Assembly: GCA_001281695.1 (NCBI GenBank)
Contig: LJIE01000001.1
Coordinates: 1,130,586 to 1,194,585, forward strand
Direction: 5' to 3'
Origin: a bacterium 336/3
Lineage (GTDB): Bacteria > Bacteroidota > Bacteroidia > Cytophagales > Thermonemataceae
DNA: 64,000 bases
Below the pieces are notes generated by a model. That model made no database searches and was not told where the DNA came from. It saw only the letters and a program-made list of their open reading frames with translations. Shown one piece after another: positions 1 to 64,000 of the stretch. The position numbers were made by a program, and so were the translations under genes. Numbering within the stretch: position 1 is the first letter of the stretch; every line of letters begins with the position of its first letter.

Positions 1-635
1 ATTTTTTACTTAATAAACCACTTGAAAGTCCTATACAAATAGAAGAGTACAATAATTTGCCTACTCTCAAAGATACTGATACAGAGATAAGTAAGAGAGA
101 AGAGCTTTCCAAACTTGCTACAGCCACACAAGTAAATAATGAGGTAACAGCTCTTTCCAAAGCGTATTTAGTACCGAAGGTAAATATTTTTGCAGATTTG
201 GGTTCACAAGGCTTTCAGTGGAAATTCAATGATAAAACTCGTTATTATTTTGCAGGAATCAGCTTAGAATGGAACTTATTTGCTTCTGGTAGGAACCTCC
301 AAAAAATTAAACAAAATGAATTGGATGGAAAAGTTTTGGTATCTCAAATCAATCATACCAATAGCCAATTACAATTACAGGCTCAAACATCTATTAATAC
401 ATTTAAAAGCTCTGTAGCATTATATGAGTCAAATATGGCTCAACAAAAAACAGCTATTCAATATTACAACGACATGCTTAAACTCTATAAAGAAGGGCAA
501 GCTTTATACATAGAGCTCTTAGATGCTCAAAACCAGTACATCAGTACACAATTACAAACCAATATTGCTCTTTTTGATACTTGGATGAAATATGCAGAAG
601 TAGAAAGAGCCAATGCTTCCTTCAATATTGAATAA
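1..635 (+). CDS. TolC-family outer membrane efflux protein (5' end missing)
   Basis: The reading frame is open from base 3, so the gene enters from the left edge and only its C-terminal part (about 210 residues) is present. The visible part has the long amphipathic helices and Asn/Gln-rich segments of the TolC/OEP family, with the phrase GISLEWNLFASGRN typical of the second repeat and a conserved LYKEGQALYIELLDAQNQ helix. The family forms the outer-membrane duct of tripartite efflux pumps. It is followed by an adaptor and an RND pump on the same strand, the normal order for such an operon. The TTG at 57 is internal and should not be taken as the start. The substrate cannot be told. Confidence 0.88.
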   Translation, partial: FLLNKPLESPIQIEEYNNLPTLKDTDTEISKREELSKLATATQVNNEVTALSKAYLVPKVNIFADLGSQGFQWKFNDKTRYYFAGISLEWNLFASGRNLQKIKQNELDGKVLVSQINHTNSQLQLQAQTSINTFKSSVALYESNMAQQKTAIQYYNDMLKLYKEGQALYIELLDAQNQYISTQLQTNIALFDTWMKYAEVERANASFNIE

Positions 636-654
636 TCTTAACCAGTTATACACC

Positions 655-1698
655 ATGAAAAATACTTTGATTTTGCTATCAGGCTTACTACTAGTTGCTT
701 GTGGCTCTAAAAAAACAGAAAAAAATCCTTTCCCTGCAAACAACGAAGCAATTGCTGTAAAAGTAGCAGATGTTCAATCGCTTGAAAATGGTAAAATTAT
801 TCAAGCAACAGGGCTTGTAACCACAGAAAATGAAGCTCGCTATTCTTTTAAAATTGGAGGAATTATTGAGTCTATGAATGTAGATGAAGGGCAACATTTT
901 AGAAGAGGGCAATTGCTTGCCACACTTAAAATCACTGAAATAAACTCACAATTACAACAAGCTCAACTGGGTTACGAAAAAGCTCAAAGAGATTTTACAA
1001 GAGCCTCAAATCTGTACAATGACAGTGTAGCCACCTTAGAGCAATTCCAAAATGCAAAAACAGCTATGGATATTGCCAAAAAGAATATAGATGTGGTTTC
1101 TTTTAACCAAAATTATGCAGCTATTTATGCTTTAGCAGATGGTTTTGTTACAAAACAAATGGCTCATACAGGAGAAGTTGTAGGAGCAGGAACGCCTATT
1201 TTTATGATTAATGAAAACAATGCCAATAAAGATTGGGTACTTAAAGTAGGTGTTACAGATAAACAATGGGCAAATATTCAGGAAAACCAGCAGGCTCAAG
1301 TAACCTTAGATGCTTTCCCTGATAAGACATTTCAGGCTACAGTATTTCGTAAATCGCAGGCAGCAGACCAAGTAAGTGGATCTTTTCAGATAGAATTAAA
1401 ATTACAATTAGACACTGAAAAATTGGCTGTGGGTATGTTCGGAAAAGCTACTATCGTTCCTACCATCAAAACAAACCAAGTAGCCATTCCTTATGATGCT
1501 CTCATTGAAGCAGAAGGCAATAAAGGCTACGTTTTTGCTCCTGTGTCCAATACACAAGTCAAAAAAATACCTGTTTTGATAGCTTCTTTCGATAAAAACC
1601 AAGTTTATGTAGAAAAAGGCTTGGAAGGTGTGGGGCAAGTAGTAGTATCGAATAGTGCTTTCTTAAACGAAAAATCTACTATCAAAATCGTCAAATAA
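655..1698 (+). CDS. RND efflux periplasmic adaptor (membrane fusion protein), lipoprotein
   Basis: The protein bridges the RND pump and the TolC duct in the periplasm. The start at 655 gives a lipoprotein signal, MKNTLILLSGLLLVACGS, with the acylated Cys at residue 16; a start at 613 would put 14 extra residues before it and is unlikely. The barrel-sandwich (lipoyl-like) half-motifs flank a helical hairpin: FKIGGIIESMNVDEGQHF before it and YALADGFVTKQMAHTGEVV after it, followed by beta-barrel and membrane-proximal domains. It lies 19 bases after the TolC gene and 8 bases before the pump gene, so one operon is almost certain. The HlyD/AcrA-type family call is firm; the substrate is unknown. 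Confidence 0.93.
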   Translation: MKNTLILLSGLLLVACGSKKTEKNPFPANNEAIAVKVADVQSLENGKIIQATGLVTTENEARYSFKIGGIIESMNVDEGQHFRRGQLLATLKITEINSQLQQAQLGYEKAQRDFTRASNLYNDSVATLEQFQNAKTAMDIAKKNIDVVSFNQNYAAIYALADGFVTKQMAHTGEVVGAGTPIFMINENNANKDWVLKVGVTDKQWANIQENQQAQVTLDAFPDKTFQATVFRKSQAADQVSGSFQIELKLQLDTEKLAVGMFGKATIVPTIKTNQVAIPYDALIEAEGNKGYVFAPVSNTQVKKIPVLIASFDKNQVYVEKGLEGVGQVVVSNSAFLNEKSTIKIVK

Positions 1699-1706
1699 TT
1701 ACTTCC

Positions 1707-4700
1707 ATGAAAATCACAGAATATTCCGTAAAAAATTATCAGTTTACCCTCATCATGTTTGTGATGGTAGCTGTATTGGGAGTGGTTACTTTGCTTACCA
1801 TGCCTCGTGCCGAAGACCCTGAAATCAATCCTCCACAGTTTCCAATTATTGCAATTTACCCTGGTACAAGCCCTAAAGATATGGAGGAACTTGTGGTAAA
1901 GCCCATTGAAAAGAAAATATACGAACTTGAAAATATTGATAAAGTACTAACTACCATCGAAAATGGTTTAGCCATTATGCGTGTAGAGTTTAAGTATGGA
2001 GTGAATGTAGATAATAAATATCAGGAGGTTATCAGAGAAGTAAATGGACTTAGGAGCAGTTTGCCAAAAGATTTATATAGCCTTGAGGTCAGAAGAGTGG
2101 ACCCTTCGGATGTGAATATTTTGCAGGTAGCATTCGTTTCTGAAAATGCTTCATACAAAACACTCAAAGAACAAGCAGATATTCTCAAAGAAAAACTTGA
2201 AAAAATAACAGATTTAAAAGATATCGAATATTCTGGAGCTCCAGAAGAAGTAATAAGAGTAGATGTTCAGTTGGATAAATTGGCTCAATTACGTATTCCT
2301 TTGAATGCAGTAGTGGGTAGTTTGCAAAGTGAAGATGCCAATATCCCTGGGGGCAATGTGAATATGGGTACAAAAACTTTCAATGTTAAAACAAGTGGAA
2401 AATTTAAAGACCTTGAAGACATTGCTTCTACAGTTGTCTATAATGCAGGGGGTAAAATAGTACTTTTGAAAGATATAGCTGTTATTGGCTATAAATATGA
2501 AACAGAAAAACACATTACACGCATCAATGGGTACAGATGTATTTTGCTCAATGCTGCTCAAAAGCAAGGTGCTAATATCTCCAAAACCAAAGAAGCATTT
2601 AATCCTGTTTTAGCAGAATTTGAAAAAAGTCTGCCTAAAAATATCCAAATGGTCAAAAACTTTGACCAAGCAGATAATGTATCACAGCGTTTGGGTGGAT
2701 TGAGTTTTGACTTTACATTAGCTATCTTGTTGGTAATGATTACTTTGCTTCCATTAGGAACAAGAGCTTCAATTATTGTTATGATTTCAATACCTTTGTC
2801 ACTTGCCTTGGGGCTTGTTGGGTTGAATGCTTTAGGTTATTCGCTAAACCAGTTGAGTATTGTGGGTTTGGTTGTAGCCTTAGGCTTACTTGTAGATGAT
2901 AGCATTGTGGTAGTTGAAAACATTGAAAGATGGCTCAGAGATGGTTATTCTAAAAAAGAAGCAGCTATACAGGCCACTAAACAAATTGGATTGGCAGTTT
3001 TAGGTTGTACAGCTACACTCATTATTGCTTTTTTACCTCTTATCTTTTTACCTGGGGGACCAGGAGAGTTTATCAGAGGTTTGCCAATGGCTGTCATTAC
3101 CAGCGTATTTGCATCTATGATTGTTTCTTTGACTGTTGTACCTTTCTTGGGTAGTGCTTTACTTAAAAATCATCATAATCCTGAAGGCAATATCTTCTTG
3201 AGATTTTTGAAAAAAGGAATTAGTGCAACTTACTCAAAACTGATGGTTAGAGCATTAAAACGCCCTGTTATTACACTTTTAGTTGGTTTGGGTTTATTTG
3301 TAGGTTCACTTATGTTATTTCCTGTAATTGGTTTTAGATTGTTTCCAACATCAGAGAAACCCATCTTTTTAGTCAATATCAAAATGCCTTTACAAACTAA
3401 TTTGCAAGAAAACAATAGAATTACAGGGCTTGTAGAAGATGTTTTGAAGAAAAATACTGAAGTTAAGTTTTTCACTGCCAATATCGGTAAAGGGAATCCA
3501 CAAATTTATTATAATATTGTTCAACAAGAAGAAAAAACAGATTTTGCTCAGATATTTGTTCAGTTGGATAACCATACAAAACCTACAGATAAAAAACGCA
3601 TTATTGAGGGTTTAAGGCAACAATTTGTAGAATTTCCTTATGCTAAAGTCGAAATCAAAGACTTTGAACAAGGTCCTCCTATTGAAGCACCTATTTCTAT
3701 CAGAATGTTCGGAGATAATTTGGATACACTCAGAAAATTATCTTTCCAAGTAGAAAGTATTATTCGAGGCAATAAGGGGACAATTTATGTCAATAACGAA
3801 CTCAACGTTCTCAAAACAGATATTAAAGTAAAAATTAATAAAGAAAAAGCGAGAACTCTTGGTATCATGACTGCCGATATAGATAGAACCATCAGGCTTG
3901 CAGTGGCTGGGATAGAAGTAGGTAATTATTCTGATGAACAAGGAGATGATTATAAGGTGGTTGTCAATGCTCCACGAGAAAAAGTAGTTACTTTGGATGT
4001 TTTTAATAATTTATTTGTAAATAATACATCAGGAACACCCATTCAATTGAGCCAAATGGCTGAAATAACTTTCGAGACTTCACCAACCAGCATCAATCAC
4101 TTCAATAAAAATAGATTTGCTAAAGTTACAGCTTATACACAAAAAAATGTGTTAGCCAATCAGGTAGTCAAAGAAATCGTACCCAAATTAGACTCTTTGA
4201 AACTTCCTAAAGGTTACTATTATAAATTGGCAGGAGAAGCAGAAAGTGAAGGAGATGCCTTTGGTGGAGGTTTTATGTCTGTTATTCTCATTACAGTATT
4301 TTTATTCATAGCCGTTCTGATTTTGCAATTTAAAACATTCAAAGGGACATTGATTGTACTTTCTGTGATACCACTAGGTATTGTGGGTGGTGTTTCGGCT
4401 CTGTTTTTGGCAGGTGAACCACTCTCGTTTGTAGCAATTATTGGTTTTATTGGACTGGCTGGTGTAGAAGTTAAAAACTCTATTTTACTTGTAGATTTTA
4501 CAAATCAATTACGTCAAGAAGGTTTAGGACTAAATGAAGCCATCGAGAAAGCAGGAGAAATCAGGTTTTTACCTATAATACTTACTTCATTGACAGCTAT
4601 TGGAGGTCTTTTACCACTTGCAGTCAATTCAAATCCATTGATTTCACCATTGGCGTTGGTTTTAATAGGTGGACTTATCAGTTCAACCATTCTTTCACGT

Positions 4701-4751
4701 ATTGTGACACCTGTGGTGTATAAATTATTACCTCCTTCTATCAACAGCTAA
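1707..4751 (+). CDS. RND-family efflux pump permease (HAE1/AcrB-like)
   Basis: This 1014-residue protein is the inner-membrane proton-driven pump of the tripartite system; AcrB-type pumps are usually 1020-1050 residues. It starts with one TM helix, then a large periplasmic loop, a block of TM helices, a second periplasmic loop and a second TM block. The paired aspartates of the proton relay are present in TM4 as GLLVDDSIVVVEN (D397, D398). The phrase GGPGEFIRGLPMAV and the second-half GFIGLAGVEVKNSILLVDF are family hallmarks. The sequence is closer to hydrophobe/multidrug pumps than to CusA metal pumps, judged by eye only. A strong terminator follows the stop codon. Confidence 0.95.
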   Translation: MKITEYSVKNYQFTLIMFVMVAVLGVVTLLTMPRAEDPEINPPQFPIIAIYPGTSPKDMEELVVKPIEKKIYELENIDKVLTTIENGLAIMRVEFKYGVNVDNKYQEVIREVNGLRSSLPKDLYSLEVRRVDPSDVNILQVAFVSENASYKTLKEQADILKEKLEKITDLKDIEYSGAPEEVIRVDVQLDKLAQLRIPLNAVVGSLQSEDANIPGGNVNMGTKTFNVKTSGKFKDLEDIASTVVYNAGGKIVLLKDIAVIGYKYETEKHITRINGYRCILLNAAQKQGANISKTKEAFNPVLAEFEKSLPKNIQMVKNFDQADNVSQRLGGLSFDFTLAILLVMITLLPLGTRASIIVMISIPLSLALGLVGLNALGYSLNQLSIVGLVVALGLLVDDSIVVVENIERWLRDGYSKKEAAIQATKQIGLAVLGCTATLIIAFLPLIFLPGGPGEFIRGLPMAVITSVFASMIVSLTVVPFLGSALLKNHHNPEGNIFLRFLKKGISATYSKLMVRALKRPVITLLVGLGLFVGSLMLFPVIGFRLFPTSEKPIFLVNIKMPLQTNLQENNRITGLVEDVLKKNTEVKFFTANIGKGNPQIYYNIVQQEEKTDFAQIFVQLDNHTKPTDKKRIIEGLRQQFVEFPYAKVEIKDFEQGPPIEAPISIRMFGDNLDTLRKLSFQVESIIRGNKGTIYVNNELNVLKTDIKVKINKEKARTLGIMTADIDRTIRLAVAGIEVGNYSDEQGDDYKVVVNAPREKVVTLDVFNNLFVNNTSGTPIQLSQMAEITFETSPTSINHFNKNRFAKVTAYTQKNVLANQVVKEIVPKLDSLKLPKGYYYKLAGEAESEGDAFGGGFMSVILITVFLFIAVLILQFKTFKGTLIVLSVIPLGIVGGVSALFLAGEPLSFVAIIGFIGLAGVEVKNSILLVDFTNQLRQEGLGLNEAIEKAGEIRFLPIILTSLTAIGGLLPLAVNSNPLISPLALVLIGGLISSTILSRIVTPVVYKLLPPSINS

Positions 4752-4772
4752 GATTAAAGAGGTTAGAATGCA

Positions 4773-4799
4773 AAAGGGTAGCAGAAGCTACCCTTTTTT
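4773..4799 (+). terminator. Rho-independent terminator of the RND efflux operon
   Basis: A perfect 10-bp stem, AAAGGGTAGC / GCTACCCTTT (4773-4782 and 4787-4796), with a 4-base loop AGAA, runs into a T tract. It sits 21 bases after the pump stop codon and ends the efflux operon. Confidence 0.9.
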
Positions 4800-4828
4800 G
4801 TTTGATTCAATTTGTTTATAATTGATCT

Positions 4829-4836
4829 TATCTTTG
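4829..4836 (+). promoter_or_regulatory. Bacteroidota -7 promoter element TATCTTTG
   Basis: TATCTTTG matches the primary-sigma consensus TAnnTTTG of Bacteroidota and lies 23 bases before the ATG at 4860. TTTG tetramers at 4801 and 4811 are the nearest -33 candidates, but their spacings (24 and 14) are off the usual value of about 19-20. Confidence 0.55.
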
Positions 4837-4859
4837 TAGAAGGTTTGAACAAGCTTAAA

Positions 4860-5453
4860 ATGAAAAAAATAATTTTAACAATATGTGTGTGTATTTTTGG
4901 AGTTTTATTGAACTTAGTTTTTGCTCAGTCCAAAAAAACACTCAGTCCTGATAAATTTGAAGCTTTCTTAAAAGAGTTTCTCTCTAAAACTTATTCTGAG
5001 AAAAAATTTGATAGCCTTTTTTATGTGTCGTCCCCAATAGTGATGAATTTCACTGATAAAAAACTTGGATTTGGAAGGTTTTGGAATATGGGTGTGTATT
5101 GCAATTTATACAAATCTGGTAGTTTTGGTTATAGTTTTCATGATAGCTATTTTGGTGAAATTCAACCTAATATAGTAAAATTGAGAGTTTTTGCTAACGA
5201 AGAACCTACAAATGGATTTTGTGAAGAAGCAACCTCACCTGATGGAATATACTATCAAACAGTTGAAGACTTCCCTCAAGATTGGGACATGGAAAAATCT
5301 AAACCCATTCCAACATCTGCTAAACTCAAGAAACTGAACAAAAAAGTAGTTTATATCCAAACAGAAAAATGGATAAAAAAGACACTCTATTTTGTTCAAT
5401 CAGGGAATAAGTGGTTCTTAATTTACATAGATGATTGTGATTGCAGTGCCTGA
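4860..5453 (+). CDS. Secreted protein of unknown function
   Basis: About 197 residues from the ATG at 4860. That start gives a standard signal peptide (MKKIILTICVCIFGVLLNLVFA, cleavage before Gln); the longer frame from 4812 would bury it and overlap the likely promoter. The mature part has a helical beginning (LSPDKFEAFLKEFLSKTYSEKKFDSLFY) followed by an apparent beta-rich domain with Cys residues, ending DDCDCSA. I do not recognise the family. It looks monocistronic: a terminator and promoter-like site lie upstream, and the next gene converges on it. Confidence 0.7.
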   Translation: MKKIILTICVCIFGVLLNLVFAQSKKTLSPDKFEAFLKEFLSKTYSEKKFDSLFYVSSPIVMNFTDKKLGFGRFWNMGVYCNLYKSGSFGYSFHDSYFGEIQPNIVKLRVFANEEPTNGFCEEATSPDGIYYQTVEDFPQDWDMEKSKPIPTSAKLKKLNKKVVYIQTEKWIKKTLYFVQSGNKWFLIYIDDCDCSA

Positions 5454-5508
5454 GGTAAAATGGAATAAATTCTAAGGTAAAAAACAATATACAATTGAAT
5501 AGTTTTTC

Positions 5509-6780
5509 TTACTTACTACCTGCCACTATCTCCATTAAATCTTGTTTCTGATAATGTTTTTGAGCCATTTCCAAAATATGTTCAGGCGTAACAGCTTCGA
5601 TAGTTTCTAAGTATTTTTCGTAAAAACTATAACTAATTTGGTGTAAATGAATCTCTTTAAACAAATCCATTTGTGAAAAAGCTGTTGTAATGCCTGATGC
5701 AAAAGAACCAGCCATATAATTTTTAACTCTTTCAAGCTCTTCAAGGCTCACTTTTTCATTTTGTAAAATCTCTATTTCCTTGTAAATTTCGGTGAGTGTG
5801 TTTTGACTAAATTCAGCTTTTACATCTGTTCCAATACCCACAAAAGAGGCATTTCTTAGATTTTGAAGGCTACTAAAAATACCATACGTATAGCCTTTCT
5901 CTTCTCTGATATTTTGCATAAGTCTTGAACCAAAATATCCACCCAAAATGGTATTCATGACAGCCAGTTTAAAATAATCAAGATTGTGTTTGTTGATAAT
6001 ATGTTTGCCTACTCTAATTGTATTTTGCAGACTGCCGGCTTTTTCTACAAAAATCGTTTCAGAACGAATAGGGCTGATTTCAAAAGAGGGTTTTTGAATA
6101 GTCTTTGGAGTATATTTACCAAAATAAGTATCTAAAACTTTCAAAACAGAGTCATCAAAATAACCTGAAACCAAAATTTCTAAAGAAGCATTTTGAATAT
6201 AATTGCTATAAAATTCTTGTAAAACATTGATGTTAATTTGCTCAATTTCTTCAATTTCAAGACTTTTTCCATAAGGATGTTTATCTCCAAAAAGAGCTTT
6301 TCTAAAGGCTCTCCCTGCCAGATAAGTTGTTTTCTGAAAATTGATTTGTAGCTCTTGTGATTGTCTTCTTTTTAAAATTTCAAGTTCTGATTCTGGAAAT
6401 GTAGGCTCAAAAAGCATTTCGGCAATCATAGGCACTACTTCCGAAACAAAGCGAGTAGGACAATACAAAATAACTTCTGCTTGATCAAAATGATTGCTGA
6501 TTTCTAAAAATGCTCCATATTGGTCTATATCAGCACTAATTTGGTTAGAATTTCTATTTTTTGTGCCTTCTTGAAGCATTTTGAGTGTAAAAAAAGCCTG
6601 CCCGTTGAGTCTGTTATAAAAGTTTCCAGCCTCCAAAAGCCATTCTATACGTACAAGTTCTTGTTCTCCTAATGGCAATGTATAAATAGTATTTTGGTTG
6701 GAGAGTGTAGTTTTATTTGTTCGGATGATATTGATTTCCTTGATTTTATGAAATTCAGGAGCTTGAGTTCTGTCGAGCAT
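5509..6780 (-). CDS. M16 (insulinase-like) peptidase family protein lacking the zinc motif
   Basis: 423 residues, matching a two-domain M16B subunit. The C-terminal half carries the M16 signature MQNIREEKGYTYGIFSS, including the conserved Arg and Tyr that bind substrate in partner subunits. The first domain should hold the inverted zinc motif HxxEH; at the equivalent place it reads FFTLKMLQEGTKNR, with no His pair and no catalytic Glu arrangement. The protein is therefore probably the non-catalytic subunit of a heterodimer, as in mitochondrial MPP-alpha-like pairs. No signal peptide is visible. The catalytic partner is usually adjacent in Bacteroidota but is not in this window. Confidence 0.85.
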   Translation of the reverse strand: MLDRTQAPEFHKIKEINIIRTNKTTLSNQNTIYTLPLGEQELVRIEWLLEAGNFYNRLNGQAFFTLKMLQEGTKNRNSNQISADIDQYGAFLEISNHFDQAEVILYCPTRFVSEVVPMIAEMLFEPTFPESELEILKRRQSQELQINFQKTTYLAGRAFRKALFGDKHPYGKSLEIEEIEQININVLQEFYSNYIQNASLEILVSGYFDDSVLKVLDTYFGKYTPKTIQKPSFEISPIRSETIFVEKAGSLQNTIRVGKHIINKHNLDYFKLAVMNTILGGYFGSRLMQNIREEKGYTYGIFSSLQNLRNASFVGIGTDVKAEFSQNTLTEIYKEIEILQNEKVSLEELERVKNYMAGSFASGITTAFSQMDLFKEIHLHQISYSFYEKYLETIEAVTPEHILEMAQKHYQKQDLMEIVAGSK

Positions 6781-6860
6781 AGAAAATTATTTACAAAACG
6801 ATAATGATTGTATGATTTTTAAGCAAAACTGCTTAATTTTATTGCATAAATCTCAAATAT

Positions 6861-8816
6861 ATGAAAAAATTACTTTTTTGCTACTTTTTTTTGTTGTTAA
6901 ACCTATCAATGTTTGCACAAAAACGCCAGTTTAAGGAAGCTGAAGTACACTTCCAGTATGAAGAGTATAATTTAGCAATCCCTTTGTATGAAGCTTATTT
7001 ACGAGAAGAGCCTGATGGTAAAAATGCTTTAGAAGCTAATTATAAATTAGGTGTTTGCCATCTAAATACTTCACAAAGAGGAAAAACTTTACCTTATTTA
7101 GAGTATGTATATAATAAGAACCCACAATATAATAAGAATTTAACTTATTACTTGGCTCAAGGCTACCATATTCAACATCAATGGGATAAAGCTGAGCAAT
7201 TTTATAAAATGGTTACAAAAGAAAGTGAGTGGTTTAAAGAAGTACCAAAACATTTGGAAGAATGTAGCTTTGGTAGAAGCTATATGAAAAATCCTAAAAG
7301 AATTACCATTGAAAATTTAGGTGATATAGTAAACTCTGCTCACGCAGAGTATGTACCAGCTATTTCTGATGATGAAAATGTTTTAATTTTCACTGCTCGA
7401 AGACCCAATACCACAGGTGGAGGTAAAGACCCTGAAGACCAAGAATATTTTGAAGATATTTATTATTGTGAGAAAAAAGATGATAAATGGTCTGAACCCA
7501 AAAGTATGCCCAGACCCATTAATTCTAATTCGCATGATGCTTGTATAGCTCTTTCTCCTGATGGAAAAACACTGTTTGTTTATAAAACAGGTGGGGGTAA
7601 AGAAAAATTAGGTGATATTTATTATTCCGAAAAGAAAACGGAAGGCTGGACAGACCCTAAAGATATGGGAAACAGAGTAAATTCTAAATATAGAGAGCCT
7701 TCTATTTCTATTACTCATGATGGAAAAACGATTTATTTCTCAAGTGATAGACCTAATGGTTTAGGAGGTTTGGATATTTATAAAAGCACTAAGAACGAAA
7801 AAGGAGAGTGGGGAGAGCCTGTTAATTTAGGACCAACCATCAATACACCCTATGATGAAGACAGTCCTTTTATTCATAATGAAACAACGTTGTATTTTAG
7901 CTCACAAGGGCATACCTCAATGGGTGGCTATGATATTTTTGTTACAAAATCAGAAAATAACCAGTGGGGCAAACCCGAAAATTTAGGCTATCCTATTAAT
8001 ACAGCCGATGATGATATTTATTATGTGGTTTCAAAAAATGAAGAAAGAGGCTATCTCTCTTCGGCAAGAGCAGGTGGTTTTGGAGAAAAAGATTTGTATG
8101 TGGTATATCTCAAAGATCCTAATACTCCTGTTGTAACCAACACAACTCCTACAACACCAACAAAGCCCGATGAGCCACAAAAGCCTAAATACAAGACTAT
8201 TGTAAAAGGAACAATCACAGATGCTAAAACAAAAGAAAAATTGGTAGCTGATATTGTATTAATTAGCCTGAAAGAAAATATCACTGAGCAAGAACTTGCT
8301 TCTAAAGAGCCTGTGGGCAAATACGAAACAGATAAACTTCCAACAGGTAAAGATTATCTGATTAATGTAAATAAAGAAGGTTACTTGTTTCATTCTCAGA
8401 GTTTTAAAATCCCTCCACAACCCGAAAAAGACCAAGAAATTATTGTAGATATAGAGCTTCTCAAGCTTTCAAAAGGTGAAAAAATCAATTTAACAGTATT
8501 TTATGATTTTGATAAAGACTTTTTACGCTTGGAGTCTAAACCTGAATTGGAGCGTTTAGTAGCATTCCTACAAAAATATCCAAAACTCAAAGTAGAAATA
8601 GCAGGACATACAGACGCCATTGGTACAGATCAAAAAAATCTGGGACTTTCTGATCGTAGGTCTCAATCAGTTGTTAGATATTTGATAGAACGTGGAATTG
8701 ACCCTAAAAGACTGGTTGCCAAAGGATATGGCGAAAGTAAACCCATTTCTACCAATGAAACAGATGAAGGCAGACAACTCAACAGACGTACCGAATGTGT
8801 AGTTTTGGAGTATTAA
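6861..8816 (+). CDS. TPR / PD40 / carboxypeptidase-regulatory / OmpA protein, PorE-like
   Basis: 651 residues with signal peptide MKKLLFCYFFLLLNLSMFA. Approximate domain order: TPR repeats 25-145, PD40 (WD40-like) propeller 150-420 with repeated units such as ISDDENVLIFTARRPN, YFSSDRPNGLGGLDIYKS and YFSSQGHTSMGGYDIF, a Thr/Pro linker near 425-445, a carboxypeptidase regulatory-like domain 447-530, and a C-terminal OmpA domain 540-651 with the peptidoglycan-binding phrase VEIAGHTDAIGTDQKNLGLSDRRSQ split by normal family spacing. The same architecture is known in PorE of the type IX secretion system, which anchors the machine to peptidoglycan. PorE is a lipoprotein and no lipobox is visible here, so a T9SS role is an inference. 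Confidence 0.85.
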   Translation: MKKLLFCYFFLLLNLSMFAQKRQFKEAEVHFQYEEYNLAIPLYEAYLREEPDGKNALEANYKLGVCHLNTSQRGKTLPYLEYVYNKNPQYNKNLTYYLAQGYHIQHQWDKAEQFYKMVTKESEWFKEVPKHLEECSFGRSYMKNPKRITIENLGDIVNSAHAEYVPAISDDENVLIFTARRPNTTGGGKDPEDQEYFEDIYYCEKKDDKWSEPKSMPRPINSNSHDACIALSPDGKTLFVYKTGGGKEKLGDIYYSEKKTEGWTDPKDMGNRVNSKYREPSISITHDGKTIYFSSDRPNGLGGLDIYKSTKNEKGEWGEPVNLGPTINTPYDEDSPFIHNETTLYFSSQGHTSMGGYDIFVTKSENNQWGKPENLGYPINTADDDIYYVVSKNEERGYLSSARAGGFGEKDLYVVYLKDPNTPVVTNTTPTTPTKPDEPQKPKYKTIVKGTITDAKTKEKLVADIVLISLKENITEQELASKEPVGKYETDKLPTGKDYLINVNKEGYLFHSQSFKIPPQPEKDQEIIVDIELLKLSKGEKINLTVFYDFDKDFLRLESKPELERLVAFLQKYPKLKVEIAGHTDAIGTDQKNLGLSDRRSQSVVRYLIERGIDPKRLVAKGYGESKPISTNETDEGRQLNRRTECVVLEY

Positions 8817-8834
8817 AGAAAAAAATATAAAACT

Positions 8835-10343
8835 ATGTATGAAGAGCTAAATAATAACCCAATTCTAAAAAGAATAGATGAACTCCATTCTAAAATCAAA
8901 AATCTGAAAGAGGCAAAACAAGGATATGAAGAACGAGCCTTTCAGAAACTCAAATTAGACTGGAATTATCATTCTAATGCTATTGAAGGTAATAAGTTAA
9001 GCTATGGAGAGACAAGAGCCTTATTAATGACAGGGATAGCAACAGGTGGAAAATTACTTAAAGACCACTTAGATATAGAAGGGCATAATAAAGCAATTGA
9101 TGTAATGATAGATATTGCTCAAAATATTGAAAATTTTTCAGAAAAGGATATTCGTGAAATTCATGAAATAACTTTAGTTAAGCCTTATCAAGTAGATGCT
9201 AAAACACCAAATGGTGAACCCACAAAAAAGTGGATTTCTTTAGGAACATATAAAAAAACTCCCAATAGTGTTGAAACTAAAACAGGAGTAATGCATGAAT
9301 ATGAAAGTCCTGAAGCTACACCTGCTCTAATGACAGATTTAATGGATTGGTATAGACAAGAAAGATTAGGCAATTTACATCCTTTAGTGGTAGCAGGAGT
9401 TTTTCATCATCGTTTTACAGCAATCCATCCATTTGATGATGGAAATGGACGAGTTTCAAGAATACTTCTTAATTTGATGCTAATTGAAAAAGGATATCCA
9501 ATTATAGTTATAAAACATGAAAATAAAGACAACTATTATGGAGTATTGTCACAAGCTGATGCTAAAGATGATATTAAGAATTATGAGCCATTGATTACTT
9601 TTTTGGGAAAATCTTTACTTCACTCTTTAGAAATATACTATAAAGCAGCTATTGGCGAATCTATTGAAGAATCCGGCGATTTGCGTAAGAAAATTACTTT
9701 ATTGAAAAAAGAATTAGAAGGGAAAAATGATATTATAGAGCAAATATTTGATGAATCAACACAAAGTGAAATATTTAATGATGTTGTGATGGGTTTATTA
9801 AATCCTCTACATGATATGTCTAACGAGTTTAAAGATTTATTTCTAAACTTAAATGAATATATTTTTGTAGATTATAGTCATGAATTTAATGGAGAAGATA
9901 TATGGCATGAATTAGATGTTTTACAAGATATAGATTATGAGAAAACCCTTTTTTATTATAATTCTAAGGATATAAAAAAATATACTATTCTAAAATATAG
10001 TTTTGAAGATTTTAAATACAATGTAGAAATACCTTTTACATTAGATTTATATATAGGTTTCTTATTTGAGAAATATAGGGTAAAAATTCATTATATATTA
10101 AAAGATAGTTTGTTTAATAAGGAATATATACACAATCCTATTGAAATTTTAGTAAGAGAAGAAAATGCCTTGCTCTCAATTAAATATCAAAAAATACTTG
10201 GGGAAGAATATATAGGAAATCTTCTTGGAGAAAAAATCTATGATAAAATCTATGAATTAAAAGATATAACACCAAACGATTTACCTCAAACAGATAATAC
10301 TAAACAAAATGAAATTAAACCAGAAGATGATTTACCTTTCTAA
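8835..10343 (+). CDS. Fic-domain protein (class II, self-inhibited) with long C-terminal extension
   Basis: 502 residues. The Fic active-site motif is intact, HPFDDGNGRVSR (H198 to R209), so AMP transfer, or other nucleotide transfer, from ATP to a target hydroxyl is expected. The inhibitory helix motif (S/T)xxxE(G/N) is present N-terminally as SNAIEG (S47-G52), marking a class II Fic whose Glu51 would block ATP gamma-phosphate binding until released. Residues from about 285 form a coiled-coil-like stretch followed by a Tyr/Ile/Lys-rich domain that I cannot assign; it is more AT-rich than the Fic half. It begins 18 bases after the PorE-like gene. Its stop overlaps the stop of the convergent phosphoesterase gene. 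Confidence 0.92.
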   Translation: MYEELNNNPILKRIDELHSKIKNLKEAKQGYEERAFQKLKLDWNYHSNAIEGNKLSYGETRALLMTGIATGGKLLKDHLDIEGHNKAIDVMIDIAQNIENFSEKDIREIHEITLVKPYQVDAKTPNGEPTKKWISLGTYKKTPNSVETKTGVMHEYESPEATPALMTDLMDWYRQERLGNLHPLVVAGVFHHRFTAIHPFDDGNGRVSRILLNLMLIEKGYPIIVIKHENKDNYYGVLSQADAKDDIKNYEPLITFLGKSLLHSLEIYYKAAIGESIEESGDLRKKITLLKKELEGKNDIIEQIFDESTQSEIFNDVVMGLLNPLHDMSNEFKDLFLNLNEYIFVDYSHEFNGEDIWHELDVLQDIDYEKTLFYYNSKDIKKYTILKYSFEDFKYNVEIPFTLDLYIGFLFEKYRVKIHYILKDSLFNKEYIHNPIEILVREENALLSIKYQKILGEEYIGNLLGEKIYDKIYELKDITPNDLPQTDNTKQNEIKPEDDLPF

Positions 10344-11635
10344 ACTTGCTTAGAAGTCAATGTTAAAATGGTGATTTCAGGTAAAATACCAACTCTGCCT
10401 AAGTAGCCGATATAGCCAAAGCCTCTGTTTACATACAAATATTGATTTTGTTCTTTGTACAAATCAGCCCATTGTTTGTAACGATATTGTACAGGACTCC
10501 AACGGAAATCTCCATACTCGATACCAAACTGCATGCCATGTGTATGCCCTGCAAGCGTTAGGTTTATATCTTTGAACTCAGGACGTATTTGAGCATCCCA
10601 GTGGCTGGGATCGTGTGAGAGTAGTATTTTTGTAGAGGCTTCCTGAGTGTTCTGATAAGCTTTTTGTAAATTTCCATACTTCGGAAAGCCACCTGTTCCC
10701 CAATTTTGTACTCCAATAATCGCAAGTTTTTCGCCTTTTTGTTCAATAAAACGATTTTCGTCTAACAGCAAATCCCAATTCATGGCTTTATGGGCTTCAT
10801 GTAGCTTTTTACGAAGTTTTATGCGTTCTTCCTGACTAATACCCATGATGTAGTCGCTGTAATCGTGGTTTCCCATTACAGAAAACACACCAAAGTCAGA
10901 CTTAAGTTTACTAAAAACAGAAATATAATCTTTTACTTCATCAGGATGGTTATTTACCAAATCGCCTGTAAATAAAATAGCATTGGGACGTTCAGCAAGC
11001 AACATTTCTACCCCACCTTGTACGGCTACTTTGTTATAAAAACTACCAGAATGAATATCAGAAAGTTGTGCAATACTAAAACCTTCAAACTCTTTGGGCA
11101 AATTGGGTAAATAAATTCTTTTTTTACGAACCTGATAATCGTGGGCTCCAGAAATAATACCCCAACTCATGGCTGTAAAGGGCAATGCACCAGCCAAAAG
11201 AGCTGTTTTATGTAAAAACTGAGAACGAGTAATTTTATTTACTTCTGCTTCAGGTATTACAAGTTCTTGATTATTTGTGTCTTGTGTAACTAATTCAGGT
11301 TTTTTGATAACTAACTGCTTAATAAAAGCAAAAAGTTTTCTGCTATAGAAAATAATGTCTTCTAGCAATACAAAAATCATGATGAAGATTTTCGAAAAAT
11401 ATATCACAGAAACAAAACCTTGTACAAAAAGCCTAAAAGTACTCATTTGCCTGAATACACCTACAAAATAAAGAGCAAGACTCACCAAACAAAAAATACT
11501 AATTCCCCAATAAATAGAAAACCAAATTTTTCTTCTAAAAGGCGTAGAGCCTTGCATCACAATTTTTAAAGCTCTGAAAGCAAGGTAATCAATCAGTAAA
11601 AGAGAGAAAAAAATAGTGAGAAAACGAGGAATCAT
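10340..11635 (-). CDS. Membrane-anchored calcineurin-like metallophosphoesterase
   Basis: 431 residues. Three or more TM segments occupy the first about 100 residues, then a linker, then the phosphoesterase domain from about 180. All metal-binding blocks of the family are visible: LSDIH (D193, H195), GDLVNN (D225, N228), MGNHD (255-258), SHDPSHW and AGHTHGMQFG. The family resembles YaeI/LpxH-like membrane phosphoesterases acting on lipid or nucleotide substrates at the inner membrane; the actual substrate is unknown. The segment before the catalytic domain (TRSQFLHKTALLAGALPFTA) is hydrophobic and may be a further TM helix. The gene converges on the Fic gene, sharing the bases CTAA between the two stops. 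Confidence 0.9.
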   Translation of the reverse strand: MIPRFLTIFFSLLLIDYLAFRALKIVMQGSTPFRRKIWFSIYWGISIFCLVSLALYFVGVFRQMSTFRLFVQGFVSVIYFSKIFIMIFVLLEDIIFYSRKLFAFIKQLVIKKPELVTQDTNNQELVIPEAEVNKITRSQFLHKTALLAGALPFTAMSWGIISGAHDYQVRKKRIYLPNLPKEFEGFSIAQLSDIHSGSFYNKVAVQGGVEMLLAERPNAILFTGDLVNNHPDEVKDYISVFSKLKSDFGVFSVMGNHDYSDYIMGISQEERIKLRKKLHEAHKAMNWDLLLDENRFIEQKGEKLAIIGVQNWGTGGFPKYGNLQKAYQNTQEASTKILLSHDPSHWDAQIRPEFKDINLTLAGHTHGMQFGIEYGDFRWSPVQYRYKQWADLYKEQNQYLYVNRGFGYIGYLGRVGILPEITILTLTSKQV

Positions 11636-11677
11636 AGTTTTATAAAAATAGCTGACAATAGAAGAACAATAAAATGC

Positions 11678-12016
11678 TTACAATGGTTTGGAAATGAATA
11701 GATAAGTTTCTTTGAGTATCAAAAACTGCCATACATATTCTCTTATAAATGTTCCCATCCAAGCATCACGAAAATTTTGTTGTAATAGCTCACAGACTTG
11801 ATAATGAATAGGCATTTGAGTGTTGAACACTTTTTGAAACGTTTGTAATTGATAAACGTAAGATTTTGCCCAATAATCTATAGCTTGCTTATTTTTTTCT
11901 GAAACTTGCTGTAAAACACTTAAAAAAACTTCCCAAAAATCATCATTTGAGGGATAAACCAATACATTTTCAAAAGATTGTTGGAGCTCATCAACTCCTT
12001 CTAAATTGTATAACAT
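11678..12016 (-). CDS. Small hypothetical protein
   Basis: 112 residues, acidic and aromatic-rich, predicted helical, with no signal peptide and no TM segment. Phrases such as YPSNDDFWEVFLSVLQQVSE and VNTQM-type helices give no family recognition. It lies 42 bases upstream of the phosphoesterase gene on the same strand and could be co-transcribed. The start ATG follows an AT-rich gap. Coding is supported by length, absence of a better frame and normal amino-acid composition. Confidence 0.6.
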   Translation of the reverse strand: MLYNLEGVDELQQSFENVLVYPSNDDFWEVFLSVLQQVSEKNKQAIDYWAKSYVYQLQTFQKVFNTQMPIHYQVCELLQQNFRDAWMGTFIREYVWQFLILKETYLFISKPL

Positions 12017-12105
12017 ACTTGTAGATTAAATTGCTAAGTTTAATTCTAACAAGAAAATCTATAGATTGGTGCAGTTAATGAATAATTACCTATTTGGGAA
12101 AAATA

Positions 12106-12795
12106 TTATTTAGTAAAGTCCATAATTAAGGAAGTATAATGTGGTTTTCCGTCTTTATTTCTTGCATCGTGGAGCATACTTCTACGAATCATACCTTTAT
12201 CATCATCTTTATAACCAGCATGAAAAATACCTTGCTCATCCCAATATTCTACTGGAAACGATTTAAAGCCTGCTTCTTCAAATAATGCCCCCAAAGTCTG
12301 ATAATTAAAAAGTTGTTTATGGTCATCAGAACCATAACCTGTTCCTCCAATTTTTACTTCTTCAATGTATTTGTTATCTGTATGAAACCCATCAGGAACA
12401 GCGATACGGATATTTATATCTTCTGTGGAATATTTGTAAAAAAAATGAAGAGCAGTCTTAATTTGCTCAGTTGTAAGATGTTCAAAAACATGTTCGGCTA
12501 AAATTTTATAAATTTTATTGTTACCAAGCATTTTTTTATAGCAAGCTTCATCAGTTACATCCAAATAATAAGAATTTATTTCTATATCAGTAGGAAACCA
12601 TCCTTCGAATCTTGTAACTGATGCCCCTACGTTTAACTGTATTTTTTTATTTTGAGATAAATATAACGTCCATTTCTTGTTCCATTTATTTGTACAATAA
12701 GCTCTATAAAAAGGTAAAATAGGGCTTAAAAGGATTTTCATAATAGGGCTTTTTTTCCAACTTCCCATAGCATAATGTTTTATGTAAATGACCAC
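12106..12795 (-). CDS. SAM-dependent methyltransferase-like protein
   Basis: 229 residues. A short class I methyltransferase fold is suggested by QLNVGASVTRFEGWFPTDI (glycine loop and acidic end of strand 2) and LAEHVFEHLTTEQIKTALHF, the E-HvfEHl motif typical of the COG4627-type family found in cell-surface polysaccharide clusters. A later DDHKQLFNYQTLGALFEEAGF segment also matches that family. The N-terminal stretch is basic and hydrophobic and could associate with membrane. Substrate unknown. It stands between the small hypothetical gene and the divergent holB. Confidence 0.75.
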   Translation of the reverse strand: MVIYIKHYAMGSWKKSPIMKILLSPILPFYRAYCTNKWNKKWTLYLSQNKKIQLNVGASVTRFEGWFPTDIEINSYYLDVTDEACYKKMLGNNKIYKILAEHVFEHLTTEQIKTALHFFYKYSTEDINIRIAVPDGFHTDNKYIEEVKIGGTGYGSDDHKQLFNYQTLGALFEEAGFKSFPVEYWDEQGIFHAGYKDDDKGMIRRSMLHDARNKDGKPHYTSLIMDFTK

Positions 12796-12847
12796 TTAAA
12801 AATATGAAGATTTATGATGTAAAAACAATTTCTTCAAGAAAATCTTG

Positions 12848-12855
12848 TATTTTCG
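12848..12855 (+). promoter_or_regulatory. Possible -7 element TATTTTCG before holB
   Basis: TATTTTCG differs at one base from TAnnTTTG and lies 25 bases before the ATG at 12881. It supports that start over the upstream ATG at 12845, which the site would overlap. Confidence 0.35.
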
Positions 12856-12880
12856 TACTCTAAAAATAAAAAATCAAAGC

Positions 12881-13996
12881 ATGTATTTCAGAGATATTTT
12901 TGGATTAGAGGAAGTTAAAAGAATGCTTATTCATGCAGTAGAGCATAATCATGTGGCTCATGCACAGTTATTTGCAGGCGAAGAAGGGTCAGCTAATTTG
13001 GCACTTGCTTTGGCTTTTGCAAGGTATATTCACTGCGAAAATAAAGGCGAATACGATTCGTGTGGAGAGTGTGCTTCTTGTAGTAAAATGGATAAATTGG
13101 TTCATCCTGATTTACATTTTGTGATGCCTGTCAGTAGTACAACTAAAATCAGTAAGCCTTTAAGTCAAGATTTTTTGAAAGAATGGCGTGATTTTGCCCT
13201 GAATCAGCCTTATAATACCATTACAGATTGGCTCGCACTGATTGGTGCAGAAAGTAAAACGCCCAGCATTAGTGCTGAAGAAAGTAGGAAAATAGTTTCT
13301 ACACTTTCACTCATGCCTTTTGAATCAGAAAATAAAATCCTTCTGATTTGGCTTCCTGAATATTTTAATATCACTTCTGCCAATGCCTTACTCAAAGCTT
13401 TGGAAGAACCGCCTTCTCAAACCTTATTTTTTTTGGTGAGTGAAAACCCCGAAAAGATGTTGATTACTATTCTTTCTCGTCTGCAAAGGGTAAGAGTACG
13501 CCCATTCCATGATGAAGAAGTGAGTTCTTTTTTAGAACAAAAATACCAAGTAGATAACTTTAAAGCCAAACAGATTGCTCATTTGGCAGAAGGAAATATG
13601 CACAAAGCCTTAACGCTGATGCAAGAAGTAGAAGATGATAATCATACTTTATTTAGAGATTGGATGCGTTTGTGTTATCAGAGAGATTATAAAGGTATTT
13701 ACAGCAATACAGAAGAATTTGGCAAAATGAGTAAAGAGGGACAACGAAATCTGCTTCAATACGGACTCAATATGTGTAGAGAGGCTTTGGTTTGGAAATA
13801 TGGAGGCGAAAGCCTTGTAAGGCTTGATAACCACTCGATGCAATTTGTTCAAGGGTTCTCCAAAACGATAGGAGAACATAATATACAACTATTCTATCAA
13901 ATTTTAAATGATGCCATGCTCCATCTGGATAGAAATGCCAATGCTAAAATTGTGTTTTTTGATACTTCTTTGCAGATTAGTAGTGTGATAAAATAA
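12881..13996 (+). CDS. holB: DNA polymerase III subunit delta' (clamp-loader)
   Basis: About 371 residues from the ATG at 12881. It begins MYFRDIFGLEEVKRMLIHAV, the expected opening of delta', whereas the 12845 start adds 12 residues unlike the family. The AAA+ fold lacks a usable Walker A (AGEEGSANLALA), as normal for delta'. The zinc module C-x8-C-x2-C-x2-C is intact (CENKGEYDSCGECASC). Further marks are EENKILLIWLPEYFNITSANALLKALEEPP-type text, here FNITSANALLKALEEPPSQT, and SRLQRVRVRPF. It works with the gamma/tau and delta subunits to load the DnaN clamp, whose gene is also in this window at 45629. Confidence 0.93.
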   Translation: MYFRDIFGLEEVKRMLIHAVEHNHVAHAQLFAGEEGSANLALALAFARYIHCENKGEYDSCGECASCSKMDKLVHPDLHFVMPVSSTTKISKPLSQDFLKEWRDFALNQPYNTITDWLALIGAESKTPSISAEESRKIVSTLSLMPFESENKILLIWLPEYFNITSANALLKALEEPPSQTLFFLVSENPEKMLITILSRLQRVRVRPFHDEEVSSFLEQKYQVDNFKAKQIAHLAEGNMHKALTLMQEVEDDNHTLFRDWMRLCYQRDYKGIYSNTEEFGKMSKEGQRNLLQYGLNMCREALVWKYGGESLVRLDNHSMQFVQGFSKTIGEHNIQLFYQILNDAMLHLDRNANAKIVFFDTSLQISSVIK

Positions 13997-14070
13997 TTTT
14001 AAGAAAATTTAAGCAATAACTAAGAAAATATATATCTTAGCTACATGTTTTAAACCTAAAAGAAAAGTTT

Positions 14071-14550
14071 ATGAAACTAAAAACAAACTGGCTCTATGCC
14101 TTACCCATCTTACTTTTGGTTAGTTGTGGTGATAAAAAAGCTACAGAACAGGAAAAAGAGAAAAAAGATACTGTACAAGCTTCTAAGGAAGAAGAAAAAA
14201 AGCCTGAGGCGGAAGCTAAAACTGGTACAGCTGATTTGCTTATAGGTGAATGGGAACTTGTGAAAGAAACCGATCTTTCAGGAGGAGAGGTTAAAGGAAT
14301 AAAAGGTATTTTAAAAATCAACAAAGAGGGATTTGAAGATAATTATCAGGGAGCAGTTACAAAAGGAAAATGGGAGCTTCGTAAAACAGAAGCTATCAAT
14401 GCAGATGCAATAGATGGATTTCTGATGTATCTTGATGGTACTAAAGAAATGAAGCCTGAAAATGCTGAACCTCGTAGCATAACCAAACTTTCTCAAGATG
14501 AACTAGTATTTGAATTTATGGGAACGAAAACCTATAAACGTAAAAAGTAA
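14071..14550 (+). CDS. Small lipoprotein of unknown function
   Basis: 159 residues with lipoprotein signal MKLKTNWLYALPILLLVSCGD (Cys at 19). A Lys/Glu-rich linker (about 22-52) leads to a small beta-rich domain starting LLIGEWELVKETDLSGGEV and ending ELVFEFMGTKTYKRKK. The W-containing start of that domain and the regular strand pattern resemble lipocalin-like domains of Bacteroidota, but this is a weak resemblance. A near-consensus -7 site, TATCTTAG, lies at 14033-14040. The gene stands alone and ends at a bidirectional terminator. Confidence 0.75.
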   Translation: MKLKTNWLYALPILLLVSCGDKKATEQEKEKKDTVQASKEEEKKPEAEAKTGTADLLIGEWELVKETDLSGGEVKGIKGILKINKEGFEDNYQGAVTKGKWELRKTEAINADAIDGFLMYLDGTKEMKPENAEPRSITKLSQDELVFEFMGTKTYKRKK

Positions 14551-14578
14551 AAAAAGCCTCAAGTTATTGAGGCTTTTT
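14551..14578. terminator. Bidirectional terminator between lipoprotein gene and pdxH
   Basis: A perfect 12-bp stem AAAAAGCCTCAA / TTGAGGCTTTTT with loop GTTA gives A and T tracts on both sides, so it can stop transcription from both convergent genes. It directly follows one stop codon and abuts the other. Confidence 0.9.
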
Positions 14579-15217
14579 TTATGGTGCAATTCTTTTGATA
14601 TTCCAATCGTTATTTTCTAGGGTATAACAGATTCTGTCATGCATACGGCTGGGTCTGCCTTGCCAAAACTCTAAATAGTGAGGCATTACCACATAACCAC
14701 CCCAATGAGGAGGTTTTACAAGTGGTTTTTCCGTAAATTCAGTTTTATATTTCTCAAATAATTCTAAAAGTGTTTCTTTTCCTGCTACCTGCTGGCTCTG
14801 TGGAGAAGCCCAAGCCCCAATTTGGCTATCACGAGGGCGAGAAATAAAATAATTTGTACTGGTTTCCTCAGAAACTTTCAGGGCTTTGCCCTCGATGCGT
14901 ACTTGGCGTTCCAAATCTGCCCAAAAAAATGTAAGGCTTACAAGCTGATTATGAGTTATTTCTCCACCTTTTCGGCTGTTGTAATTGGTATAAAAAACAA
15001 AGCCACCTTCTTCAATGCCTTTAAGTAACACTATTCTGCCTGTGGGTTGTCCAAATGGAGAAACCGTAGCCAAAAACATGGCGTTGGGTTCTATTACTTG
15101 AGCTTTGAGGGCTTCATCAAACCAGAATTTAAACTGCTCGATTGGGTTCTGATGAACATCTTTGATGTCAAGTTCTTCTAATTTATATTCTTTTCTGATG
15201 TCTGCTATTTTTGTCAT
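14579..15217 (-). CDS. pdxH: Pyridoxamine 5'-phosphate oxidase
   Basis: 212 residues, the normal family length. The enzyme oxidises pyridoxamine or pyridoxine 5'-phosphate to pyridoxal phosphate with FMN in the cytosol. Family blocks are all visible: GRIVLLKGIEEGGFVFYTN and NSRKGGEI (FMN and phosphate binding), FWADLERQVRIEGKA, SRPRDSQIGAWASPQSQ, WGGYVVMPHYLEFWQGRPSR with the R-x-x-R/H region MHDR, and the C-terminal end IKRIAP matching the usual RLAP. A small gene with a 12-base gap precedes it on the same strand, so the two are likely co-transcribed. Confidence 0.97.
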   Translation of the reverse strand: MTKIADIRKEYKLEELDIKDVHQNPIEQFKFWFDEALKAQVIEPNAMFLATVSPFGQPTGRIVLLKGIEEGGFVFYTNYNSRKGGEITHNQLVSLTFFWADLERQVRIEGKALKVSEETSTNYFISRPRDSQIGAWASPQSQQVAGKETLLELFEKYKTEFTEKPLVKPPHWGGYVVMPHYLEFWQGRPSRMHDRICYTLENNDWNIKRIAP

Positions 15218-15229
15218 AACTGTATAGGT

Positions 15230-15445
15230 TTATTCTTCGCAAGGCAATTTAGGAAAAATGGTGTAAAGTACATGAAAATCCTCTATGGTTACAACCAGTC
15301 GTTTTTTACATATATTGCATTCATATTCAATGGTATAAGGGTCTCCAATTTCTCTTGTATAAGTTAACTGTTTTGCCATATAATCAGGGAGTAACGAAGA
15401 GGGTATTTGCCCATAACTTGTTAGTACACATTCTTTGGGTTTCAT
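15230..15445 (-). CDS. Small protein with a CxxC motif, upstream of pdxH
   Basis: 71 residues, no signal peptide. The phrase YTIEYECNICKKRLVVTIEDF contains a CxxC that could bind zinc or be redox active; two further Cys flank it near each end (ECVL and LPCEE). I do not recognise a family. It lies 12 bases upstream of pdxH on the same strand and 19 bases after the next upstream lipoprotein gene, which supports it as a real operon member. Confidence 0.6.
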   Translation of the reverse strand: MKPKECVLTSYGQIPSSLLPDYMAKQLTYTREIGDPYTIEYECNICKKRLVVTIEDFHVLYTIFPKLPCEE

Positions 15446-15464
15446 AAGATTATTCTCAAAATAA

Positions 15465-16088
15465 CTATTCTTCTAACATTGTTATGTATTTAATTTTATC
15501 AAATTCAAGCATCCACTTGCCATTTTCTTTTTTGAAGAAAAACAATGATGAACCACCTCTTGTTATGAAATAAATACATGCTCTATCTCGGCTTTTATTG
15601 AATACTACTCTTGAAAAATAGAAAGTTTTTACATGAATAAAGCCTTCTTCATAGTTCTCTTCATTGCTCTTATAATCTATTCTATAATTATATTTACATT
15701 TAAGTTTAGTTATATCTATTTTTTTCTTTTGAGTAGAATCAGCTAATTTAACTACTAATGGATAATAAACAGAATCTTTTTGGTTTTTAATAAAATGATT
15801 TTTTGTATCAACTATTTGAAGAGTGTCATCTATAAATAAACATAATTGCATACTATCTATCTTTTTCAAATCTTCATTATACTCTTTCGTATAGTTCTTC
15901 CTTCCAAAATACTTATCTTCTGCTCTCTGTTTCGCATATTTTCTCTCAACAGAATCAGGAGCAAGATTATGGCGATGATTGAGGACTAAATTGATAATTT
16001 CATACTCTTCATTTTCTAAATGAGTATTTTGCTTATTTGAACAAGCTTGTAAAATTAGTATTACAAAATAACATAAATAAAATCTCAT
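15465..16088 (-). CDS. Lipoprotein of unknown function
   Basis: About 207 residues from the ATG at 16088, which gives the lipoprotein signal MRFYLCYFVILILQACSN (Cys16). An ATG 30 bases further upstream would overlap the dehydrogenase gene and displace the signal. The mature protein is Lys/Asn/Asp-rich and ends with a beta domain (RVVFNKSRDRACIYFITRGG, FFKKENGKWMLEFDKI) that resembles the small NTF2-like or copper-amine-oxidase-like folds only loosely. It starts 8 bases after the dehydrogenase stop codon, so co-transcription is likely, although no functional link is evident. Confidence 0.7.
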   Translation of the reverse strand: MRFYLCYFVILILQACSNKQNTHLENEEYEIINLVLNHRHNLAPDSVERKYAKQRAEDKYFGRKNYTKEYNEDLKKIDSMQLCLFIDDTLQIVDTKNHFIKNQKDSVYYPLVVKLADSTQKKKIDITKLKCKYNYRIDYKSNEENYEEGFIHVKTFYFSRVVFNKSRDRACIYFITRGGSSLFFFKKENGKWMLEFDKIKYITMLEE

Positions 16089-16096
16089 AGATAAAT

Positions 16097-18997
16097 TTAC
16101 TTTTTCAATGCCTGCCACATTACTTCGGCAAGGTGGTAACTGGTTTTTCCTGTTCCGTCTTTAATTTGGTGTCTGCAACTTGTTCCGCTTGCCACCACAA
16201 TGGTGTTTTCATCTGCTTTACGAACCTCAGGGAATAGAATCAGCTCACCTACTTTCATCGAAACCTCGTAATGCTCTTTTTCGTAACCAAAACTACCAGC
16301 CATTCCACAGCATCCACTCCTAATCAGGTGCATTTGGTAGTTTTTAGGCAATGAAAGTACTTTTTTGGTGTACACCAAATTAGAAAGAGCTTTTTGATGG
16401 CAATGCCCATGCAGTTTTAAAATCTTTTTTTCTTCTGTAAACTGTTCTGCTCTGATATTTCCCTTGTCTATTTCGTTTGCCAAGAACTCATCAAGTAAAT
16501 AAGTATGCTTTGCAATCTTCTCTGCATCAGCTTTGTGAGTGTTGTCTGCCAAATCCAAATACTCATCTCTAAAACTTAAAATAGCCGAAGGCTCTATACC
16601 TACTAATGCCACATTTTCTGAAACTAAATTCTTAAAAACTTCAATATTTTTGTGAGCTAATTTCTTAGCTTCTCTCAAAAGACCTTTTGAAAGATACGTT
16701 CTGCCACTTTCTTCACATATAGGCATTTGTACTTCATAACCTAAAGCCTCCAGAAGTTCTACGGTCTTAATACCTACTTCTGTATCGTTGTAATTGGTAA
16801 ATTCATCACAAAATAGAATCACTTTCCCAACATTTTTATCTTGCTTCTTATTTCTCTTATCAAACCAAGCCCTCAAAGTTTGTTTATAAAGTGTAGGTAG
16901 ACTACGTTTCGATGCAAAACCCGTCAGACTTTTAAAAATACCAGCCGTAAAAGAGTTTTTTACTACAAAATTGTAAAGACTTGGAAATATTGAGGCTAAA
17001 CGGCTACTTTTCGTAAAATTAGCAATCAGTTTGGTTCTGAAAGGTACACCATTTGCATCATAATAATTCTGCAAAAATTCTGCTTTCATTTTTCCAATAT
17101 CCACATTTGAGGGGCATTCGGATTTACAACCTTTACAGCTCAAACACAAATCCATCACTTCCTTAATCTGCTCACTATCAAAAGGGTTTTCTTTGGTAGA
17201 GTTTGTCAGAATTTCTCGTAAAATATTGGCTCTGGCTCTTGTGGTATCTTTTTCGTTTCGGGTTGCCATGTAACTGGGACACATTGTTCCACCTGTTACT
17301 TCTGTTTTTCGGCAGTCTCCCGAACCATTGCACTTTTCAGCCAGTCTTAAAATACCTTTCTCTTTTTCGAAACTGAAAATAGTAGGAATTTCTTTCGTTT
17401 TCTGCCCCGACTCGTAACGCAAATCGGTATCCATAGGCAAGGTATCCACAATTTTATGCGGATTGAGGATATTTTCAGGGTCAAAAATACGTTTTACCTC
17501 TCTAAAAAGCTCATAACACTCTTCACCCACCATATTCTTGATAAACTCGCCTCGTACACGACCATCTCCATGCTCACCAGAAAGTGAACCTTTATATTTT
17601 TTGACTAAATCGGCTGTTTCTTGAGCAATAGCTCTGAATATTTTTCTGTCTTTTTCATCTTTTAAATTCAAGATAGGGCGTAAATGTAGCTCTCCTGTGC
17701 CTGCATGGGCATAATGCACAGAATATTTATCATACTTTTTCAGAATCTCATTAAACTCTCTGATGTATTCGGGTAAATCTTGTACATCTACAGCAGTATC
17801 TTCCACAAAACAAACAGGTTTGGCATCCCCAGCCAAATTGGAAAGTAAACCAAGCCCTGCATTGCGTAAAGCCCATACTTTGGGTATATCTTCGCCTTCT
17901 ACAAACGGAAAATGAAAGCCTAATTGCTCTTTTTCCATTTCTGCAATCATGGTTTGAGCTTTTTGATGCACTTCTTCTAGGTTATTTCCAAAAAGCTCAA
18001 CAGCTAAAATAGCTTTGGGGTCTCCTTGTACAAAAAAACGATTCTGTTGTTGTTGTATATTGGTTTTTGTACATTCTAAAATATAATGGTCTATTAGCTC
18101 CGATGCTGAAGGATTGTACTTAATTGCAACCAAGTTTGCTCTTAATGCTTCATCCACACTATTGGTGTGTACACAAACCAGCGTTTTATGAGTAGGGGGC
18201 ATTTCCACCAAATTCAGCTTAAGTTCTGTAATGAGCATCAGAGTGCCTTCTGAACCACAAATGAGTTTGGCAATATTAAAATCGTTAGAATTATTTTTAT
18301 CAAAAACTTTGGTATCTAATAAAATATCCAAGGCATAGCCAGTATTTCGGCGTGGGATAGAGGTTTTTGGAAAATTTTCTCTGATAAGGTCTTGATTGCG
18401 TGTATTGGATAAAATATTTAATAATTTTTTTGCAATATTTCCTTGAGGCAAGTCATCAGCTTTAAAAATAACTTCTTCTCCATTGGCAAGTAAGCCTTTT
18501 ACTTCCAAAACATGCTCTCTTGTACTCCCATAAATAATCGAATTTGAACCACAAGAATTATTACCTACCATGCCACCCACCATAGCTCTTGTTTGGGTAG
18601 CTGTTTCAGGACCAAAAAATAGATTATAAGACTTCAAAAAAGCGTTCAAATCGTTACGAATTACGGCTGGTTGCAATCGAACCCAACGCTCTTTTTCATT
18701 GATCTCTAAAATATTCGTAAAATATTTACTGACATCTACCACAATACCTGTTCCCACAACCTGCCCAGCTAACGAAGTGCCTGCTGTACGAGGAATTAAC
18801 GAAGTTTGATGCGTTTTGGCAAATAATAAAAGCTTTTTTAAGTCATCAATATTTTTGGGATAGGCTACAGCAAGAGGCAATTGTCTATAAACAGAGGCAT
18901 CTGTGGCATACAAACGACGCATGGTATCATCAAAAAATAATTCGCCTGCGAGGTTTTGTTGTAATTGTTCTAAATGATTATGGGCTATGCGAAACAT
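16097..18997 (-). CDS. FAD-linked oxidase / Fe-S (CCG-domain) dehydrogenase fusion, YdiJ-like
   Basis: 966 residues. An N-terminal FAD-binding PCMH domain (about 30-260, with LIPRTAGTSLAGQVVGTG) and a FAD-oxidase C-terminal domain with SGEHGDGRVRGEF are followed by ferredoxin-type cysteines near 554-572 (CNGSGDC, MCP) and 616-627 (CLSCKGCKSECP), and then two CCG cysteine-rich half-domains (LHGHCHQKAL near 860 and SGCCGMAGSFG near 895). This is the GlcD plus GlpC fusion seen in E. coli YdiJ, a D-2-hydroxyglutarate dehydrogenase, and in D-lactate dehydrogenases. It should oxidise a D-2-hydroxyacid and pass electrons through Fe-S centres, probably to quinone. The exact substrate cannot be read from sequence. 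Confidence 0.92.
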   Translation of the reverse strand: MFRIAHNHLEQLQQNLAGELFFDDTMRRLYATDASVYRQLPLAVAYPKNIDDLKKLLLFAKTHQTSLIPRTAGTSLAGQVVGTGIVVDVSKYFTNILEINEKERWVRLQPAVIRNDLNAFLKSYNLFFGPETATQTRAMVGGMVGNNSCGSNSIIYGSTREHVLEVKGLLANGEEVIFKADDLPQGNIAKKLLNILSNTRNQDLIRENFPKTSIPRRNTGYALDILLDTKVFDKNNSNDFNIAKLICGSEGTLMLITELKLNLVEMPPTHKTLVCVHTNSVDEALRANLVAIKYNPSASELIDHYILECTKTNIQQQQNRFFVQGDPKAILAVELFGNNLEEVHQKAQTMIAEMEKEQLGFHFPFVEGEDIPKVWALRNAGLGLLSNLAGDAKPVCFVEDTAVDVQDLPEYIREFNEILKKYDKYSVHYAHAGTGELHLRPILNLKDEKDRKIFRAIAQETADLVKKYKGSLSGEHGDGRVRGEFIKNMVGEECYELFREVKRIFDPENILNPHKIVDTLPMDTDLRYESGQKTKEIPTIFSFEKEKGILRLAEKCNGSGDCRKTEVTGGTMCPSYMATRNEKDTTRARANILREILTNSTKENPFDSEQIKEVMDLCLSCKGCKSECPSNVDIGKMKAEFLQNYYDANGVPFRTKLIANFTKSSRLASIFPSLYNFVVKNSFTAGIFKSLTGFASKRSLPTLYKQTLRAWFDKRNKKQDKNVGKVILFCDEFTNYNDTEVGIKTVELLEALGYEVQMPICEESGRTYLSKGLLREAKKLAHKNIEVFKNLVSENVALVGIEPSAILSFRDEYLDLADNTHKADAEKIAKHTYLLDEFLANEIDKGNIRAEQFTEEKKILKLHGHCHQKALSNLVYTKKVLSLPKNYQMHLIRSGCCGMAGSFGYEKEHYEVSMKVGELILFPEVRKADENTIVVASGTSCRHQIKDGTGKTSYHLAEVMWQALKK

Positions 18998-19141
18998 AGT
19001 TGGCTGAATTTATCTGTTACAAAAGTATTGATATTTATTGGAAACAGCAATATCTATGGATGTATCAAATTCTTCTCAAAAAAAATCAGAAGTTTTTGTC
19101 AGGAATAAAAAATGCTTCGTCTAAACAGAAAAACAATATTT

Positions 19142-19744
19142 ATGAAAAAAATAGTTTCTACTTTATTTTCTCTGTTACTTTTTATGGGTGTTGCTACTGC
19201 TCAAATAGCAGATAAGGCTGAAAATGTTTCTCCATTATTGATTGGCGAAAAAATACCAGAGGCTACACTTACTACTACAAAAGGTGAAAATATTCAATTG
19301 TCAAAAATTATTGCAGAAAAACCATCTGTGGTGGTTTTTTACAGAGGAGGTTGGTGTCCATTTTGTAATATGCACCTTGCTGAAATCGGTAAAATAGAAA
19401 AAGAAATCTTGGATTTAGGCTATCAAATTGTAGCCATCAGCCCTGACGATTATGTGAATTTGCAAAATACATCAGAAAGTGGAAAACTCAACTATCAGCT
19501 TTTTTCAGATGCAAAAGGTGATTTACTAAAAGCCACAGGAATTGCATTTCAACTACCCCCAAAGTACAAAGAATATTTACCCACTAAAACCAAAGGGAAA
19601 GTAACAGAAGTTTTGCCTGTACCCACACTCATGGTGTTAGATAGAAAAGGTACAATTTTGTTTGAATACATCAATCCCGATTTTAAACAAAGAATATCAG
19701 GGAAATTACTTTTAGCTGTACTTAAAAACTTAGAAATTAAATAG
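19142..19744 (+). CDS. Exported peroxiredoxin-like (AhpC/TSA) protein
   Basis: 200 residues from the ATG at 19142, which gives the signal peptide MKKIVSTLFSLLLFMGVATA; an ATG at 19112 would place ten extra residues before it. The thioredoxin-fold active site is VVVFYRGGWCPFCNMHL with C72 and C75, matching the peroxiredoxin-like AhpC/TSA group rather than classic PxxxTxxC peroxiredoxins. A second domain mark is PVPTLMVLDRKGTILFEYI. The location is expected to be periplasmic. It is the first gene of a same-strand run with YceI (36-base gap), a beta-barrel and an Ig-DM13 lipoprotein, so a periplasmic redox role is likely. Confidence 0.88.
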   Translation: MKKIVSTLFSLLLFMGVATAQIADKAENVSPLLIGEKIPEATLTTTKGENIQLSKIIAEKPSVVVFYRGGWCPFCNMHLAEIGKIEKEILDLGYQIVAISPDDYVNLQNTSESGKLNYQLFSDAKGDLLKATGIAFQLPPKYKEYLPTKTKGKVTEVLPVPTLMVLDRKGTILFEYINPDFKQRISGKLLLAVLKNLEIK

Positions 19745-19780
19745 ATATATTGTCAGAAAACTTTCTAAACTATTTAAAAC

Positions 19781-20314
19781 ATGAAAAAAACAGCGTTGTT
19801 TCTGGTATCATTTCTTATTTCTGGTATTGTGTTTAGTCAAAACACCCTGAAAATCAAATCTTCTACCATCACCTTCAAAATTAAAAATGCAGGTTTTTAT
19901 GTAGATGGCTATCTCAAAGGCTTTGAAGGAAAAGTGGTTTTTTCTCCAACGGCACTTTCAGGAAGTAGTATTGAGGCATCTGTTAAAACAGAAACTATTA
20001 ATACAGGTAATAAATCCAGAGATAATCATTTACGTAAAGATGATTACTTCAATGCTGAAAAATATCCTAAAATTTCCATGAAATCAAAGCGTATTGCAAA
20101 CTCTCAAAGTGGAGATTTTATAGGCTATTTTGATTTGACTATTAGAGATGTAACCAAAGAAGTAAAAATTCCTTTTACCTACAAAGAAAATAATGGAGTA
20201 GGAACATTCAAAGGCAATTTTACAATCAATCGTAGAGATTATAAAGTTGGAGATAACAGTATGGTATTAGGAGATATGGTGATAATAGATGTTGAAATAG
20301 AGGTTTCTCTTTAG
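19781..20314 (+). CDS. YceI-family periplasmic protein
   Basis: 177 residues with a signal peptide ending in VFSQ. The YceI lipocalin-like barrel is recognised by SSTITFKIKNAGFYVDGYLKGFEGKVVF, here split by normal strands, HLRKDDYFNAEKYPKISMKS, DLTIRDVTKEVKIPF and FTINRRDYKVGD. YceI proteins bind long isoprenoid or quinone-like lipids in the periplasm, and related Bacteroidota members often sit beside redox genes. It lies 36 bases behind the peroxiredoxin-like gene and 49 bases before the beta-barrel gene, consistent with one transcription unit. Confidence 0.92.
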   Translation: MKKTALFLVSFLISGIVFSQNTLKIKSSTITFKIKNAGFYVDGYLKGFEGKVVFSPTALSGSSIEASVKTETINTGNKSRDNHLRKDDYFNAEKYPKISMKSKRIANSQSGDFIGYFDLTIRDVTKEVKIPFTYKENNGVGTFKGNFTINRRDYKVGDNSMVLGDMVIIDVEIEVSL

Positions 20315-20363
20315 AGTTATAAGTGATGAGTTTTAATAATTTTAAAATACAAGTATATATAAT

Positions 20364-21107
20364 ATGAAAAAAATAATATTATTACTTTTATACATAGCAT
20401 CATCTTATGCTATACAAGCTCAATCTTATAAAGAAGGGCATTTGTTTGGTTTTGCTACCAATGTTGGTTCAGGAGAGTTTTCTACTGCTCTTTCATGGTC
20501 GCATTATCATGGAATAGGAGCTAAAAAACGTTTTAAAATTGGTTATGGAGTACGTCTGACAAACTATTTTGGTTCAAACCAAGACTACATCACAGCTCCA
20601 GCCAGATATACTTCGGGTAAAGAGAGTTTTTCAGCATTATTTTCTGAAAATATACTTTCAAACTTTGATACAGTCAATGTAAAATCTGCTCAAATCAATG
20701 CTCTGAACGCTGGAATATACTTGGCTTATACACCTCCTATTTTAAAAGATAAATTAGAAATAGGGGTAAACATTGATGCAATAGGTTTTAGTTTTGCAGG
20801 AAGCCAGCAAGGTTTTTTTACAGGACAAGGTGTTTATAATCAGGCAAATGTACGTGCAAAGGCTACTACTTTTAATTTGTTACTTATTAGTGATAGTGAT
20901 CTTGGTTCCCTCAATTCTGAATGGTATTTGAGATATTGGATACGCCCCAAATGGGCTGTAAAATTAGGCTATGGATTTTTATTCACAGAACTCACAACAT
21001 CTGATAAAGTGCAACCTATCCCCAATACAACAGAATTTAATGACCGTTTCCGCAGAAAATCAGCTATGTTGATGCTGGGTGTTCAGTTTACTCCATTCAA
21101 ACAATAA
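20364..21107 (+). CDS. Outer-membrane beta-barrel-like protein of unknown function
   Basis: 247 residues with signal peptide MKKIILLLLYIASSYAIQA. Alternating hydrophobic/aromatic strands (FKIGYGVRLTNYFGS, LNAGIYLAYTPPI, EWYLRYWIRPKWAVKLGYGFLF) and a C-terminal strand, SAMLMLGVQFTPFK, suggest an eight-to-ten-strand outer-membrane barrel. No specific family is recognised. It is third in the peroxiredoxin-YceI run and is followed after only 14 bases by the DM13 gene. Confidence 0.75.
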   Translation: MKKIILLLLYIASSYAIQAQSYKEGHLFGFATNVGSGEFSTALSWSHYHGIGAKKRFKIGYGVRLTNYFGSNQDYITAPARYTSGKESFSALFSENILSNFDTVNVKSAQINALNAGIYLAYTPPILKDKLEIGVNIDAIGFSFAGSQQGFFTGQGVYNQANVRAKATTFNLLLISDSDLGSLNSEWYLRYWIRPKWAVKLGYGFLFTELTTSDKVQPIPNTTEFNDRFRRKSAMLMLGVQFTPFKQ

Positions 21108-21121
21108 AACTATTCAATTTT

Positions 21122-22018
21122 ATGCAAAAAATCACTTTATTTTTAATTATGCTTTTAGTAGGAGGAGCTTGCTCCAAAAAAAGTGAAGATGTAGCTCCTG
21201 TAGAAATTCCAGAACGTTTAGAAATGAATGTTGCTAATAAAAGTATTGCAATTAATGATACAGCTAAATTTATAGTAGCATTTTATGATAAATTAGGAAA
21301 TAAGATAACTACACCCTCTAATATTGTTTGGAGTAGCTCTAAAACAGATATAGCAACTGTCAACCAAACAGGTATAGCTACAGGAAAAGGAAGTGGACAA
21401 ACCACTATCAAAGCTACATTTAATAATATAGAAGCAACAGTATTACTAACAGTTGTAGCCAATAACAATCAAGTAGCAACTGTAACTCTTGAAGCCATTA
21501 GAGAAGTAAAATTGAATGAAGTTGCTACTCTTCAAGCTGTTATAAAAAACAATTTGGGGCAAGTTCTTACAGGAAAAACGATTACTTGGGAAAGTGATAA
21601 TACTAACTTAGTAAGTATTTCTTCTACGGGAGAAGTTACAGGTTTAGGCTATGGTACAGCCAATATCAAAGCTAATGTAGAAGGAATTCAGAGTAATACC
21701 TCAATGGTTCAAGTGATCAGAAACGGAAATTTTGCTAATGGAGGAACAGGTATAGCTAAACTTAAAATAGAAAATGGTGTTTTAAAATTACAAACCAGTA
21801 GTAATTTTTCTGTATCTAATGGTGCACCAGACCTTAGAATTTATTTGAGTAATAGCAATAATGCTACAGGTGCTCTTGAAATAGCTACACTAAATCAAAG
21901 AAGTGGTATGCAAACATGGAGTTTGCCCTCAAATGTTTCTATAACACAATATAGATATGTACTTGTTTGGTGCAAACAGTTTGGTGGAGTTTATGGATTA
22001 GCAGATTTAGGAAATTAA
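21122..22018 (+). CDS. Lipoprotein with two BIG2 Ig-like domains and a DM13 domain
   Basis: 298 residues. It has a lipoprotein-type signal (Cys17 in LLVGGACSKK; the -3 Gly is slightly unusual), two bacterial Ig-like group 2 repeats of about 80 residues each (ATVNQTGIATGKGSGQTTIKA and VSISSTGEVTGLGYGTANIKA, allowing for one-residue differences), and a C-terminal DM13 domain from about 205 (PDLRIYLSNSNN, then YRYVLVWCKQFGGVYGLADL). DM13 domains carry one nearly invariant Cys, here in VWCK, and have been proposed to take part in electron transfer. Tight spacing to the beta-barrel gene argues for co-expression with the peroxiredoxin and YceI genes. Confidence 0.88.
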   Translation: MQKITLFLIMLLVGGACSKKSEDVAPVEIPERLEMNVANKSIAINDTAKFIVAFYDKLGNKITTPSNIVWSSSKTDIATVNQTGIATGKGSGQTTIKATFNNIEATVLLTVVANNNQVATVTLEAIREVKLNEVATLQAVIKNNLGQVLTGKTITWESDNTNLVSISSTGEVTGLGYGTANIKANVEGIQSNTSMVQVIRNGNFANGGTGIAKLKIENGVLKLQTSSNFSVSNGAPDLRIYLSNSNNATGALEIATLNQRSGMQTWSLPSNVSITQYRYVLVWCKQFGGVYGLADLGN

Positions 22019-22086
22019 ACGTATCAAATAAATTACATTGTTGCATAAAATTTAGTTACACTCAAACCGTTTATAAATTTAGTTCG

Positions 22087-22094
22087 TATATTTG
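22087..22094 (+). promoter_or_regulatory. Bacteroidota -7 promoter element TATATTTG
   Basis: A perfect TAnnTTTG match 16 bases before the DinB-like ATG at 22111, implying a very short leader. No clear TTTG lies at the usual distance upstream; TTTA at 22070 is too close. Confidence 0.5.
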
Positions 22095-22110
22095 AGAAAA
22101 AGTTCACGAT

Positions 22111-22605
22111 ATGATTACAATTATAAAAAATACAGTTCAAGAGTTAATAGAGGTACTTGCTCAGTTAAATTCACAAGAATATATACGCCCTGAAATATCT
22201 TTAAGTAATGCGACTATAGGGCAACACACACGACACATCATAGAACTTTTTCAGTGTTTAATTAACGAATATAATTTAGGAACAGTTAATTACGATAAAC
22301 GTAAAAGAAATAAAGAAATAGAAAACAACCTTGTGATAGCGAACTTAGCTCTCAAAGAAATTCAGGATAAGATAGAAAAATCTGATAGAGAAATAATGGT
22401 TTGTTATGAATTGGGAGGCGAAGAAATAAATATTAAATCAAATTATTACAGAGAACTAATGTATAATTTAGAGCATTGTATTCATCATCAAGCTCTTATA
22501 AAAGTGGCACTTTTAAATATGCCTCATATACATATCAATGATACTTTTGGAGTAGCTCCTTCTACTATCAAACATAGAAACATAGAAGTACAATCAGGCA
22601 GTTAA
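22111..22605 (+). CDS. DinB-like four-helix protein
   Basis: 164 residues, all-helical by pattern, no signal peptide. DinB/YfiT-type proteins use three His on different helices to bind a metal. Candidates here are H39 and H42 in GQHTRHIIE and H122, H125 and H126 in LEHCIHHQAL. Family members include thiol-dependent (bacillithiol or mycothiol) transferases; the presence of bshC in this window makes a thiol-dependent activity possible but unproven. It stands alone with its own -7 site and ends in a hairpin shared with the convergent peroxiredoxin-like gene. Confidence 0.8.
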   Translation: MITIIKNTVQELIEVLAQLNSQEYIRPEISLSNATIGQHTRHIIELFQCLINEYNLGTVNYDKRKRNKEIENNLVIANLALKEIQDKIEKSDREIMVCYELGGEEINIKSNYYRELMYNLEHCIHHQALIKVALLNMPHIHINDTFGVAPSTIKHRNIEVQSGS

Positions 22606-22626
22606 ACTCGATTGTACTTTCATTTT
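22586..22626. terminator. Terminator hairpin at the end of the DinB-like gene
   Basis: A 10-bp stem AAGTACAATC / GATTGTACTT (22586-22595 and 22610-22619) encloses the stop codon in its 14-base loop and is followed by a T-rich tract. It lies between convergent genes. Confidence 0.7.
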
Positions 22627-22629
22627 TTA

Positions 22630-23190
22630 TTAAACTATTTGACTTTCTAAAGCAAATTTACGAATCACATCAATGCCCATGTGGTCGTTTACAGCATTCC
22701 CATAATGTACTTTCTGAATAATGCCTTTTTCATCTATCAAAAAATCGGCAGGGATAATACTAGAATTTTTCTTTTCATCTTCAATTTTATCAAGTCCTAA
22801 TTCCTTTGCCATTTTCATTTGTGCTTGAAAACCAGACTTGAAAATAGAACCTATAAATTTAATCATAGATGTTTCAATATGATAGAGTTTATAAAACACT
22901 TTTTCTGAATCGCTAATAATACTAACAGGTTGTAGGGCAGAGTGTAAAGAACTCATCAAAATATGTTTCTTAGGTGTTTCAAAAACAAAAACCATTTCTA
23001 AGCCTTCTTCTTTGAGTTCAGGAGCCAGTTTTTTGAGCTGGTGTACACGTAAATTACAGAATGGACAGGCTACATTTCTAAAAAATGATAAAAGAATTCT
23101 CTTGCCTTTGTAGTCAGCTAAATTGAAAGAATGCCCATAAATATCTTGTGTTTCAAAAATAGGAGCAACAGAATTTTCTTGAAGTTTCAT
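22630..23190 (-). CDS. Peroxiredoxin-like (AhpC/TSA) protein, cytosolic
   Basis: 186 residues without a signal peptide. The active site is FFRNVACPFCNLRVHQL with C42 and C45. It has the same CPFC type as the exported protein at 19142, but the two are clearly diverged. Family marks include FNLADYKGKRILLSFF and DFLIDEKGIIQKVHYG. It lies 54 bases downstream of the anti-sigma gene on the same strand, making it the probable third gene of the sigma / anti-sigma operon and perhaps a thiol-peroxidase output or part of redox control. Reductant and substrate are unknown. Confidence 0.85.
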   Translation of the reverse strand: MKLQENSVAPIFETQDIYGHSFNLADYKGKRILLSFFRNVACPFCNLRVHQLKKLAPELKEEGLEMVFVFETPKKHILMSSLHSALQPVSIISDSEKVFYKLYHIETSMIKFIGSIFKSGFQAQMKMAKELGLDKIEDEKKNSSIIPADFLIDEKGIIQKVHYGNAVNDHMGIDVIRKFALESQIV

Positions 23191-23244
23191 ATAAATATTA
23201 TTTTGTTTAATTCAATTAGACATTACTTATATGTATTCCTGACA

Positions 23245-23502
23245 CTAATCTTTTAAATTTTCTAAAATTTTTTTCTTGGATTCCTCCGAAAGTTTCTCCG
23301 AAATATTCTTCTGTGTAACTTTTTGTAAAAAACTCTGAATAATTTTACTTTGTTTTTCATAAACAGCACAAGCCTTGCAAATCCACAAATGTAATTTGAG
23401 CTGTATATTTTCTTTAAACGAAATGCGTTTGTTTTGCTTCTTTTCTACAAGTTCTGTTGCTTTTTTACAAGTAAGCAATATTTTTGCTGCAAGTCCTTCC
23501 AT
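23245..23502 (-). CDS. Zinc-finger anti-sigma factor-like protein
   Basis: 85 residues, cytosolic, no TM helix. It has a ZAS-like metal motif: C12, then H38-x3-C42-x2-C45 (HLWICKAC). Soluble zinc anti-sigma factors such as RsrA and ChrR use this motif to hold an ECF sigma and release it on thiol oxidation or metal loss. It starts 28 bases after the sigma factor stop, and a peroxiredoxin-like gene follows. The context supports redox-regulated anti-sigma activity; release by oxidation is an inference. Confidence 0.78.
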   Translation of the reverse strand: MEGLAAKILLTCKKATELVEKKQNKRISFKENIQLKLHLWICKACAVYEKQSKIIQSFLQKVTQKNISEKLSEESKKKILENLKD

Positions 23503-23530
23503 AATATTTCAGTTTTAGAGAATAAAAATC

Positions 23531-24088
23531 TTACCACTTTTTCTCAATACATTCTCTGAGTATCAATTTTGCTCTATGAGTTATCTGCCAATAATTAGAC
23601 ATACTAATAGCCAAATCCTGACAAATTTCTTCTGCTGTTTTTTCTAATAAATATTTGGCTGTAATCACAATACGCCATTTTTCAGATAAACTATTCAGGC
23701 AACTTTCCAAGATTTTTAAAAAATCATGATTGTCTAAAATGTTGTCTTCATTTTGCCATGTAAACTCCATAACAGAAGGTTGCCAAGATTCATCTTCAAA
23801 AGTATTATTGGTAACATGCATTAATTTTTTTTCTAATGTATCTGATTGATTTACTTTTTTTCTATAATAATCAATGATTTTATTATTGAGAATGCTCAAA
23901 AGCCACGTTTTTGGCTTACTTTCTCCTCTGAAACTATCAATGGATTTGAAAGCGGACAAAAAAGTATCCTGAACCAAGTCTTCTGCAACTTCTCTTAAGG
24001 AAGTTTTATGAAAAGCCCAACTAAAAAGTTCATCTGAATAATCTTTGACCCATTGTTCAAAAAGAGAATGTTTGTTTATTTGTTCCAT
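23531..24088 (-). CDS. ECF-type RNA polymerase sigma factor
   Basis: 185 residues. Region 2 is clear (DELFSWAFHKTSLREVAEDL, VQDTFLSAFKSIDSFRGESK, WLLSILNNKIIDYYRKK), and region 4 with its helix-turn-helix lies at the C-terminus (LNSLSEKWRIVITAKYLLE, KTAEEICQDLAISMSNYWQI). Size and domain order are typical of extracytoplasmic-function sigma factors. It heads an operon with a zinc anti-sigma gene and a peroxiredoxin-like gene and probably directs an oxidative or thiol stress regulon, including its own operon; the promoter it recognises was not identified. Confidence 0.92.
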   Translation of the reverse strand: MEQINKHSLFEQWVKDYSDELFSWAFHKTSLREVAEDLVQDTFLSAFKSIDSFRGESKPKTWLLSILNNKIIDYYRKKVNQSDTLEKKLMHVTNNTFEDESWQPSVMEFTWQNEDNILDNHDFLKILESCLNSLSEKWRIVITAKYLLEKTAEEICQDLAISMSNYWQITHRAKLILRECIEKKW

Positions 24089-24128
24089 AAAACCTGCTCA
24101 AAATCAGTTTTTTCTACTTATAAAATCA

Positions 24129-24136
24129 TAGCTTTG
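24129..24136 (+). promoter_or_regulatory. Bacteroidota -7 promoter element TAGCTTTG for the UspA gene
   Basis: A perfect TAnnTTTG match 52 bases before the ATG at 24189. The expected -33 TTTG is replaced by a T tract near 24108-24113. Confidence 0.5.
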
Positions 24137-24188
24137 TCTTGCAAAAATATCTTTTTTTGTGTAAATGAACCTACTAAAATATAAGTTT

Positions 24189-25037
24189 ATGAAAAAGATT
24201 CTTGTTCCAACTGATTTTTCAGATTTTGCAGATAAAGCTCTTCAAACTGCTGTCAATATTGCAAAAAAGATAAAAGCTGAAATTTTGTTAGTCAATGTAA
24301 ATGAAATGTCTGTGGCTGCTTTGCCTATTGCAGAATACTACTATTATGATAAAGAAAAAGAGCAAAGTTACTTACAAATGGTCAATGAAAGCTTGGATAA
24401 AACTTTGAAAAAAATAGCTTCTGATATGGATTTGGGAGATATACCTATTTCTACATTTGTAGAAAGTGGTCTGCTTGTAGATGCTATAGAAGAAGTATGC
24501 AAAAGAGAAAAAGTAGATTTGATTGTTATGGGAACACAAGGAGCATCAGGTACTAAAGAAATGTTGATAGGGTCAAATACTGAAAAAATTGCACGTAATA
24601 CTCCTTGTCCTATGCTTTCCATTCCCAATAAAACATATGATAAATTTGATAAAATTGTATTTCCTACAACACTCCGACCAGACCAAATTTCTGCTTTTAA
24701 ACAATTAGGTGACTTACAGGCTGTTTTTGGTGGACAAATACTATTGCTATATCTCAACAATCCAGCTCATTTGCCAAACGATGAAGCAATTATGGCAAGA
24801 AAAGATGAATTGGTAAGCCAATCAGGTTTGAAAAATGTAGAAATTTTTATAGGAGAGCAAAATGTATTTGATGAAGAAAATGCCATTTTAGAGTTTGCTA
24901 AATCCCAACAAGCAGATTTGATAATAATGGCTACTCATCAACGCAAAGGTTTGGCTCATTTATTTCTAGGAAGCATTACAGAAGATACCATTAATCATGC
25001 GGAAGTACCTGTTTTAGCAATACCCATCAAAAAATAA
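24189..25037 (+). CDS. Universal stress protein, tandem UspA domains
   Basis: About 282 residues from the ATG at 24189 (MKKILVPTDFSDFADKAL, the canonical Usp opening); the ATG at 24165 adds eight residues with no family match. There are two Usp domains (about 1-143 and 150-282). The first keeps the ATP-binding motif G-x2-G-x9-G-S (MGTQGASGTKEMLIGSNT). In the second, the equivalent text ATHQRKGLAHLFLGS has lost the first glycine, so only domain 1 is likely to bind ATP. Tandem Usp proteins are usually cytosolic stress factors of starvation or oxygen limitation. It diverges from the sigma-factor operon and has its own promoter and terminator. Confidence 0.93.
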   Translation: MKKILVPTDFSDFADKALQTAVNIAKKIKAEILLVNVNEMSVAALPIAEYYYYDKEKEQSYLQMVNESLDKTLKKIASDMDLGDIPISTFVESGLLVDAIEEVCKREKVDLIVMGTQGASGTKEMLIGSNTEKIARNTPCPMLSIPNKTYDKFDKIVFPTTLRPDQISAFKQLGDLQAVFGGQILLLYLNNPAHLPNDEAIMARKDELVSQSGLKNVEIFIGEQNVFDEENAILEFAKSQQADLIIMATHQRKGLAHLFLGSITEDTINHAEVPVLAIPIKK

Positions 25038-25075
25038 TATTATAATTCCTTAGTTTTTCTTACGTGTTTATATAG

Positions 25076-25105
25076 AAAAGATTTGGCGTACTTGCCAAAT
25101 CTTTT
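25076..25105 (+). terminator. Terminator of the UspA gene
   Basis: A perfect 12-bp stem AAAAGATTTGGC / GCCAAATCTTTT (25076-25087 and 25094-25105) with a 6-base loop. Its arms overlap the promoter of the next gene. Confidence 0.8.
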
Positions 25106-25113
25106 TATCTTTG
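25082..25113 (+). promoter_or_regulatory. Full Bacteroidota promoter TTTG-N20-TATCTTTG for the T9SS repeat protein
   Basis: TTTG at 25082-25085 and TATCTTTG at 25106-25113 are separated by 20 bases, matching the known Bacteroidota -33/-7 arrangement. The ATG of the downstream gene is at 25146. The -33 element lies inside the 5' arm of the preceding terminator stem and the -7 begins directly after its 3' arm. Confidence 0.7.
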
Positions 25114-25145
25114 AAATTGAACTAATTACCTGAATTCAAAGAGCT

Positions 25146-28100
25146 ATGAAAATAAACACTACTCTTTTTAAAAATTTTTTTGGAATTTTCTTTCTTTTTG
25201 TGTCATTTCATACATCAGCACAATTTGGAAAAGACGGAAACCAAACAGTTACTACTACCAATGCAATCCTAAATCAATATACAACCCTACAAACTGATGT
25301 AGCAGCAGGAGCTACTCAAATTGTAGTAGCAGACATTACTCAACTCAATAGTCCAGCTCCCATTGGTCGTGGCGATTTGGTCTTAATTATTCAAATGCAA
25401 GGGGCAACCATTACCAATACCAATGATTTTACTTATGGAACAATCAGTAGTTACAATGGTGCGGGTAATTATGAATATGCTTATGTTACAGGAACGGTTG
25501 GAAATACAATTCAATTATCTTGTGCTTTAGGGCAGGGATACAGAACAGCAGGAAGAACACAAGTTATTAGAGTTCCTCAATACCAAACACTTACCATCAA
25601 CACTGGAGCATCTGTTACTTCACCTGCTTGGAATGGTACAAGAGGGGGAGTAGTAGCCATTTATGCTCAAAATATAGTTTTAGATGGCTCTATCAATGTT
25701 TCTAATCAAGGTTTTAGAGGTGGTGTTCTGGAAAATACTACAGCGAATAATCAAGCTAATTTTGTTTCTACCAATGCAAATGCAGGAGGTGAAAAAGGCG
25801 AAAGTGTTGCAGGTTTTCAAACAGAATACAATGCTTTGGGAGGTAGATTTGGGAGAGGAGCACCAGCCAATGGTGGTGGTGGTGGAAATGGAAACAATGC
25901 TGGTGGTGGTGGTGGTGCCAATGCAGGTGTCCCTGCTGACTGGTTTAGAGGAACAGGTGTGATGTGTAATGCATGTACAGGTAACACAGCATGGACTTTA
26001 GACCCAGATTTCATAGCCAATGGAAATGCTTTAACTAATTCATCAGGAGGTGGTAGAGGAGGACATACAGTTTCTACTTCTAATCAAAATGCTTTGACAT
26101 TAGCACCAGGTGGAGCTGCTTGGGCAAGCGATTTAAGAAGAGCTCGTGGTGGATTAGGAGGACGACCTTTGGATATTAATGCTGAAAATCGAATTTTCTT
26201 TGGAGGAGGAGGTGGTGCTGGAGATCAAAACAATAATGCAGGTGGTAGAGGAGGTAATGGTGGTGGAATAGTTTATATAGTATCCAATCAAATTACAGGC
26301 ATAGGAAGTATCAATGCGAATGGTGAAAATGGTGCAAATACAATCACACCCCATACAGATGCCCCAGGTGGAGCAGGTGGAGGTGGTACAATCATTATTA
26401 AATCCAATACTTCAGTTTCTGGTATTACCCTTAATGCTAGAGGAGGTAATGGTGGAAATCATTTAGGAACAACTAATCAAGCCCATGGACCTGGTGGAGG
26501 TGGTGGAGGTGGTTATGTGGCTGTTTTTACACCAACAGACACTTCTACAAAAAATGTAACAGGTGGAACCAACGGAACAACTACTTCAACAGCTCTTACA
26601 GAATACCCAACTAATGGAGCTACTTCAGGAAAAATGGGTATTAGTAATGTCAATACAACATCCAATTTTATTTTGAGTTGTAATATTACCCCTACTCCAC
26701 AAAATGATGTTATTATAACCAATGAAGATAATGCTGTTTCTGGAAATGCAAGTACCAATGATACAGATTTAGAAAGTCTTACATTGAACTATAATGCAGG
26801 TACATTTACTACAGTACAAGGGGGCTCAATTGTGTTAAATGCTGATGGGACGTTTACTTATACTCCAGCAAGCAATTTCAATGGTACAGATTCTTACATA
26901 TACACTGCTTGTGATAATGGTCAGCCCACAAATCAGTGTGTAACTGCTACAATTATATTTACAGTGTTGCCTATCAATGATGCTCCTGTTGCTCAAAATG
27001 ATAATTTCTCTGTCAATGAAGATGCTGTTTTGAGTGGAAATGCGAGTACCAATGATAATGATGGAGACCCTGAAATTACTCAAACACTTACATTTACTTT
27101 GCAAAATGGAGGAACAGCTACAGCAAATGGAACACTTATTTTGAATACCAATGGAACATTTACCTATACTCCCAATCTAAATTTTAATGGGGCTGTAAGC
27201 TTTACTTATCAAGTTTGTGATAATGGAACACCAAGTTTGTGTTCAACAGCCACTGTAAATATCACAGTAAACCCTGTCAATGATGCTCCTGTTGCTCAAA
27301 ATGATAATTTCTCTGTCAATGAAGATGCTGTTTTGAATGGAAACACAAGTACCAATGATAATGATGGTGATCCTGAAACTACTCAAACACTTACATTTAC
27401 TTTGCAAAATGGAGGAACAGCTACAGCCAATGGAACACTTATTTTGAATACCAATGGAACATTTACTTATACTCCCAATCTAAACTTTAATGGGGCTGTG
27501 AGTTTTACTTATCAGGTTTGTGATAATGGAACACCAAGTTTGTGTTCAATAGCCACTGTAAATATCACTGTGAATCCTATCAATGATGCTCCCATAGCTC
27601 AAGATGATAGCTTTACAATGGCTATTAATGCTGTTTTGAATAATACTGTAACAACCAACGATAGTGATGTAGATGATATAGCTTCACAACTGAATTATAC
27701 AGTATTTAATGGAGGAACAGCTACAACCAATGGAACACTTGTTTTGAATACCAATGGAACATTTACCTATACTCCCAATCTAAACTTTGGGGGTACTGTA
27801 TTTTTTACGTATCAATTATGCGATTTGGCTGGGCTGTGTGTACAAGCAATTGTAACTATTTCTGTTACAAGTCAGAAACCAGTTGCCAATGTAGATAATT
27901 TTAGTGTAGATGAAGATAAAACCCTAACAGCAGATGTATCAATAAATGATACAGACCCTGATACCCCTAAAAATCAACTTTCTTTTAGCCTTGTAGATGG
28001 AGGAACAGCAAATAGTAATGGAGTTTTAGCTCTCAATATAAATGGTTCACTAACTTATATCCCAAAAACAAACTTTAATGGAACAGTGAGTTTTACTTAT

Positions 28101-28730
28101 AAAGTTTGCGACCCTCAAAACAATTGTTCTGCAATAACCACTGTAAATATTACAGTAAACCCCATCAATGATGCTCCTATAGCTCAAGATGATAATGTAA
28201 TAGCTTCTCAAAGTCAAAGTGCAACAGGGAGTTTAATAACCAATGACTCAGACCCTGAAAATGACCCACTCAGTTATGCAAGTGGCACATTTGTAACAGA
28301 AAATCAAGGTAAAATAACAATTGAAACAAACGGCTCATTTACCTACCTGCCTTCTTTGGGTTTTGTAGGTACTGATTGTTTTGAATACACAGTCTGTGAC
28401 TCTAAAAATGCATGTTCTAAAGCTAAAATATGTGTTCAGATAGATGCAACGAATACATTATTTATTCCAGAAGGATTCTCGCCCAATGGAGATGGCATGT
28501 ATGATAGTTTTGTAATAGAAGGCGTGAATGGTAAAAAAGTAAACCTTAAAATTATCAATCGTTGGGGAAATGTAGTGTATCAGATTGCTGATTATAAAAA
28601 TGACTGGAAAGGAATTGGAAATATGGGATTACATACAGGAGAAAACCTACCTGATGGGACATATTATTATGTGATAGATTTAGGAGATGGCTCAAAATCC
28701 ATCAGTAACTATGTAATCATTAAACGATAA
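25146..28730 (+). CDS. Large surface protein with Gly-rich region, tandem Ig/cadherin-like repeats and T9SS type B signal
   Basis: 1194 residues with signal peptide MKINTTLFKNFFGIFFLFVSFHTSA. A beta-rich N-terminal region contains glycine-rich stretches (residues about 235-265, 355-380 and 450-460) encoded partly by GGT runs. From about 520, VCBS/cadherin-like repeats carry the phrases NDAPVAQNDNFSVNEDAVL and NGTFTYTPNLNFNGAVSFTY. The last about 90 residues are a gliding-motility-associated (CHU_C) domain: FIPEGFSPNGDGMYDSF, INRWGNVVY and PDGTYYYVIDLGDG. This is a type B signal for secretion by T9SS. The PorP/SprF gene starts 9 bases after the stop, the pairing known for type B substrates. 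A role as adhesin or motility-linked filament is inferred. Confidence 0.9.
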   Translation: MKINTTLFKNFFGIFFLFVSFHTSAQFGKDGNQTVTTTNAILNQYTTLQTDVAAGATQIVVADITQLNSPAPIGRGDLVLIIQMQGATITNTNDFTYGTISSYNGAGNYEYAYVTGTVGNTIQLSCALGQGYRTAGRTQVIRVPQYQTLTINTGASVTSPAWNGTRGGVVAIYAQNIVLDGSINVSNQGFRGGVLENTTANNQANFVSTNANAGGEKGESVAGFQTEYNALGGRFGRGAPANGGGGGNGNNAGGGGGANAGVPADWFRGTGVMCNACTGNTAWTLDPDFIANGNALTNSSGGGRGGHTVSTSNQNALTLAPGGAAWASDLRRARGGLGGRPLDINAENRIFFGGGGGAGDQNNNAGGRGGNGGGIVYIVSNQITGIGSINANGENGANTITPHTDAPGGAGGGGTIIIKSNTSVSGITLNARGGNGGNHLGTTNQAHGPGGGGGGGYVAVFTPTDTSTKNVTGGTNGTTTSTALTEYPTNGATSGKMGISNVNTTSNFILSCNITPTPQNDVIITNEDNAVSGNASTNDTDLESLTLNYNAGTFTTVQGGSIVLNADGTFTYTPASNFNGTDSYIYTACDNGQPTNQCVTATIIFTVLPINDAPVAQNDNFSVNEDAVLSGNASTNDNDGDPEITQTLTFTLQNGGTATANGTLILNTNGTFTYTPNLNFNGAVSFTYQVCDNGTPSLCSTATVNITVNPVNDAPVAQNDNFSVNEDAVLNGNTSTNDNDGDPETTQTLTFTLQNGGTATANGTLILNTNGTFTYTPNLNFNGAVSFTYQVCDNGTPSLCSIATVNITVNPINDAPIAQDDSFTMAINAVLNNTVTTNDSDVDDIASQLNYTVFNGGTATTNGTLVLNTNGTFTYTPNLNFGGTVFFTYQLCDLAGLCVQAIVTISVTSQKPVANVDNFSVDEDKTLTADVSINDTDPDTPKNQLSFSLVDGGTANSNGVLALNINGSLTYIPKTNFNGTVSFTYKVCDPQNNCSAITTVNITVNPINDAPIAQDDNVIASQSQSATGSLITNDSDPENDPLSYASGTFVTENQGKITIETNGSFTYLPSLGFVGTDCFEYTVCDSKNACSKAKICVQIDATNTLFIPEGFSPNGDGMYDSFVIEGVNGKKVNLKIINRWGNVVYQIADYKNDWKGIGNMGLHTGENLPDGTYYYVIDLGDGSKSISNYVIIKR
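26970..27878 (+). repeat. Three tandem 303-base in-frame repeats
   Basis: Units start at proline codons 26970, 27273 and 27576, exactly 303 bases (101 codons) apart, with the next degenerate unit at 27879 (282 bases long) and another start at 28161. The first two units are nearly identical over long stretches at the DNA level; the third is more diverged in its first half. Each encodes one Ig/cadherin-like module. Confidence 0.92.
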
Positions 28731-28739
28731 CAAATGACT

Positions 28740-29693
28740 ATGAAAAAACTTTTAATAATAGTAGGTTTTTTAATCATGGGAGTACAAACACTATTTGCTC
28801 AACAAGACCCCATGTTTACACAATATATGTTCAATATGAATGCCTTAAATCCTGCGTATGCAGGTAGTAATGAAGTCATTAATACATCAGCATTATTTAG
28901 AAGACAATGGCTGGGTATCAATGGTTCACCAACTACAGGGACGTTTAGCGTTGATGCTCCTTTTTTACAAAATAAATTAGGCATGGGGCTTATGGTTGCA
29001 ATGGATAAAGTTGGTAAAACTCAGACTTTTGATATCATGAGTCAATATGCTTATCGTATCAAAACAGATGAAAAAGGACGTTTAGCTTTTGGTTTGCAGG
29101 CTGGAGTTACACAATATGCTTTCAAAGGAGCAGAAGTAAATTATGCTTCAAATGCTACTGTGACAGGTAGTGACCCAACATTTGGAGAGAATATTAGCCG
29201 TATACTACCCAATGTAGGTATTGGTGTATGGTTCAATAATGAAAACCTTTATATTGGAGCATCCATACCCCGATTAATTAATCATCAATTTACAGAGAAT
29301 ATACAAGGAATACCTGCGGGCGAATTAGGTAAAGCTAAACAATTTAGGCATTATTTTATTACAACAGGCTATGTATTTACTTTGAATGAAACTTTAAAAT
29401 TAAAACCTTCTGTACTGTTAAGAGGAGTAGAGGCTGCCCCTATATCTTTTGATTTGAATGCGAATTTATGGTATCAAGAGCGTTTTGGGTTTGGGCTTTC
29501 TTATAGAAACTCATCTTCATTGAATGCAATTTTAGAATTTCATCCAACGAATCAGTTAAGGGTGAGCTATGCGTACGATTTTGCGACTACAGGTATTAGA
29601 AGAAACACATCAGGAAGCCACGAAATGATGATACGTTATCAGTTTCGTAAGAATAAAAATGATGATATTATTATTTCTCCAAGATTATTCTAA
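28740..29693 (+). CDS. PorP/SprF-family type IX secretion system membrane protein
   Basis: About 317 residues from the ATG at 28740 (signal peptide MKKLLIIVGFLIMGVQTLFA), preferred over the ATG at 28734. The mature start QQDPMFTQYMFNMNALNPAYAGSNE, in the split form QQDPMFTQYMFNMNALNP, is the hallmark of PorP/SprF proteins, and FRRQWLGINGSP follows as usual. These are outer-membrane barrels needed for secretion or anchoring of specific T9SS type B proteins. It lies directly after such a protein, which is very probably its cognate substrate. A perfect palindromic terminator follows. Confidence 0.95.
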   Translation: MKKLLIIVGFLIMGVQTLFAQQDPMFTQYMFNMNALNPAYAGSNEVINTSALFRRQWLGINGSPTTGTFSVDAPFLQNKLGMGLMVAMDKVGKTQTFDIMSQYAYRIKTDEKGRLAFGLQAGVTQYAFKGAEVNYASNATVTGSDPTFGENISRILPNVGIGVWFNNENLYIGASIPRLINHQFTENIQGIPAGELGKAKQFRHYFITTGYVFTLNETLKLKPSVLLRGVEAAPISFDLNANLWYQERFGFGLSYRNSSSLNAILEFHPTNQLRVSYAYDFATTGIRRNTSGSHEMMIRYQFRKNKNDDIIISPRLF

Positions 29694-29697
29694 AAAA

Positions 29698-29721
29698 GAA
29701 AACCCTTTTAAAAGGGTTTTC
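29698..29721. terminator. Bidirectional terminator after the PorP/SprF gene
   Basis: A perfect 24-base palindrome (GAAAACCCTTTT / AAAAGGGTTTTC) with A- and T-rich flanks, between convergent genes. Confidence 0.8.
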
Positions 29722-29723
29722 TT

Positions 29724-30107
29724 TTACTCCTCAATAATTTTGATGTTAAATGGTACACCTAACAAATCTTGATAATCTTTACCGGCTTCTATCATATCAT
29801 CATCAAATTCTTCACACCACCAATTGATTTCTACCACTGCACCAGATCTTTGTATAGCAACCATTTTCTTAAAAACATCTAAAAGACATTTTGAAGAACT
29901 GGTATTGAAGTATTCTAATTCTACATCCATACTCAAAACCCTTTCAGCTGCTTGTGCTCGAAAATGCTCTAACCAATCATTGATAGGTATATAAAATTCT
30001 AGTGGATTTTCTGGTACTGAACGCCCTTTGATTTCCATTCTGCCTGTATCAGCATCTAATTGTACAAAAGGGGTATTAGATGTTTTGTCTACTCTAAAGG
30101 TTTCCAT
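29724..30107 (-). CDS. siaC: SiaC-family regulatory phosphoprotein (DUF1987)
   Basis: 127 residues, matching the family length. Marks are TPFVQLDADTGRMEIKGRS, PENPLEFYIPINDWL, LEYFNTSSSKCLLDVF and the NWWCEEFDDDMIEAGKDYQD end. In Pseudomonas SiaC, a threonine in this region is phosphorylated by SiaB and dephosphorylated by SiaA, and unphosphorylated SiaC activates a diguanylate cyclase. T69 in FNTSSSK is the likely counterpart here. The gene for the partner kinase starts directly upstream (6-base gap). No PP2C phosphatase or GGDEF gene is in the window, so the output is unknown. The symbol is given at family level. Confidence 0.88.
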   Translation of the reverse strand: METFRVDKTSNTPFVQLDADTGRMEIKGRSVPENPLEFYIPINDWLEHFRAQAAERVLSMDVELEYFNTSSSKCLLDVFKKMVAIQRSGAVVEINWWCEEFDDDMIEAGKDYQDLLGVPFNIKIIEE

Positions 30108-30113
30108 ATGAAA

Positions 30114-30668
30114 CTAAATATTTTTAAGTTCTGTACGTATAATTTCTACTCTAAGGGTAAAAAAAGCGAGGTTAGTATTAAGATGATGGAACTCATAACG
30201 AATATTTCCATCAGTTTTTCTAGCAATATCTATAAAGCCTAAACCTGCTGTTCCTTTTTCAGAAAAATCGTCATTTGAAAGCATTTGACGATGATATTCT
30301 CTTAATTGGTCTTTGTTTAAAGAATTAATATAGTCTATTTTTTCACGTATTTTCATTTCACTTTCTTTGAAAACATAATTACCAGTGGCAATAATATATT
30401 TGTCTTCATAAGCCTCAAAAATAGCCAGACCCTTAACACCTATGGTTTGGCTATTCTTTTCTAAATGATGACTTAGATTTTGAAAACATTCGGTAGCTAT
30501 ATTATATACTTTTTTTCTTGTTTTTGGATTGGTTTCAGCTGTTTCTAAACGGTCTTCAATAATTTTTAGTAGCGAGTTGATTTGTACAAAACCTACTTGC
30601 CCTTTGTAAGACAAGACAAAGTTTTCATCTTGCATTTCATCGTATATCTTGCTATAATCTTTAGGCAT
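30114..30668 (-). CDS. siaB: SiaB-family protein kinase
   Basis: 184 residues, HATPase-like fold of the anti-sigma-factor-antagonist kinase type. An N-box-like ATECFQNLSHH (E60, N64) and a G-box-like EKGTAGLGFIDIARK (139-150) are visible, as expected of SiaB kinases that phosphorylate SiaC. Six bases separate it from siaC on the same strand. The divergent neighbour is the 1688-residue T9SS protein, across a 175-base AT-rich gap. SiaB/SiaC control aggregation and biofilm in Pseudomonas; control of a surface process here is an inference. Confidence 0.86.
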   Translation of the reverse strand: MPKDYSKIYDEMQDENFVLSYKGQVGFVQINSLLKIIEDRLETAETNPKTRKKVYNIATECFQNLSHHLEKNSQTIGVKGLAIFEAYEDKYIIATGNYVFKESEMKIREKIDYINSLNKDQLREYHRQMLSNDDFSEKGTAGLGFIDIARKTDGNIRYEFHHLNTNLAFFTLRVEIIRTELKNI

Positions 30669-30843
30669 GAAGAGTTATTTTTATAAAAAAAAGATTCATG
30701 CGAAATTAGCAAAAAAATATACAAAATGTCAAAAAAAATACTTGTTAATTTGTAATATTTTGCTTTATTTTAAATAAAAATCAAGGGTGGTTACCTTTTT
30801 GTAAAATAAGGAATATACTCAAAATGTCTCAAATTTTAAAACT

Positions 30844-33800
30844 ATGACACACCATTATACAAAAGTTTCTATTTTTCTTACTCTTTTAGTTGGCTTTTTA
30901 GTAAGTACTAAATTTTTAATTTTTAACGTTTCTGTAACAGCTCCCAACCTGAATGGTCTATGTGTGGGAGGAAATTATCAGACATTGGGTAATATAGTAA
31001 TTACAGAAGTCAATGATAATGACTTCACAGCTACGACCAATGGCAATTTCCTAAGACTACAAATTGCAGGAAATTTTGAATTTGAACCAGGAATTGGAAC
31101 AGTAAGTGTTGCTAGTGGCGGAGAAGATTTGAGCAATGCTTCTATCACAGTTTCAACCAATCAAGTTGTTATTTTTTATGATGCAGATGCCTCTGATCAG
31201 AATGATGTAATGACTATCTCTGGATTGAGGGTAAGAGCTACTACTGCTGCGGGTGCTGGTTCTATCCAAATGACTGGTGGAGCTACTATCACTGGTATTA
31301 CACTAAGTAGCACCAATTTAGCTACTTTTGCAAGTGTAGCAGCTCCAAATGTAACACTCACAGATGATGATGCTGATAATATAATTTGTGCTGGTACAAC
31401 AGTGAATTTTCAGGCAACGGGAGCTAGTAATTATGAATTTTTTGTTAATGGCAATTCTATTATTACAAATGCAACAGGTTTGTTTTCTACATCTACCTTA
31501 AATAATGGTGATGTAGTAAGTGTAGAAGGGACAAATGCAGGTTGTAGCTCTACAAATAGTAGTGGAGTATTTACTGTAAATCCTTCTCCATTTGTTGTTC
31601 TCACTAGCAATGATGTTGATAATACTATCTGTGCAAATACTTCTATTACATTTACTGCTGCTAGTAACGGAACTACTTTTGTTTTTAGAAGAGGAGCTAC
31701 TATATTGCAATCTGGAGGCTCAAATGTATATACAACCTCAGCAGCAATTACAGGAAATTATACTGTTGAAGCAAGTATAGGAGGTTGTTCTGTTACCTCT
31801 AGTATAATTAATTTAACGGTTAATTCATTACCTGATGTAGGGTATAATACATCAGGTATGACATTATCTTATTCAGATACAGAAACCACAGGAAAACCTT
31901 TGCGAGGATTTACATTTGGAGGAACTTTGGGAGGAGTTTTACAAGGTTCAGGAGTAGGTAATTACTCAGGTCCTGGTGTAGTAGGAGAATTATTTTTTCC
32001 GAATGCGGCTGGAGTTGGAGACCATACTATTTCTTATACTTACACAGATGCAAATGGATGTAGCAATTCAGCTTCCATTATTATAGAGGTGTTCTCTTCA
32101 ATTGATGCCATCAGTTTACTTGAAAACTCTTATTGTGATGGTGTTGGCATCCAACCTTCAGGAGCACCAACTTTAACTCCTAATACATCAACCGTTTTTA
32201 TACCATCTGTGACTCTTACAAGACTCACATTTAATCCAATGGTAGGATTTCAGATATATACAGCAACCTTCAATAGAGTTGGACCTTTGACTTATGCTAT
32301 AACAGGTCTAGGTATAATGGGTTCTCCAGGTTCTTATAAAATCAATACAAATGCCTTGGTTTTAGACTTGAATTATTCTATTACTGTTGAGGTAGATTAT
32401 ACATGTGCAAGTGGTGATTGTTCTTTCTTTACGGGAGGTGGTGTTGGATCTTTATACAAGTATAGAAGATTTAAAACTACTCGCAGAAAATCTAATCCTA
32501 ATGTAAATTTTACGGGTATTTTCCCTGGACAAAACATATGTTCTGATGTAACTACTATTCCTTTAAATGCTACAAATACTCTCTCTTCTGGAGGTACTGT
32601 TGCATTGCCTGCTATAGATGGGGATTATTTAATAAGTAGAACAACTAATCCAGCTGATTTCTCTGTGGCTTCAAATAGTGTTATTAATCTTACTACTAAA
32701 GTATTTAATCCATCAGCTTTACAGGGGACAACTGTATCAGGGATTGCCATTCCTAATCCTATTACTAGTACTCAAACTTTATACATAAAATATAGATATC
32801 AAGATGCAGATGGTTGTATAGGTGAAACAGTTCCAAGATCGTTTTTTTTAACACCAGTACCAGTACCTACTTTTTCTGGTTTATTAAGCAATTATTGTCA
32901 AGGAAGTGCTATATTAAATCTAACACCATCATTCAATATTACAGATGAACCTTTTAATATTAATAATGGATACTTCACTATTAAAAATAGTCTCAATGTT
33001 TCAGTAAGAACGTTCCCTTATGGAATTACATCACTAAACTTAGATGTACCTGCTTTATCTCCAGCAGACAATTACTCTGTTGTTTACTATTATAAAACAT
33101 CTGCAGGATGCGAAGCTGAAACAGCTCCACAATCATTTAATATAAAACCAACTCCAACTGTAGATTTTACGGGTTTAAATGCAGCTTATTGTAGAAATGA
33201 AGGAAATAGCACATTGAGTGCTTCAGTAAATGGAGTACCTGAAGCAGGAGGGGTATTTAGGATACGTAGAACAAATCCTATTGCTAATGCAACAGCATTT
33301 GAACTGTTGTGGCCTGATAGAACATTTCGCCCTCAAAACCCTTTACCTTCTATAACAGGTACTTTGCCAGGTACTTATGAAATTGAATATACATTTGCAC
33401 AAACATACCCTGGTCCTGCAAGTTGCCAGAATGTAGTTTCTAAATTTGTAACTATCAATGATTTACCTGTTCTGGATTTTGACTTTCCAGCATCTAATCA
33501 AACAGGAGTTACTACAGCAGCAGTTTGTAGGGATGCAAATTCAATTGCCTTAGATCCATCAGTGAGTCCTAATGCTCTAATCTCTGCAAATGGCAGATTT
33601 CTTATCAATAGAATTCAACCTCTTCCAGCTCCAATGATAAACCCTTTCACTTTAGCATTTGGACTGAATACAATAGATTTTGGATCATCACAGTTTAATA
33701 TACCAACTAATACTAATGATGTGTATGTATATGAGATAGCATACATTTATACAGATGGTAATGGTTGTTCAGATACATCTGCTATTAAAACACTTACAGT

Positions 33801-35910
33801 AAATCCAAGTCCAACAGTTAGCCCTGGTGATATAACAATTACCAATAGATGTTTAGGGGATATTACTCAATTTACCGTAAATTATTCACGACCTATATCA
33901 TCTTATGAGTGGTCAGGTACAGAAATAGTAAATACAACAACAATAGCCAATACATTTTCTGTTGCTTATACTACTACAGGAGTAAAAAATATCAATTTAA
34001 CCATTACTAATCCTGAAGGGTGTAAACAAACAGTACCATTTTCAATAGAAATAAAACCAAAGCCTCAACCAAATTTCTCATTTTTAGGACAATGTTTAGG
34101 TTCTCCAACTCAATTTACAGATCAAACAATTATTGTAACAGGTGGAGACCCCATAGTTGCCTGGGCATGGGATTTTGGTGATGGTAATACGTCCACTCAA
34201 CCAAGCCCACAACATACATATACTTCTGCAGGTGTGTATAATGTAGCATTGACTGTTCAAACAAGTAGTAATTCTGATGTAAGTTGTCCTGTTACTGTGA
34301 GTAAACAAATAGTTATTTTTGAGCAAAATAATCCAACAACAACAAGTCCATATATTGAAAATTTTAATACAGACAATGGAGGATGGACGACAGGACAAAC
34401 AAGTGCTGTATTAAGTTCATGGCAACGAGGGAACTTAGTGGCTAATAGCGGTAGAATAGTTCCTAAAGATGGAGCATTTTGGAGAACTTTTATTGGTGCT
34501 TCTAATACAGAGCAATACAAAGATTTAGAGCAATCTTATTTGGAAAGTCCATGTTTTGATCTTACAAATTTAGATAGACCCTCCATTAATTTTGATTATT
34601 GGTCGCATACTCGTTTTGGACAAGATGGTGTGGCTGTTTTATATACAATTAATGATGGTGTAAGCTGGGATGTTTTAGGTGCTGTTAATCAAGGGGTTGA
34701 ATGGTATAATGCTGCTGGTATCACAGGCTTGCCAGGTTCTGGAACACCAAGCTTGCCTAATGGAACAGTAAGAGGATGGTCTGGAGATACACAAACAGAA
34801 TGGAAAACGGCTCGTTTTGTATTGGATCAAGTAAAAAATCAAGCTGGTGTAGGTGGTAAGGTACGTTTCAGAATAGTTTTTGGAGGATTAGGTTTTCCTG
34901 CGGATAATACAGACCGTTATGATGGATTTGCATTAGATAATATCCAAATCAGTAGCCGTAATCGTAAAATATTGCTTGAGCACTTTACCAATGCAGGAGC
35001 TCCTGAAGTAGGTGCGGAAGATAGCTTTATCAATAATATAGCGAATACTCAAGTTGAAAGTATAGATATTCGCTACCATGCAGGTTTCCCTAATCAGGAT
35101 GACCCATTCAATGAAGATAATACAGCAGACCCTAGTGCAAGAGCATTGTTCTATGGAGTTTCTCAGATACCTCGTACAACAAGAGATGGAGAAACTTTTA
35201 CAGCAAAATATTCTACAATAGACCCTTTATTGATTGAGTATCAAAAACGCTCTTTGAAACCATCTCCTTTTGAAATCAGTATAGCTTTTGGTAATAACCC
35301 TGTTGAACTTTTGAATGTAGGGGCTAGTGTTCGAGCTGTAGAAGATTTTAACAAGCCTATTATTGTAAGAATGGCTGTTATTGAAAAACAAATTGATGGT
35401 AATGTAGTTGGTTTGGCAGGCAATACATTTAGAAATGTTGTAAAAAGATTGCTTCCAGATGCTGCAGGAGTACGAGTGAATACTGTTTGGACTAAAAATG
35501 TTACTCAAACTACGGTTAATCAATCGTATAACCCTTTAGGTTTCTACAATAAAAATCAAATGGCAGTAATAGTATTTATTCAAGATGAGACTACAAAAGA
35601 AATATATCAGGCTGCTTATGCTGAACCAACAACTATTCCAGGTGGTATAACATCTATTGAAGATCAATTGAATGATCAAATATTCTTGTATCCTAATCCT
35701 GCTAAGGATAAAGTATATTTAAAAACTCAGAATTTAGGAAAACTAACCTATCAAGTATATGATGGATTAGGCAAAATTGTGGCACAAGGAGAGTTTAATG
35801 AAGACAACCATGAGTTTGATATTCAGAAGTATGCAAGTGGATTATATATGATTCGTTTGGTAGATAGTAAGGGAAATATGGGTAATAAAAAATTAATTAT
35901 TGCAAGGTAA
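30844..35910 (+). CDS. Very large T9SS type A protein with PKD, jelly-roll and degenerate thioredoxin-like segments
   Basis: 1688 residues with an N-terminal hydrophobic signal (about 8-30). Many Ig-like segments with paired Cys fill residues 30-1075. A PKD domain follows near 1079-1160 (VAWAWDFGDGNTSTQPSPQH), then a MAM/ConA-like jelly roll at about 1175-1375 (ENFNTDNGGW, SPCFDLTNLDRPSINFDYWS). Next, a segment starting KILLEHFTNAGAPEVG resembles Omp28/thioredoxin-like domains but lacks the CxxC. The last about 75 residues are a T9SS type A signal (IFLYPNPAKDKVYL to GNKKLIIAR). Expected to be secreted and anchored at the cell surface. Exact role unknown; adhesin or proteinaceous coat is possible. 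Confidence 0.88.
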   Translation: MTHHYTKVSIFLTLLVGFLVSTKFLIFNVSVTAPNLNGLCVGGNYQTLGNIVITEVNDNDFTATTNGNFLRLQIAGNFEFEPGIGTVSVASGGEDLSNASITVSTNQVVIFYDADASDQNDVMTISGLRVRATTAAGAGSIQMTGGATITGITLSSTNLATFASVAAPNVTLTDDDADNIICAGTTVNFQATGASNYEFFVNGNSIITNATGLFSTSTLNNGDVVSVEGTNAGCSSTNSSGVFTVNPSPFVVLTSNDVDNTICANTSITFTAASNGTTFVFRRGATILQSGGSNVYTTSAAITGNYTVEASIGGCSVTSSIINLTVNSLPDVGYNTSGMTLSYSDTETTGKPLRGFTFGGTLGGVLQGSGVGNYSGPGVVGELFFPNAAGVGDHTISYTYTDANGCSNSASIIIEVFSSIDAISLLENSYCDGVGIQPSGAPTLTPNTSTVFIPSVTLTRLTFNPMVGFQIYTATFNRVGPLTYAITGLGIMGSPGSYKINTNALVLDLNYSITVEVDYTCASGDCSFFTGGGVGSLYKYRRFKTTRRKSNPNVNFTGIFPGQNICSDVTTIPLNATNTLSSGGTVALPAIDGDYLISRTTNPADFSVASNSVINLTTKVFNPSALQGTTVSGIAIPNPITSTQTLYIKYRYQDADGCIGETVPRSFFLTPVPVPTFSGLLSNYCQGSAILNLTPSFNITDEPFNINNGYFTIKNSLNVSVRTFPYGITSLNLDVPALSPADNYSVVYYYKTSAGCEAETAPQSFNIKPTPTVDFTGLNAAYCRNEGNSTLSASVNGVPEAGGVFRIRRTNPIANATAFELLWPDRTFRPQNPLPSITGTLPGTYEIEYTFAQTYPGPASCQNVVSKFVTINDLPVLDFDFPASNQTGVTTAAVCRDANSIALDPSVSPNALISANGRFLINRIQPLPAPMINPFTLAFGLNTIDFGSSQFNIPTNTNDVYVYEIAYIYTDGNGCSDTSAIKTLTVNPSPTVSPGDITITNRCLGDITQFTVNYSRPISSYEWSGTEIVNTTTIANTFSVAYTTTGVKNINLTITNPEGCKQTVPFSIEIKPKPQPNFSFLGQCLGSPTQFTDQTIIVTGGDPIVAWAWDFGDGNTSTQPSPQHTYTSAGVYNVALTVQTSSNSDVSCPVTVSKQIVIFEQNNPTTTSPYIENFNTDNGGWTTGQTSAVLSSWQRGNLVANSGRIVPKDGAFWRTFIGASNTEQYKDLEQSYLESPCFDLTNLDRPSINFDYWSHTRFGQDGVAVLYTINDGVSWDVLGAVNQGVEWYNAAGITGLPGSGTPSLPNGTVRGWSGDTQTEWKTARFVLDQVKNQAGVGGKVRFRIVFGGLGFPADNTDRYDGFALDNIQISSRNRKILLEHFTNAGAPEVGAEDSFINNIANTQVESIDIRYHAGFPNQDDPFNEDNTADPSARALFYGVSQIPRTTRDGETFTAKYSTIDPLLIEYQKRSLKPSPFEISIAFGNNPVELLNVGASVRAVEDFNKPIIVRMAVIEKQIDGNVVGLAGNTFRNVVKRLLPDAAGVRVNTVWTKNVTQTTVNQSYNPLGFYNKNQMAVIVFIQDETTKEIYQAAYAEPTTIPGGITSIEDQLNDQIFLYPNPAKDKVYLKTQNLGKLTYQVYDGLGKIVAQGEFNEDNHEFDIQKYASGLYMIRLVDSKGNMGNKKLIIAR

Positions 35911-35937
35911 TATAGATATAATAATAGTTAAAAATAA

Positions 35938-35969
35938 AAAGGGTATATGCATAGCATTTACCCTTTTTT
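35938..35969 (+). terminator. Terminator after the 1688-residue T9SS gene
   Basis: A stem AGGGTA-T-ATGC / GCAT-T-TACCCT with one T-T mismatch and loop ATA, flanked by A and T tracts, lies about 30 bases after the stop codon. Confidence 0.75.
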
Positions 35970-36049
35970 AATTGAAAATAATTGAAAAAAAACTGAAATT
36001 TTTATGGAATTTTAGTTAACCTTACATCTATACAAATAAAGACTCTTTT

Positions 36050-39000
36050 ATGAAAAATTTGTTTCTAAGGCTGGGATTAACACTTTGTTGCTTCTTTGCC
36101 TATTTGCAACCTAACTACGCACAAACCATGTACGAAAATCTTTGGAAAAAAGTAACTGATGCAGAAAGTAAAGGGCTACCAGAAACAGCTCGTAAATCTG
36201 TAGAAGAAATTTATCAAAAAGCTAAAACCGAAAAAAACAATGCTCAGCTTGTAAAGGCTGTGATTCATCGGCTCAAATATTTTGAAATTAAAGAAGAAAA
36301 AGATTTGGTAAAAGCGTTAAATCAGCTTAAAGAAGAAGCTGAGAAAGCAGAAATGCCTACTAGGAATGTATTGTATTCTATGCTTGCTGAAATATATTGG
36401 AAATACTATGAAGAAAACCGTTGGCAATTTAGTGGGCGTACTAAAATGGCTGAAAATAGTGAAGACTTAGAAACTTGGACATTAGATAAAATTGTAGAAG
36501 AAGTAAGAAAATATTATACACTTTCTCTGCAAAATACAGATGTACTACAAAGCACTAAAATTGACATATTTGATGAAATTATTTATAAAGGCTCTACAAG
36601 TGCAAGAAAACTACGTCCTACTTTATACGACTTTCTTGCTTGGAGAACTCTTACCTTTTATCAGAACACTGAACCAGAGGTAACAAGACCAGCCTATTAT
36701 TTTCAAATCAATGATAAAATATATGCCTCAGATGCAGAAAATTTTATAAAAACTGAAATCAAAACAAAAGATGAAGAAGCTTTTAAATTTCAAGCTCTGA
36801 AAATCTATCAACAACTCTTAAAACTTAATCAAAATAACGAAAGTATTTTTATTCAAAATGATTTAGCAAGACTCAAGTTTGTGCATAATCATTCTGTTTT
36901 GCCACAAAAAGATGAATTATATCTACAGGCTTTAGAAAATTTAAAAAAGCGTTATAATCAAAATTCACAAGTTACCTTTGTATATCATGCCATGGCTGAA
37001 TATTGGTATGGACAAGGGCAAAAATATAGCTCAGAGAAAGGCAATCAGCACCAACAAGACTTGAAAAAAGCCTATCAAATTTGTGAAGAAGGAAGTAAGT
37101 TATTCCCTACGTCTGAAGGGGCTGTCAGCTGTATGTCACTACAAACAGCTATCAAACAAAAGTCTTTGAGTGTACAGATGGAACAAACAGAGCCTTCACA
37201 AACTTACTTTAAAGCTTTGTTGAGTTATAAAAATTTAGAAAAAATTCATTACAAAATTGTAAAAGTAAATAGAAAAGAAGTTAGAGAGCAACGTAAAAAA
37301 CAGTACAAAGATTATGATGACTATGAAGAGAAGAAGTTTTTAACCTATTTTTTAGCTAAAACTGATTTAAAAAAAGGAGCTTTTGATTTGCCTACACAAC
37401 AAGATTATCAAACACATCGTACTGAAGTGCCTTTTGAAGGCTTACCAACAGGAGATTATATGATATTGATGAGCGAGGCTTCTGGGTTTAGTTTGAGTAA
37501 AAATGTGGTAGCTTACGCCTTTTTTACTGTTTCTAATATGGCTTATATTCATAAAAATATGCCTGATGGCACAACAGAGTTTTATGTACTCAACAGGCAA
37601 ACAGGTGAGCCAATTGCAAATGTTAAAGCGGAAGTTTTTGCTTATGAGTACAATTCAAGAATAGGGGATTATGAATCTATCAACAAAGGAAATTTTACAA
37701 GTGATAACAAAGGTTATTTCAAAATACCATTTATTTATGAAACAAGAAGTGGATATAAGTATAGTGTAGGAAACTTGACAGTTAATTTTATTGGTCAGAA
37801 TGATTATGTATCTACAGATGATGTAGATAATCGAAGTTATTATTCAAGAGGCTCATTATACCAAAGTATTTATAGTGAAGCTCAAGCATACAATTATACA
37901 CATTTCTTTTTAGATAGAGCTATTTATAGACCAGGGCAAACAGTTTACTTTAAAGGTTTGGTTTATGAAAAAAAAGGAAAAGAAAATAAAATATTGCCCA
38001 ATAGCTCTGTTACAGTTACATTTTATGATGTAAACAGTCAGGTTGTAGAAACCAAACAATTCACAACAAATGAATATGGCACATTTAATGGTTTTGTAAT
38101 AGCCCCAAAAACAGGGCTTACAGGACAGATGCGTCTGCATTCATCTGTTTCTGGAGATACCTATTTTTCTGTAGAAGAATATAAACGCCCTAAATTTGAA
38201 GTAAAATTTGAGCCATTTAAAGGAGCCTTTCGTTTAGGTGACCAAGTAACAGTGGAGGGTAAAGCTCAAGCTTATTCAGGTGCAAATATTGATAATTCTC
38301 AAGTAAAATACAGAGTTGTCAGAAAAGCATCTTTCCCAAATTGGTGGTGGCGTTGGTATGGTTATTACCCTGATTCTCCAGAAATCGAAATTACCAATGG
38401 AGTTAGCCAAACAGATGCTCAAGGTGTATTTAAAATCAATTTTGAAGCAATACCTGATTTGAGTGTGGATAAAGCCAGCGAACCAACTTTCAACTATACA
38501 GTTTATGCAGATGTTACAGATTTAAATGGTGAAACACGTTCTTCTGAAACAGTTGTAAAAGTAGGTTATAAAGCTTTACAAATAGGGACTAATATCCAAG
38601 ATATCAAACAAGACGACTGGCAAAATAAACCATTTGCTATCAAAACAACCAATCTGATGGGTGAATTTGAGTCAGCAAAAGGTGAAATAAGAATTTATAG
38701 ACTTAAATCTCCTAAACAAGCCTATAAGAAGAGATTTTGGTCAAAACCTGACCTTGTAAGTATTTCAAAAGAAAACTTTGAAAAAATGTTCCCATTGGAA
38801 GCTTATAATAATGAAGACAATATGGCTTTTTGGGAGAAAGATAAAGAAGTTTTTGATACAAAATTTGATACCAAAGACAAAAAAGAGTTTGAAATCAGAG
38901 ATTTGAAAAAGTGGCAACAAGGTGTATATCTGCTTGAAATGGTAAGTTCTGATAAATTCGGGCAGGAAGTAAGAGAAAAAATGTATTTCAATGTGATTTC

Positions 39001-42000
39001 TGAGAAATCTAAAAACATGGCTTATCCAAGACACTTGCAGGCTATTTCTCTTAAAGACATTCATGAACCCAACGAAAAAGCTGAAATTTTACTTTCTGGT
39101 TCAGGGAAATGGAATACACTTTATCAGATTGTTTTGGATAAAGATGTATTAGAAACACAATGGATAAATTTGAACGATGAGCAAAAAACGCTTGATATAC
39201 CTCTTAAAGAAAACTATAGAGGAGGGATTTATGTACTTGCTACAGGTATCAGAAACAATCGTTTATACACACAAAATGTATTTGTAAACATTCCTTATAC
39301 CAACAAAGAATTAGAAGTGGTTTTTGAAACATACAGAAATAAACTTCAACCAGGTGAGCAAGAACAATGGAAACTGCGTATCAAAGGTAAAAAAGCTGAT
39401 AAAGTAGCTGCTGAGATGGTTGCTACACTTTATGATGCTTCTTTGGATGTGTTCAGACCGAATGTGTGGGATATAGATTTTTGGGGAAATAATGCTCTTT
39501 GGTCTTCTTGGGGTAGTAACAATGGTTTTGAACAAATTTCTTTCAATATCAAAAATTATGGATGGGATAGCTATTATTATGCTTACACCTATGATTATGA
39601 TGATTTGAATTGGTTTGGATATTCTGTAAGTTATTACCAAAGAAGATATTATGATAGAAAAGTATATCGAAGTGTAGCTAAAAAATCTAAAAGCAAAGAT
39701 GGTAATGTGGTAGAGGTAGAAGAATCAATGGATATGGAAGCGGATAAGATGATGGCAGGTTCTCCAGGGGAACTTAAAGCTGAAAAAGCTATTACTGCAA
39801 CAAAAGCAGATATAGGTGAAAAAGAGAGTAGTATAAAAGGTGGTGAGAAACAAAATAGGCAAGAAGGTAAAAAAACTAAACCAGAAGATTTAGGAGATGT
39901 AAAAGTTCGTAAAAACTTTGCAGAAACAGCATTTTTCTATCCAGATTTAAAAACCAATGAAAATGGAGAAATCATTGTGGCGTTTACTGTTCCTGAAGCT
40001 CTTACTCGCTGGAAAATGCTAGGTTTTGTACATAATAAAGAACTTGCTTATGCACTTGCTCAGAATAGTCTTGTTACCCAAAAAGATTTGATGGTTGTAC
40101 CTAATCAGCCTCGTTTTTACAGAGAAAATGATGAAATGGTATTTGCTGTAAAAGTGACTTCTTTAGCAGAAAAAGAGCTACAAGGACAAGCCCAAATAGA
40201 GTTTTTTGATGCTATCAACAATAAAAAAGTTAACATTCTTGCAAGCAACGAAGCTCTTAGAAGCTTCACAGCCAAAGCAGGACAAAGCATCAATATAGAA
40301 TGGAAAATTAAAATACCAGAAGGATTACAAGCTCTTACTTACAAAGTAGTAGCGAAAGCAGGTAATTTCTCTGATGGTGAGGAAATGACTCTTCCTGTGG
40401 TTACAAATAGAATGCTTGTAACAGAAACAATGCCACTTCCTATTCGTGGTAAACAAGAAAAAGAGTTTAAATTTGAAAAACTCATTACCAGTGGAAGCTC
40501 TAATACTTTAAAGCATCAAAGATTTACATTAGAGTTTACCTCAAACCCTGCTTGGTATGCTGTACAAGCATTACCATACATGATGGAGTACCCTTATGAG
40601 TGTGTTGAGCAAACTTTTAGCAGATATTATGCAAACTCTATTGCAACACATATTGCTAATAGTAATCCGAAAATCAAGCAAGTATTTGACACTTGGAAAA
40701 ACTATCAACCTGAAGCTTTGCTTTCAAATTTAGAGAAAAATCAAGAGTTAAAATCGGCTATTTTAGAAGAAACACCTTGGGTACTTAATGCCAAAGATGA
40801 AAGTCAACGCAAACGCCAAGTGGCATTATTATTCGACTTAAACAGAATGGCATCAGAACAAGCTGCTGCTCTTGAAAAAGTTCGTAAACATCAGCTTTCC
40901 AGTGGAGGTTTTACATGGTTCTTGGGCTTCCCTGAAGACAGATACATGACACAGCATATTATTGCTCAAATGGGACATTTAGACGTGATGAAGATAAAAT
41001 CTATTCGTCAAGATGCAAAAACATGGGATATGATTCAAGATGCAATTCGTTATGCAGATAGAATGATTGACGATGATTATGAACGCCTCAAAGCTTGTGT
41101 AAAACGTGGACAATGTAAATTTGAAGATAATAACCTGGGTTATACACAAATACAATATTTGTATGCAAGAAGTTATTTCAAAGACATTGCTATCCCTAAC
41201 TCAAGTAAAACTGCATTTGACTATTATTTAGGACAAGCAAAAAAATTCTGGCTTTCTTATCCAATTTATACAGAAGGTATGTTAGCACTTGCTTTGGATA
41301 GATTTGGAGATAAAGTAACTCCACAAGCCATGATTAAATCGTTCTCAGAAAGAGCTTTAAATTCAGAAGAATTTGGAATGTACTGGAAACAAGACAGAGG
41401 CTATTGGTGGTATCAAGCTCCTATTGAAACACAAGCTTTGATGATTGAAGTATATGATGAAGTAGCTAAAAATCAGAAAGCTGTGGAAGACTTGAAAGTT
41501 TGGCTTTTGAAACAAAAACAGACTCAAGATTGGAAAACCACAAGAGCTACATCAGAAGCTTGCTTTGCTCTTCTTCGTAGAGGCTCTGATGCACTTGCAA
41601 GTGAGCAACTTGTAGAAGTAACAATTGGAGGTGAAAAAGTTAGACCTTCAGAAGCTACTGAAACCAAAGTAGAAGCAGGAACAGGCTATTTCAAAACTGC
41701 TTGGAATGCAGAACAAGTGAAACCTAGTTTTGGTAATATCAAAGTTCAGAAGAAAGATGATGGTGTGGCTTGGGGTGCTGTTTACTGGCAATATTTTGAA
41801 CAATTGGATAAAATTACGTTTGCTGAAACTCCTTTGAGCATTAAAAAGCAACTCTTTATTGAAAAGGACTCTGACAAAGGGAAAATTCTAGTTCCTATCA
41901 CAGACAAAAATTCAATCAAAGTGGGTGATATGATTAAAGTAAGAGTGGAGTTGAGAGTAGATAGAGATATGGAGTATGTACACATGAAAGACATGAGAGC

Positions 42001-42250
42001 AGCAGGTTTTGAGCCAACCAATGTGATTTCCAGCTATAAATATCAGGATGGTTTGTGGTATTACGAAAGTACCAAAGACATGGCTACAAACTTCTTTTTT
42101 AGCTACTTACGTAAAGGAACTTATGTTTTTGAATATCCGCTTAGAGCTTCAATCAAAGGCGATTTCTCAAATGGTATTACAACCATTCAATGTATGTATG
42201 CTCCTGAGTTTACAAGCCACTCAGCTGGTATAAGAGTAAAAATAGATTAG
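36050..42250 (+). CDS. Bacterial alpha-2-macroglobulin with intact thioester motif
   Basis: 2066 residues with signal peptide MKNLFLRLGLTLCCFFAYLQPNYA and no lipobox. A helical N-terminal region (about 30-400) precedes macroglobulin domains: MG2 near 620 (FLDRAIYRPGQTVYFKGLVY), more MG domains, and the A2M block near 1287 (NFAETAFFYPDLKTNENGEI). The thioester motif YPYECVEQTF has C1518 and the normal CxEQ, so the protein can trap proteases covalently; many Bacteroidota relatives have lost this. An alpha-helical thioester domain and MG10-like C-terminus follow. Residues about 1165-1265 form a Tyr-rich then Lys/Glu-rich insertion. pbpC, the usual companion in other bacteria, is absent here. Periplasmic or outer-membrane location expected. 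Confidence 0.93.
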   Translation: MKNLFLRLGLTLCCFFAYLQPNYAQTMYENLWKKVTDAESKGLPETARKSVEEIYQKAKTEKNNAQLVKAVIHRLKYFEIKEEKDLVKALNQLKEEAEKAEMPTRNVLYSMLAEIYWKYYEENRWQFSGRTKMAENSEDLETWTLDKIVEEVRKYYTLSLQNTDVLQSTKIDIFDEIIYKGSTSARKLRPTLYDFLAWRTLTFYQNTEPEVTRPAYYFQINDKIYASDAENFIKTEIKTKDEEAFKFQALKIYQQLLKLNQNNESIFIQNDLARLKFVHNHSVLPQKDELYLQALENLKKRYNQNSQVTFVYHAMAEYWYGQGQKYSSEKGNQHQQDLKKAYQICEEGSKLFPTSEGAVSCMSLQTAIKQKSLSVQMEQTEPSQTYFKALLSYKNLEKIHYKIVKVNRKEVREQRKKQYKDYDDYEEKKFLTYFLAKTDLKKGAFDLPTQQDYQTHRTEVPFEGLPTGDYMILMSEASGFSLSKNVVAYAFFTVSNMAYIHKNMPDGTTEFYVLNRQTGEPIANVKAEVFAYEYNSRIGDYESINKGNFTSDNKGYFKIPFIYETRSGYKYSVGNLTVNFIGQNDYVSTDDVDNRSYYSRGSLYQSIYSEAQAYNYTHFFLDRAIYRPGQTVYFKGLVYEKKGKENKILPNSSVTVTFYDVNSQVVETKQFTTNEYGTFNGFVIAPKTGLTGQMRLHSSVSGDTYFSVEEYKRPKFEVKFEPFKGAFRLGDQVTVEGKAQAYSGANIDNSQVKYRVVRKASFPNWWWRWYGYYPDSPEIEITNGVSQTDAQGVFKINFEAIPDLSVDKASEPTFNYTVYADVTDLNGETRSSETVVKVGYKALQIGTNIQDIKQDDWQNKPFAIKTTNLMGEFESAKGEIRIYRLKSPKQAYKKRFWSKPDLVSISKENFEKMFPLEAYNNEDNMAFWEKDKEVFDTKFDTKDKKEFEIRDLKKWQQGVYLLEMVSSDKFGQEVREKMYFNVISEKSKNMAYPRHLQAISLKDIHEPNEKAEILLSGSGKWNTLYQIVLDKDVLETQWINLNDEQKTLDIPLKENYRGGIYVLATGIRNNRLYTQNVFVNIPYTNKELEVVFETYRNKLQPGEQEQWKLRIKGKKADKVAAEMVATLYDASLDVFRPNVWDIDFWGNNALWSSWGSNNGFEQISFNIKNYGWDSYYYAYTYDYDDLNWFGYSVSYYQRRYYDRKVYRSVAKKSKSKDGNVVEVEESMDMEADKMMAGSPGELKAEKAITATKADIGEKESSIKGGEKQNRQEGKKTKPEDLGDVKVRKNFAETAFFYPDLKTNENGEIIVAFTVPEALTRWKMLGFVHNKELAYALAQNSLVTQKDLMVVPNQPRFYRENDEMVFAVKVTSLAEKELQGQAQIEFFDAINNKKVNILASNEALRSFTAKAGQSINIEWKIKIPEGLQALTYKVVAKAGNFSDGEEMTLPVVTNRMLVTETMPLPIRGKQEKEFKFEKLITSGSSNTLKHQRFTLEFTSNPAWYAVQALPYMMEYPYECVEQTFSRYYANSIATHIANSNPKIKQVFDTWKNYQPEALLSNLEKNQELKSAILEETPWVLNAKDESQRKRQVALLFDLNRMASEQAAALEKVRKHQLSSGGFTWFLGFPEDRYMTQHIIAQMGHLDVMKIKSIRQDAKTWDMIQDAIRYADRMIDDDYERLKACVKRGQCKFEDNNLGYTQIQYLYARSYFKDIAIPNSSKTAFDYYLGQAKKFWLSYPIYTEGMLALALDRFGDKVTPQAMIKSFSERALNSEEFGMYWKQDRGYWWYQAPIETQALMIEVYDEVAKNQKAVEDLKVWLLKQKQTQDWKTTRATSEACFALLRRGSDALASEQLVEVTIGGEKVRPSEATETKVEAGTGYFKTAWNAEQVKPSFGNIKVQKKDDGVAWGAVYWQYFEQLDKITFAETPLSIKKQLFIEKDSDKGKILVPITDKNSIKVGDMIKVRVELRVDRDMEYVHMKDMRAAGFEPTNVISSYKYQDGLWYYESTKDMATNFFFSYLRKGTYVFEYPLRASIKGDFSNGITTIQCMYAPEFTSHSAGIRVKID

Positions 42251-42274
42251 AATTGATTAAATACACTTAATTAT

Positions 42275-42299
42275 AAAAAAGGGCTAAAAGCCCTTTTTT
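42275..42299 (+). terminator. Terminator of the alpha-2-macroglobulin gene
   Basis: A perfect 11-bp stem AAAAAAGGGCT / AGCCCTTTTTT with loop AAA, 24 bases after the stop codon. Confidence 0.9.
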
Positions 42300-42480
42300 A
42301 TTTTATAGTAGCTTGTTTACGGAATAGTTTTCTATGTAATAACGAATTAATCATAATTATTCTTGAATAAAAACTATTATTAATAAAAACATTTATATCA
42401 AAAAAAATATCAAAATGTAGTGTTATTTGTCTTTAGTTTTTTTTTTATTTTTACTGAGAATTATATCAAATTATAATAAT

Positions 42481-44298
42481 ATGAAGAGCTGTTTTCTGAT
42501 AATATTTTTATATAGCTATAACCTCAAAAGTATTTTTGCTCAAACAGGACCAGGAGGTGTAGGGGCATCTACCAACAATATTATTTGGCTTGATGCAAAC
42601 AGAGGTGTAACACTTACTGGTACAAGTGTTACAAACTGGGCAGACCAATCAGGAAATGGTTTTAATGCTGTACCTAGTAGTGTAAATGCAAGACCTACAT
42701 TTGTAGCAAACTCTGTCAATTCTTATCCTTCCATAGATTTTGATGGTACAGATGATCAACTATGGATAACTGATAATGCAATATTAGACTTAACACAATG
42801 GCATATTTTTATTGTTGTAATAGCAGATTTACAAAAAAATTATAATGCTTGGCTTGTCAAAGGTAATGATGTACAAGAAAACTATGAAATGCTAAGTTAT
42901 AATGATGGTAATGTACATATGCCTCATTTATATACAGATGCAACAAGAACAGGACCTAGTTCTGCAGCAGGACAGGTAACAACTACTGAATTTAATATTA
43001 TTGAATATTCTTATAATGCTACAGTTGGTAGAGATGTATATAAAAATTTTGGTTCAATTTATACAGATAATGAAAATAAAACGCCTTCTGCCAATAATTT
43101 TGATTTATATATTGGAAACGAAAGAAATACAACAGGGCGTTTTATCAATGGAGATTTGGCAGAGGTCATTATGTTTAATGCTCCAATCAATTCAGCCCAA
43201 CGTATAATCGTAAATAATTATTTAGCTGCAAAATATGGTAGAACACTTACAGCTAACGATTTATATGATGAAGATGATGTAGCTTCAGGAAATTACGACC
43301 ATGAAGTAGCAGGTATAGGAAGGGTTGATGCTAGTAATATTCAAAATAACTCACAAGGGACAGGTATTGTTACAATATTGAACTCTGTGGGATTGGATGA
43401 TAACGAATTTTATATATGGGGGCATGACAATGCTCCTGCTGTAAGGTCTGGTACTAGTCTGGATTATCCTGCTGGGGAAGGTTTACAGGGTAGATTTTCA
43501 CGTATATGGCGAGGCTCAGAAACAGGAAGTATCACAAGCTTTGATATACGTTTTAATTTAAGTGGATTGGGACCCGTTACAGCTTCAGATTTGCGTTTGT
43601 TGATAGATACAGATAATGATGGAATATTTTCTGATGAAACAGTTGCTGGAGGTGGAGTAGTAGCAGGAGCTACATTTGTGGCTGGTACTACTTATCAGTT
43701 TTCAGGAGTTACTGGACTCAACAATAACATTCGTTTTACAGTTGGTACAATTAATATTGCACAAACGCCATTACCTATAGAACTTCTTAATTTTGAAGCT
43801 ACTTATAAAAATGATGAAGTTCATACTGAATGGCAAACTGCATCAGAAATTAATAATCACTTTTTTACAGTTGAAAAAAGTAATGATGGTAAAAGTTTCT
43901 CTGCCATAGGTGTTGTAAATGGAGTTGGTAACAGTTCAACAATAAAAAAGTATACTTTTATAGATAAGGAGCCTTTTCAGGGAATATCATATTATCGTTT
44001 AAAACAGACTGATTTTGATGGAAATTCTAAATATGCTAAAATAGTTTCTATCAATAACTTAGAAGATAATAAGAATGATATAAAGATTTACCCAAATCCA
44101 AGTAAAGGGGTATTTTATATAGAAAATTTGAATCAAGAAATAACAATTTTTAATGCATTGGGGCAAAAGATTTTAAATTTAAAAATTAGTCAGAACTCTT
44201 CAAAAATTGATTTGACAGAGCAATCAACAGGAGTATATTTTATTGAATATAAATTGAATAATAAAATTCAATACAAAAAAATAGTCATTCAGAGATAA
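42481..44298 (+). CDS. T9SS type A sorting-domain protein with LamG-like N-terminal domain
   Basis: About 605 residues from the ATG at 42481, which gives a signal ending SIFAQTGPGG; an upstream in-frame ATG at 42427 adds an odd hydrophobic stretch. Residues about 20-240 form a LamG/ConA-like jelly roll (IIWLDANRGVTLTGTSVTNW, SFPSIDFDGTDDQL-type text here YPSIDFDGTDDQLWI). A middle domain has LTANDLYDEDDV, EVAGIGRVDAS and EFYIWGHDNAP, seen in many Bacteroidota surface proteins of the DUF8202 kind. A Fn3-like piece follows (PIELLNFEATYKNDEVHTEW), then the C-terminal T9SS type A signal (IKIYPNPSKGVFYI). Function unknown; a glycan-binding role is possible. Confidence 0.88.
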   Translation: MKSCFLIIFLYSYNLKSIFAQTGPGGVGASTNNIIWLDANRGVTLTGTSVTNWADQSGNGFNAVPSSVNARPTFVANSVNSYPSIDFDGTDDQLWITDNAILDLTQWHIFIVVIADLQKNYNAWLVKGNDVQENYEMLSYNDGNVHMPHLYTDATRTGPSSAAGQVTTTEFNIIEYSYNATVGRDVYKNFGSIYTDNENKTPSANNFDLYIGNERNTTGRFINGDLAEVIMFNAPINSAQRIIVNNYLAAKYGRTLTANDLYDEDDVASGNYDHEVAGIGRVDASNIQNNSQGTGIVTILNSVGLDDNEFYIWGHDNAPAVRSGTSLDYPAGEGLQGRFSRIWRGSETGSITSFDIRFNLSGLGPVTASDLRLLIDTDNDGIFSDETVAGGGVVAGATFVAGTTYQFSGVTGLNNNIRFTVGTINIAQTPLPIELLNFEATYKNDEVHTEWQTASEINNHFFTVEKSNDGKSFSAIGVVNGVGNSSTIKKYTFIDKEPFQGISYYRLKQTDFDGNSKYAKIVSINNLEDNKNDIKIYPNPSKGVFYIENLNQEITIFNALGQKILNLKISQNSSKIDLTEQSTGVYFIEYKLNNKIQYKKIVIQR

Positions 44299-44332
44299 CA
44301 CAAAAGCCTCTAAAATTGGAGGCTCTTGTGTT
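44297..44332. terminator. Bidirectional terminator, AAGCCTC type
   Basis: A 14-bp stem with one A-C mismatch (AACACAAAAGCCTC / GAGGCTCTTGTGTT) and an 8-base loop, overlapping the stop codon of the T9SS gene, between convergent genes. Confidence 0.85.
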
Positions 44333-44342
44333 ATTTAATTCC

Positions 44343-45206
44343 TTAAGGCTTTGCATAAAAATCTGCTACATTGTTTGTGTATTCTACATAATCTATTGGA
44401 TAAACACGCTGAAAAACACTTGGGTTCTTTGCATTTTTGGGAACTAAGAGCAAATGTGTTTTATTATTTACTTTATACACATCTTCTGTCTTTACTCTAC
44501 GACTATCAAAGGGGCTATTAAAATAATATAGATAATGTGGAATGAAACTCATATAATTAGCTGTTTCAGATTCGCTGAAATCGCCTTTGATGTTTACAAA
44601 TTTAAAAGGCTTTTTTTCAATAATAGCACTTTGGAGCTCAACAGCATTAAGTGGTGTATTATTTAGAAAAGGTATAGCATTAAATTGAGCATCAACCATA
44701 ACCCATTTTTGATAATCATTTAGCCAAACTTCTGCTAAAACATGCCCTGCTCCATACTTGGTTTTTTCTACATCACGAGTCATTAAACCTAATGTGCGAG
44801 CAGGTAAGCCAATAGCATTGAGGCAATTTCGAAGTACAATCCCATATTCAACACAACGAAACTTTTCGCCTTTCTTTACTCGTTCCAAAATTTCTATGGG
44901 GTTGTTTGTTTTTGCATTATTCCATCCATTGTGTTCCCATTGCTGGCGTACCCAGTTTAGCACACGTAAGACTTTTTCATATTCATTTTTTGAGCCTGCT
45001 ACAAGTTCTGGGATTTTATACTCGATATTTAAACGTTGTAAAATAGTATCATTTTCAACATTTGGATAAAAAAAATGATATGCGTTATTGTGAGGCGTAT
45101 TTGCAAATTGAATGGCACTGATTTTTTTACTTGGGCTTATATGAAAAATTGTAGCACAGGAATTTAGTATCAGTAATGAGATAATCAGAATTGAAATTTT
45201 TTGCAT
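44343..45206 (-). CDS. Transglutaminase-like lipoprotein
   Basis: 287 residues. The lipoprotein signal is MQKISILIISLLILNSCATI (Cys17). The transglutaminase-like (cysteine protease fold) triad is visible: C118 in GEKFRCVEYG, H155 in YGAGHVLAEVWL and D172 in KWVMVDAQFN. It is therefore likely to be an active thiol hydrolase or peptidase of the envelope rather than a cross-linking enzyme; the substrate cannot be told. It is monocistronic, with a 140-base AT-rich gap to the divergent small ORF. Confidence 0.88.
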   Translation of the reverse strand: MQKISILIISLLILNSCATIFHISPSKKISAIQFANTPHNNAYHFFYPNVENDTILQRLNIEYKIPELVAGSKNEYEKVLRVLNWVRQQWEHNGWNNAKTNNPIEILERVKKGEKFRCVEYGIVLRNCLNAIGLPARTLGLMTRDVEKTKYGAGHVLAEVWLNDYQKWVMVDAQFNAIPFLNNTPLNAVELQSAIIEKKPFKFVNIKGDFSESETANYMSFIPHYLYYFNSPFDSRRVKTEDVYKVNNKTHLLLVPKNAKNPSVFQRVYPIDYVEYTNNVADFYAKP

Positions 45207-45346
45207 AATTTTAAAATATTTAAACTTTAAAATAAGGACAATATTTTTTCTAAAGGTTGCATCAACAATATCAATTTTTAAATTTAAAAAGATTATATAG
45301 ACTTTTTAGCAAACATTAGAAATTCATAATTGAACAGTAACTATAT

Positions 45347-45562
45347 ATGAAAATTCAGTTAATAGGAAAAGTTATAGCAAGTTTAGAGCCTAATACATTG
45401 GATATTTTGATAGGAGCAGAGCAAGGTTTGTTGGATGGTGGGCATATTAGAAGAGTAAACAATCAGATGCTACCATCACATTTAAGAATACCCAATACAA
45501 AGTTGTGGATTTATATAGAGAACAGTGAAATTGTAAAAACAGAAGCTTTTGAGCAAAAATAA
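45347..45562 (+). CDS. Small hypothetical protein
   Basis: 71 residues: basic N-terminus, no signal peptide and no TM segment (MKIQLIGKVIASLEPN, then GGHIRRVNNQMLPSHLRIPN). I do not recognise it. Support for coding comes from a normal start, a stop directly before a strong terminator, and an AT-rich leader. No consensus promoter was found. Confidence 0.5.
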   Translation: MKIQLIGKVIASLEPNTLDILIGAEQGLLDGGHIRRVNNQMLPSHLRIPNTKLWIYIENSEIVKTEAFEQK

Positions 45563-45570
45563 ATAAAGAA

Positions 45571-45610
45571 AAACGACAAAAGCCTCCAATTTTGGAGGCT
45601 TTTGTCGTTT
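45571..45610. terminator. Strong bidirectional terminator before dnaN (18-bp stem)
   Basis: An 18-bp perfect stem (45571-45588 and 45593-45610) with the core AAAAGCCTCC / GGAGGCTTTT and a 4-base loop. It lies between the small ORF and the convergent dnaN. Confidence 0.92.
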
Positions 45611-45628
45611 GAGACGAAATATTATGAA

Positions 45629-46753
45629 TTAAGCATAATTGCTTAACATCAAAGGCATAAGGAGCATCAATGTATCTGTATTTTCTTCTTTTTCGCTTGG
45701 TAAAATAATACCTGCTCTGTTAGCAGCCGAAAGCTCAAAATTAACTTCTTTAGTTGGAACATTAGAAAGCATTTCAATCAAGAATTTAGCATTGAAGCCA
45801 ATTTCTATTTCTTCACCTTGATAGCTACAAACTAAGTTTTCAGAAGCTTCATTAGAGAAATCCAAGTCTTCTGCCAAGATTTGAAGATTATCGTTAGAGA
45901 TTTTCAAACGTACCAAATAAGTATTTTTATTGGCATAAATAGAAATACGGCGTAAAGAAGCTAGTAAATCGCCACGAGAAATCACCATTTTATTAGGATT
46001 GTTTGCAGGAATAGCATTTTCGTAATCAGGGAAACGCTCATCAATAAGCCTACAAATCATTTTAGTATCTCCAAAGTTGAAAAAAGCATTTGATTTGCTA
46101 AACTCTGTTTCTACAATAGTTTCATCGTTGGGCAATGCCGATTTCATTAAGTTTAGGGCTTTTTTAGGAATAATTACACCCAATTTTTGAGAATTTTTAA
46201 GATCATCTCTTCTGTAACGAATCAGACGGTTACCATCTGTTGCTACAAAATTGGTGTAATCTTCTCTCAAATCGAAATATACACCTGTCATAGCAGGACG
46301 TAATTCGTCATTGCTTGTGGCAAAAATAGTTCCTCCAATTGCTCCAAACAAGGCTTGAGCCGAAACACTCATTTTTGAAGAAGCGTTGGTAGTGGGCACT
46401 CTTGGGAAATCTGTTGCATTTTCGCCTGCAAGCTTGTATCTACCATTTTCAGAGTGAATTTCTACAACAAAAGTATCTGAATCTATTTCAAAGGTAACAG
46501 GCTGTTCAGGAAGGCTTTTGAGTGTATCTAAAAGAATTTTAGCAGGAATAGCAATATGAATATCTTGATTAGCGTCAACAGGCAAACTGGTAATCATGGT
46601 GGTTTGTAAGTCTGATGCCGTAATCGTTAATTTGCCTTCTTTGAGTTCAAACAAAAAATTTTCTAAAATTGGCACGATTGGATTGCCACTCACTACACCA
46701 CTGATAATAGAAAGTTGCTTCTGTAACGCTGAGGTAGAAACCGTAAATTTCAT
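45629..46753 (-). CDS. dnaN: DNA polymerase III beta subunit (sliding clamp)
   Basis: 374 residues, normal for the family. Three repeated clamp domains are visible. Marks are LSIISGVVSGNPIVPILENF, ITASDLQTTMITSLPVD, FPRVP, FDLREDYTNFVATDGNRLIR, VIIPKKALNLMKSAL and FNAKFLIEMLSNVPTKEVNF, with the C-terminal LMLLMPLMLSNYA in place of the usual LMPMRL. It encircles DNA and holds polymerase III. The gene is not next to dnaA here. The upstream 296-base gap to Hsp20 probably holds both promoters. Confidence 0.96.
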   Translation of the reverse strand: MKFTVSTSALQKQLSIISGVVSGNPIVPILENFLFELKEGKLTITASDLQTTMITSLPVDANQDIHIAIPAKILLDTLKSLPEQPVTFEIDSDTFVVEIHSENGRYKLAGENATDFPRVPTTNASSKMSVSAQALFGAIGGTIFATSNDELRPAMTGVYFDLREDYTNFVATDGNRLIRYRRDDLKNSQKLGVIIPKKALNLMKSALPNDETIVETEFSKSNAFFNFGDTKMICRLIDERFPDYENAIPANNPNKMVISRGDLLASLRRISIYANKNTYLVRLKISNDNLQILAEDLDFSNEASENLVCSYQGEEIEIGFNAKFLIEMLSNVPTKEVNFELSAANRAGIILPSEKEENTDTLMLLMPLMLSNYA

Positions 46754-47049
46754 ATAGAGCTAAAGTTTATAATATTGCTTCAAAAGTCTGCAAATTTAAG
46801 AAAAAAACGCAGTTTAAAAACTATATACACGAAATATTTTTTGCTAAAAATATTGAAAACCAAAGTTTTTTTGATTTAAAAATGCATAATGTCAAAATGT
46901 CTTATTTTTACAAACTTTGTATAATTTAAAATGACAATGTGTCTTTTTTTGTTATAAAAACATGCCATATTGTTCAATTTAAGGTATTGGCAAAGAACTT
47001 GTAAAATACTTTACAACAACTAAATATTTAACCTCAAAATTTTAAAGTT
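46754..47049. promoter_or_regulatory. AT-rich 296-base divergent regulatory region between dnaN and hsp20
   Basis: No gene is seen. It holds an inverted repeat TACAAA-C-TTTGTA at 46910-46922 and two similar words, ATGTCAAAATGTC near 46889 and AATGACAATGTGTC near 46930, which could be regulator sites for the heat-shock gene or promoters for dnaN. No exact TAnnTTTG was assigned. The functional reading is speculative. Confidence 0.3.
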
Positions 47050-47487
47050 ATGACACTCATTAGAAAAACAAACTCATTCTTTCCTGCTTTCTCTTCTATG
47101 TTTGAGGATTTCATGAATGATGAGAGAATTTTTAAAAATACAGGAGTTACTCAAGTACCTGCCGCAAACATCAAAGAAACTGAAGATGGTTTTGTAGTTG
47201 AGCTGGCTGCTCCTGGTAAACAAAAAGAAGATTTCAAGATAGAATTAAATCACAATGTATTGAGTGTTTCTTCTGAAAGTAAAATAGAACATGAAGAAAA
47301 AGATGAAAAAGGGCGTTATACTCGTAAAGAGTTTAATTATAGTTCTTTTCAAAGAAGTTTTGTGCTTCCTAGTAGTGTAGAAGCTGATAAAATCTCAGCT
47401 AATTACGAAAATGGAATTTTGAATATATCTATTCCAAAAAAGGAAGAAGTAAAGAAAAAGCCTGTTAGAAATATAGAGATAGTGTAG
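47050..47487 (+). CDS. Hsp20 / alpha-crystallin small heat-shock protein
   Basis: 145 residues. The alpha-crystallin domain spans about 38-130: PAANIKETEDGFVVELAAPG, FKIELNHNVLSVSSES, YSSFQRSFVLPSSVEADKI and NGILNISIPKKEE, with the conserved G-x-L near the end. A C-terminal I-x-I-type end (NIEIV) fits oligomer contacts. It is an ATP-independent chaperone that holds unfolding proteins in the cytosol. It is monocistronic, with its own terminator, next to the PspA/YbjN/GIDE-like genes. Confidence 0.95.
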   Translation: MTLIRKTNSFFPAFSSMFEDFMNDERIFKNTGVTQVPAANIKETEDGFVVELAAPGKQKEDFKIELNHNVLSVSSESKIEHEEKDEKGRYTRKEFNYSSFQRSFVLPSSVEADKISANYENGILNISIPKKEEVKKKPVRNIEIV

Positions 47488-47510
47488 TTTTTCACAGTTA
47501 ATATAATTTC

Positions 47511-47541
47511 AAAACCTCAAAAAATATTTTTTTGAGGTTTT
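47511..47541 (+). terminator. Terminator of the Hsp20 gene
   Basis: A stem AAAACCTCAAAAA / TTTTTGAGGTTTT (47511-47523 and 47529-47541) followed by more T, 23 bases after the stop codon. Confidence 0.8.
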
Positions 47542-47717
47542 TTCTTTAGGTATATCCAACTAATATTTTCATAAAAAAAAGATGCCATTTCGTAAAAAAT
47601 AACTCTGGAAAGATTTTTTTATAATTATTTTGCTTTCAGAAAAAAATATGCTAATATTGGCTATTGCCGATGCTTTTCGGTGTTAAAATATTTTTCAACT
47701 AAAAAACGCAAAATATT

Positions 47718-48380
47718 ATGGGAATCTTTGGAAGAATTGGAGATATCTTCAAAGCAAACATCAATGACCTGCTTGATAAAGCAGAAGATCCTGAAAAAAT
47801 GATAAAGCAGATGGTGTTAGAAATGCAAGAATCTATCACCAAAGCAACTTCGGGTTTAGCACAAGCAATGGCTCAAGAAAAAAAATTGCAAAGAGATTAT
47901 GAAAAATTTGTGGCAGCTTCAAGCGATTGGAAGAATAAAGCAGCACAAGCATTACAAGCAGGAAATGAGGACTTGGCTCGTAAGGCATTGGCTAAAAAGG
48001 CTGAAGCAGACCAACAAGTAACACAATATCAACAATTGTACGAAAATGCAGCAGCTACAGCTTCTACATTGAAACAACAAGTAGATAGCTTAAAGTTAAA
48101 ATTAGATGAAGCTAAGATGAAAGAGCAAACCTTGATTGCTCGTAATCAGGCTGCAAAAGCTCAAAAAGAGATTGCTAAACAAATCGGAGGTTTCGATTCT
48201 AACTCTTTTGCTAAATTTGACAAGTTTGAAGAGAAAATTTTGAAAGCAGAAGCAGAAGCAAATGCTTTTATGGAAATGTCTAATGATAAAACAAGCTTAG
48301 ATGATGAGTTTAAGGCTTTAGAGAAAAACTCTGCTGTAGATGATGAACTCGCTAAATTGAAAGCAGAACTTAACAAATAA
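47718..48380 (+). CDS. pspA: PspA/IM30 family envelope-stress protein
   Basis: 220 residues, the usual length. Opens MGIFGRIGDIFKANINDLLD, the amphipathic membrane-binding helix of PspA/Vipp1, followed by the helical hairpin with EDPEKMIKQMVLEMQE and long coiled coils rich in Ala/Gln/Lys. These proteins form ESCRT-III-like coats that protect or repair the inner membrane. No PspB/PspC/PspF gene is adjacent; instead a YbjN-like gene follows after 31 bases and a two-TM GIDE-like gene after that. The 230-base leader between Hsp20 and this gene shows no exact promoter consensus. Confidence 0.92.
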   Translation: MGIFGRIGDIFKANINDLLDKAEDPEKMIKQMVLEMQESITKATSGLAQAMAQEKKLQRDYEKFVAASSDWKNKAAQALQAGNEDLARKALAKKAEADQQVTQYQQLYENAAATASTLKQQVDSLKLKLDEAKMKEQTLIARNQAAKAQKEIAKQIGGFDSNSFAKFDKFEEKILKAEAEANAFMEMSNDKTSLDDEFKALEKNSAVDDELAKLKAELNK

Positions 48381-48411
48381 TCAAACTTTACACGTTTAAA
48401 CCCATAGACAT

Positions 48412-48855
48412 ATGCCCAAATTTAAAGTGATTAAAGAAGGTATTAATGAAGGTCTTCTCACTTCTACACAAGCGAAAGTAGAAAAATATATTCAAGAACT
48501 TTTCCACGATTATGAAGTTGCTAAAGTAGAAAATACTTACAGTTTCGCATTTGGAACAGTCAATGTAAATATCCGTATTATTGGTTGGCATACAGAGGAT
48601 GTACTGGTTGAAGTATATTCTTATCTAGCAGAAAATGTTGCTGTAGATGGTAAAACTGCTGAAGAATTGTTGCGTCTGAATGCAAGCATGCATTTTGGTA
48701 GCTTCGGTCTTACATTTGATAGAGCTGTAATTTATTCATACTCTTTGGCAGGTGCGAACTTAGACTTCAATGAGTTTATGGCTGCTGTGCAAACTGTAGC
48801 TACAGTAGCTGATAGCTATGATGAAATGTTTAAGCCAAGCCCTCAGCCTGCTTAG
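48412..48855 (+). CDS. YbjN-domain (T3SS-chaperone-like fold) protein
   Basis: 147 residues. The sequence LLTSTQAKVEKYIQELFHDY, then SFAFGTVNVNIRIIGWHTED, LVEVYSYLAENVAVDGKTAE and LLRLNASMHFGSFGLTFDRA follow the YbjN / type III chaperone-like pattern. Such proteins bind partner proteins. It lies 31 bases after pspA, so the two are very likely co-transcribed, and a terminator follows its stop. In Bacteroidota and other bacteria, comparable small chaperone-like proteins occur beside PspA; a role as PspA partner is an inference. Confidence 0.75.
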   Translation: MPKFKVIKEGINEGLLTSTQAKVEKYIQELFHDYEVAKVENTYSFAFGTVNVNIRIIGWHTEDVLVEVYSYLAENVAVDGKTAEELLRLNASMHFGSFGLTFDRAVIYSYSLAGANLDFNEFMAAVQTVATVADSYDEMFKPSPQPA

Positions 48856-48874
48856 TACCTACCCCACATATTAT

Positions 48875-48907
48875 AAGCAGATGGTAACCTTATCATCTGC
48901 TTTTTTT
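48875..48907 (+). terminator. Terminator after the pspA-YbjN pair
   Basis: A 9-bp stem AAGCAGATG / CATCTGCTT (48875-48883 and 48894-48902) with a 10-base loop and a T7 run, between the YbjN-like and GIDE-like genes. Confidence 0.82.
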
Positions 48908-48947
48908 ACAACTAAATATTCAATTTTCACTTAAAATAGATACACAA

Positions 48948-49769
48948 ATGGTATTTTTTATAATCGGAATTGTTTTAATTGGAGGAGGTGTTGGGCTTTG
49001 GTTTTATAGAAAAGGACAATTAGATAAGGCTCTAAACATTCGTTATCAAGAAACTACTACTGCTAAACTGATTTGGGAGAATTACGACCATATCAAAGAT
49101 GCCGTAGGAACAGGAAATTATACAGAAATTGTAGAAGTAAAAGGAATGGCTGTTGCTCAGAAACCCCTCATTGCTGACCATACAGAAAAACCTGTAGTGT
49201 ACTACAAAGCGACCATTCTAAGAGAATATGAAACTCAAGAGAAAGAAACAGATAGCAATGGTAACTCTCGTTGGGTTACACGCAGAAATACTGAAACAGT
49301 TTCTACCAATGAACATGCCATTCCATTTTATATAGATGATAACAGTGGTAAGCAAATAAGAGTAAATATGGAAGGGGCAAAGAAAATAACGCAAAAAAGT
49401 TTAGATAGATTTGAAAGAGAATTTTCTGATAATTATCTACAACAAAATAAAGATACTTCTTGGGGTGGCCAACTGATGAATTTTTTAGGAAGCTCTAATT
49501 TTGGTTCTTCCAATACTATTGGCTACAGATTGATAGAGGAATGTATTCCTATCAATGCTCAACTGTATGTGTATGGTGAGGCTTCTGATAGACAAGGGGA
49601 ATTAGCGATTTTAAAGCCCAAAGAAAAAGGGCAAAACTTTATAGTTTCTGTAAAATCTGAAGAAGAATTGGTTGAAGATACTCAAAGTGCAGCCAAATGG
49701 TCTTTGATAGGTGCGATTGCTTGTGTAGTTTTGGGTATTGGTTCTATTGTTTGGGGGATTCTGCAATAA
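48948..49769 (+). CDS. Two-TM protein with GIDE/BAM-type domain (E3-ligase-family N-terminal region, no RING)
   Basis: 273 residues. One TM helix at the N-terminus (about 2-20) and one at the C-terminus (about 248-270) flank a domain that matches the GIDE/BAM region of mitochondrial MUL1/MAPL: VEVKGMAVAQKPLIADHTEKPVVYYKATI and later RLIEECIPINAQLYVYGEAS, LAILKPKEKGQNFIVSVKSE. Eukaryotic relatives end in a RING finger; none is present here, so ubiquitin ligase activity is not implied. In prokaryotes the domain is found in membrane proteins, often near PspA-like genes. A terminator separates it from the YbjN-like gene, so it may be a separate transcript. Confidence 0.78.
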   Translation: MVFFIIGIVLIGGGVGLWFYRKGQLDKALNIRYQETTTAKLIWENYDHIKDAVGTGNYTEIVEVKGMAVAQKPLIADHTEKPVVYYKATILREYETQEKETDSNGNSRWVTRRNTETVSTNEHAIPFYIDDNSGKQIRVNMEGAKKITQKSLDRFEREFSDNYLQQNKDTSWGGQLMNFLGSSNFGSSNTIGYRLIEECIPINAQLYVYGEASDRQGELAILKPKEKGQNFIVSVKSEEELVEDTQSAAKWSLIGAIACVVLGIGSIVWGILQ

Positions 49770-49813
49770 ACAAATATCTAATATTTTTCACAGAAATTTA
49801 TTGTTTGAAAAAA

Positions 49814-49855
49814 GAGAAAGGAAAAAAGAATATTGAAACTCTTTCTTCCTTTCTC
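49814..49855. terminator. Possible hairpin between GIDE-like gene and the convergent lipoprotein gene
   Basis: A perfect 10-bp arm pair GAGAAAGGAA / TTCCTTTCTC encloses 22 bases. No T run follows on the + strand, so termination is only possible, not clear. Confidence 0.35.
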
Positions 49856-49883
49856 AAAGACTTTGCCAATTCATACATAATAT

Positions 49884-50522
49884 TTAATATCCTCTTGCGA
49901 GCGTTTCTGCAAATAAAGCATAACGCTCTTCAATGCCTATTTCTTCAATGAGTAGTATGCCATAGGCTGGTAAAAGCACATCAGAATCTATTTCAAATAG
50001 TTTTTTGCCTTTTTTAGTAAAAACTACTTTGTTTTCTTTTAAGGTAGCTTTACCCAATTCTATGTTCTTATGACGAACTAAAAGCTCATCTTTTTGAACT
50101 CTGATTTCAAACAAATTTCTATCAAAGTTTTCTTGAGTAATTTCAATGGATTCTGAACCCATTTTTACAGCCCAAAGAGCCCTGTTGTCGTTTGAGAAGA
50201 TTTTATAGCCTTTTGCATAGTTTTTGGTACTGAAAATAAGAAAACTATCTTTGGCTATTTGGTATTTTCTTGTGGTAGTGTTTGATTGCTTGGCAATGAT
50301 GACAGTACTATCGGGCAATACAATGCTAATAGCATCATTTTTTAAAAACTGAATTTGCCCCAAAAAAGCACTATCAGCTTTGGGTATAATGGGTTTTTCA
50401 AAATCTTTGATTTTGGGAGTGTACTTTACAGCTTTTTCTTCGGTTTTTTTGCTATCTTTTTGCTTGGAGTTAGAGCAAGAAACCATGATACTCACTACAA
50501 AAAATAAGAAAATATAACGCAT
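49884..50522 (-). CDS. Lipoprotein of unknown function
   Basis: 212 residues. The signal is MRYIFLFFVVSIMVSCSNSK (Cys16), followed by a Lys/Glu-rich spacer. The mature protein is beta-rich with repeated short strands such as DSTVIIAKQSNTTTRKYQIA, ALWAVKMGSESIEITQENFD and KATLKENKVVFTKKGKKLFE, and ends LFAETLARGY. I do not recognise it. It lies 40 bases downstream of the 1087-residue T9SS gene on the same strand and may be co-transcribed. Confidence 0.7.
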   Translation of the reverse strand: MRYIFLFFVVSIMVSCSNSKQKDSKKTEEKAVKYTPKIKDFEKPIIPKADSAFLGQIQFLKNDAISIVLPDSTVIIAKQSNTTTRKYQIAKDSFLIFSTKNYAKGYKIFSNDNRALWAVKMGSESIEITQENFDRNLFEIRVQKDELLVRHKNIELGKATLKENKVVFTKKGKKLFEIDSDVLLPAYGILLIEEIGIEERYALFAETLARGY

Positions 50523-50562
50523 AAAATATAATAAGATAGTTGTTTGATTGAAAGCAAATATA

Positions 50563-53500
50563 CTATTTTAAAACCTCTATCCAACCATTGCATTTCACCC
50601 CTGAAGGAGAAATAATGAGATAATAATACAAGCCATTTACAACATCTTTTCCCCAATCGTTTTTGTAGTTGTCAGATTTGAACATTCTTTTACCCCATCT
50701 GTTCCATATTTCTACTTTAGAACCTACTTCTGCAATTTCAAAAGTATCATTGATGCCATCATTGTTGGGTGTAATGGCATTGGGTGGTTGAATAGGAGGG
50801 GCTGGTATGCTGACGGTTTTCTTCACAACTGTATTACAACCATTAGGATTGAGAGCTGTAAGCATAACAACATAATCTTTGTTGGGTTCTTTATAAATAT
50901 ACTCTTGAGGATGAGTACCTTCTAAAATAGTGCCATCACCCATATCCCAAGTGAATCGTACAAATTTGGCTGTATCCAAAGTTGTAGGCAAACTTAGTTG
51001 AACACGATAGGGGGTATTACAATCTTTAAGAAGTTTGAATGTAAAATCGGCAGTGAGTACAGGTAATACAATAACTTTTACTTTTTGATCTATTCTACAT
51101 TTATCATTAATAAATGTTACAGTATAATTAGTTGTTTGTGTTGGGGAAGCAATTGGATTGGCAATATTAGGATTACTCAAGCCTGTTGTGGGTGTCCATT
51201 GATACGAATTTGCTCCACTGGCTTGCAACTGTATGCTTTCACCTCTACAAATCTGTACACTATCATTTGTTTGAAAATTTGGAATAATGATATTGATATC
51301 TTGAATAGCTTGATCTGTTTGATTACAATTGGTTACACTCAATCTGATTTTATAATTTCCAGCAACAGTGAAGGTATAACTAAAGTCTTTTTGAGTATTT
51401 TGAGAAAAAATAACATTATTACCAGCATCTAAGATTTCCCAAAGAAAATCATCAGCATCCAAACCTGTAAATTTAAACAATAATCTTTTCTCGCAAGTTT
51501 CTGTACCTGAGTTGATTAATTGTAAATTTTTAGGGTTCAACATATCAAAGTCAGCACTAACATTGAGTTTAAATTTGAAAACGGCATTGTTGCAATTGCT
51601 ACTATTATTGGTTGCTGACCAAGCCCCTGCTGTTGTTGGGAAGCCATTGGTAGCTCCACAAGAAGCACAAGTAGAATGATAAATAATACCATTTTTTGCA
51701 AATCGACTGGTACCTCCATCTACATGGTCGCCTACTTCATTATTAGCATTTTCGCCGAAAAAAGTACCATATAAGAGTCTTTCCATATTGCGTTTATAAA
51801 CGGCAATGTAGAAATCGCTACCTGTAGCAGTAGTAGGTCTGTAAGCATCAGAAGTAGTAGGCATGTTGGTAATTCGACCACTACTTGTTCCACTCAAAGA
51901 ACCTTGATTGCTACCACCCCAGCCTGCAATATAAATATTGTTACAATTACTTTCAGTAACTACCAAAAAAGCTGTTGGAGAAATATCAGGATTGCCATCT
52001 CCTTGCCCAATGCGTGTACTCCAACGGCTTGTTGTTAAATCAGGGCTAATTTTATGAATAAACTGCCCACTATTGGGATTATTATATACACCAACTGAAA
52101 TAGGATAATTCCCAAATGTTTGCCCAAAAGCATAAACTTCTTGATCTGAGTCTAAATCAATAAAAAATGCCATATCAGCAGCACTGGTACCCAAATAAGT
52201 AGTAGAAATCAGCGTTCCTGTAGCATCAAATTTTGCTATAAAACCGTCATCATTACCCAAAGCAGTTGGATTGAGACTACCTGTTGTAGCAGGTAAATTG
52301 TTGCTATTAGTTCCCCCCCCCACAAAAACCTCATTGGCTGAGTTTGTTTGAATAGATAGAGCAATATCTAGACCATTTCCACCAAAGTATTGTCCCCATG
52401 TGATATTGAGTGTATTGTCCATTTTTATTACCAAACCATCGGATACACCAGTCAAGGTATTTGTTCCTGTAAGTACAGGTATTGTAGCAGAACGAGTGGT
52501 AGAAGCGATATAAACATTATCAAGAGCATCTACATATACATCTCCTCTCAATTCATCTCCATAATTATGAATAGTTGTTCCTCCAGAGGGTTTTAAGCCA
52601 TCATTTCCAGTTCCCCCAATCATACGAGAAGCGTTGAGTGTGCCATTTGCATTGAGTTTGGTTACAAAAATATCACTACCATTATCATACGAAATACCTA
52701 CCACAGTAGATAAAGTTCCTCCCTGAAAAGAACTACCTAATGTGGTTGGAAAATTGGTTGAACTAGTTGTTCCAAATATTAAAAGTCTGTTTTGGTTATC
52801 TACCACTAAACTATGTGGGATTTCAGAACTGCTACCACCAATAAAAGTTAGCTGTTGTAATGTAGTTCCTGTAGGGTTATACTTAAATATACCTACATCA
52901 GTAAGTCCACCAAAACCACTACTTGGCGAGCCTATAGTAGTAGCTCCTGTGAAATTGGGAAAATTTAACCCAAAAAGTGTAGAGCCAGAATATAAGTTTT
53001 CAGCAGCATCAAAGGTGGCAGTATTGCCCCAATTGTCTGATGAACCACCCGAATAAGTAGAAAAAACAAGTTCAGGGTCTATGATAAGTGGATGATTTTT
53101 GTTATAACCTTTTGGAAAAGAAAAACTTATGATGTTATTTTGAAGTACAAAATTGGTTTTGACTTCTACTTTTTTCTTGCCAATGATTTGATAGCTGACA
53201 GGTCTTTTCTCATAAATTTTGCCAACAGAAGTACTAATTTCGAGTGTGCCATCAGGCAAAATAGTTACTTGATCTGCATAATTATAATGCAGTTTTATCT
53301 GATTTGGATTAGCGTCTTTTTCGACTGTAATTTCGTATTTAAGAGATTTACCTTTTCTAAATAAATGATAGCTAATGCCTTGATATACATTTGGATAATA
53401 AATTTCTTCAAAGCCTTTTACATCACTTGCCCAATTACTTTTATCTCCTACATAATAATGATAATTTGTTGGGACTACTTTTTTTGATTGGACACTTACA

Positions 53501-53826
53501 GGGTTTGCTCCCAAAAATTCTACCACAAAACTATGAGCTTTTAAACCATTTTCTTTTTCATAAATGGCATATTCAGGATTATTTTTGTAAACGTCTTTAT
53601 GTTTCTGATAAGCCAAAGCCTTACCATCATAAAAACTATACTGAAGAGCATTGTTATAAACAAATAAAAAGCCTGAAGGTAAATCGGCTCGAAAACGGAT
53701 ATCTTTTTGCCATTGATTTTTGTTTTCAATAAACGAAATTCCTTGTGTTTGCGTTTGATTAGTATGTTGCCCAAAAACAAATAAACATACAAAAATAGAT
53801 ATAAAAGTAAATGTGAGTTTCAGCAT
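50563..53826 (-). CDS. Large T9SS type B protein with SBBP beta-propeller-like repeats and PKD domain
   Basis: 1087 residues with signal peptide MLKLTFTFISIFVCLFVFG. A conserved N-terminal domain of Bacteroidota SBBP proteins is clear (ISFIENKNQWQKDIRFRADL, NYHYYVGDKSNWASDVKGFE, YYPNVYQGISYHLFRKGKSL). SBBP-type propeller repeats follow at about 255-720, then Ig-like segments, a PKD domain near 925-1000 (FTWDMGDGTILEGTHPQEYI) and a gliding-motility-type C-terminal signal (NAITPNNDGINDTFEI, WNRWGKRMFKSDNYKNDWGK). V502-G505 is encoded by a run of nine G. Expected to be secreted by T9SS; the role is unknown. No PorP/SprF gene is adjacent. Confidence 0.9.
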   Translation of the reverse strand: MLKLTFTFISIFVCLFVFGQHTNQTQTQGISFIENKNQWQKDIRFRADLPSGFLFVYNNALQYSFYDGKALAYQKHKDVYKNNPEYAIYEKENGLKAHSFVVEFLGANPVSVQSKKVVPTNYHYYVGDKSNWASDVKGFEEIYYPNVYQGISYHLFRKGKSLKYEITVEKDANPNQIKLHYNYADQVTILPDGTLEISTSVGKIYEKRPVSYQIIGKKKVEVKTNFVLQNNIISFSFPKGYNKNHPLIIDPELVFSTYSGGSSDNWGNTATFDAAENLYSGSTLFGLNFPNFTGATTIGSPSSGFGGLTDVGIFKYNPTGTTLQQLTFIGGSSSEIPHSLVVDNQNRLLIFGTTSSTNFPTTLGSSFQGGTLSTVVGISYDNGSDIFVTKLNANGTLNASRMIGGTGNDGLKPSGGTTIHNYGDELRGDVYVDALDNVYIASTTRSATIPVLTGTNTLTGVSDGLVIKMDNTLNITWGQYFGGNGLDIALSIQTNSANEVFVGGGTNSNNLPATTGSLNPTALGNDDGFIAKFDATGTLISTTYLGTSAADMAFFIDLDSDQEVYAFGQTFGNYPISVGVYNNPNSGQFIHKISPDLTTSRWSTRIGQGDGNPDISPTAFLVVTESNCNNIYIAGWGGSNQGSLSGTSSGRITNMPTTSDAYRPTTATGSDFYIAVYKRNMERLLYGTFFGENANNEVGDHVDGGTSRFAKNGIIYHSTCASCGATNGFPTTAGAWSATNNSSNCNNAVFKFKLNVSADFDMLNPKNLQLINSGTETCEKRLLFKFTGLDADDFLWEILDAGNNVIFSQNTQKDFSYTFTVAGNYKIRLSVTNCNQTDQAIQDINIIIPNFQTNDSVQICRGESIQLQASGANSYQWTPTTGLSNPNIANPIASPTQTTNYTVTFINDKCRIDQKVKVIVLPVLTADFTFKLLKDCNTPYRVQLSLPTTLDTAKFVRFTWDMGDGTILEGTHPQEYIYKEPNKDYVVMLTALNPNGCNTVVKKTVSIPAPPIQPPNAITPNNDGINDTFEIAEVGSKVEIWNRWGKRMFKSDNYKNDWGKDVVNGLYYYLIISPSGVKCNGWIEVLK
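52313..52321 (-). repeat. Nine-base C/G homopolymer inside the 1087-residue T9SS gene
   Basis: C9 on the + strand, so G9 in the coding strand, covering the end of codon 502 through codon 505 (Val-Gly-Gly-Gly). Such a tract is rare by chance in a genome of this low GC and is a typical slipped-strand site. Confidence 0.9.
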
Positions 53827-53915
53827 AACACGAAATGTTTATTCTACCTACACGAATTTATAGATAATTTGTATAAAATCAATATTTTACAAACTTAAAC
53901 TTTCATAAAACTACA

Positions 53916-55496
53916 ATGCAACGCATCAAAGGCATTCCTTTCTCTGAAACAAAAGCATTTTCTAAGATTTTTTTAGACTATATCACACAACAAGATTCTT
54001 TAAAAGAATTTTATCAATATTCACCTACCATAGAAAGTTTTGGAGAAATCTTGAAGAAAAAACAATTTTCAGATGCTCAAAGAAATAATTTGCAAATAGC
54101 TCTAAAAGAACAATATAAAAATCTTAAAATCTCTGAAAAAACGCAAAAAAATATAGAATTACTCCAAGATGCCAAAACATTTACGGTAGCGACTGCTCAT
54201 CAGCCTCTTATATTTTTTGGAGAGCTGTATTTTGTATATAAAATACTGACAACCATTAAATTGGCAAATAGCCTTAAGGAAAAGTTTCCTGAATATAATT
54301 TTGTACCTGTTTACTGGATGGGTTCTGAAGATCATGATTTTGCAGAAATAAGCCATTTTAGGCTTTTTGGTAAAAAATATCAATGGGAAACCACTCAAAA
54401 AGGAGCTGTGGGAAGAATGAATTTACAGGGAATAGAATCTCTTCTTCAAGAATTACCTGAAAAAATAGAGTTATTTGAAACTGCTTATACAAAGAATATA
54501 AGTCTTGCAAAGGCTACACAATGGGCTGTAAACGAATTATTTGGAGATAAAGGTATAGTTGTAATAGATGGGGATGATACAACACTAAAGAAAAATCTGA
54601 TACCAATTTTACAGAATGAATTAAGGACTCAAAAATCAGGACAAATTGTTCAAGAAGTATCTGGAAAATTAGAAAATTTAGGTTATAAAGCACAAGTAAA
54701 TCCAAGAAATATCAATTTATTTTACTTGGATGAAGATTTAAGAGAACGAATAGAGTTTGTTGATGGTAAATATCATGTAGTAAATACAGATTTATATTTT
54801 TCAGAACACGACATTCTACAAATAGCAGAAGAAACACCTGAAATGTTTAGTCCCAATGCTGTACTCAGACCTGTTTATCAGGAACTTAGTATTCCAAACT
54901 TGGGTTATGTTGGTGGACCTGGCGAAATAGCTTATTGGTTGCAACTCAAAAATGTTTTCAAATATTTTGAAACACAAGGTGCTGATAATCTGCAATATCC
55001 TATCTTGTTTTCTCGTACATTTGCTTTGATGGTACAAGGAAATCAGCAACAAAAAATAGAAAAATTGGGCTTAACCATTGAAGATTTATTTTTAGATGAA
55101 ATAAGCTTAAAAAAATATTTTGTGGAAAAAAACTCAACCAACGATTTTCACTTGAATCAAGAAATGGAAGAGTTTAAAGAGGTATTCAAAAAAATTCAGC
55201 AAAAAGCTCAACAAATAGACAAATCGTTGGAAGGAGCAATAGCTGCTGAAGAGCAAAAAACGCTTAAATCTTTAGATAATTTAGAAAAAAGACTTCAAAA
55301 AGCAGAAGAACGCAATCAGGAAACACAAGTTACACAAGTTTTGGGTATAAAAGAGAAATTATTTCCTAATGGGGCATTGCAAGAGCGAACAGATAATTTT
55401 TTAAACTTTTATCTCAACGACTCTCAATGGCTTGATAATGTGTATCATTTGATAAATCCTTGGGATTTTAATTTTCAAGTTATAGGGCTTTTTTAA
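53916..55496 (+). CDS. bshC: Bacillithiol biosynthesis protein BshC (cysteine-adding enzyme)
   Basis: 526 residues, close to the usual size. It is proposed to attach cysteine to glucosaminyl-malate in the last step of bacillithiol synthesis. Marks are MQRIKGIPFSETKAFSKIFL, TAHQPLIFFGELYFVYKI, PVYWMGSEDHDFAEI, PNAVLRPVYQELSIPNLGYV, GGPGEIAYWLQLKNVF and a coiled-coil region from about 400 to 475 before the C-terminal LDNVYHLINPWDFNFQVI. bshA and bshB are not in this window. The gene stands alone, divergent from the T9SS gene. Confidence 0.95.
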   Translation: MQRIKGIPFSETKAFSKIFLDYITQQDSLKEFYQYSPTIESFGEILKKKQFSDAQRNNLQIALKEQYKNLKISEKTQKNIELLQDAKTFTVATAHQPLIFFGELYFVYKILTTIKLANSLKEKFPEYNFVPVYWMGSEDHDFAEISHFRLFGKKYQWETTQKGAVGRMNLQGIESLLQELPEKIELFETAYTKNISLAKATQWAVNELFGDKGIVVIDGDDTTLKKNLIPILQNELRTQKSGQIVQEVSGKLENLGYKAQVNPRNINLFYLDEDLRERIEFVDGKYHVVNTDLYFSEHDILQIAEETPEMFSPNAVLRPVYQELSIPNLGYVGGPGEIAYWLQLKNVFKYFETQGADNLQYPILFSRTFALMVQGNQQQKIEKLGLTIEDLFLDEISLKKYFVEKNSTNDFHLNQEMEEFKEVFKKIQQKAQQIDKSLEGAIAAEEQKTLKSLDNLEKRLQKAEERNQETQVTQVLGIKEKLFPNGALQERTDNFLNFYLNDSQWLDNVYHLINPWDFNFQVIGLF

Positions 55497-55567
55497 AATC
55501 TTTTTAGAAAAGAAAAACTATTTGGCATAATTTTCGTAAATTGATGCAATAAACTAACTTATTTCTT

Positions 55568-56299
55568 ATGAAAAAGATACTTACTTTCTTGGGTGTTCTA
55601 TTTGCAGGAAGCCTCATGGCTCAATCTCTTGCTCCATATCAAAAACAAATAACAGTTACCAAAGGAGATGCAAAAGTAAATGTAGATTCTTGGGCAGCAA
55701 ATGTTGAAAGAGGCTCTGAAGATGAATTAAAAGATGCATTTGAAGATTATGTAGGCAAAAACTTCAAATTAAAAACAAAAAAGAATGGCAAACATGGTAT
55801 GATTGTCCCAGAAGCGAACTTACCACAAGTTACCACTCGTAGAGGAGATATTTATGTTTTATTTTCTAGCGAAACAGGAAAACCTGAAATGGCTGTTGCT
55901 TTTATGATGGGATATGATATTTATCTCAATACAAAAGATAATCCACAAGAAATGGATAGACTGAAAGAGTTTTTTGCAAACTTCTTGATGAGTCACTACA
56001 AAAGTTTCTATGAAAAACAAATCAGAGATAAAGAAAAAGTGTTGAAAGATTTGCGTGGACAAATCACTGACAATGAGAAAAAAGCTAAAAGCTTACAAAA
56101 AGACATAGAAAGCAATCAGAAAAAAATATCTAAAGAAAAGGATCAACTCAAGAAAACAGAGATAGAAAATAAAAATGTTGCAGCTCGCCGTCAGATAGAT
56201 GCTCTTAATGAAATGAATGGTAATATCAACAAACAAGTGACTAATTACGAAAAAGAAATTGCTGATATTAAGGTTCAAATTGCAAATATTGGTAAATAA
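55568..56299 (+). CDS. Exported protein with C-terminal coiled coil, function unknown
   Basis: 243 residues with signal peptide MKKILTFLGVLFAGSLMA. A small alpha/beta domain (about 20-140, with YVLFSSETGKPEMAVAFMMG) is followed by a heptad-rich Lys/Glu coiled coil from about 150 to the end. I do not recognise a family; the arrangement resembles other short periplasmic coiled-coil proteins of Bacteroidota. The beta-barrel gene follows 59 bases behind, so a linked function at the envelope is possible. Confidence 0.7.
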   Translation: MKKILTFLGVLFAGSLMAQSLAPYQKQITVTKGDAKVNVDSWAANVERGSEDELKDAFEDYVGKNFKLKTKKNGKHGMIVPEANLPQVTTRRGDIYVLFSSETGKPEMAVAFMMGYDIYLNTKDNPQEMDRLKEFFANFLMSHYKSFYEKQIRDKEKVLKDLRGQITDNEKKAKSLQKDIESNQKKISKEKDQLKKTEIENKNVAARRQIDALNEMNGNINKQVTNYEKEIADIKVQIANIGK

Positions 56300-56358
56300 T
56301 TTTGCAGGAGTCTAATTTTTTTGATTATTTGCCAATATCTTTTAACAAAAATATGGTT

Positions 56359-57027
56359 ATGAAAAAAATTGCTTTATCCTTTGTATTTGCTTTAATCAGT
56401 TTGGCAACTTTTGCCCAAGATGATACAGGGTTTAAATTAGGTTTTAAAATTGGAACGCCGATAGCCTTCAATAGTGTAAAATCTACTGAGAATGGCATAG
56501 ATGCAAGTCCTAATGGTGCAAGCCTTCGTTTTATGGCAGGTCCTATTGCTGATATTGTTTGGACAGAGCGTTATGCCTTGACAACAGGTATTTTGTTTAC
56601 AACTAAACAAGCAAACTACCAAACACAAGTAGCAGGAATAGATGCTATCAATGAAAAATATGGATTGCAATACATCCAAATTCCAGTAGGTTTGAAGTTA
56701 TTTACTGATGAACTTTTCACAAATGGTAAAGGCTATGTGAATTTTGGTATACAGCCTGAAATTTTGGTAGGAAATAGCAGAAAATCAGGTAATTATGTTG
56801 ATGGGCAGTTAAAAAGTGCTTCTTTGATAAGAAAATTCAGCCCTCTTGATATTGGAATGTTTATTGGTGCTGGTGTAGAATATCAGTTGGGTAACAATCC
56901 TATTTTTGGAGGTATTGGCTACCAACGATCTTTTATTAACTCTGTAAGTAGTTTGGATGCAGGAGCTCCCAATTTCCTTTCTATCAAACAAAACTTGTTT
57001 GTAATAGAAGTAGGTATCAAATTGTAA
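56359..57027 (+). CDS. PorT-like outer-membrane beta-barrel protein
   Basis: About 222 residues from the ATG at 56359, which gives the signal MKKIALSFVFALISLATFAQ; an ATG at 56302 adds unrelated residues. The barrel strands follow the outer-membrane beta-barrel (PorT/OmpW-like) pattern: GFKLGFKIGTPIAFNSV, LRFMAGPIADIVWTERYALT, LQYIQIPVGLKLFTDE, YVNFGIQPEILVG and LDIGMFIGAGVEYQLG, with a C-terminal strand ending VIEVGIKL. Family call only; similar proteins in Bacteroidota are mostly of unknown function. A terminator follows. Confidence 0.82.
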   Translation: MKKIALSFVFALISLATFAQDDTGFKLGFKIGTPIAFNSVKSTENGIDASPNGASLRFMAGPIADIVWTERYALTTGILFTTKQANYQTQVAGIDAINEKYGLQYIQIPVGLKLFTDELFTNGKGYVNFGIQPEILVGNSRKSGNYVDGQLKSASLIRKFSPLDIGMFIGAGVEYQLGNNPIFGGIGYQRSFINSVSSLDAGAPNFLSIKQNLFVIEVGIKL

Positions 57028-57047
57028 TTCAATAAAAATACTGCATG

Positions 57048-57076
57048 AAAAAGCCTTGAGTTATTCAAGGCTTTTT
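57048..57076. terminator. Bidirectional terminator overlapping the 3' end of the epimerase gene
   Basis: A 12-bp stem AAAAAGCCTTGA / TCAAGGCTTTTT with loop GTTAT. Its right arm lies inside the last codons and stop of the minus-strand epimerase gene, so the same bases serve as coding sequence and terminator. Confidence 0.85.
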
Positions 57077-58044
57077 TTGTTTTGTACCACCCACTCAATT
57101 GTATCATGGAGTGGACGAAACTGAAAATCAGGTAAAAATGTATGAATTTTATGATTTCGATAAACAAAGTGCATTTGTGAAACTTTTGCTGTTTCTTTAC
57201 TGATAAGCGGGGGCTTTCGTGTAAATAGAGAAGCTACACTGCTGGCTCGCCATGCAATTTCGGCAAGTAAAGGTGTAACAGGGATAGAAGGAGGTTTTTT
57301 ATCCATAGCCTTGGCTATTCTATCAAATAAGCTTTTATACAAGATATTACCTGCACTCATCACAAATCGTTCTGATTGTATTTCATTTTCAGCCATCTGA
57401 ACGGCCACTTGTGCAATATCTCTTACATCTACATAATTTAGGCTGCCTTTAGGGTACATTTTTTTACCATCAGCTACATACTTAAAAAGTTGTAGGCTTG
57501 TTCTGTTCCAATCACCAGCTCCAAAAACCAAAGAAGGGTTTAAAATAACAGCTCTCATGCCTTCGCTAATACCTCTCCAGACTTCTAGCTCTGCTAAATA
57601 TTTAGATTCTGCATAAACAGTATTGAGTTCAGATTCTTCCCATTTACTATGCTCATCTATTTCAATTTCACCTTTTTTTCTGCCTAAAGAAGCAATGGAA
57701 CTAATGTGAATTAATTTCTTGACGTTTTTTTCTAAACAAATATTTACAATGTTGGCTGTACCCTCTACATTCACCTGAAACATTTGCTTCTTATCTTTGG
57801 TTTGGAAAGAAACTAAAGCGGCAGCGTGTACGACAATATCTTCAGGTTCCACATATTTTTCAAGTGCTACTACATCCAAAATATCACCTTCGACCCAATT
57901 TATTTTATCTTCCCAGCCCTTTACCCAAGAAGTATCTGCATTAGTTCTTTTAAGGGCTTTAATTTTATAACCTGCATCAGCAAAAAACTTGGCTACGTAA
58001 CTCCCTACAAGCCCAGTTGCTCCAGTAATAAAGACCTGTTTCAT
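57061..58044 (-). CDS. NAD(P)-dependent epimerase/dehydratase (extended SDR)
   Basis: 327 residues. It opens with the Rossmann motif GATGLVGSYVAKFFADAG (GxxGxxG), then NVEGTANIVNICLEKNVKKL, HISSIASLG and the active-site YAESKYLAE (YxxxK with the upstream Ser). Extended SDR of the nucleotide-sugar epimerase or 3-beta-HSD-like type; the C-terminus (SVASLFTRKPPLISKETAK) resembles dihydroflavonol-4-reductase-like members. The substrate is unknown. It is divergent from the FeoAB region and does not look functionally tied to it. Confidence 0.92.
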   Translation of the reverse strand: MKQVFITGATGLVGSYVAKFFADAGYKIKALKRTNADTSWVKGWEDKINWVEGDILDVVALEKYVEPEDIVVHAAALVSFQTKDKKQMFQVNVEGTANIVNICLEKNVKKLIHISSIASLGRKKGEIEIDEHSKWEESELNTVYAESKYLAELEVWRGISEGMRAVILNPSLVFGAGDWNRTSLQLFKYVADGKKMYPKGSLNYVDVRDIAQVAVQMAENEIQSERFVMSAGNILYKSLFDRIAKAMDKKPPSIPVTPLLAEIAWRASSVASLFTRKPPLISKETAKVSQMHFVYRNHKIHTFLPDFQFRPLHDTIEWVVQNKKSLE

Positions 58045-58150
58045 ATACTTTGTAAGAGTGTTTTTAGAAAATTACAACAAAGATAAACGAACTTGTGAAT
58101 TGATTTGTTAAATTTGTACTTATTTATAACGATTCTAATCTTAATATGTT

Positions 58151-59422
58151 TTGAAAGTTTTTCAAACAATACTTTCTCGTTTAGCATTTTACTATCAACT
58201 GGCTTTAGAGTCGTTGATGGAGAGGCAACTACGTACGTTATTGGCTGGTTTGGGTGTAATGTTTGGAGTGGCTTCTGTGATAGCCATGCTTGCAGTAGGC
58301 AAAGGTGCAAAACAAGAAATCCTATCTCAACTAAAATTAATAGGAGGTAATAGTATTGTCATACAGCCCCTTAACAATACACAAAGTAAAGTAAGTTTCA
58401 CAAAACCTTCTCGTGGACTGTGCCTTCAGGATGCTCAAAATATCAAAGAAGTTTTTCCAAATTTAGCATTTATTAGTCCAGAAATTTCTTTGAAAATTTT
58501 GGTAGTGTCAGAACAAAAATGGTTGCAAAGTTCTTTGTATGGAATAGAAAATAGTTATTTTGAAATAATTGGGCTTCACTGTAAAAAAGGAAATCTTTTT
58601 AGTAAAAATCATATTATTGGTGCAGAAGCAGTATGTGTGATAGGGAGTAGTATGGAAGCTAAACTATTTGGTGGAAAATCAGCTTTGGGGCAATATATTC
58701 GTTGTGATGACCAATGGCTTAAGGTGGTAGGAGTATTAGATACACAACCTGTTATTACAACTAACTTTGAAAACTTAGGAATTCATAATACTAATAACTC
58801 TGTTTATACACCTATTACAAGTCTTATCCGAAGATTTAATTACAAAAAAAATCATAAGGCAGAACAAAATATACACCAACTCACAAGATTAGTTGTACAA
58901 GTTCAAGATGCTGTAAAGCTTATTAAAACAGCTGAAACCATACAAGCCATCTTACTTCGATTACATAATGGACAACCTGATTTTGATGTCATTGTTCCTG
59001 AACAAATCTTGAAAGAACGTCAGAAAACTCAAGAAATGCTTAATTATGTACTTGGAGCTATCGCAGGAATTTCATTACTTATTGGAGGTATTGGTATTAT
59101 GAATATTATGCTTACCTCTGTACTAGAACGAACCAAAGAAATTGGTATTAGAAAAGTAGTAGGAGCAACGCAAATAGATATTAGAAATCAGTTTTTGGTA
59201 GAATCCATAGTAATTTGCCTTTTGGGTGGTTTAGCTGGTATTTTAGTAGGTTTCTTGATTTCTTGGATTATTCATAAGACTATGGAGATCAATATATTGA
59301 TAGAATGGACATTTACATTGGGGGCTTTTTTTATAACAATTTTTATAGGAATAGCGTTTGGATGGTATCCCGCTAAGCAAGCTTCTATTCAAACACCACA
59401 CGATCTTTTGAGATATGAATAA
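58151..59422 (+). CDS. MacB-type ABC transporter permease (FtsX/MacB_PCD family)
   Basis: 423 residues from a TTG at 58151; an in-frame stop at 58142 rules out a longer form, and the first internal ATG (58217) would lose part of the first helix region. The N-terminal TM (RTLLAGLGVMFGVASVIAML), the large periplasmic domain and the C-terminal three-TM FtsX-like domain (GAIAGISLLIGGIGIMNIML, RTKEIGIRKVVGATQIDI) are standard. The ATPase partner is not next to it. Its stop overlaps feoA by 8 bases, so co-expression with feoAB is likely, although this permease is not a known Feo component. MacB-type complexes export peptides, toxins or lipids. Confidence 0.9.
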   Translation: MKVFQTILSRLAFYYQLALESLMERQLRTLLAGLGVMFGVASVIAMLAVGKGAKQEILSQLKLIGGNSIVIQPLNNTQSKVSFTKPSRGLCLQDAQNIKEVFPNLAFISPEISLKILVVSEQKWLQSSLYGIENSYFEIIGLHCKKGNLFSKNHIIGAEAVCVIGSSMEAKLFGGKSALGQYIRCDDQWLKVVGVLDTQPVITTNFENLGIHNTNNSVYTPITSLIRRFNYKKNHKAEQNIHQLTRLVVQVQDAVKLIKTAETIQAILLRLHNGQPDFDVIVPEQILKERQKTQEMLNYVLGAIAGISLLIGGIGIMNIMLTSVLERTKEIGIRKVVGATQIDIRNQFLVESIVICLLGGLAGILVGFLISWIIHKTMEINILIEWTFTLGAFFITIFIGIAFGWYPAKQASIQTPHDLLRYE

Positions 59423-59663
59423 AATAAATCATATACAATTACACAAACTACCTAAAGGGAAGAAGGCAATTATTCGAAAATTTAATAGAGAAGATATATT
59501 TTTAAAAACTCTAGAAATGGGTATGTTACCTAACACAACTATTGAAATGATAGGAGTAGCACCTTTAGGAGATCCCATTTGTGTAAGAGTATTAGAAACA
59601 CTACTTTCTATTCGTAAATCAGAGGCAGAACATATAGAAGTAGAAATTCTAAATGAGTTCTAA
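59415..59663 (+). CDS. feoA: Ferrous iron transport protein A
   Basis: 82 residues, the SH3-like FeoA type. LHKLPKGKKAIIRKFNREDI, LKTLEMGMLPNTTIEMIGVA and PLGDPICVRVLETLLSIRKS follow the family pattern, and the basic/acidic ends fit. FeoA helps FeoB and sits at the cytosolic face of the membrane. The start overlaps the end of the MacB-like permease gene by 8 bases, a sign of translational coupling, and feoB follows after 53 bases. Confidence 0.93.
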   Translation: MNKINHIQLHKLPKGKKAIIRKFNREDIFLKTLEMGMLPNTTIEMIGVAPLGDPICVRVLETLLSIRKSEAEHIEVEILNEF

Positions 59664-59716
59664 ATGATGGAAGTTTTCATCAATTATTTACAATCTACCA
59701 TTAAAGAGATATTTAC

Positions 59717-61810
59717 GTGAAAATTGCATTAATAGGTAACCCCAATAGTGGAAAAAGTTCTTTATTCAATCAGCTTACAGGGCTCAATCAAAAAGTAGCT
59801 AATTTTGCAGGGGTAACAGTTGAAAAGAAAATGGGCTTTTGTATATTACCTAATAAAGAAAAAGCTCAAATTATAGATTTACCAGGAACATATAGCTTGT
59901 ATCCTAAATCTTTGGATGAACAAGTAGTTTTAAATTTTCTTTTAGATAGCCAAAACTCCGAAAAACCTGACTTAATTCTTGTAGTAACAGATGCTTCAAA
60001 TTTACAACGAAACTTGTTGTTATTTGAAGAAATTAGAGATTTGGGTGTGCCTATTCTGCTAATTCTCAATATGATAGATTTAGCTAAACAAAGTGGCTGG
60101 GAAATAGATATTAAAAAGCTAGAAAATCTATTAGGTGTTCCTGTAATAGCCACCAATGCACGTAATGGAGATGGAATTTTAGAACTTAAAACTAAAGTTT
60201 TAGAGTTCTCAGAGCATTCTTATCAGCCACAATTATTGGAATGTTTATCCAAGCAAAAACAACTCATTGAGGAAGTTCAAGAAAACTTTACTTTAAAAAA
60301 TACTTACATAGCCAATCTGTACTTGCATCACTATGAAAGATTGCATTTTCTTTCAGAAGAGGAAAAAGATTATTTGCAAAAACAACAAATTAAATATCAA
60401 TTTAATAGCTTATCATTACAAGCACAAGAAACTCTTGAGCGTTTTGATAAAATAGGTTCTGTTATTGCCCAAACAACACAGAAGTATGAAAAAACGAATA
60501 ACCCTTTACGCATTACCCAAAAAATAGATACAATTTTATTACACCCAGTTTGGGGATATGCTATTTTTTTAGGAGTCTTACTTTTAATGTTCAATGCTAT
60601 TTTTAAATGGGCTGAATTGCCGATGACATTCATTGAAGACCAAACAGCTAACTTACAAGAAATTATCAAAAATAATCTATCTGATGGTTGGTTTACTAAA
60701 CTCCTTGCAGATGGAATAATTGCAGGCATTGGTTCGGTAGTCGTTTTTATACCTCAAATAGCTCTTTTATTCGCTTTTATAGCTATTTTAGAAGAATCTG
60801 GGTATATGGTACGAGCTATGATTATCATGGATAAGATCATGCGTAAATTTGGCTTGAATGGAAAAAGTGTCGTTCCTCTTATTTCGGGAGTAGCTTGTGC
60901 CATTCCTGCAATTATGGCAACTCGAAATATTGATAATCGAAAAGAACGTTTAATCACTATTTTGATAACTCCACTGATGAGTTGTTCAGCTCGTTTGCCT
61001 ATCTATACAGTGATGATAGCTTTGGTTGTACCTGCTGAAAATGCTTTTGGGTTTATCAGTTGGCAAGCACTTGCTCTTTTAACAATGTATTTGCTTGGAA
61101 TATTTATGGCATTGTTGGCAAGTATCATTTTGTCAAAACTTCTTAAACATCAAGATAATAGTTATTTTGTGGTAGAAATGCCTACATATAAAGTGCCTCG
61201 TTGGAAAAACATAGGGTTAACTATTTTAGAAAAACTGAAAGCTTTTACATTGGAAGCGGGTAAAGTAATTATAGTGCTTTCTGTAGTTTTATGGGCTTTA
61301 GCTTCTTTTGGTTGGGGTGATAGTTTGGAACAAGCAGAAAATAAAGTTCGTAAAGAAAATATTACATTTTCAGAAAAAGAATTAGAGCCTCTCATCAATT
61401 CTGCAAAATTGGAAGCTTCTTATGCTGGTGTATTGGGTAAGGCTTTAGAACCTGTTATTAAGCCTTTAGGATTCGATTGGCGAATAGGAATATCCTTAAT
61501 TGCTTCTTTTGCAGCCCGAGAGGTTTTTGTAAGCACTATGTCTGTGATTTATGGTTTGGGTACGGATGATGAACAAAGTGTAAGAGAACGAATGTCAAAA
61601 CAAATTAATCCAATAACTCAAAAACCATTTTACAGTGTTGCTGTTGGCTTTTCTTTAATGGTCTTTTATGCTTTTGCCATGCAATGTATGAGTACAGTAG
61701 CCATTGTGTATAAAGAAACACGTTCTTGGAAATATCCCATTGGGCAAATTATAGTGTTTAATTTATTAGCATATATTTCTTCATTCTTTGTATATCAACT
61801 TTTAAAATAA
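59717..61810 (+). CDS. feoB: Ferrous iron transport protein B
   Basis: 697 residues from a GTG start at 59717, where the protein opens directly with MKIALIGNPNSGKSSLFNQL. The G1 motif is GNPNSGKS (7-14), G3 is DLPGTYS (54-60) and G4 is NMID, followed by a helical spacer and the membrane part with the two gate domains: GVACAIPAIMATRNIDNRKE and LMSCSARLPIYTVMIAL. It brings Fe2+ across the inner membrane with GTP hydrolysis. There is no feoC. A TonB-dependent receptor gene lies 85 bases downstream, suggesting one iron-related cluster. Confidence 0.97.
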   Translation: MKIALIGNPNSGKSSLFNQLTGLNQKVANFAGVTVEKKMGFCILPNKEKAQIIDLPGTYSLYPKSLDEQVVLNFLLDSQNSEKPDLILVVTDASNLQRNLLLFEEIRDLGVPILLILNMIDLAKQSGWEIDIKKLENLLGVPVIATNARNGDGILELKTKVLEFSEHSYQPQLLECLSKQKQLIEEVQENFTLKNTYIANLYLHHYERLHFLSEEEKDYLQKQQIKYQFNSLSLQAQETLERFDKIGSVIAQTTQKYEKTNNPLRITQKIDTILLHPVWGYAIFLGVLLLMFNAIFKWAELPMTFIEDQTANLQEIIKNNLSDGWFTKLLADGIIAGIGSVVVFIPQIALLFAFIAILEESGYMVRAMIIMDKIMRKFGLNGKSVVPLISGVACAIPAIMATRNIDNRKERLITILITPLMSCSARLPIYTVMIALVVPAENAFGFISWQALALLTMYLLGIFMALLASIILSKLLKHQDNSYFVVEMPTYKVPRWKNIGLTILEKLKAFTLEAGKVIIVLSVVLWALASFGWGDSLEQAENKVRKENITFSEKELEPLINSAKLEASYAGVLGKALEPVIKPLGFDWRIGISLIASFAAREVFVSTMSVIYGLGTDDEQSVRERMSKQINPITQKPFYSVAVGFSLMVFYAFAMQCMSTVAIVYKETRSWKYPIGQIIVFNLLAYISSFFVYQLLK

Positions 61811-61821
61811 AAATATTTAAC

Positions 61822-61829
61822 TATATTTG
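61822..61829 (+). promoter_or_regulatory. Bacteroidota -7 promoter element TATATTTG for the TonB receptor gene
   Basis: A perfect TAnnTTTG match 66 bases before the ATG at 61896, suggesting that the receptor can be transcribed apart from feoAB. No clear -33 TTTG and no Fur-box-like repeat were identified in this gap. Confidence 0.5.
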
Positions 61830-61895
61830 TTCATACACTAAAGCCGTTTTTTTATTTATTATTTATTTCATCAAGAATGATTTAATTACATAAAA

Positions 61896-64000
61896 ATGGT
61901 TCGTTTATACACTATTACTACAATTCTTTTTTTATCCCAAAATGTATTTGCTCAAGAAATTGAAAAACTGGGTGAAGATGATTTGTATAAGAATATTAAT
62001 ATTTATGAACAAAAAGTAATTTCAGCAAGCCGTTCAGAACAAAAAGTTTCAGATTTACCCATCACTATTTTTATAGTATCTAAAGAGCAAATTCAGAAAA
62101 ATGCTTATAAAAGTTTAGTAGATGTTCTTCAAGATGTTCCCAGTGTTAAAACTTCTCGTGTAGGCAATGGTCAAGAAGGTGAAACATTTTTACTAAGAGG
62201 TTTGAGAGGAAACTATTATGTAAAAATCTTATTGAATGGCATTCCTATCAATCCTACAACCACATTAGGAATGCCTATTGGTGAACAATTGCCTATTCAA
62301 CAAGCAGAAAGAATAGAAATCATAACAGGGGCAACTTCTGCTATCTATGGAGCTGATGCTTTGGCAGGGGTCATCAATATTATTACCCAAAATCCTGATG
62401 ATAATACAAATATACAAGCAGGCATTACAACTGGTAACAAGGGCTATAATCATGCTCATTTTTTGGTAGGAAGTAATTGGTTGCCCAAAGAGTCCATGAA
62501 ACAATCTGTTCAATATTCCATTTATGGAAATTTTAGCAAACAAAACGACTTAAATTTGCCTCGAACGGCATCACTTTGGAATCCCAATCATTATAATTCT
62601 GATTTTGCTACAAGTATTCCAACTTATACACCTTATTACAAAGGTTCTAATATCTTTCCTAAACTGGAAAACATGCCGAGGACGAGTTATTTATATGGAA
62701 TTTCTCTTCAATATGCAGGTTTAGAACTCACATACAATGAAATGTATAGACGTGAACATAGTTCTCTCGGGCAATCAACAGCATCTTATTTTTATTACAA
62801 TCCTGAAGTATTTTTTGGGGAAAAAATTAGACGTACATCCTTGGTTTGGAATAAAACTATTAAAAACACTACACTTGTAACCAATATTTCTTGGCTCAAT
62901 TATCGTTTAGATAAACAAAGTTCTTTTGCCTTAACTTTTGAAGGTGGTGACAAAGGAAGGCAATATAAATATGCTGCTTCTGATGATTTATTGATAGAAC
63001 AATTAGCAACCTTTAAAATTAGAGAAAAACTACAACTTACAACAGGGGTTTACTATCAAATTTCTGGAAATTTACCAAAAACCAACGATTTGCCTGAACC
63101 TATTGATGAAAAAACATACAAGCCTTTTGCTCGAAGTATAAAGCTTTCTGATACACTTTTTGGTAAATTTGGCTACAATCCTATTGTATTTGATAATATA
63201 GCAGGTTTTGTACAGGGGTATTACAATACTGAAAAAATATCTATGATAGGTGGTATTCGATATGATTATCAGTCAATTTATGGAGAAAGTTTGAATCCAC
63301 GTTTAGCTTTTTTATATAAAATAAGCCCTAAAAGTTCTATCAGACTTTCTGTTGGGACAGCTTTTAAAGCTCCAACCACCAATAATAGCTATAATTCAGT
63401 GGCTATTCCAGCAGGAAATGGTCAAATTTTGTATTTAAGTGTTCCTAGTCCTGATTTATCTCCAGAAAAATCAGTTAATTATGAAATAGGCTATCGTCAT
63501 CAGTTTGCAGAAAATATTTCATTAGAATTGATAGCCTTTCAAAATAAAATTAATGGATTGATGGAGTCCCAAATAGGTGTATTGGATAAAAATTTATATC
63601 CATTAGGAGTAGGAAATACAGTAAACATGTTCATCAATGATCCCAATGCTTTTGCATTGTTAAGAGGAATACAAGCTAATTTTCGTATCCAAAATATTAG
63701 TCAATCTCGTGTAAGTTCGGATGTGTTTATAAAGTATTCAAGAGGGAAAGAAGAGTTACCTAATAAAGAAGGTATCATTAATACTTTTAGAGAAGAACCG
63801 GATTGGATGGTGCAATGGAATATTTCTTTTGAGCCATCAAAAAAAATATATATACATCTTAGAAATTCGTGGATGAGTAGTTTTTATACAAAAGATGTAT
63901 TTACACAAACAGATTTTACAAATCCTAAAAATAAGATAAGTAGTTTTTATGTAGCTCACTTAACTTTAGGCTATAACATAAATAAGAATCTTTATACAAA
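61896..64000 (+). CDS. TonB-dependent outer-membrane receptor (3' end missing)
   Basis: The reading frame is open from 61896 to the right edge (about 701 residues), so the gene leaves the window. Signal peptide MVRLYTITTILFLSQNVFA. A TonB-box-like stretch, IYEQKVISASRSEQKVSDLP, leads to the plug domain (about 40-170): ITIFIVSKEQIQKNAYKSLV, GETFLLRGLRGNYYVKILLN and RIEIITGATSAIYGADALAG. Barrel strands follow, with SIRLSVGTAFKAP as the usual mid-barrel mark. There is no CarboxypepD-like N-terminal domain, so it is not a SusC-type receptor. Siderophore, heme or vitamin uptake is likely given the feoAB neighbours; the ligand is not readable. Confidence 0.93.
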   Translation, partial: MVRLYTITTILFLSQNVFAQEIEKLGEDDLYKNINIYEQKVISASRSEQKVSDLPITIFIVSKEQIQKNAYKSLVDVLQDVPSVKTSRVGNGQEGETFLLRGLRGNYYVKILLNGIPINPTTTLGMPIGEQLPIQQAERIEIITGATSAIYGADALAGVINIITQNPDDNTNIQAGITTGNKGYNHAHFLVGSNWLPKESMKQSVQYSIYGNFSKQNDLNLPRTASLWNPNHYNSDFATSIPTYTPYYKGSNIFPKLENMPRTSYLYGISLQYAGLELTYNEMYRREHSSLGQSTASYFYYNPEVFFGEKIRRTSLVWNKTIKNTTLVTNISWLNYRLDKQSSFALTFEGGDKGRQYKYAASDDLLIEQLATFKIREKLQLTTGVYYQISGNLPKTNDLPEPIDEKTYKPFARSIKLSDTLFGKFGYNPIVFDNIAGFVQGYYNTEKISMIGGIRYDYQSIYGESLNPRLAFLYKISPKSSIRLSVGTAFKAPTTNNSYNSVAIPAGNGQILYLSVPSPDLSPEKSVNYEIGYRHQFAENISLELIAFQNKINGLMESQIGVLDKNLYPLGVGNTVNMFINDPNAFALLRGIQANFRIQNISQSRVSSDVFIKYSRGKEELPNKEGIINTFREEPDWMVQWNISFEPSKKIYIHLRNSWMSSFYTKDVFTQTDFTNPKNKISSFYVAHLTLGYNINKNLYT

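What the first reader, a model, noticed from the sequence alone, without database searches (positions are those of the whole stretch)
47050..49769. Envelope-stress neighbourhood: Hsp20, PspA, YbjN-like protein and RING-less GIDE protein
Seen: Hsp20, then PspA/IM30 with a YbjN-domain gene 31 bases behind, then a terminator and a two-TM protein with the GIDE/BAM domain of mitochondrial MUL1, without a RING. There is no PspB, PspC or PspF. Known: PspA coats and repairs membranes, and YbjN-like folds act as protein-binding chaperones. Inference: the YbjN-like protein regulates PspA in place of PspB/C, and the GIDE protein is a membrane anchor or sensor. Combining these into a working Bacteroidota phage-shock analogue would be new in detail.
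Basis: partly seen in the sequence, partly recalled or inferred. Interest (0 to 1): 0.66.

Follow-up and report, generated by a model that had tools for sequence, protein, structure and literature searches.

The report
PspA, chaperone and GIDE membrane operon
A small bacterial gene cluster pairs the membrane-repair protein PspA with a predicted chaperone and a membrane protein related to the core domain of the mitochondrial protein MUL1, and the same three genes sit together in some distantly related bacteria, so they probably work as one membrane-stress system.

Summary
PspA (47718-48380), a YbjN/TY-Chap1 protein (48412-48855) and a RING-less two-TM GIDE protein (48948-49769) are there and above Pfam cut-offs. 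Their grouping is not chance. GIDE-anchored searches found TY-Chap1 next door in 21 of 24 matches in the window's order, 20 with PspA too, and both genes beside 10 of 10 matches in a Synergistota sample (2 of the 10 come from the centre genome, itself reached through a TY-Chap1 locus). In 25 named loci no other gene family recurs in more than 4. Against this, the 5 other GIDE matches in a 394-genome phylum sample are not beside the pair. Hsp20 is a chance neighbour. The CesT/Tir-PspA dyad is published (PMC11237479; PMC10948618), and RING-less GIDE is normal in bacteria (PMC4457424); GIDE as third partner was not found in the text I could search. Best reading: a variant phage-shock module in which TY-Chap1 binds PspA and GIDE anchors it at the inner membrane. 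Contact, function and GIDE topology are inferred. 'In place of PspB/C' is weakened: the genome has a PadR-PspC-Toastrack pair elsewhere.

The parts
47718..48380 (+). pspA: PspA/IM30 (ESCRT-III-like), 220 aa
   Evidence: matches solved PspA/Vipp1 chains, e.g. 8qbw E 1e-50 over profile 1-219. That Vipp1 carries an extra C-terminal stretch is recalled
48412..48855 (+). TY-Chap1 / YbjN-like chaperone, 147 aa, with an MPKF-type N-terminal tail and a conserved WH..DVLV hairpin
   Evidence: AF2 pLDDT 86, helix - strands - helix - two strands - helix; fold matches 2plg Z 14.4, ExsC 3kxy Z 13.7, BacA 8q8o Z 12.1, YbjN 6vu7 Z 11.8
48875..48902 (+). intrinsic-terminator-like hairpin between TY-Chap1 and GIDE (12 pairs, T-run)
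   Evidence: hairpins of other sequence in the same gap in the three Raineya-type relatives, read by eye
48948..49769 (+). GIDE/BAM-domain membrane protein, 273 aa, no RING
   Evidence: AF2 pLDDT 88.7
48951..49007 (+). GIDE transmembrane segment 1 (about residues 2-20), followed by a K/R-rich stretch
49704..49760 (+). GIDE transmembrane segment 2 (about residues 253-271)
47629..47659 (+). candidate pspA promoter region with TTTG and CTAATATT
   Evidence: CTAATATT identical in 4 of 4 aligned upstream regions; resemblance to the Bacteroidetes promoter consensus is recalled, not tested

Best explanation
A three-gene phage-shock variant, PspA - TY-Chap1 - GIDE. SHOWN: gene order, same strand, tight spacing in most triads, recurrence in Bacteroidota, one Ignavibacteriales locus (one gene between) and Synergistota, the chaperone fold of TY-Chap1 (predicted model), and two terminal hydrophobic segments in GIDE. 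INFERRED: (1) PspA is the ESCRT-III-like effector that coats and remodels the inner membrane. (2) TY-Chap1, a cytoplasmic type-III-chaperone-like protein, binds PspA and keeps it soluble or sets its assembly, as BacA may do for the PspA homologue BacB. (3) GIDE, held by two membrane helices with its beta-rich domain most likely on the cytoplasmic face, is the membrane anchor or docking site that takes PspA (directly or through TY-Chap1) to damaged membrane, the job of YdjG/YdjH in Bacillus subtilis. (4) In Raineya-type genomes the terminator before GIDE lowers GIDE relative to PspA, as the terminator between pspA and ydjG is said to do in B. subtilis.
For: Linkage: among 59 relatives 11 have GIDE and 10 of the 11 carry it in a PspA-TY-Chap1-GIDE row. 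From GIDE alone: window's order, 24 matches in 22 of 208 genomes, 21 with TY-Chap1 beside them, 20 with PspA as well; Synergistota, 10 matches in 8 of 110 genomes, 10 of 10 behind PspA-TY-Chap1, or 8 of 8 in 7 genomes without the centre genome. From TY-Chap1 in named genomes: 25 loci, PspA in 23 (the other 2 begin inside the TY-Chap1 gene at a contig edge), GIDE in 22; the next commonest neighbour family is in 4. In a 394-genome phylum sample 30 of 33 close PspA genes (E 1e-70 or better, the window's included) have TY-Chap1 directly behind; of 37 TY-Chap1-profile matches 36 adjoin PspA, the miss being G123:C153. The gap to GIDE is 33 nt or less in 25 of 34 triad rows. Fold of TY-Chap1, including BacA (8q8o), for which a strong BacA-BacB interaction is mentioned as unpublished (PMC10948618, passages). 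More K/R on the domain side in 33 of 33 GIDE proteins, mean 7.5 against 0.5. B. subtilis YdjG/YdjH are needed for PspA membrane recruitment and a terminator sits between pspA and ydjG (PMC8581546, passages).
Against: No interaction was predicted or measured; complexes could not be modelled. Linkage is lineage-bound: in the phylum sample GIDE is in 6 of 394 genomes and only the window's own copy is in a triad; G187 (strong, 1e-82), G436, G310, G097 and G143 (weak) have it away from PspA/TY-Chap1; (4 of 296 genomes, overlapping sample) shows the same. G023 also has it apart. GIDE is dispensable for the dyad: no GIDE match in the genomes G011 and G015, Rhodocytophaga or WOR-3, and none within 1.5 kb in 29 of 29 remote-phylum loci (L068-L096). 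The cytoplasmic side for the GIDE domain is opposite to MAPL, whose BAM domain is in the intermembrane space (PMC4457424), and the terminal tails are too short (0-9 residues) to make the charge rule strong. The terminator in the window argues against one full transcript there. Parallel divergence (r 0.73-0.83 within phyla) has no control gene.
Confidence: 0.5

Rival explanations
1. Shared regulon without contact: the three genes are kept together only because one envelope-stress signal induces them, and each acts on its own.
For: In the window a terminator separates GIDE from the first two genes; GIDE occurs away from the pair in G023, G187, G436, G310, G097 and G143 and the pair occurs without GIDE.
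Against: Fixed order in different phyla with no other widely recurrent neighbour, and near-zero or overlapping gaps, favour co-translation of partners; a related chaperone-PspA pair is said to interact.
Confidence: 0.25
2. GIDE is an outward-facing sensor: its domain lies in the periplasm as MAPL's lies in the intermembrane space, and it passes a signal through its helices, while TY-Chap1 acts as a regulator of gene expression or of other proteins (as proposed for YbjN, AmyR, DR1245).
For: MAPL topology (PMC4457424, passages); YbjN-family members linked to stress regulation (PMC10948618, passages).
Against: Charge pattern puts the domain inside in 33 of 33 proteins; no DNA-binding-domain family matched TY-Chap1; a cytoplasmic PspA partner needs a cytoplasmic surface.
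Confidence: 0.15
3. [quoted passage not shown]
For: Proposal of PMC11237479 (passages); LemA takes the third place in a WOR-3 genome and adjoins GIDE in G310.
Against: No client gene is conserved beside the module.
Confidence: 0.2
4. Chance neighbourhood.
For: Fits Hsp20, found upstream of pspA only in the window's genome.
Against: 21 of 24 and 10 of 10 in GIDE-anchored searches.
Confidence: 0.01

Closest known systems
CesT/Tir-PspA dyad operons (Ravi et al. 2024, PMC11237479)
   Same: PspA encoded beside a type-III-chaperone-like protein; a chaperone-like role with PspA is already proposed there.
   Different: The larger operons described in the passages I read add band-7/flotillin, AAA+, YqiJ/YuaF or polyamine genes. 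Here PspA comes first and the third gene is GIDE. 'GIDE', 'ubiquitin', 'MUL1', 'LemA' and 'Synergist' do not occur in that paper's main text; its supplements could not be opened.
Pseudomonas aeruginosa bac cluster, BacA (8q8o) and BacB (PspA homologue) (PMC10948618)
   Same: Chaperone-fold protein next to a PspA homologue; fold match Z 12.1, rmsd 2.9, 123 aligned; strong BacA-BacB interaction mentioned as unpublished.
   Different: BacA is of the DUF2170/YjfI family; the passages I read name no GIDE gene.
Bacillus subtilis pspA-ydjGHI (PMC8581546, passages)
   Same: PspA with membrane proteins YdjG/YdjH that it needs for membrane recruitment, in one operon, and a terminator between pspA and ydjG.
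   Different: Other partner proteins; an SPFH protein (YdjI) takes the place that TY-Chap1 may have here.
MAPL/MUL1 and prokaryotic BAM/GIDE proteins (PMC4457424, passages)
   Same: GIDE/BAM domain between two transmembrane segments.
   Different: No RING here (normal for prokaryotes); predicted domain on the cytoplasmic side; no ligase activity expected.
E. coli PspF-PspABC system
   Same: PspA effector.
   Different: No PspB, PspC or PspF match in the 7 ORFs scanned; a PadR-PspC-Toastrack pair lies elsewhere in the genome.

Membership tests
PspA/IM30 (ESCRT-III superfamily) | Full-length PspA_IM30 domain | tested here: met
   PF04012 183.1 bits against cut-off 33.9, profile 1-219 of 220; 8qbw E 1e-50
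PspA/IM30 (ESCRT-III superfamily) | Membrane binding and oligomeric rods or rings | not testable with these tools
   Needs biochemistry or microscopy
Canonical proteobacterial Psp system | pspB, pspC and pspF beside pspA | tested here: not met
   None among 7 ORFs scanned by Pfam around the locus; PspC is encoded elsewhere
TY-Chap1 / YbjN / CesT superfamily | Sequence profile above curated cut-off | tested here: met
   PF22551 50.6 bits (cut-off 27), PF22550 33.7 (27), PF10722 29.5 (22)
TY-Chap1 / YbjN / CesT superfamily | Type III chaperone fold (order alpha-beta3-alpha-beta2-alpha) | tested here: met
   AF2 model pLDDT 86, that order with one extra short strand; 2plg Z 14.4, 3kxy Z 13.7, 8q8o Z 12.1
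CesT/Tir-PspA dyad operon | Chaperone gene directly adjacent to pspA | tested here: met
   31 nt gap; 36 of 37 profile matches adjacent in 394 genomes
CesT/Tir-PspA dyad operon | Chaperone of the CesT_Tir_1 or DUF2170 type (types named or inferred for the published operons) | tested here: inconclusive
   TY-Chap1 scores best (50.6) but CesT_Tir_1 also passes its cut-off (33.7 against 27). Of 6 relatives scanned 5 fit TY-Chap1 best and 1 (L145) CesT_Tir_1. PspA is first in 30 of 30 close pairs, the chaperone in 5 of 6 remote ones; the two chaperone-first genes scanned, in G187 and G023, are CesT_Tir_1
GIDE/BAM family | GIDE domain between two membrane segments | tested here: met
   PF12483 113.4 bits (cut-off 23.6); terminal hydrophobic segments
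GIDE/BAM family | Domain on the outer side of the membrane, as in MAPL | tested here: inconclusive
   Charge rule says cytoplasmic in 33 of 33; not measured
E3 ubiquitin/SUMO ligase (MUL1-type) | C-terminal RING finger | tested here: not met
   No RING match; the protein ends after the second membrane segment

The most novel reading that the evidence does not exclude
The bacterial GIDE/BAM domain is the membrane receptor of an ESCRT-III-like PspA held by a type-III-chaperone-like protein. If so, the unexplained BAM domain of MAPL/MUL1 may belong to a family whose bacterial job includes recruiting membrane-remodelling machinery, in line with MAPL's role in mitochondrial division and vesicles. 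(Odds lowered from 0.3 to 0.25 on recheck, because 5 of 6 GIDE matches in the phylum sample lie away from PspA.)
Probability: 0.25. Interest if true: 0.8.

Novelty: new variant of a known kind. Interest (0 to 1): 0.55.

Why it matters
[quoted passage not shown] A cluster in separate phyla that ties this domain to PspA, whose activity can be measured in vitro, makes the question testable in bacteria. It also gives PspA a candidate soluble partner and a candidate membrane partner in lineages that lack the canonical ones beside pspA.

Tried and rejected
Hsp20 as part of the module: rejected, found upstream of pspA only in the window's genome within the flanks held.

GIDE fold by structure comparison: Foldseek gave no PDB match at E 0.001 or better. 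The second look listed OB-fold domains (LysRS, RPA, Teb1) at Z about 6-8 over residues about 34-236, and rows up to Z 9.1 spanning 1-273 with only about 60-70 residues aligned. These are near the level the tool calls common, so I claim only 'beta-rich, possibly OB-like'. A profile search of PDB sequences gave no credible hit.

Phage or plasmid origin: no relative of GIDE in viral contigs or plasmids; no PADLOC match for the three proteins; one weak PHROGs match for GIDE (0.0043), not pursued.

Regulator: no gene family beyond the three recurs in more than 4 of 25 loci. The promoter candidate rests on four sequences and a recalled consensus.

Parallel divergence: r 0.73-0.93 over 28 loci, no control gene, so not used as proof. 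A quick PspA tree (41 rows) puts the Synergistota PspA in one clade and the remote dyad-only ones in another, but 14 of 37 inner branches are weak; it does not tell descent from transfer of the block.

Rows dropped and dependence: duplicates, proteins under 240 aa and GIDE hits weaker than 1e-40 were left out. The 25 named loci are not independent: L143 and L148 lie on one contig, and L143 and L144 are nearly identical. L142's GIDE is split over two frames and was counted as present; L145's lies one gene further on and was counted. L211 (fragment at a contig edge) and L212 (E 1.4e-6) count as misses. The TY-Chap1 scan of named genomes used two peptide patterns, so it favours close relatives. 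The order, relatives and named-locus searches share genomes. Two of the ten Synergistota matches are in the centre genome G443, which was reached through a TY-Chap1 locus.

Literature: 'not found in print' rests on searches and on word finds in PMC11237479. Papers were seen as passages only; no supplement was read, and the library lacks most subscription journals.
Full report
WHERE. The window lies in a 4.7 Mb genome. A same-genus relative, G002, has the contig of Raineya orbicola: G002:C20 and L127 agree in contig length and position. It is therefore a Cytophagales (Bacteroidota) genome close to Raineya.

OBSERVATION. The gap between pspA and the YbjN-like gene is 31 nt, and a hairpin followed by a T-run separates that gene from GIDE. 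GIDE has a hydrophobic segment at each end and no RING match.

IS THE GROUPING REAL? The test was run from each of the three genes. (a) Relatives: of 59 genomes, 31 have a PspA match, 18 a YbjN-like match and 11 a GIDE match. Ten of the 11 GIDE genes stand in the order PspA, YbjN-like, GIDE on one strand; the exception is G023. G011 and G015 have only the first two. (b) From the YbjN-like gene in named genomes: 25 loci. PspA is in 23, the other two being cut by a contig edge inside the YbjN-like gene. GIDE is in 22, missing from Rhodocytophaga (L133), WOR-3 (L147) and L150. The next commonest neighbour family is in 4 loci. The loci include Cytophagales, Flavobacteriales, one Ignavibacteriales and Synergistaceae. 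(c) From GIDE in the window's order: 24 matches in 22 of 208 genomes; 21 have the YbjN-like gene beside them and 20 have PspA as well. The misses are L201 (solitary), L211 (fragment) and L212 (weak). (d) From GIDE in Synergistota: 10 matches in 8 of 110 genomes, 10 of 10 behind PspA and the YbjN-like gene. Two of these are in the centre genome, itself reached through a YbjN-like locus; without it, 8 of 8 in 7 genomes. (e) Phylum sample of 394: GIDE is in 6 genomes, and only the window's own copy is in a triad. G187 (strong), G436, G310, G097 and G143 (weak) have it elsewhere than PspA and the YbjN-like gene. A second, overlapping sample with the Pfam model gave 4 of 296 genomes, again with only the window's in a triad. 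So the triad belongs to certain lineages, not to GIDE as a whole. (f) The pair is wider: in the same sample 30 of 33 close PspA genes have the YbjN-like gene directly behind. Of 37 YbjN-profile matches 36 adjoin a PspA match (31 of 31 strong, 5 of 6 weak). Of 31 remote PspA matches 6 adjoin a YbjN-like gene, 5 of them with the chaperone gene first. Hsp20 does not recur.

Spacing supports one transcript in most triads. PspA and YbjN-like genes overlap in 12 of 13 Synergistota rows by the starts chosen, and the gap to GIDE is 33 nt or less in 25 of 34 rows (some genomes twice). The window and its three Raineya-type relatives instead have 78-92 nt with a hairpin. L136, L138, L169 and L176 also have longer gaps, and L145 has one gene in between (the L176 value depends on start choice). 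The hairpin sequences differ between the window and the relatives, so the hairpin seems kept rather than merely inherited (by eye).

WHAT THE PARTS ARE. PspA matches solved PspA and Vipp1 chains over about 217 residues. The YbjN-like protein matches TY-Chap1 best and CesT_Tir_1 next. Its AF2 model has the helix-strand order of class I type III secretion chaperones plus one short strand and matches 2plg, ExsC, BacA (8q8o), YbjN and CesT. Its first 10 residues are poorly ordered in the model (mean pLDDT 54), yet most relatives keep the MPKF-type start, which makes them a candidate binding tail (inference). GIDE has helices at both ends around a beta-rich domain. In 33 of 33 proteins more lysines and arginines lie on the domain side of the membrane segments, mean 7.5 against 0.5. 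By the positive-inside rule this puts the domain in the cytoplasm, where PspA and TY-Chap1 are expected; the very short tails limit the strength of this.

HOW IT PROBABLY WORKS (inference). TY-Chap1 holds PspA; GIDE is the membrane anchor or docking site; stress releases or directs PspA to the membrane. Two precedents guide this. The P. aeruginosa chaperone-fold protein BacA lies in one cluster with a PspA homologue, and a strong interaction is mentioned as unpublished (PMC10948618, passages). In B. subtilis, YdjG and YdjH are needed for PspA to reach the membrane, and a terminator lies between pspA and ydjG (PMC8581546, passages).

The genome does carry PspC: a PspC-Toastrack protein with a PadR-like gene beside it, and a second weaker match. 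So the YbjN-like protein need not replace PspC in the cell. A second, 370-aa protein with a partial PspA_IM30 match also exists. GIDE is not obligatory: the pair stands without it within 1.5 kb in 29 of 29 remote-phylum loci, often near recR (cluster in 16 of 32 loci, one genome twice; one member of the cluster confirmed by Pfam).

A WIDER NETWORK. In WOR-3 the third place after PspA and TY-Chap1 is taken by LemA, and in G310 GIDE is followed by LemA; G097 looks the same by position and start sequence only. LemA and GIDE may therefore be alternative or joint partners (inference from three loci). The window's genome has one LemA match, far from the module.

NOVELTY. A chaperone-PspA pair is published (PMC11237479, passages). 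GIDE without RING is normal in prokaryotes (PMC4457424, passages). TY-Chap1 was named in another context, ADP-ribose systems (PMC9503650, passages). I found no text that joins GIDE to PspA (searches; finds); supplements were not readable. I call it a new variant of a known kind.

Noticed in passing
L184:1362-2471 (G000:C1, about 95 kb downstream of the window's pspA): A second protein (370 aa) with a partial PspA_IM30 match (4.1e-12); second matches also in same-genus genomes G001 and G002.
   Followed up: partly
L182 (G000:C1:538923 region): PadR-like gene next to a large PspC-Toastrack protein in the same genome, a separate envelope-stress system.
   Followed up: partly
L147:6446-7039: A WOR-3 genome has LemA directly behind PspA and TY-Chap1, where other lineages have GIDE.
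   Followed up: partly
L188:2236-3739 (G310) and L065 (G097): A divergent GIDE gene followed by LemA, about 10 nt between the genes (Pfam-tested in G310 only).
   Followed up: partly
L068-L096: In remote members of the phylum the PspA-TY-Chap1 pair stands without GIDE, often beside recR and sometimes ybaB.
   Followed up: partly
L186 (G187:C29): A GIDE gene very like the triad ones (1e-82) lies on another contig than that genome's chaperone-first PspA pair.
   Followed up: partly
L139:4010-5701: Two GIDE genes in a row behind PspA and TY-Chap1; the second is cut by the contig end.
   Followed up: no
L143 and L148: Two complete triads about 10.7 kb apart on one Synergistaceae contig.
   Followed up: no
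L145:6493-7917: A 475-aa protein without Pfam match lies between TY-Chap1 and GIDE in an Ignavibacteriales genome; a LysM protein follows GIDE.
   Followed up: no
window:36050-42250, 50563-53826, 53916-55496: Alpha-2-macroglobulin, a DUF7948/PKD protein with a type IX secretion signal, and BshC (bacillithiol synthesis) lie around the locus.
   Followed up: no
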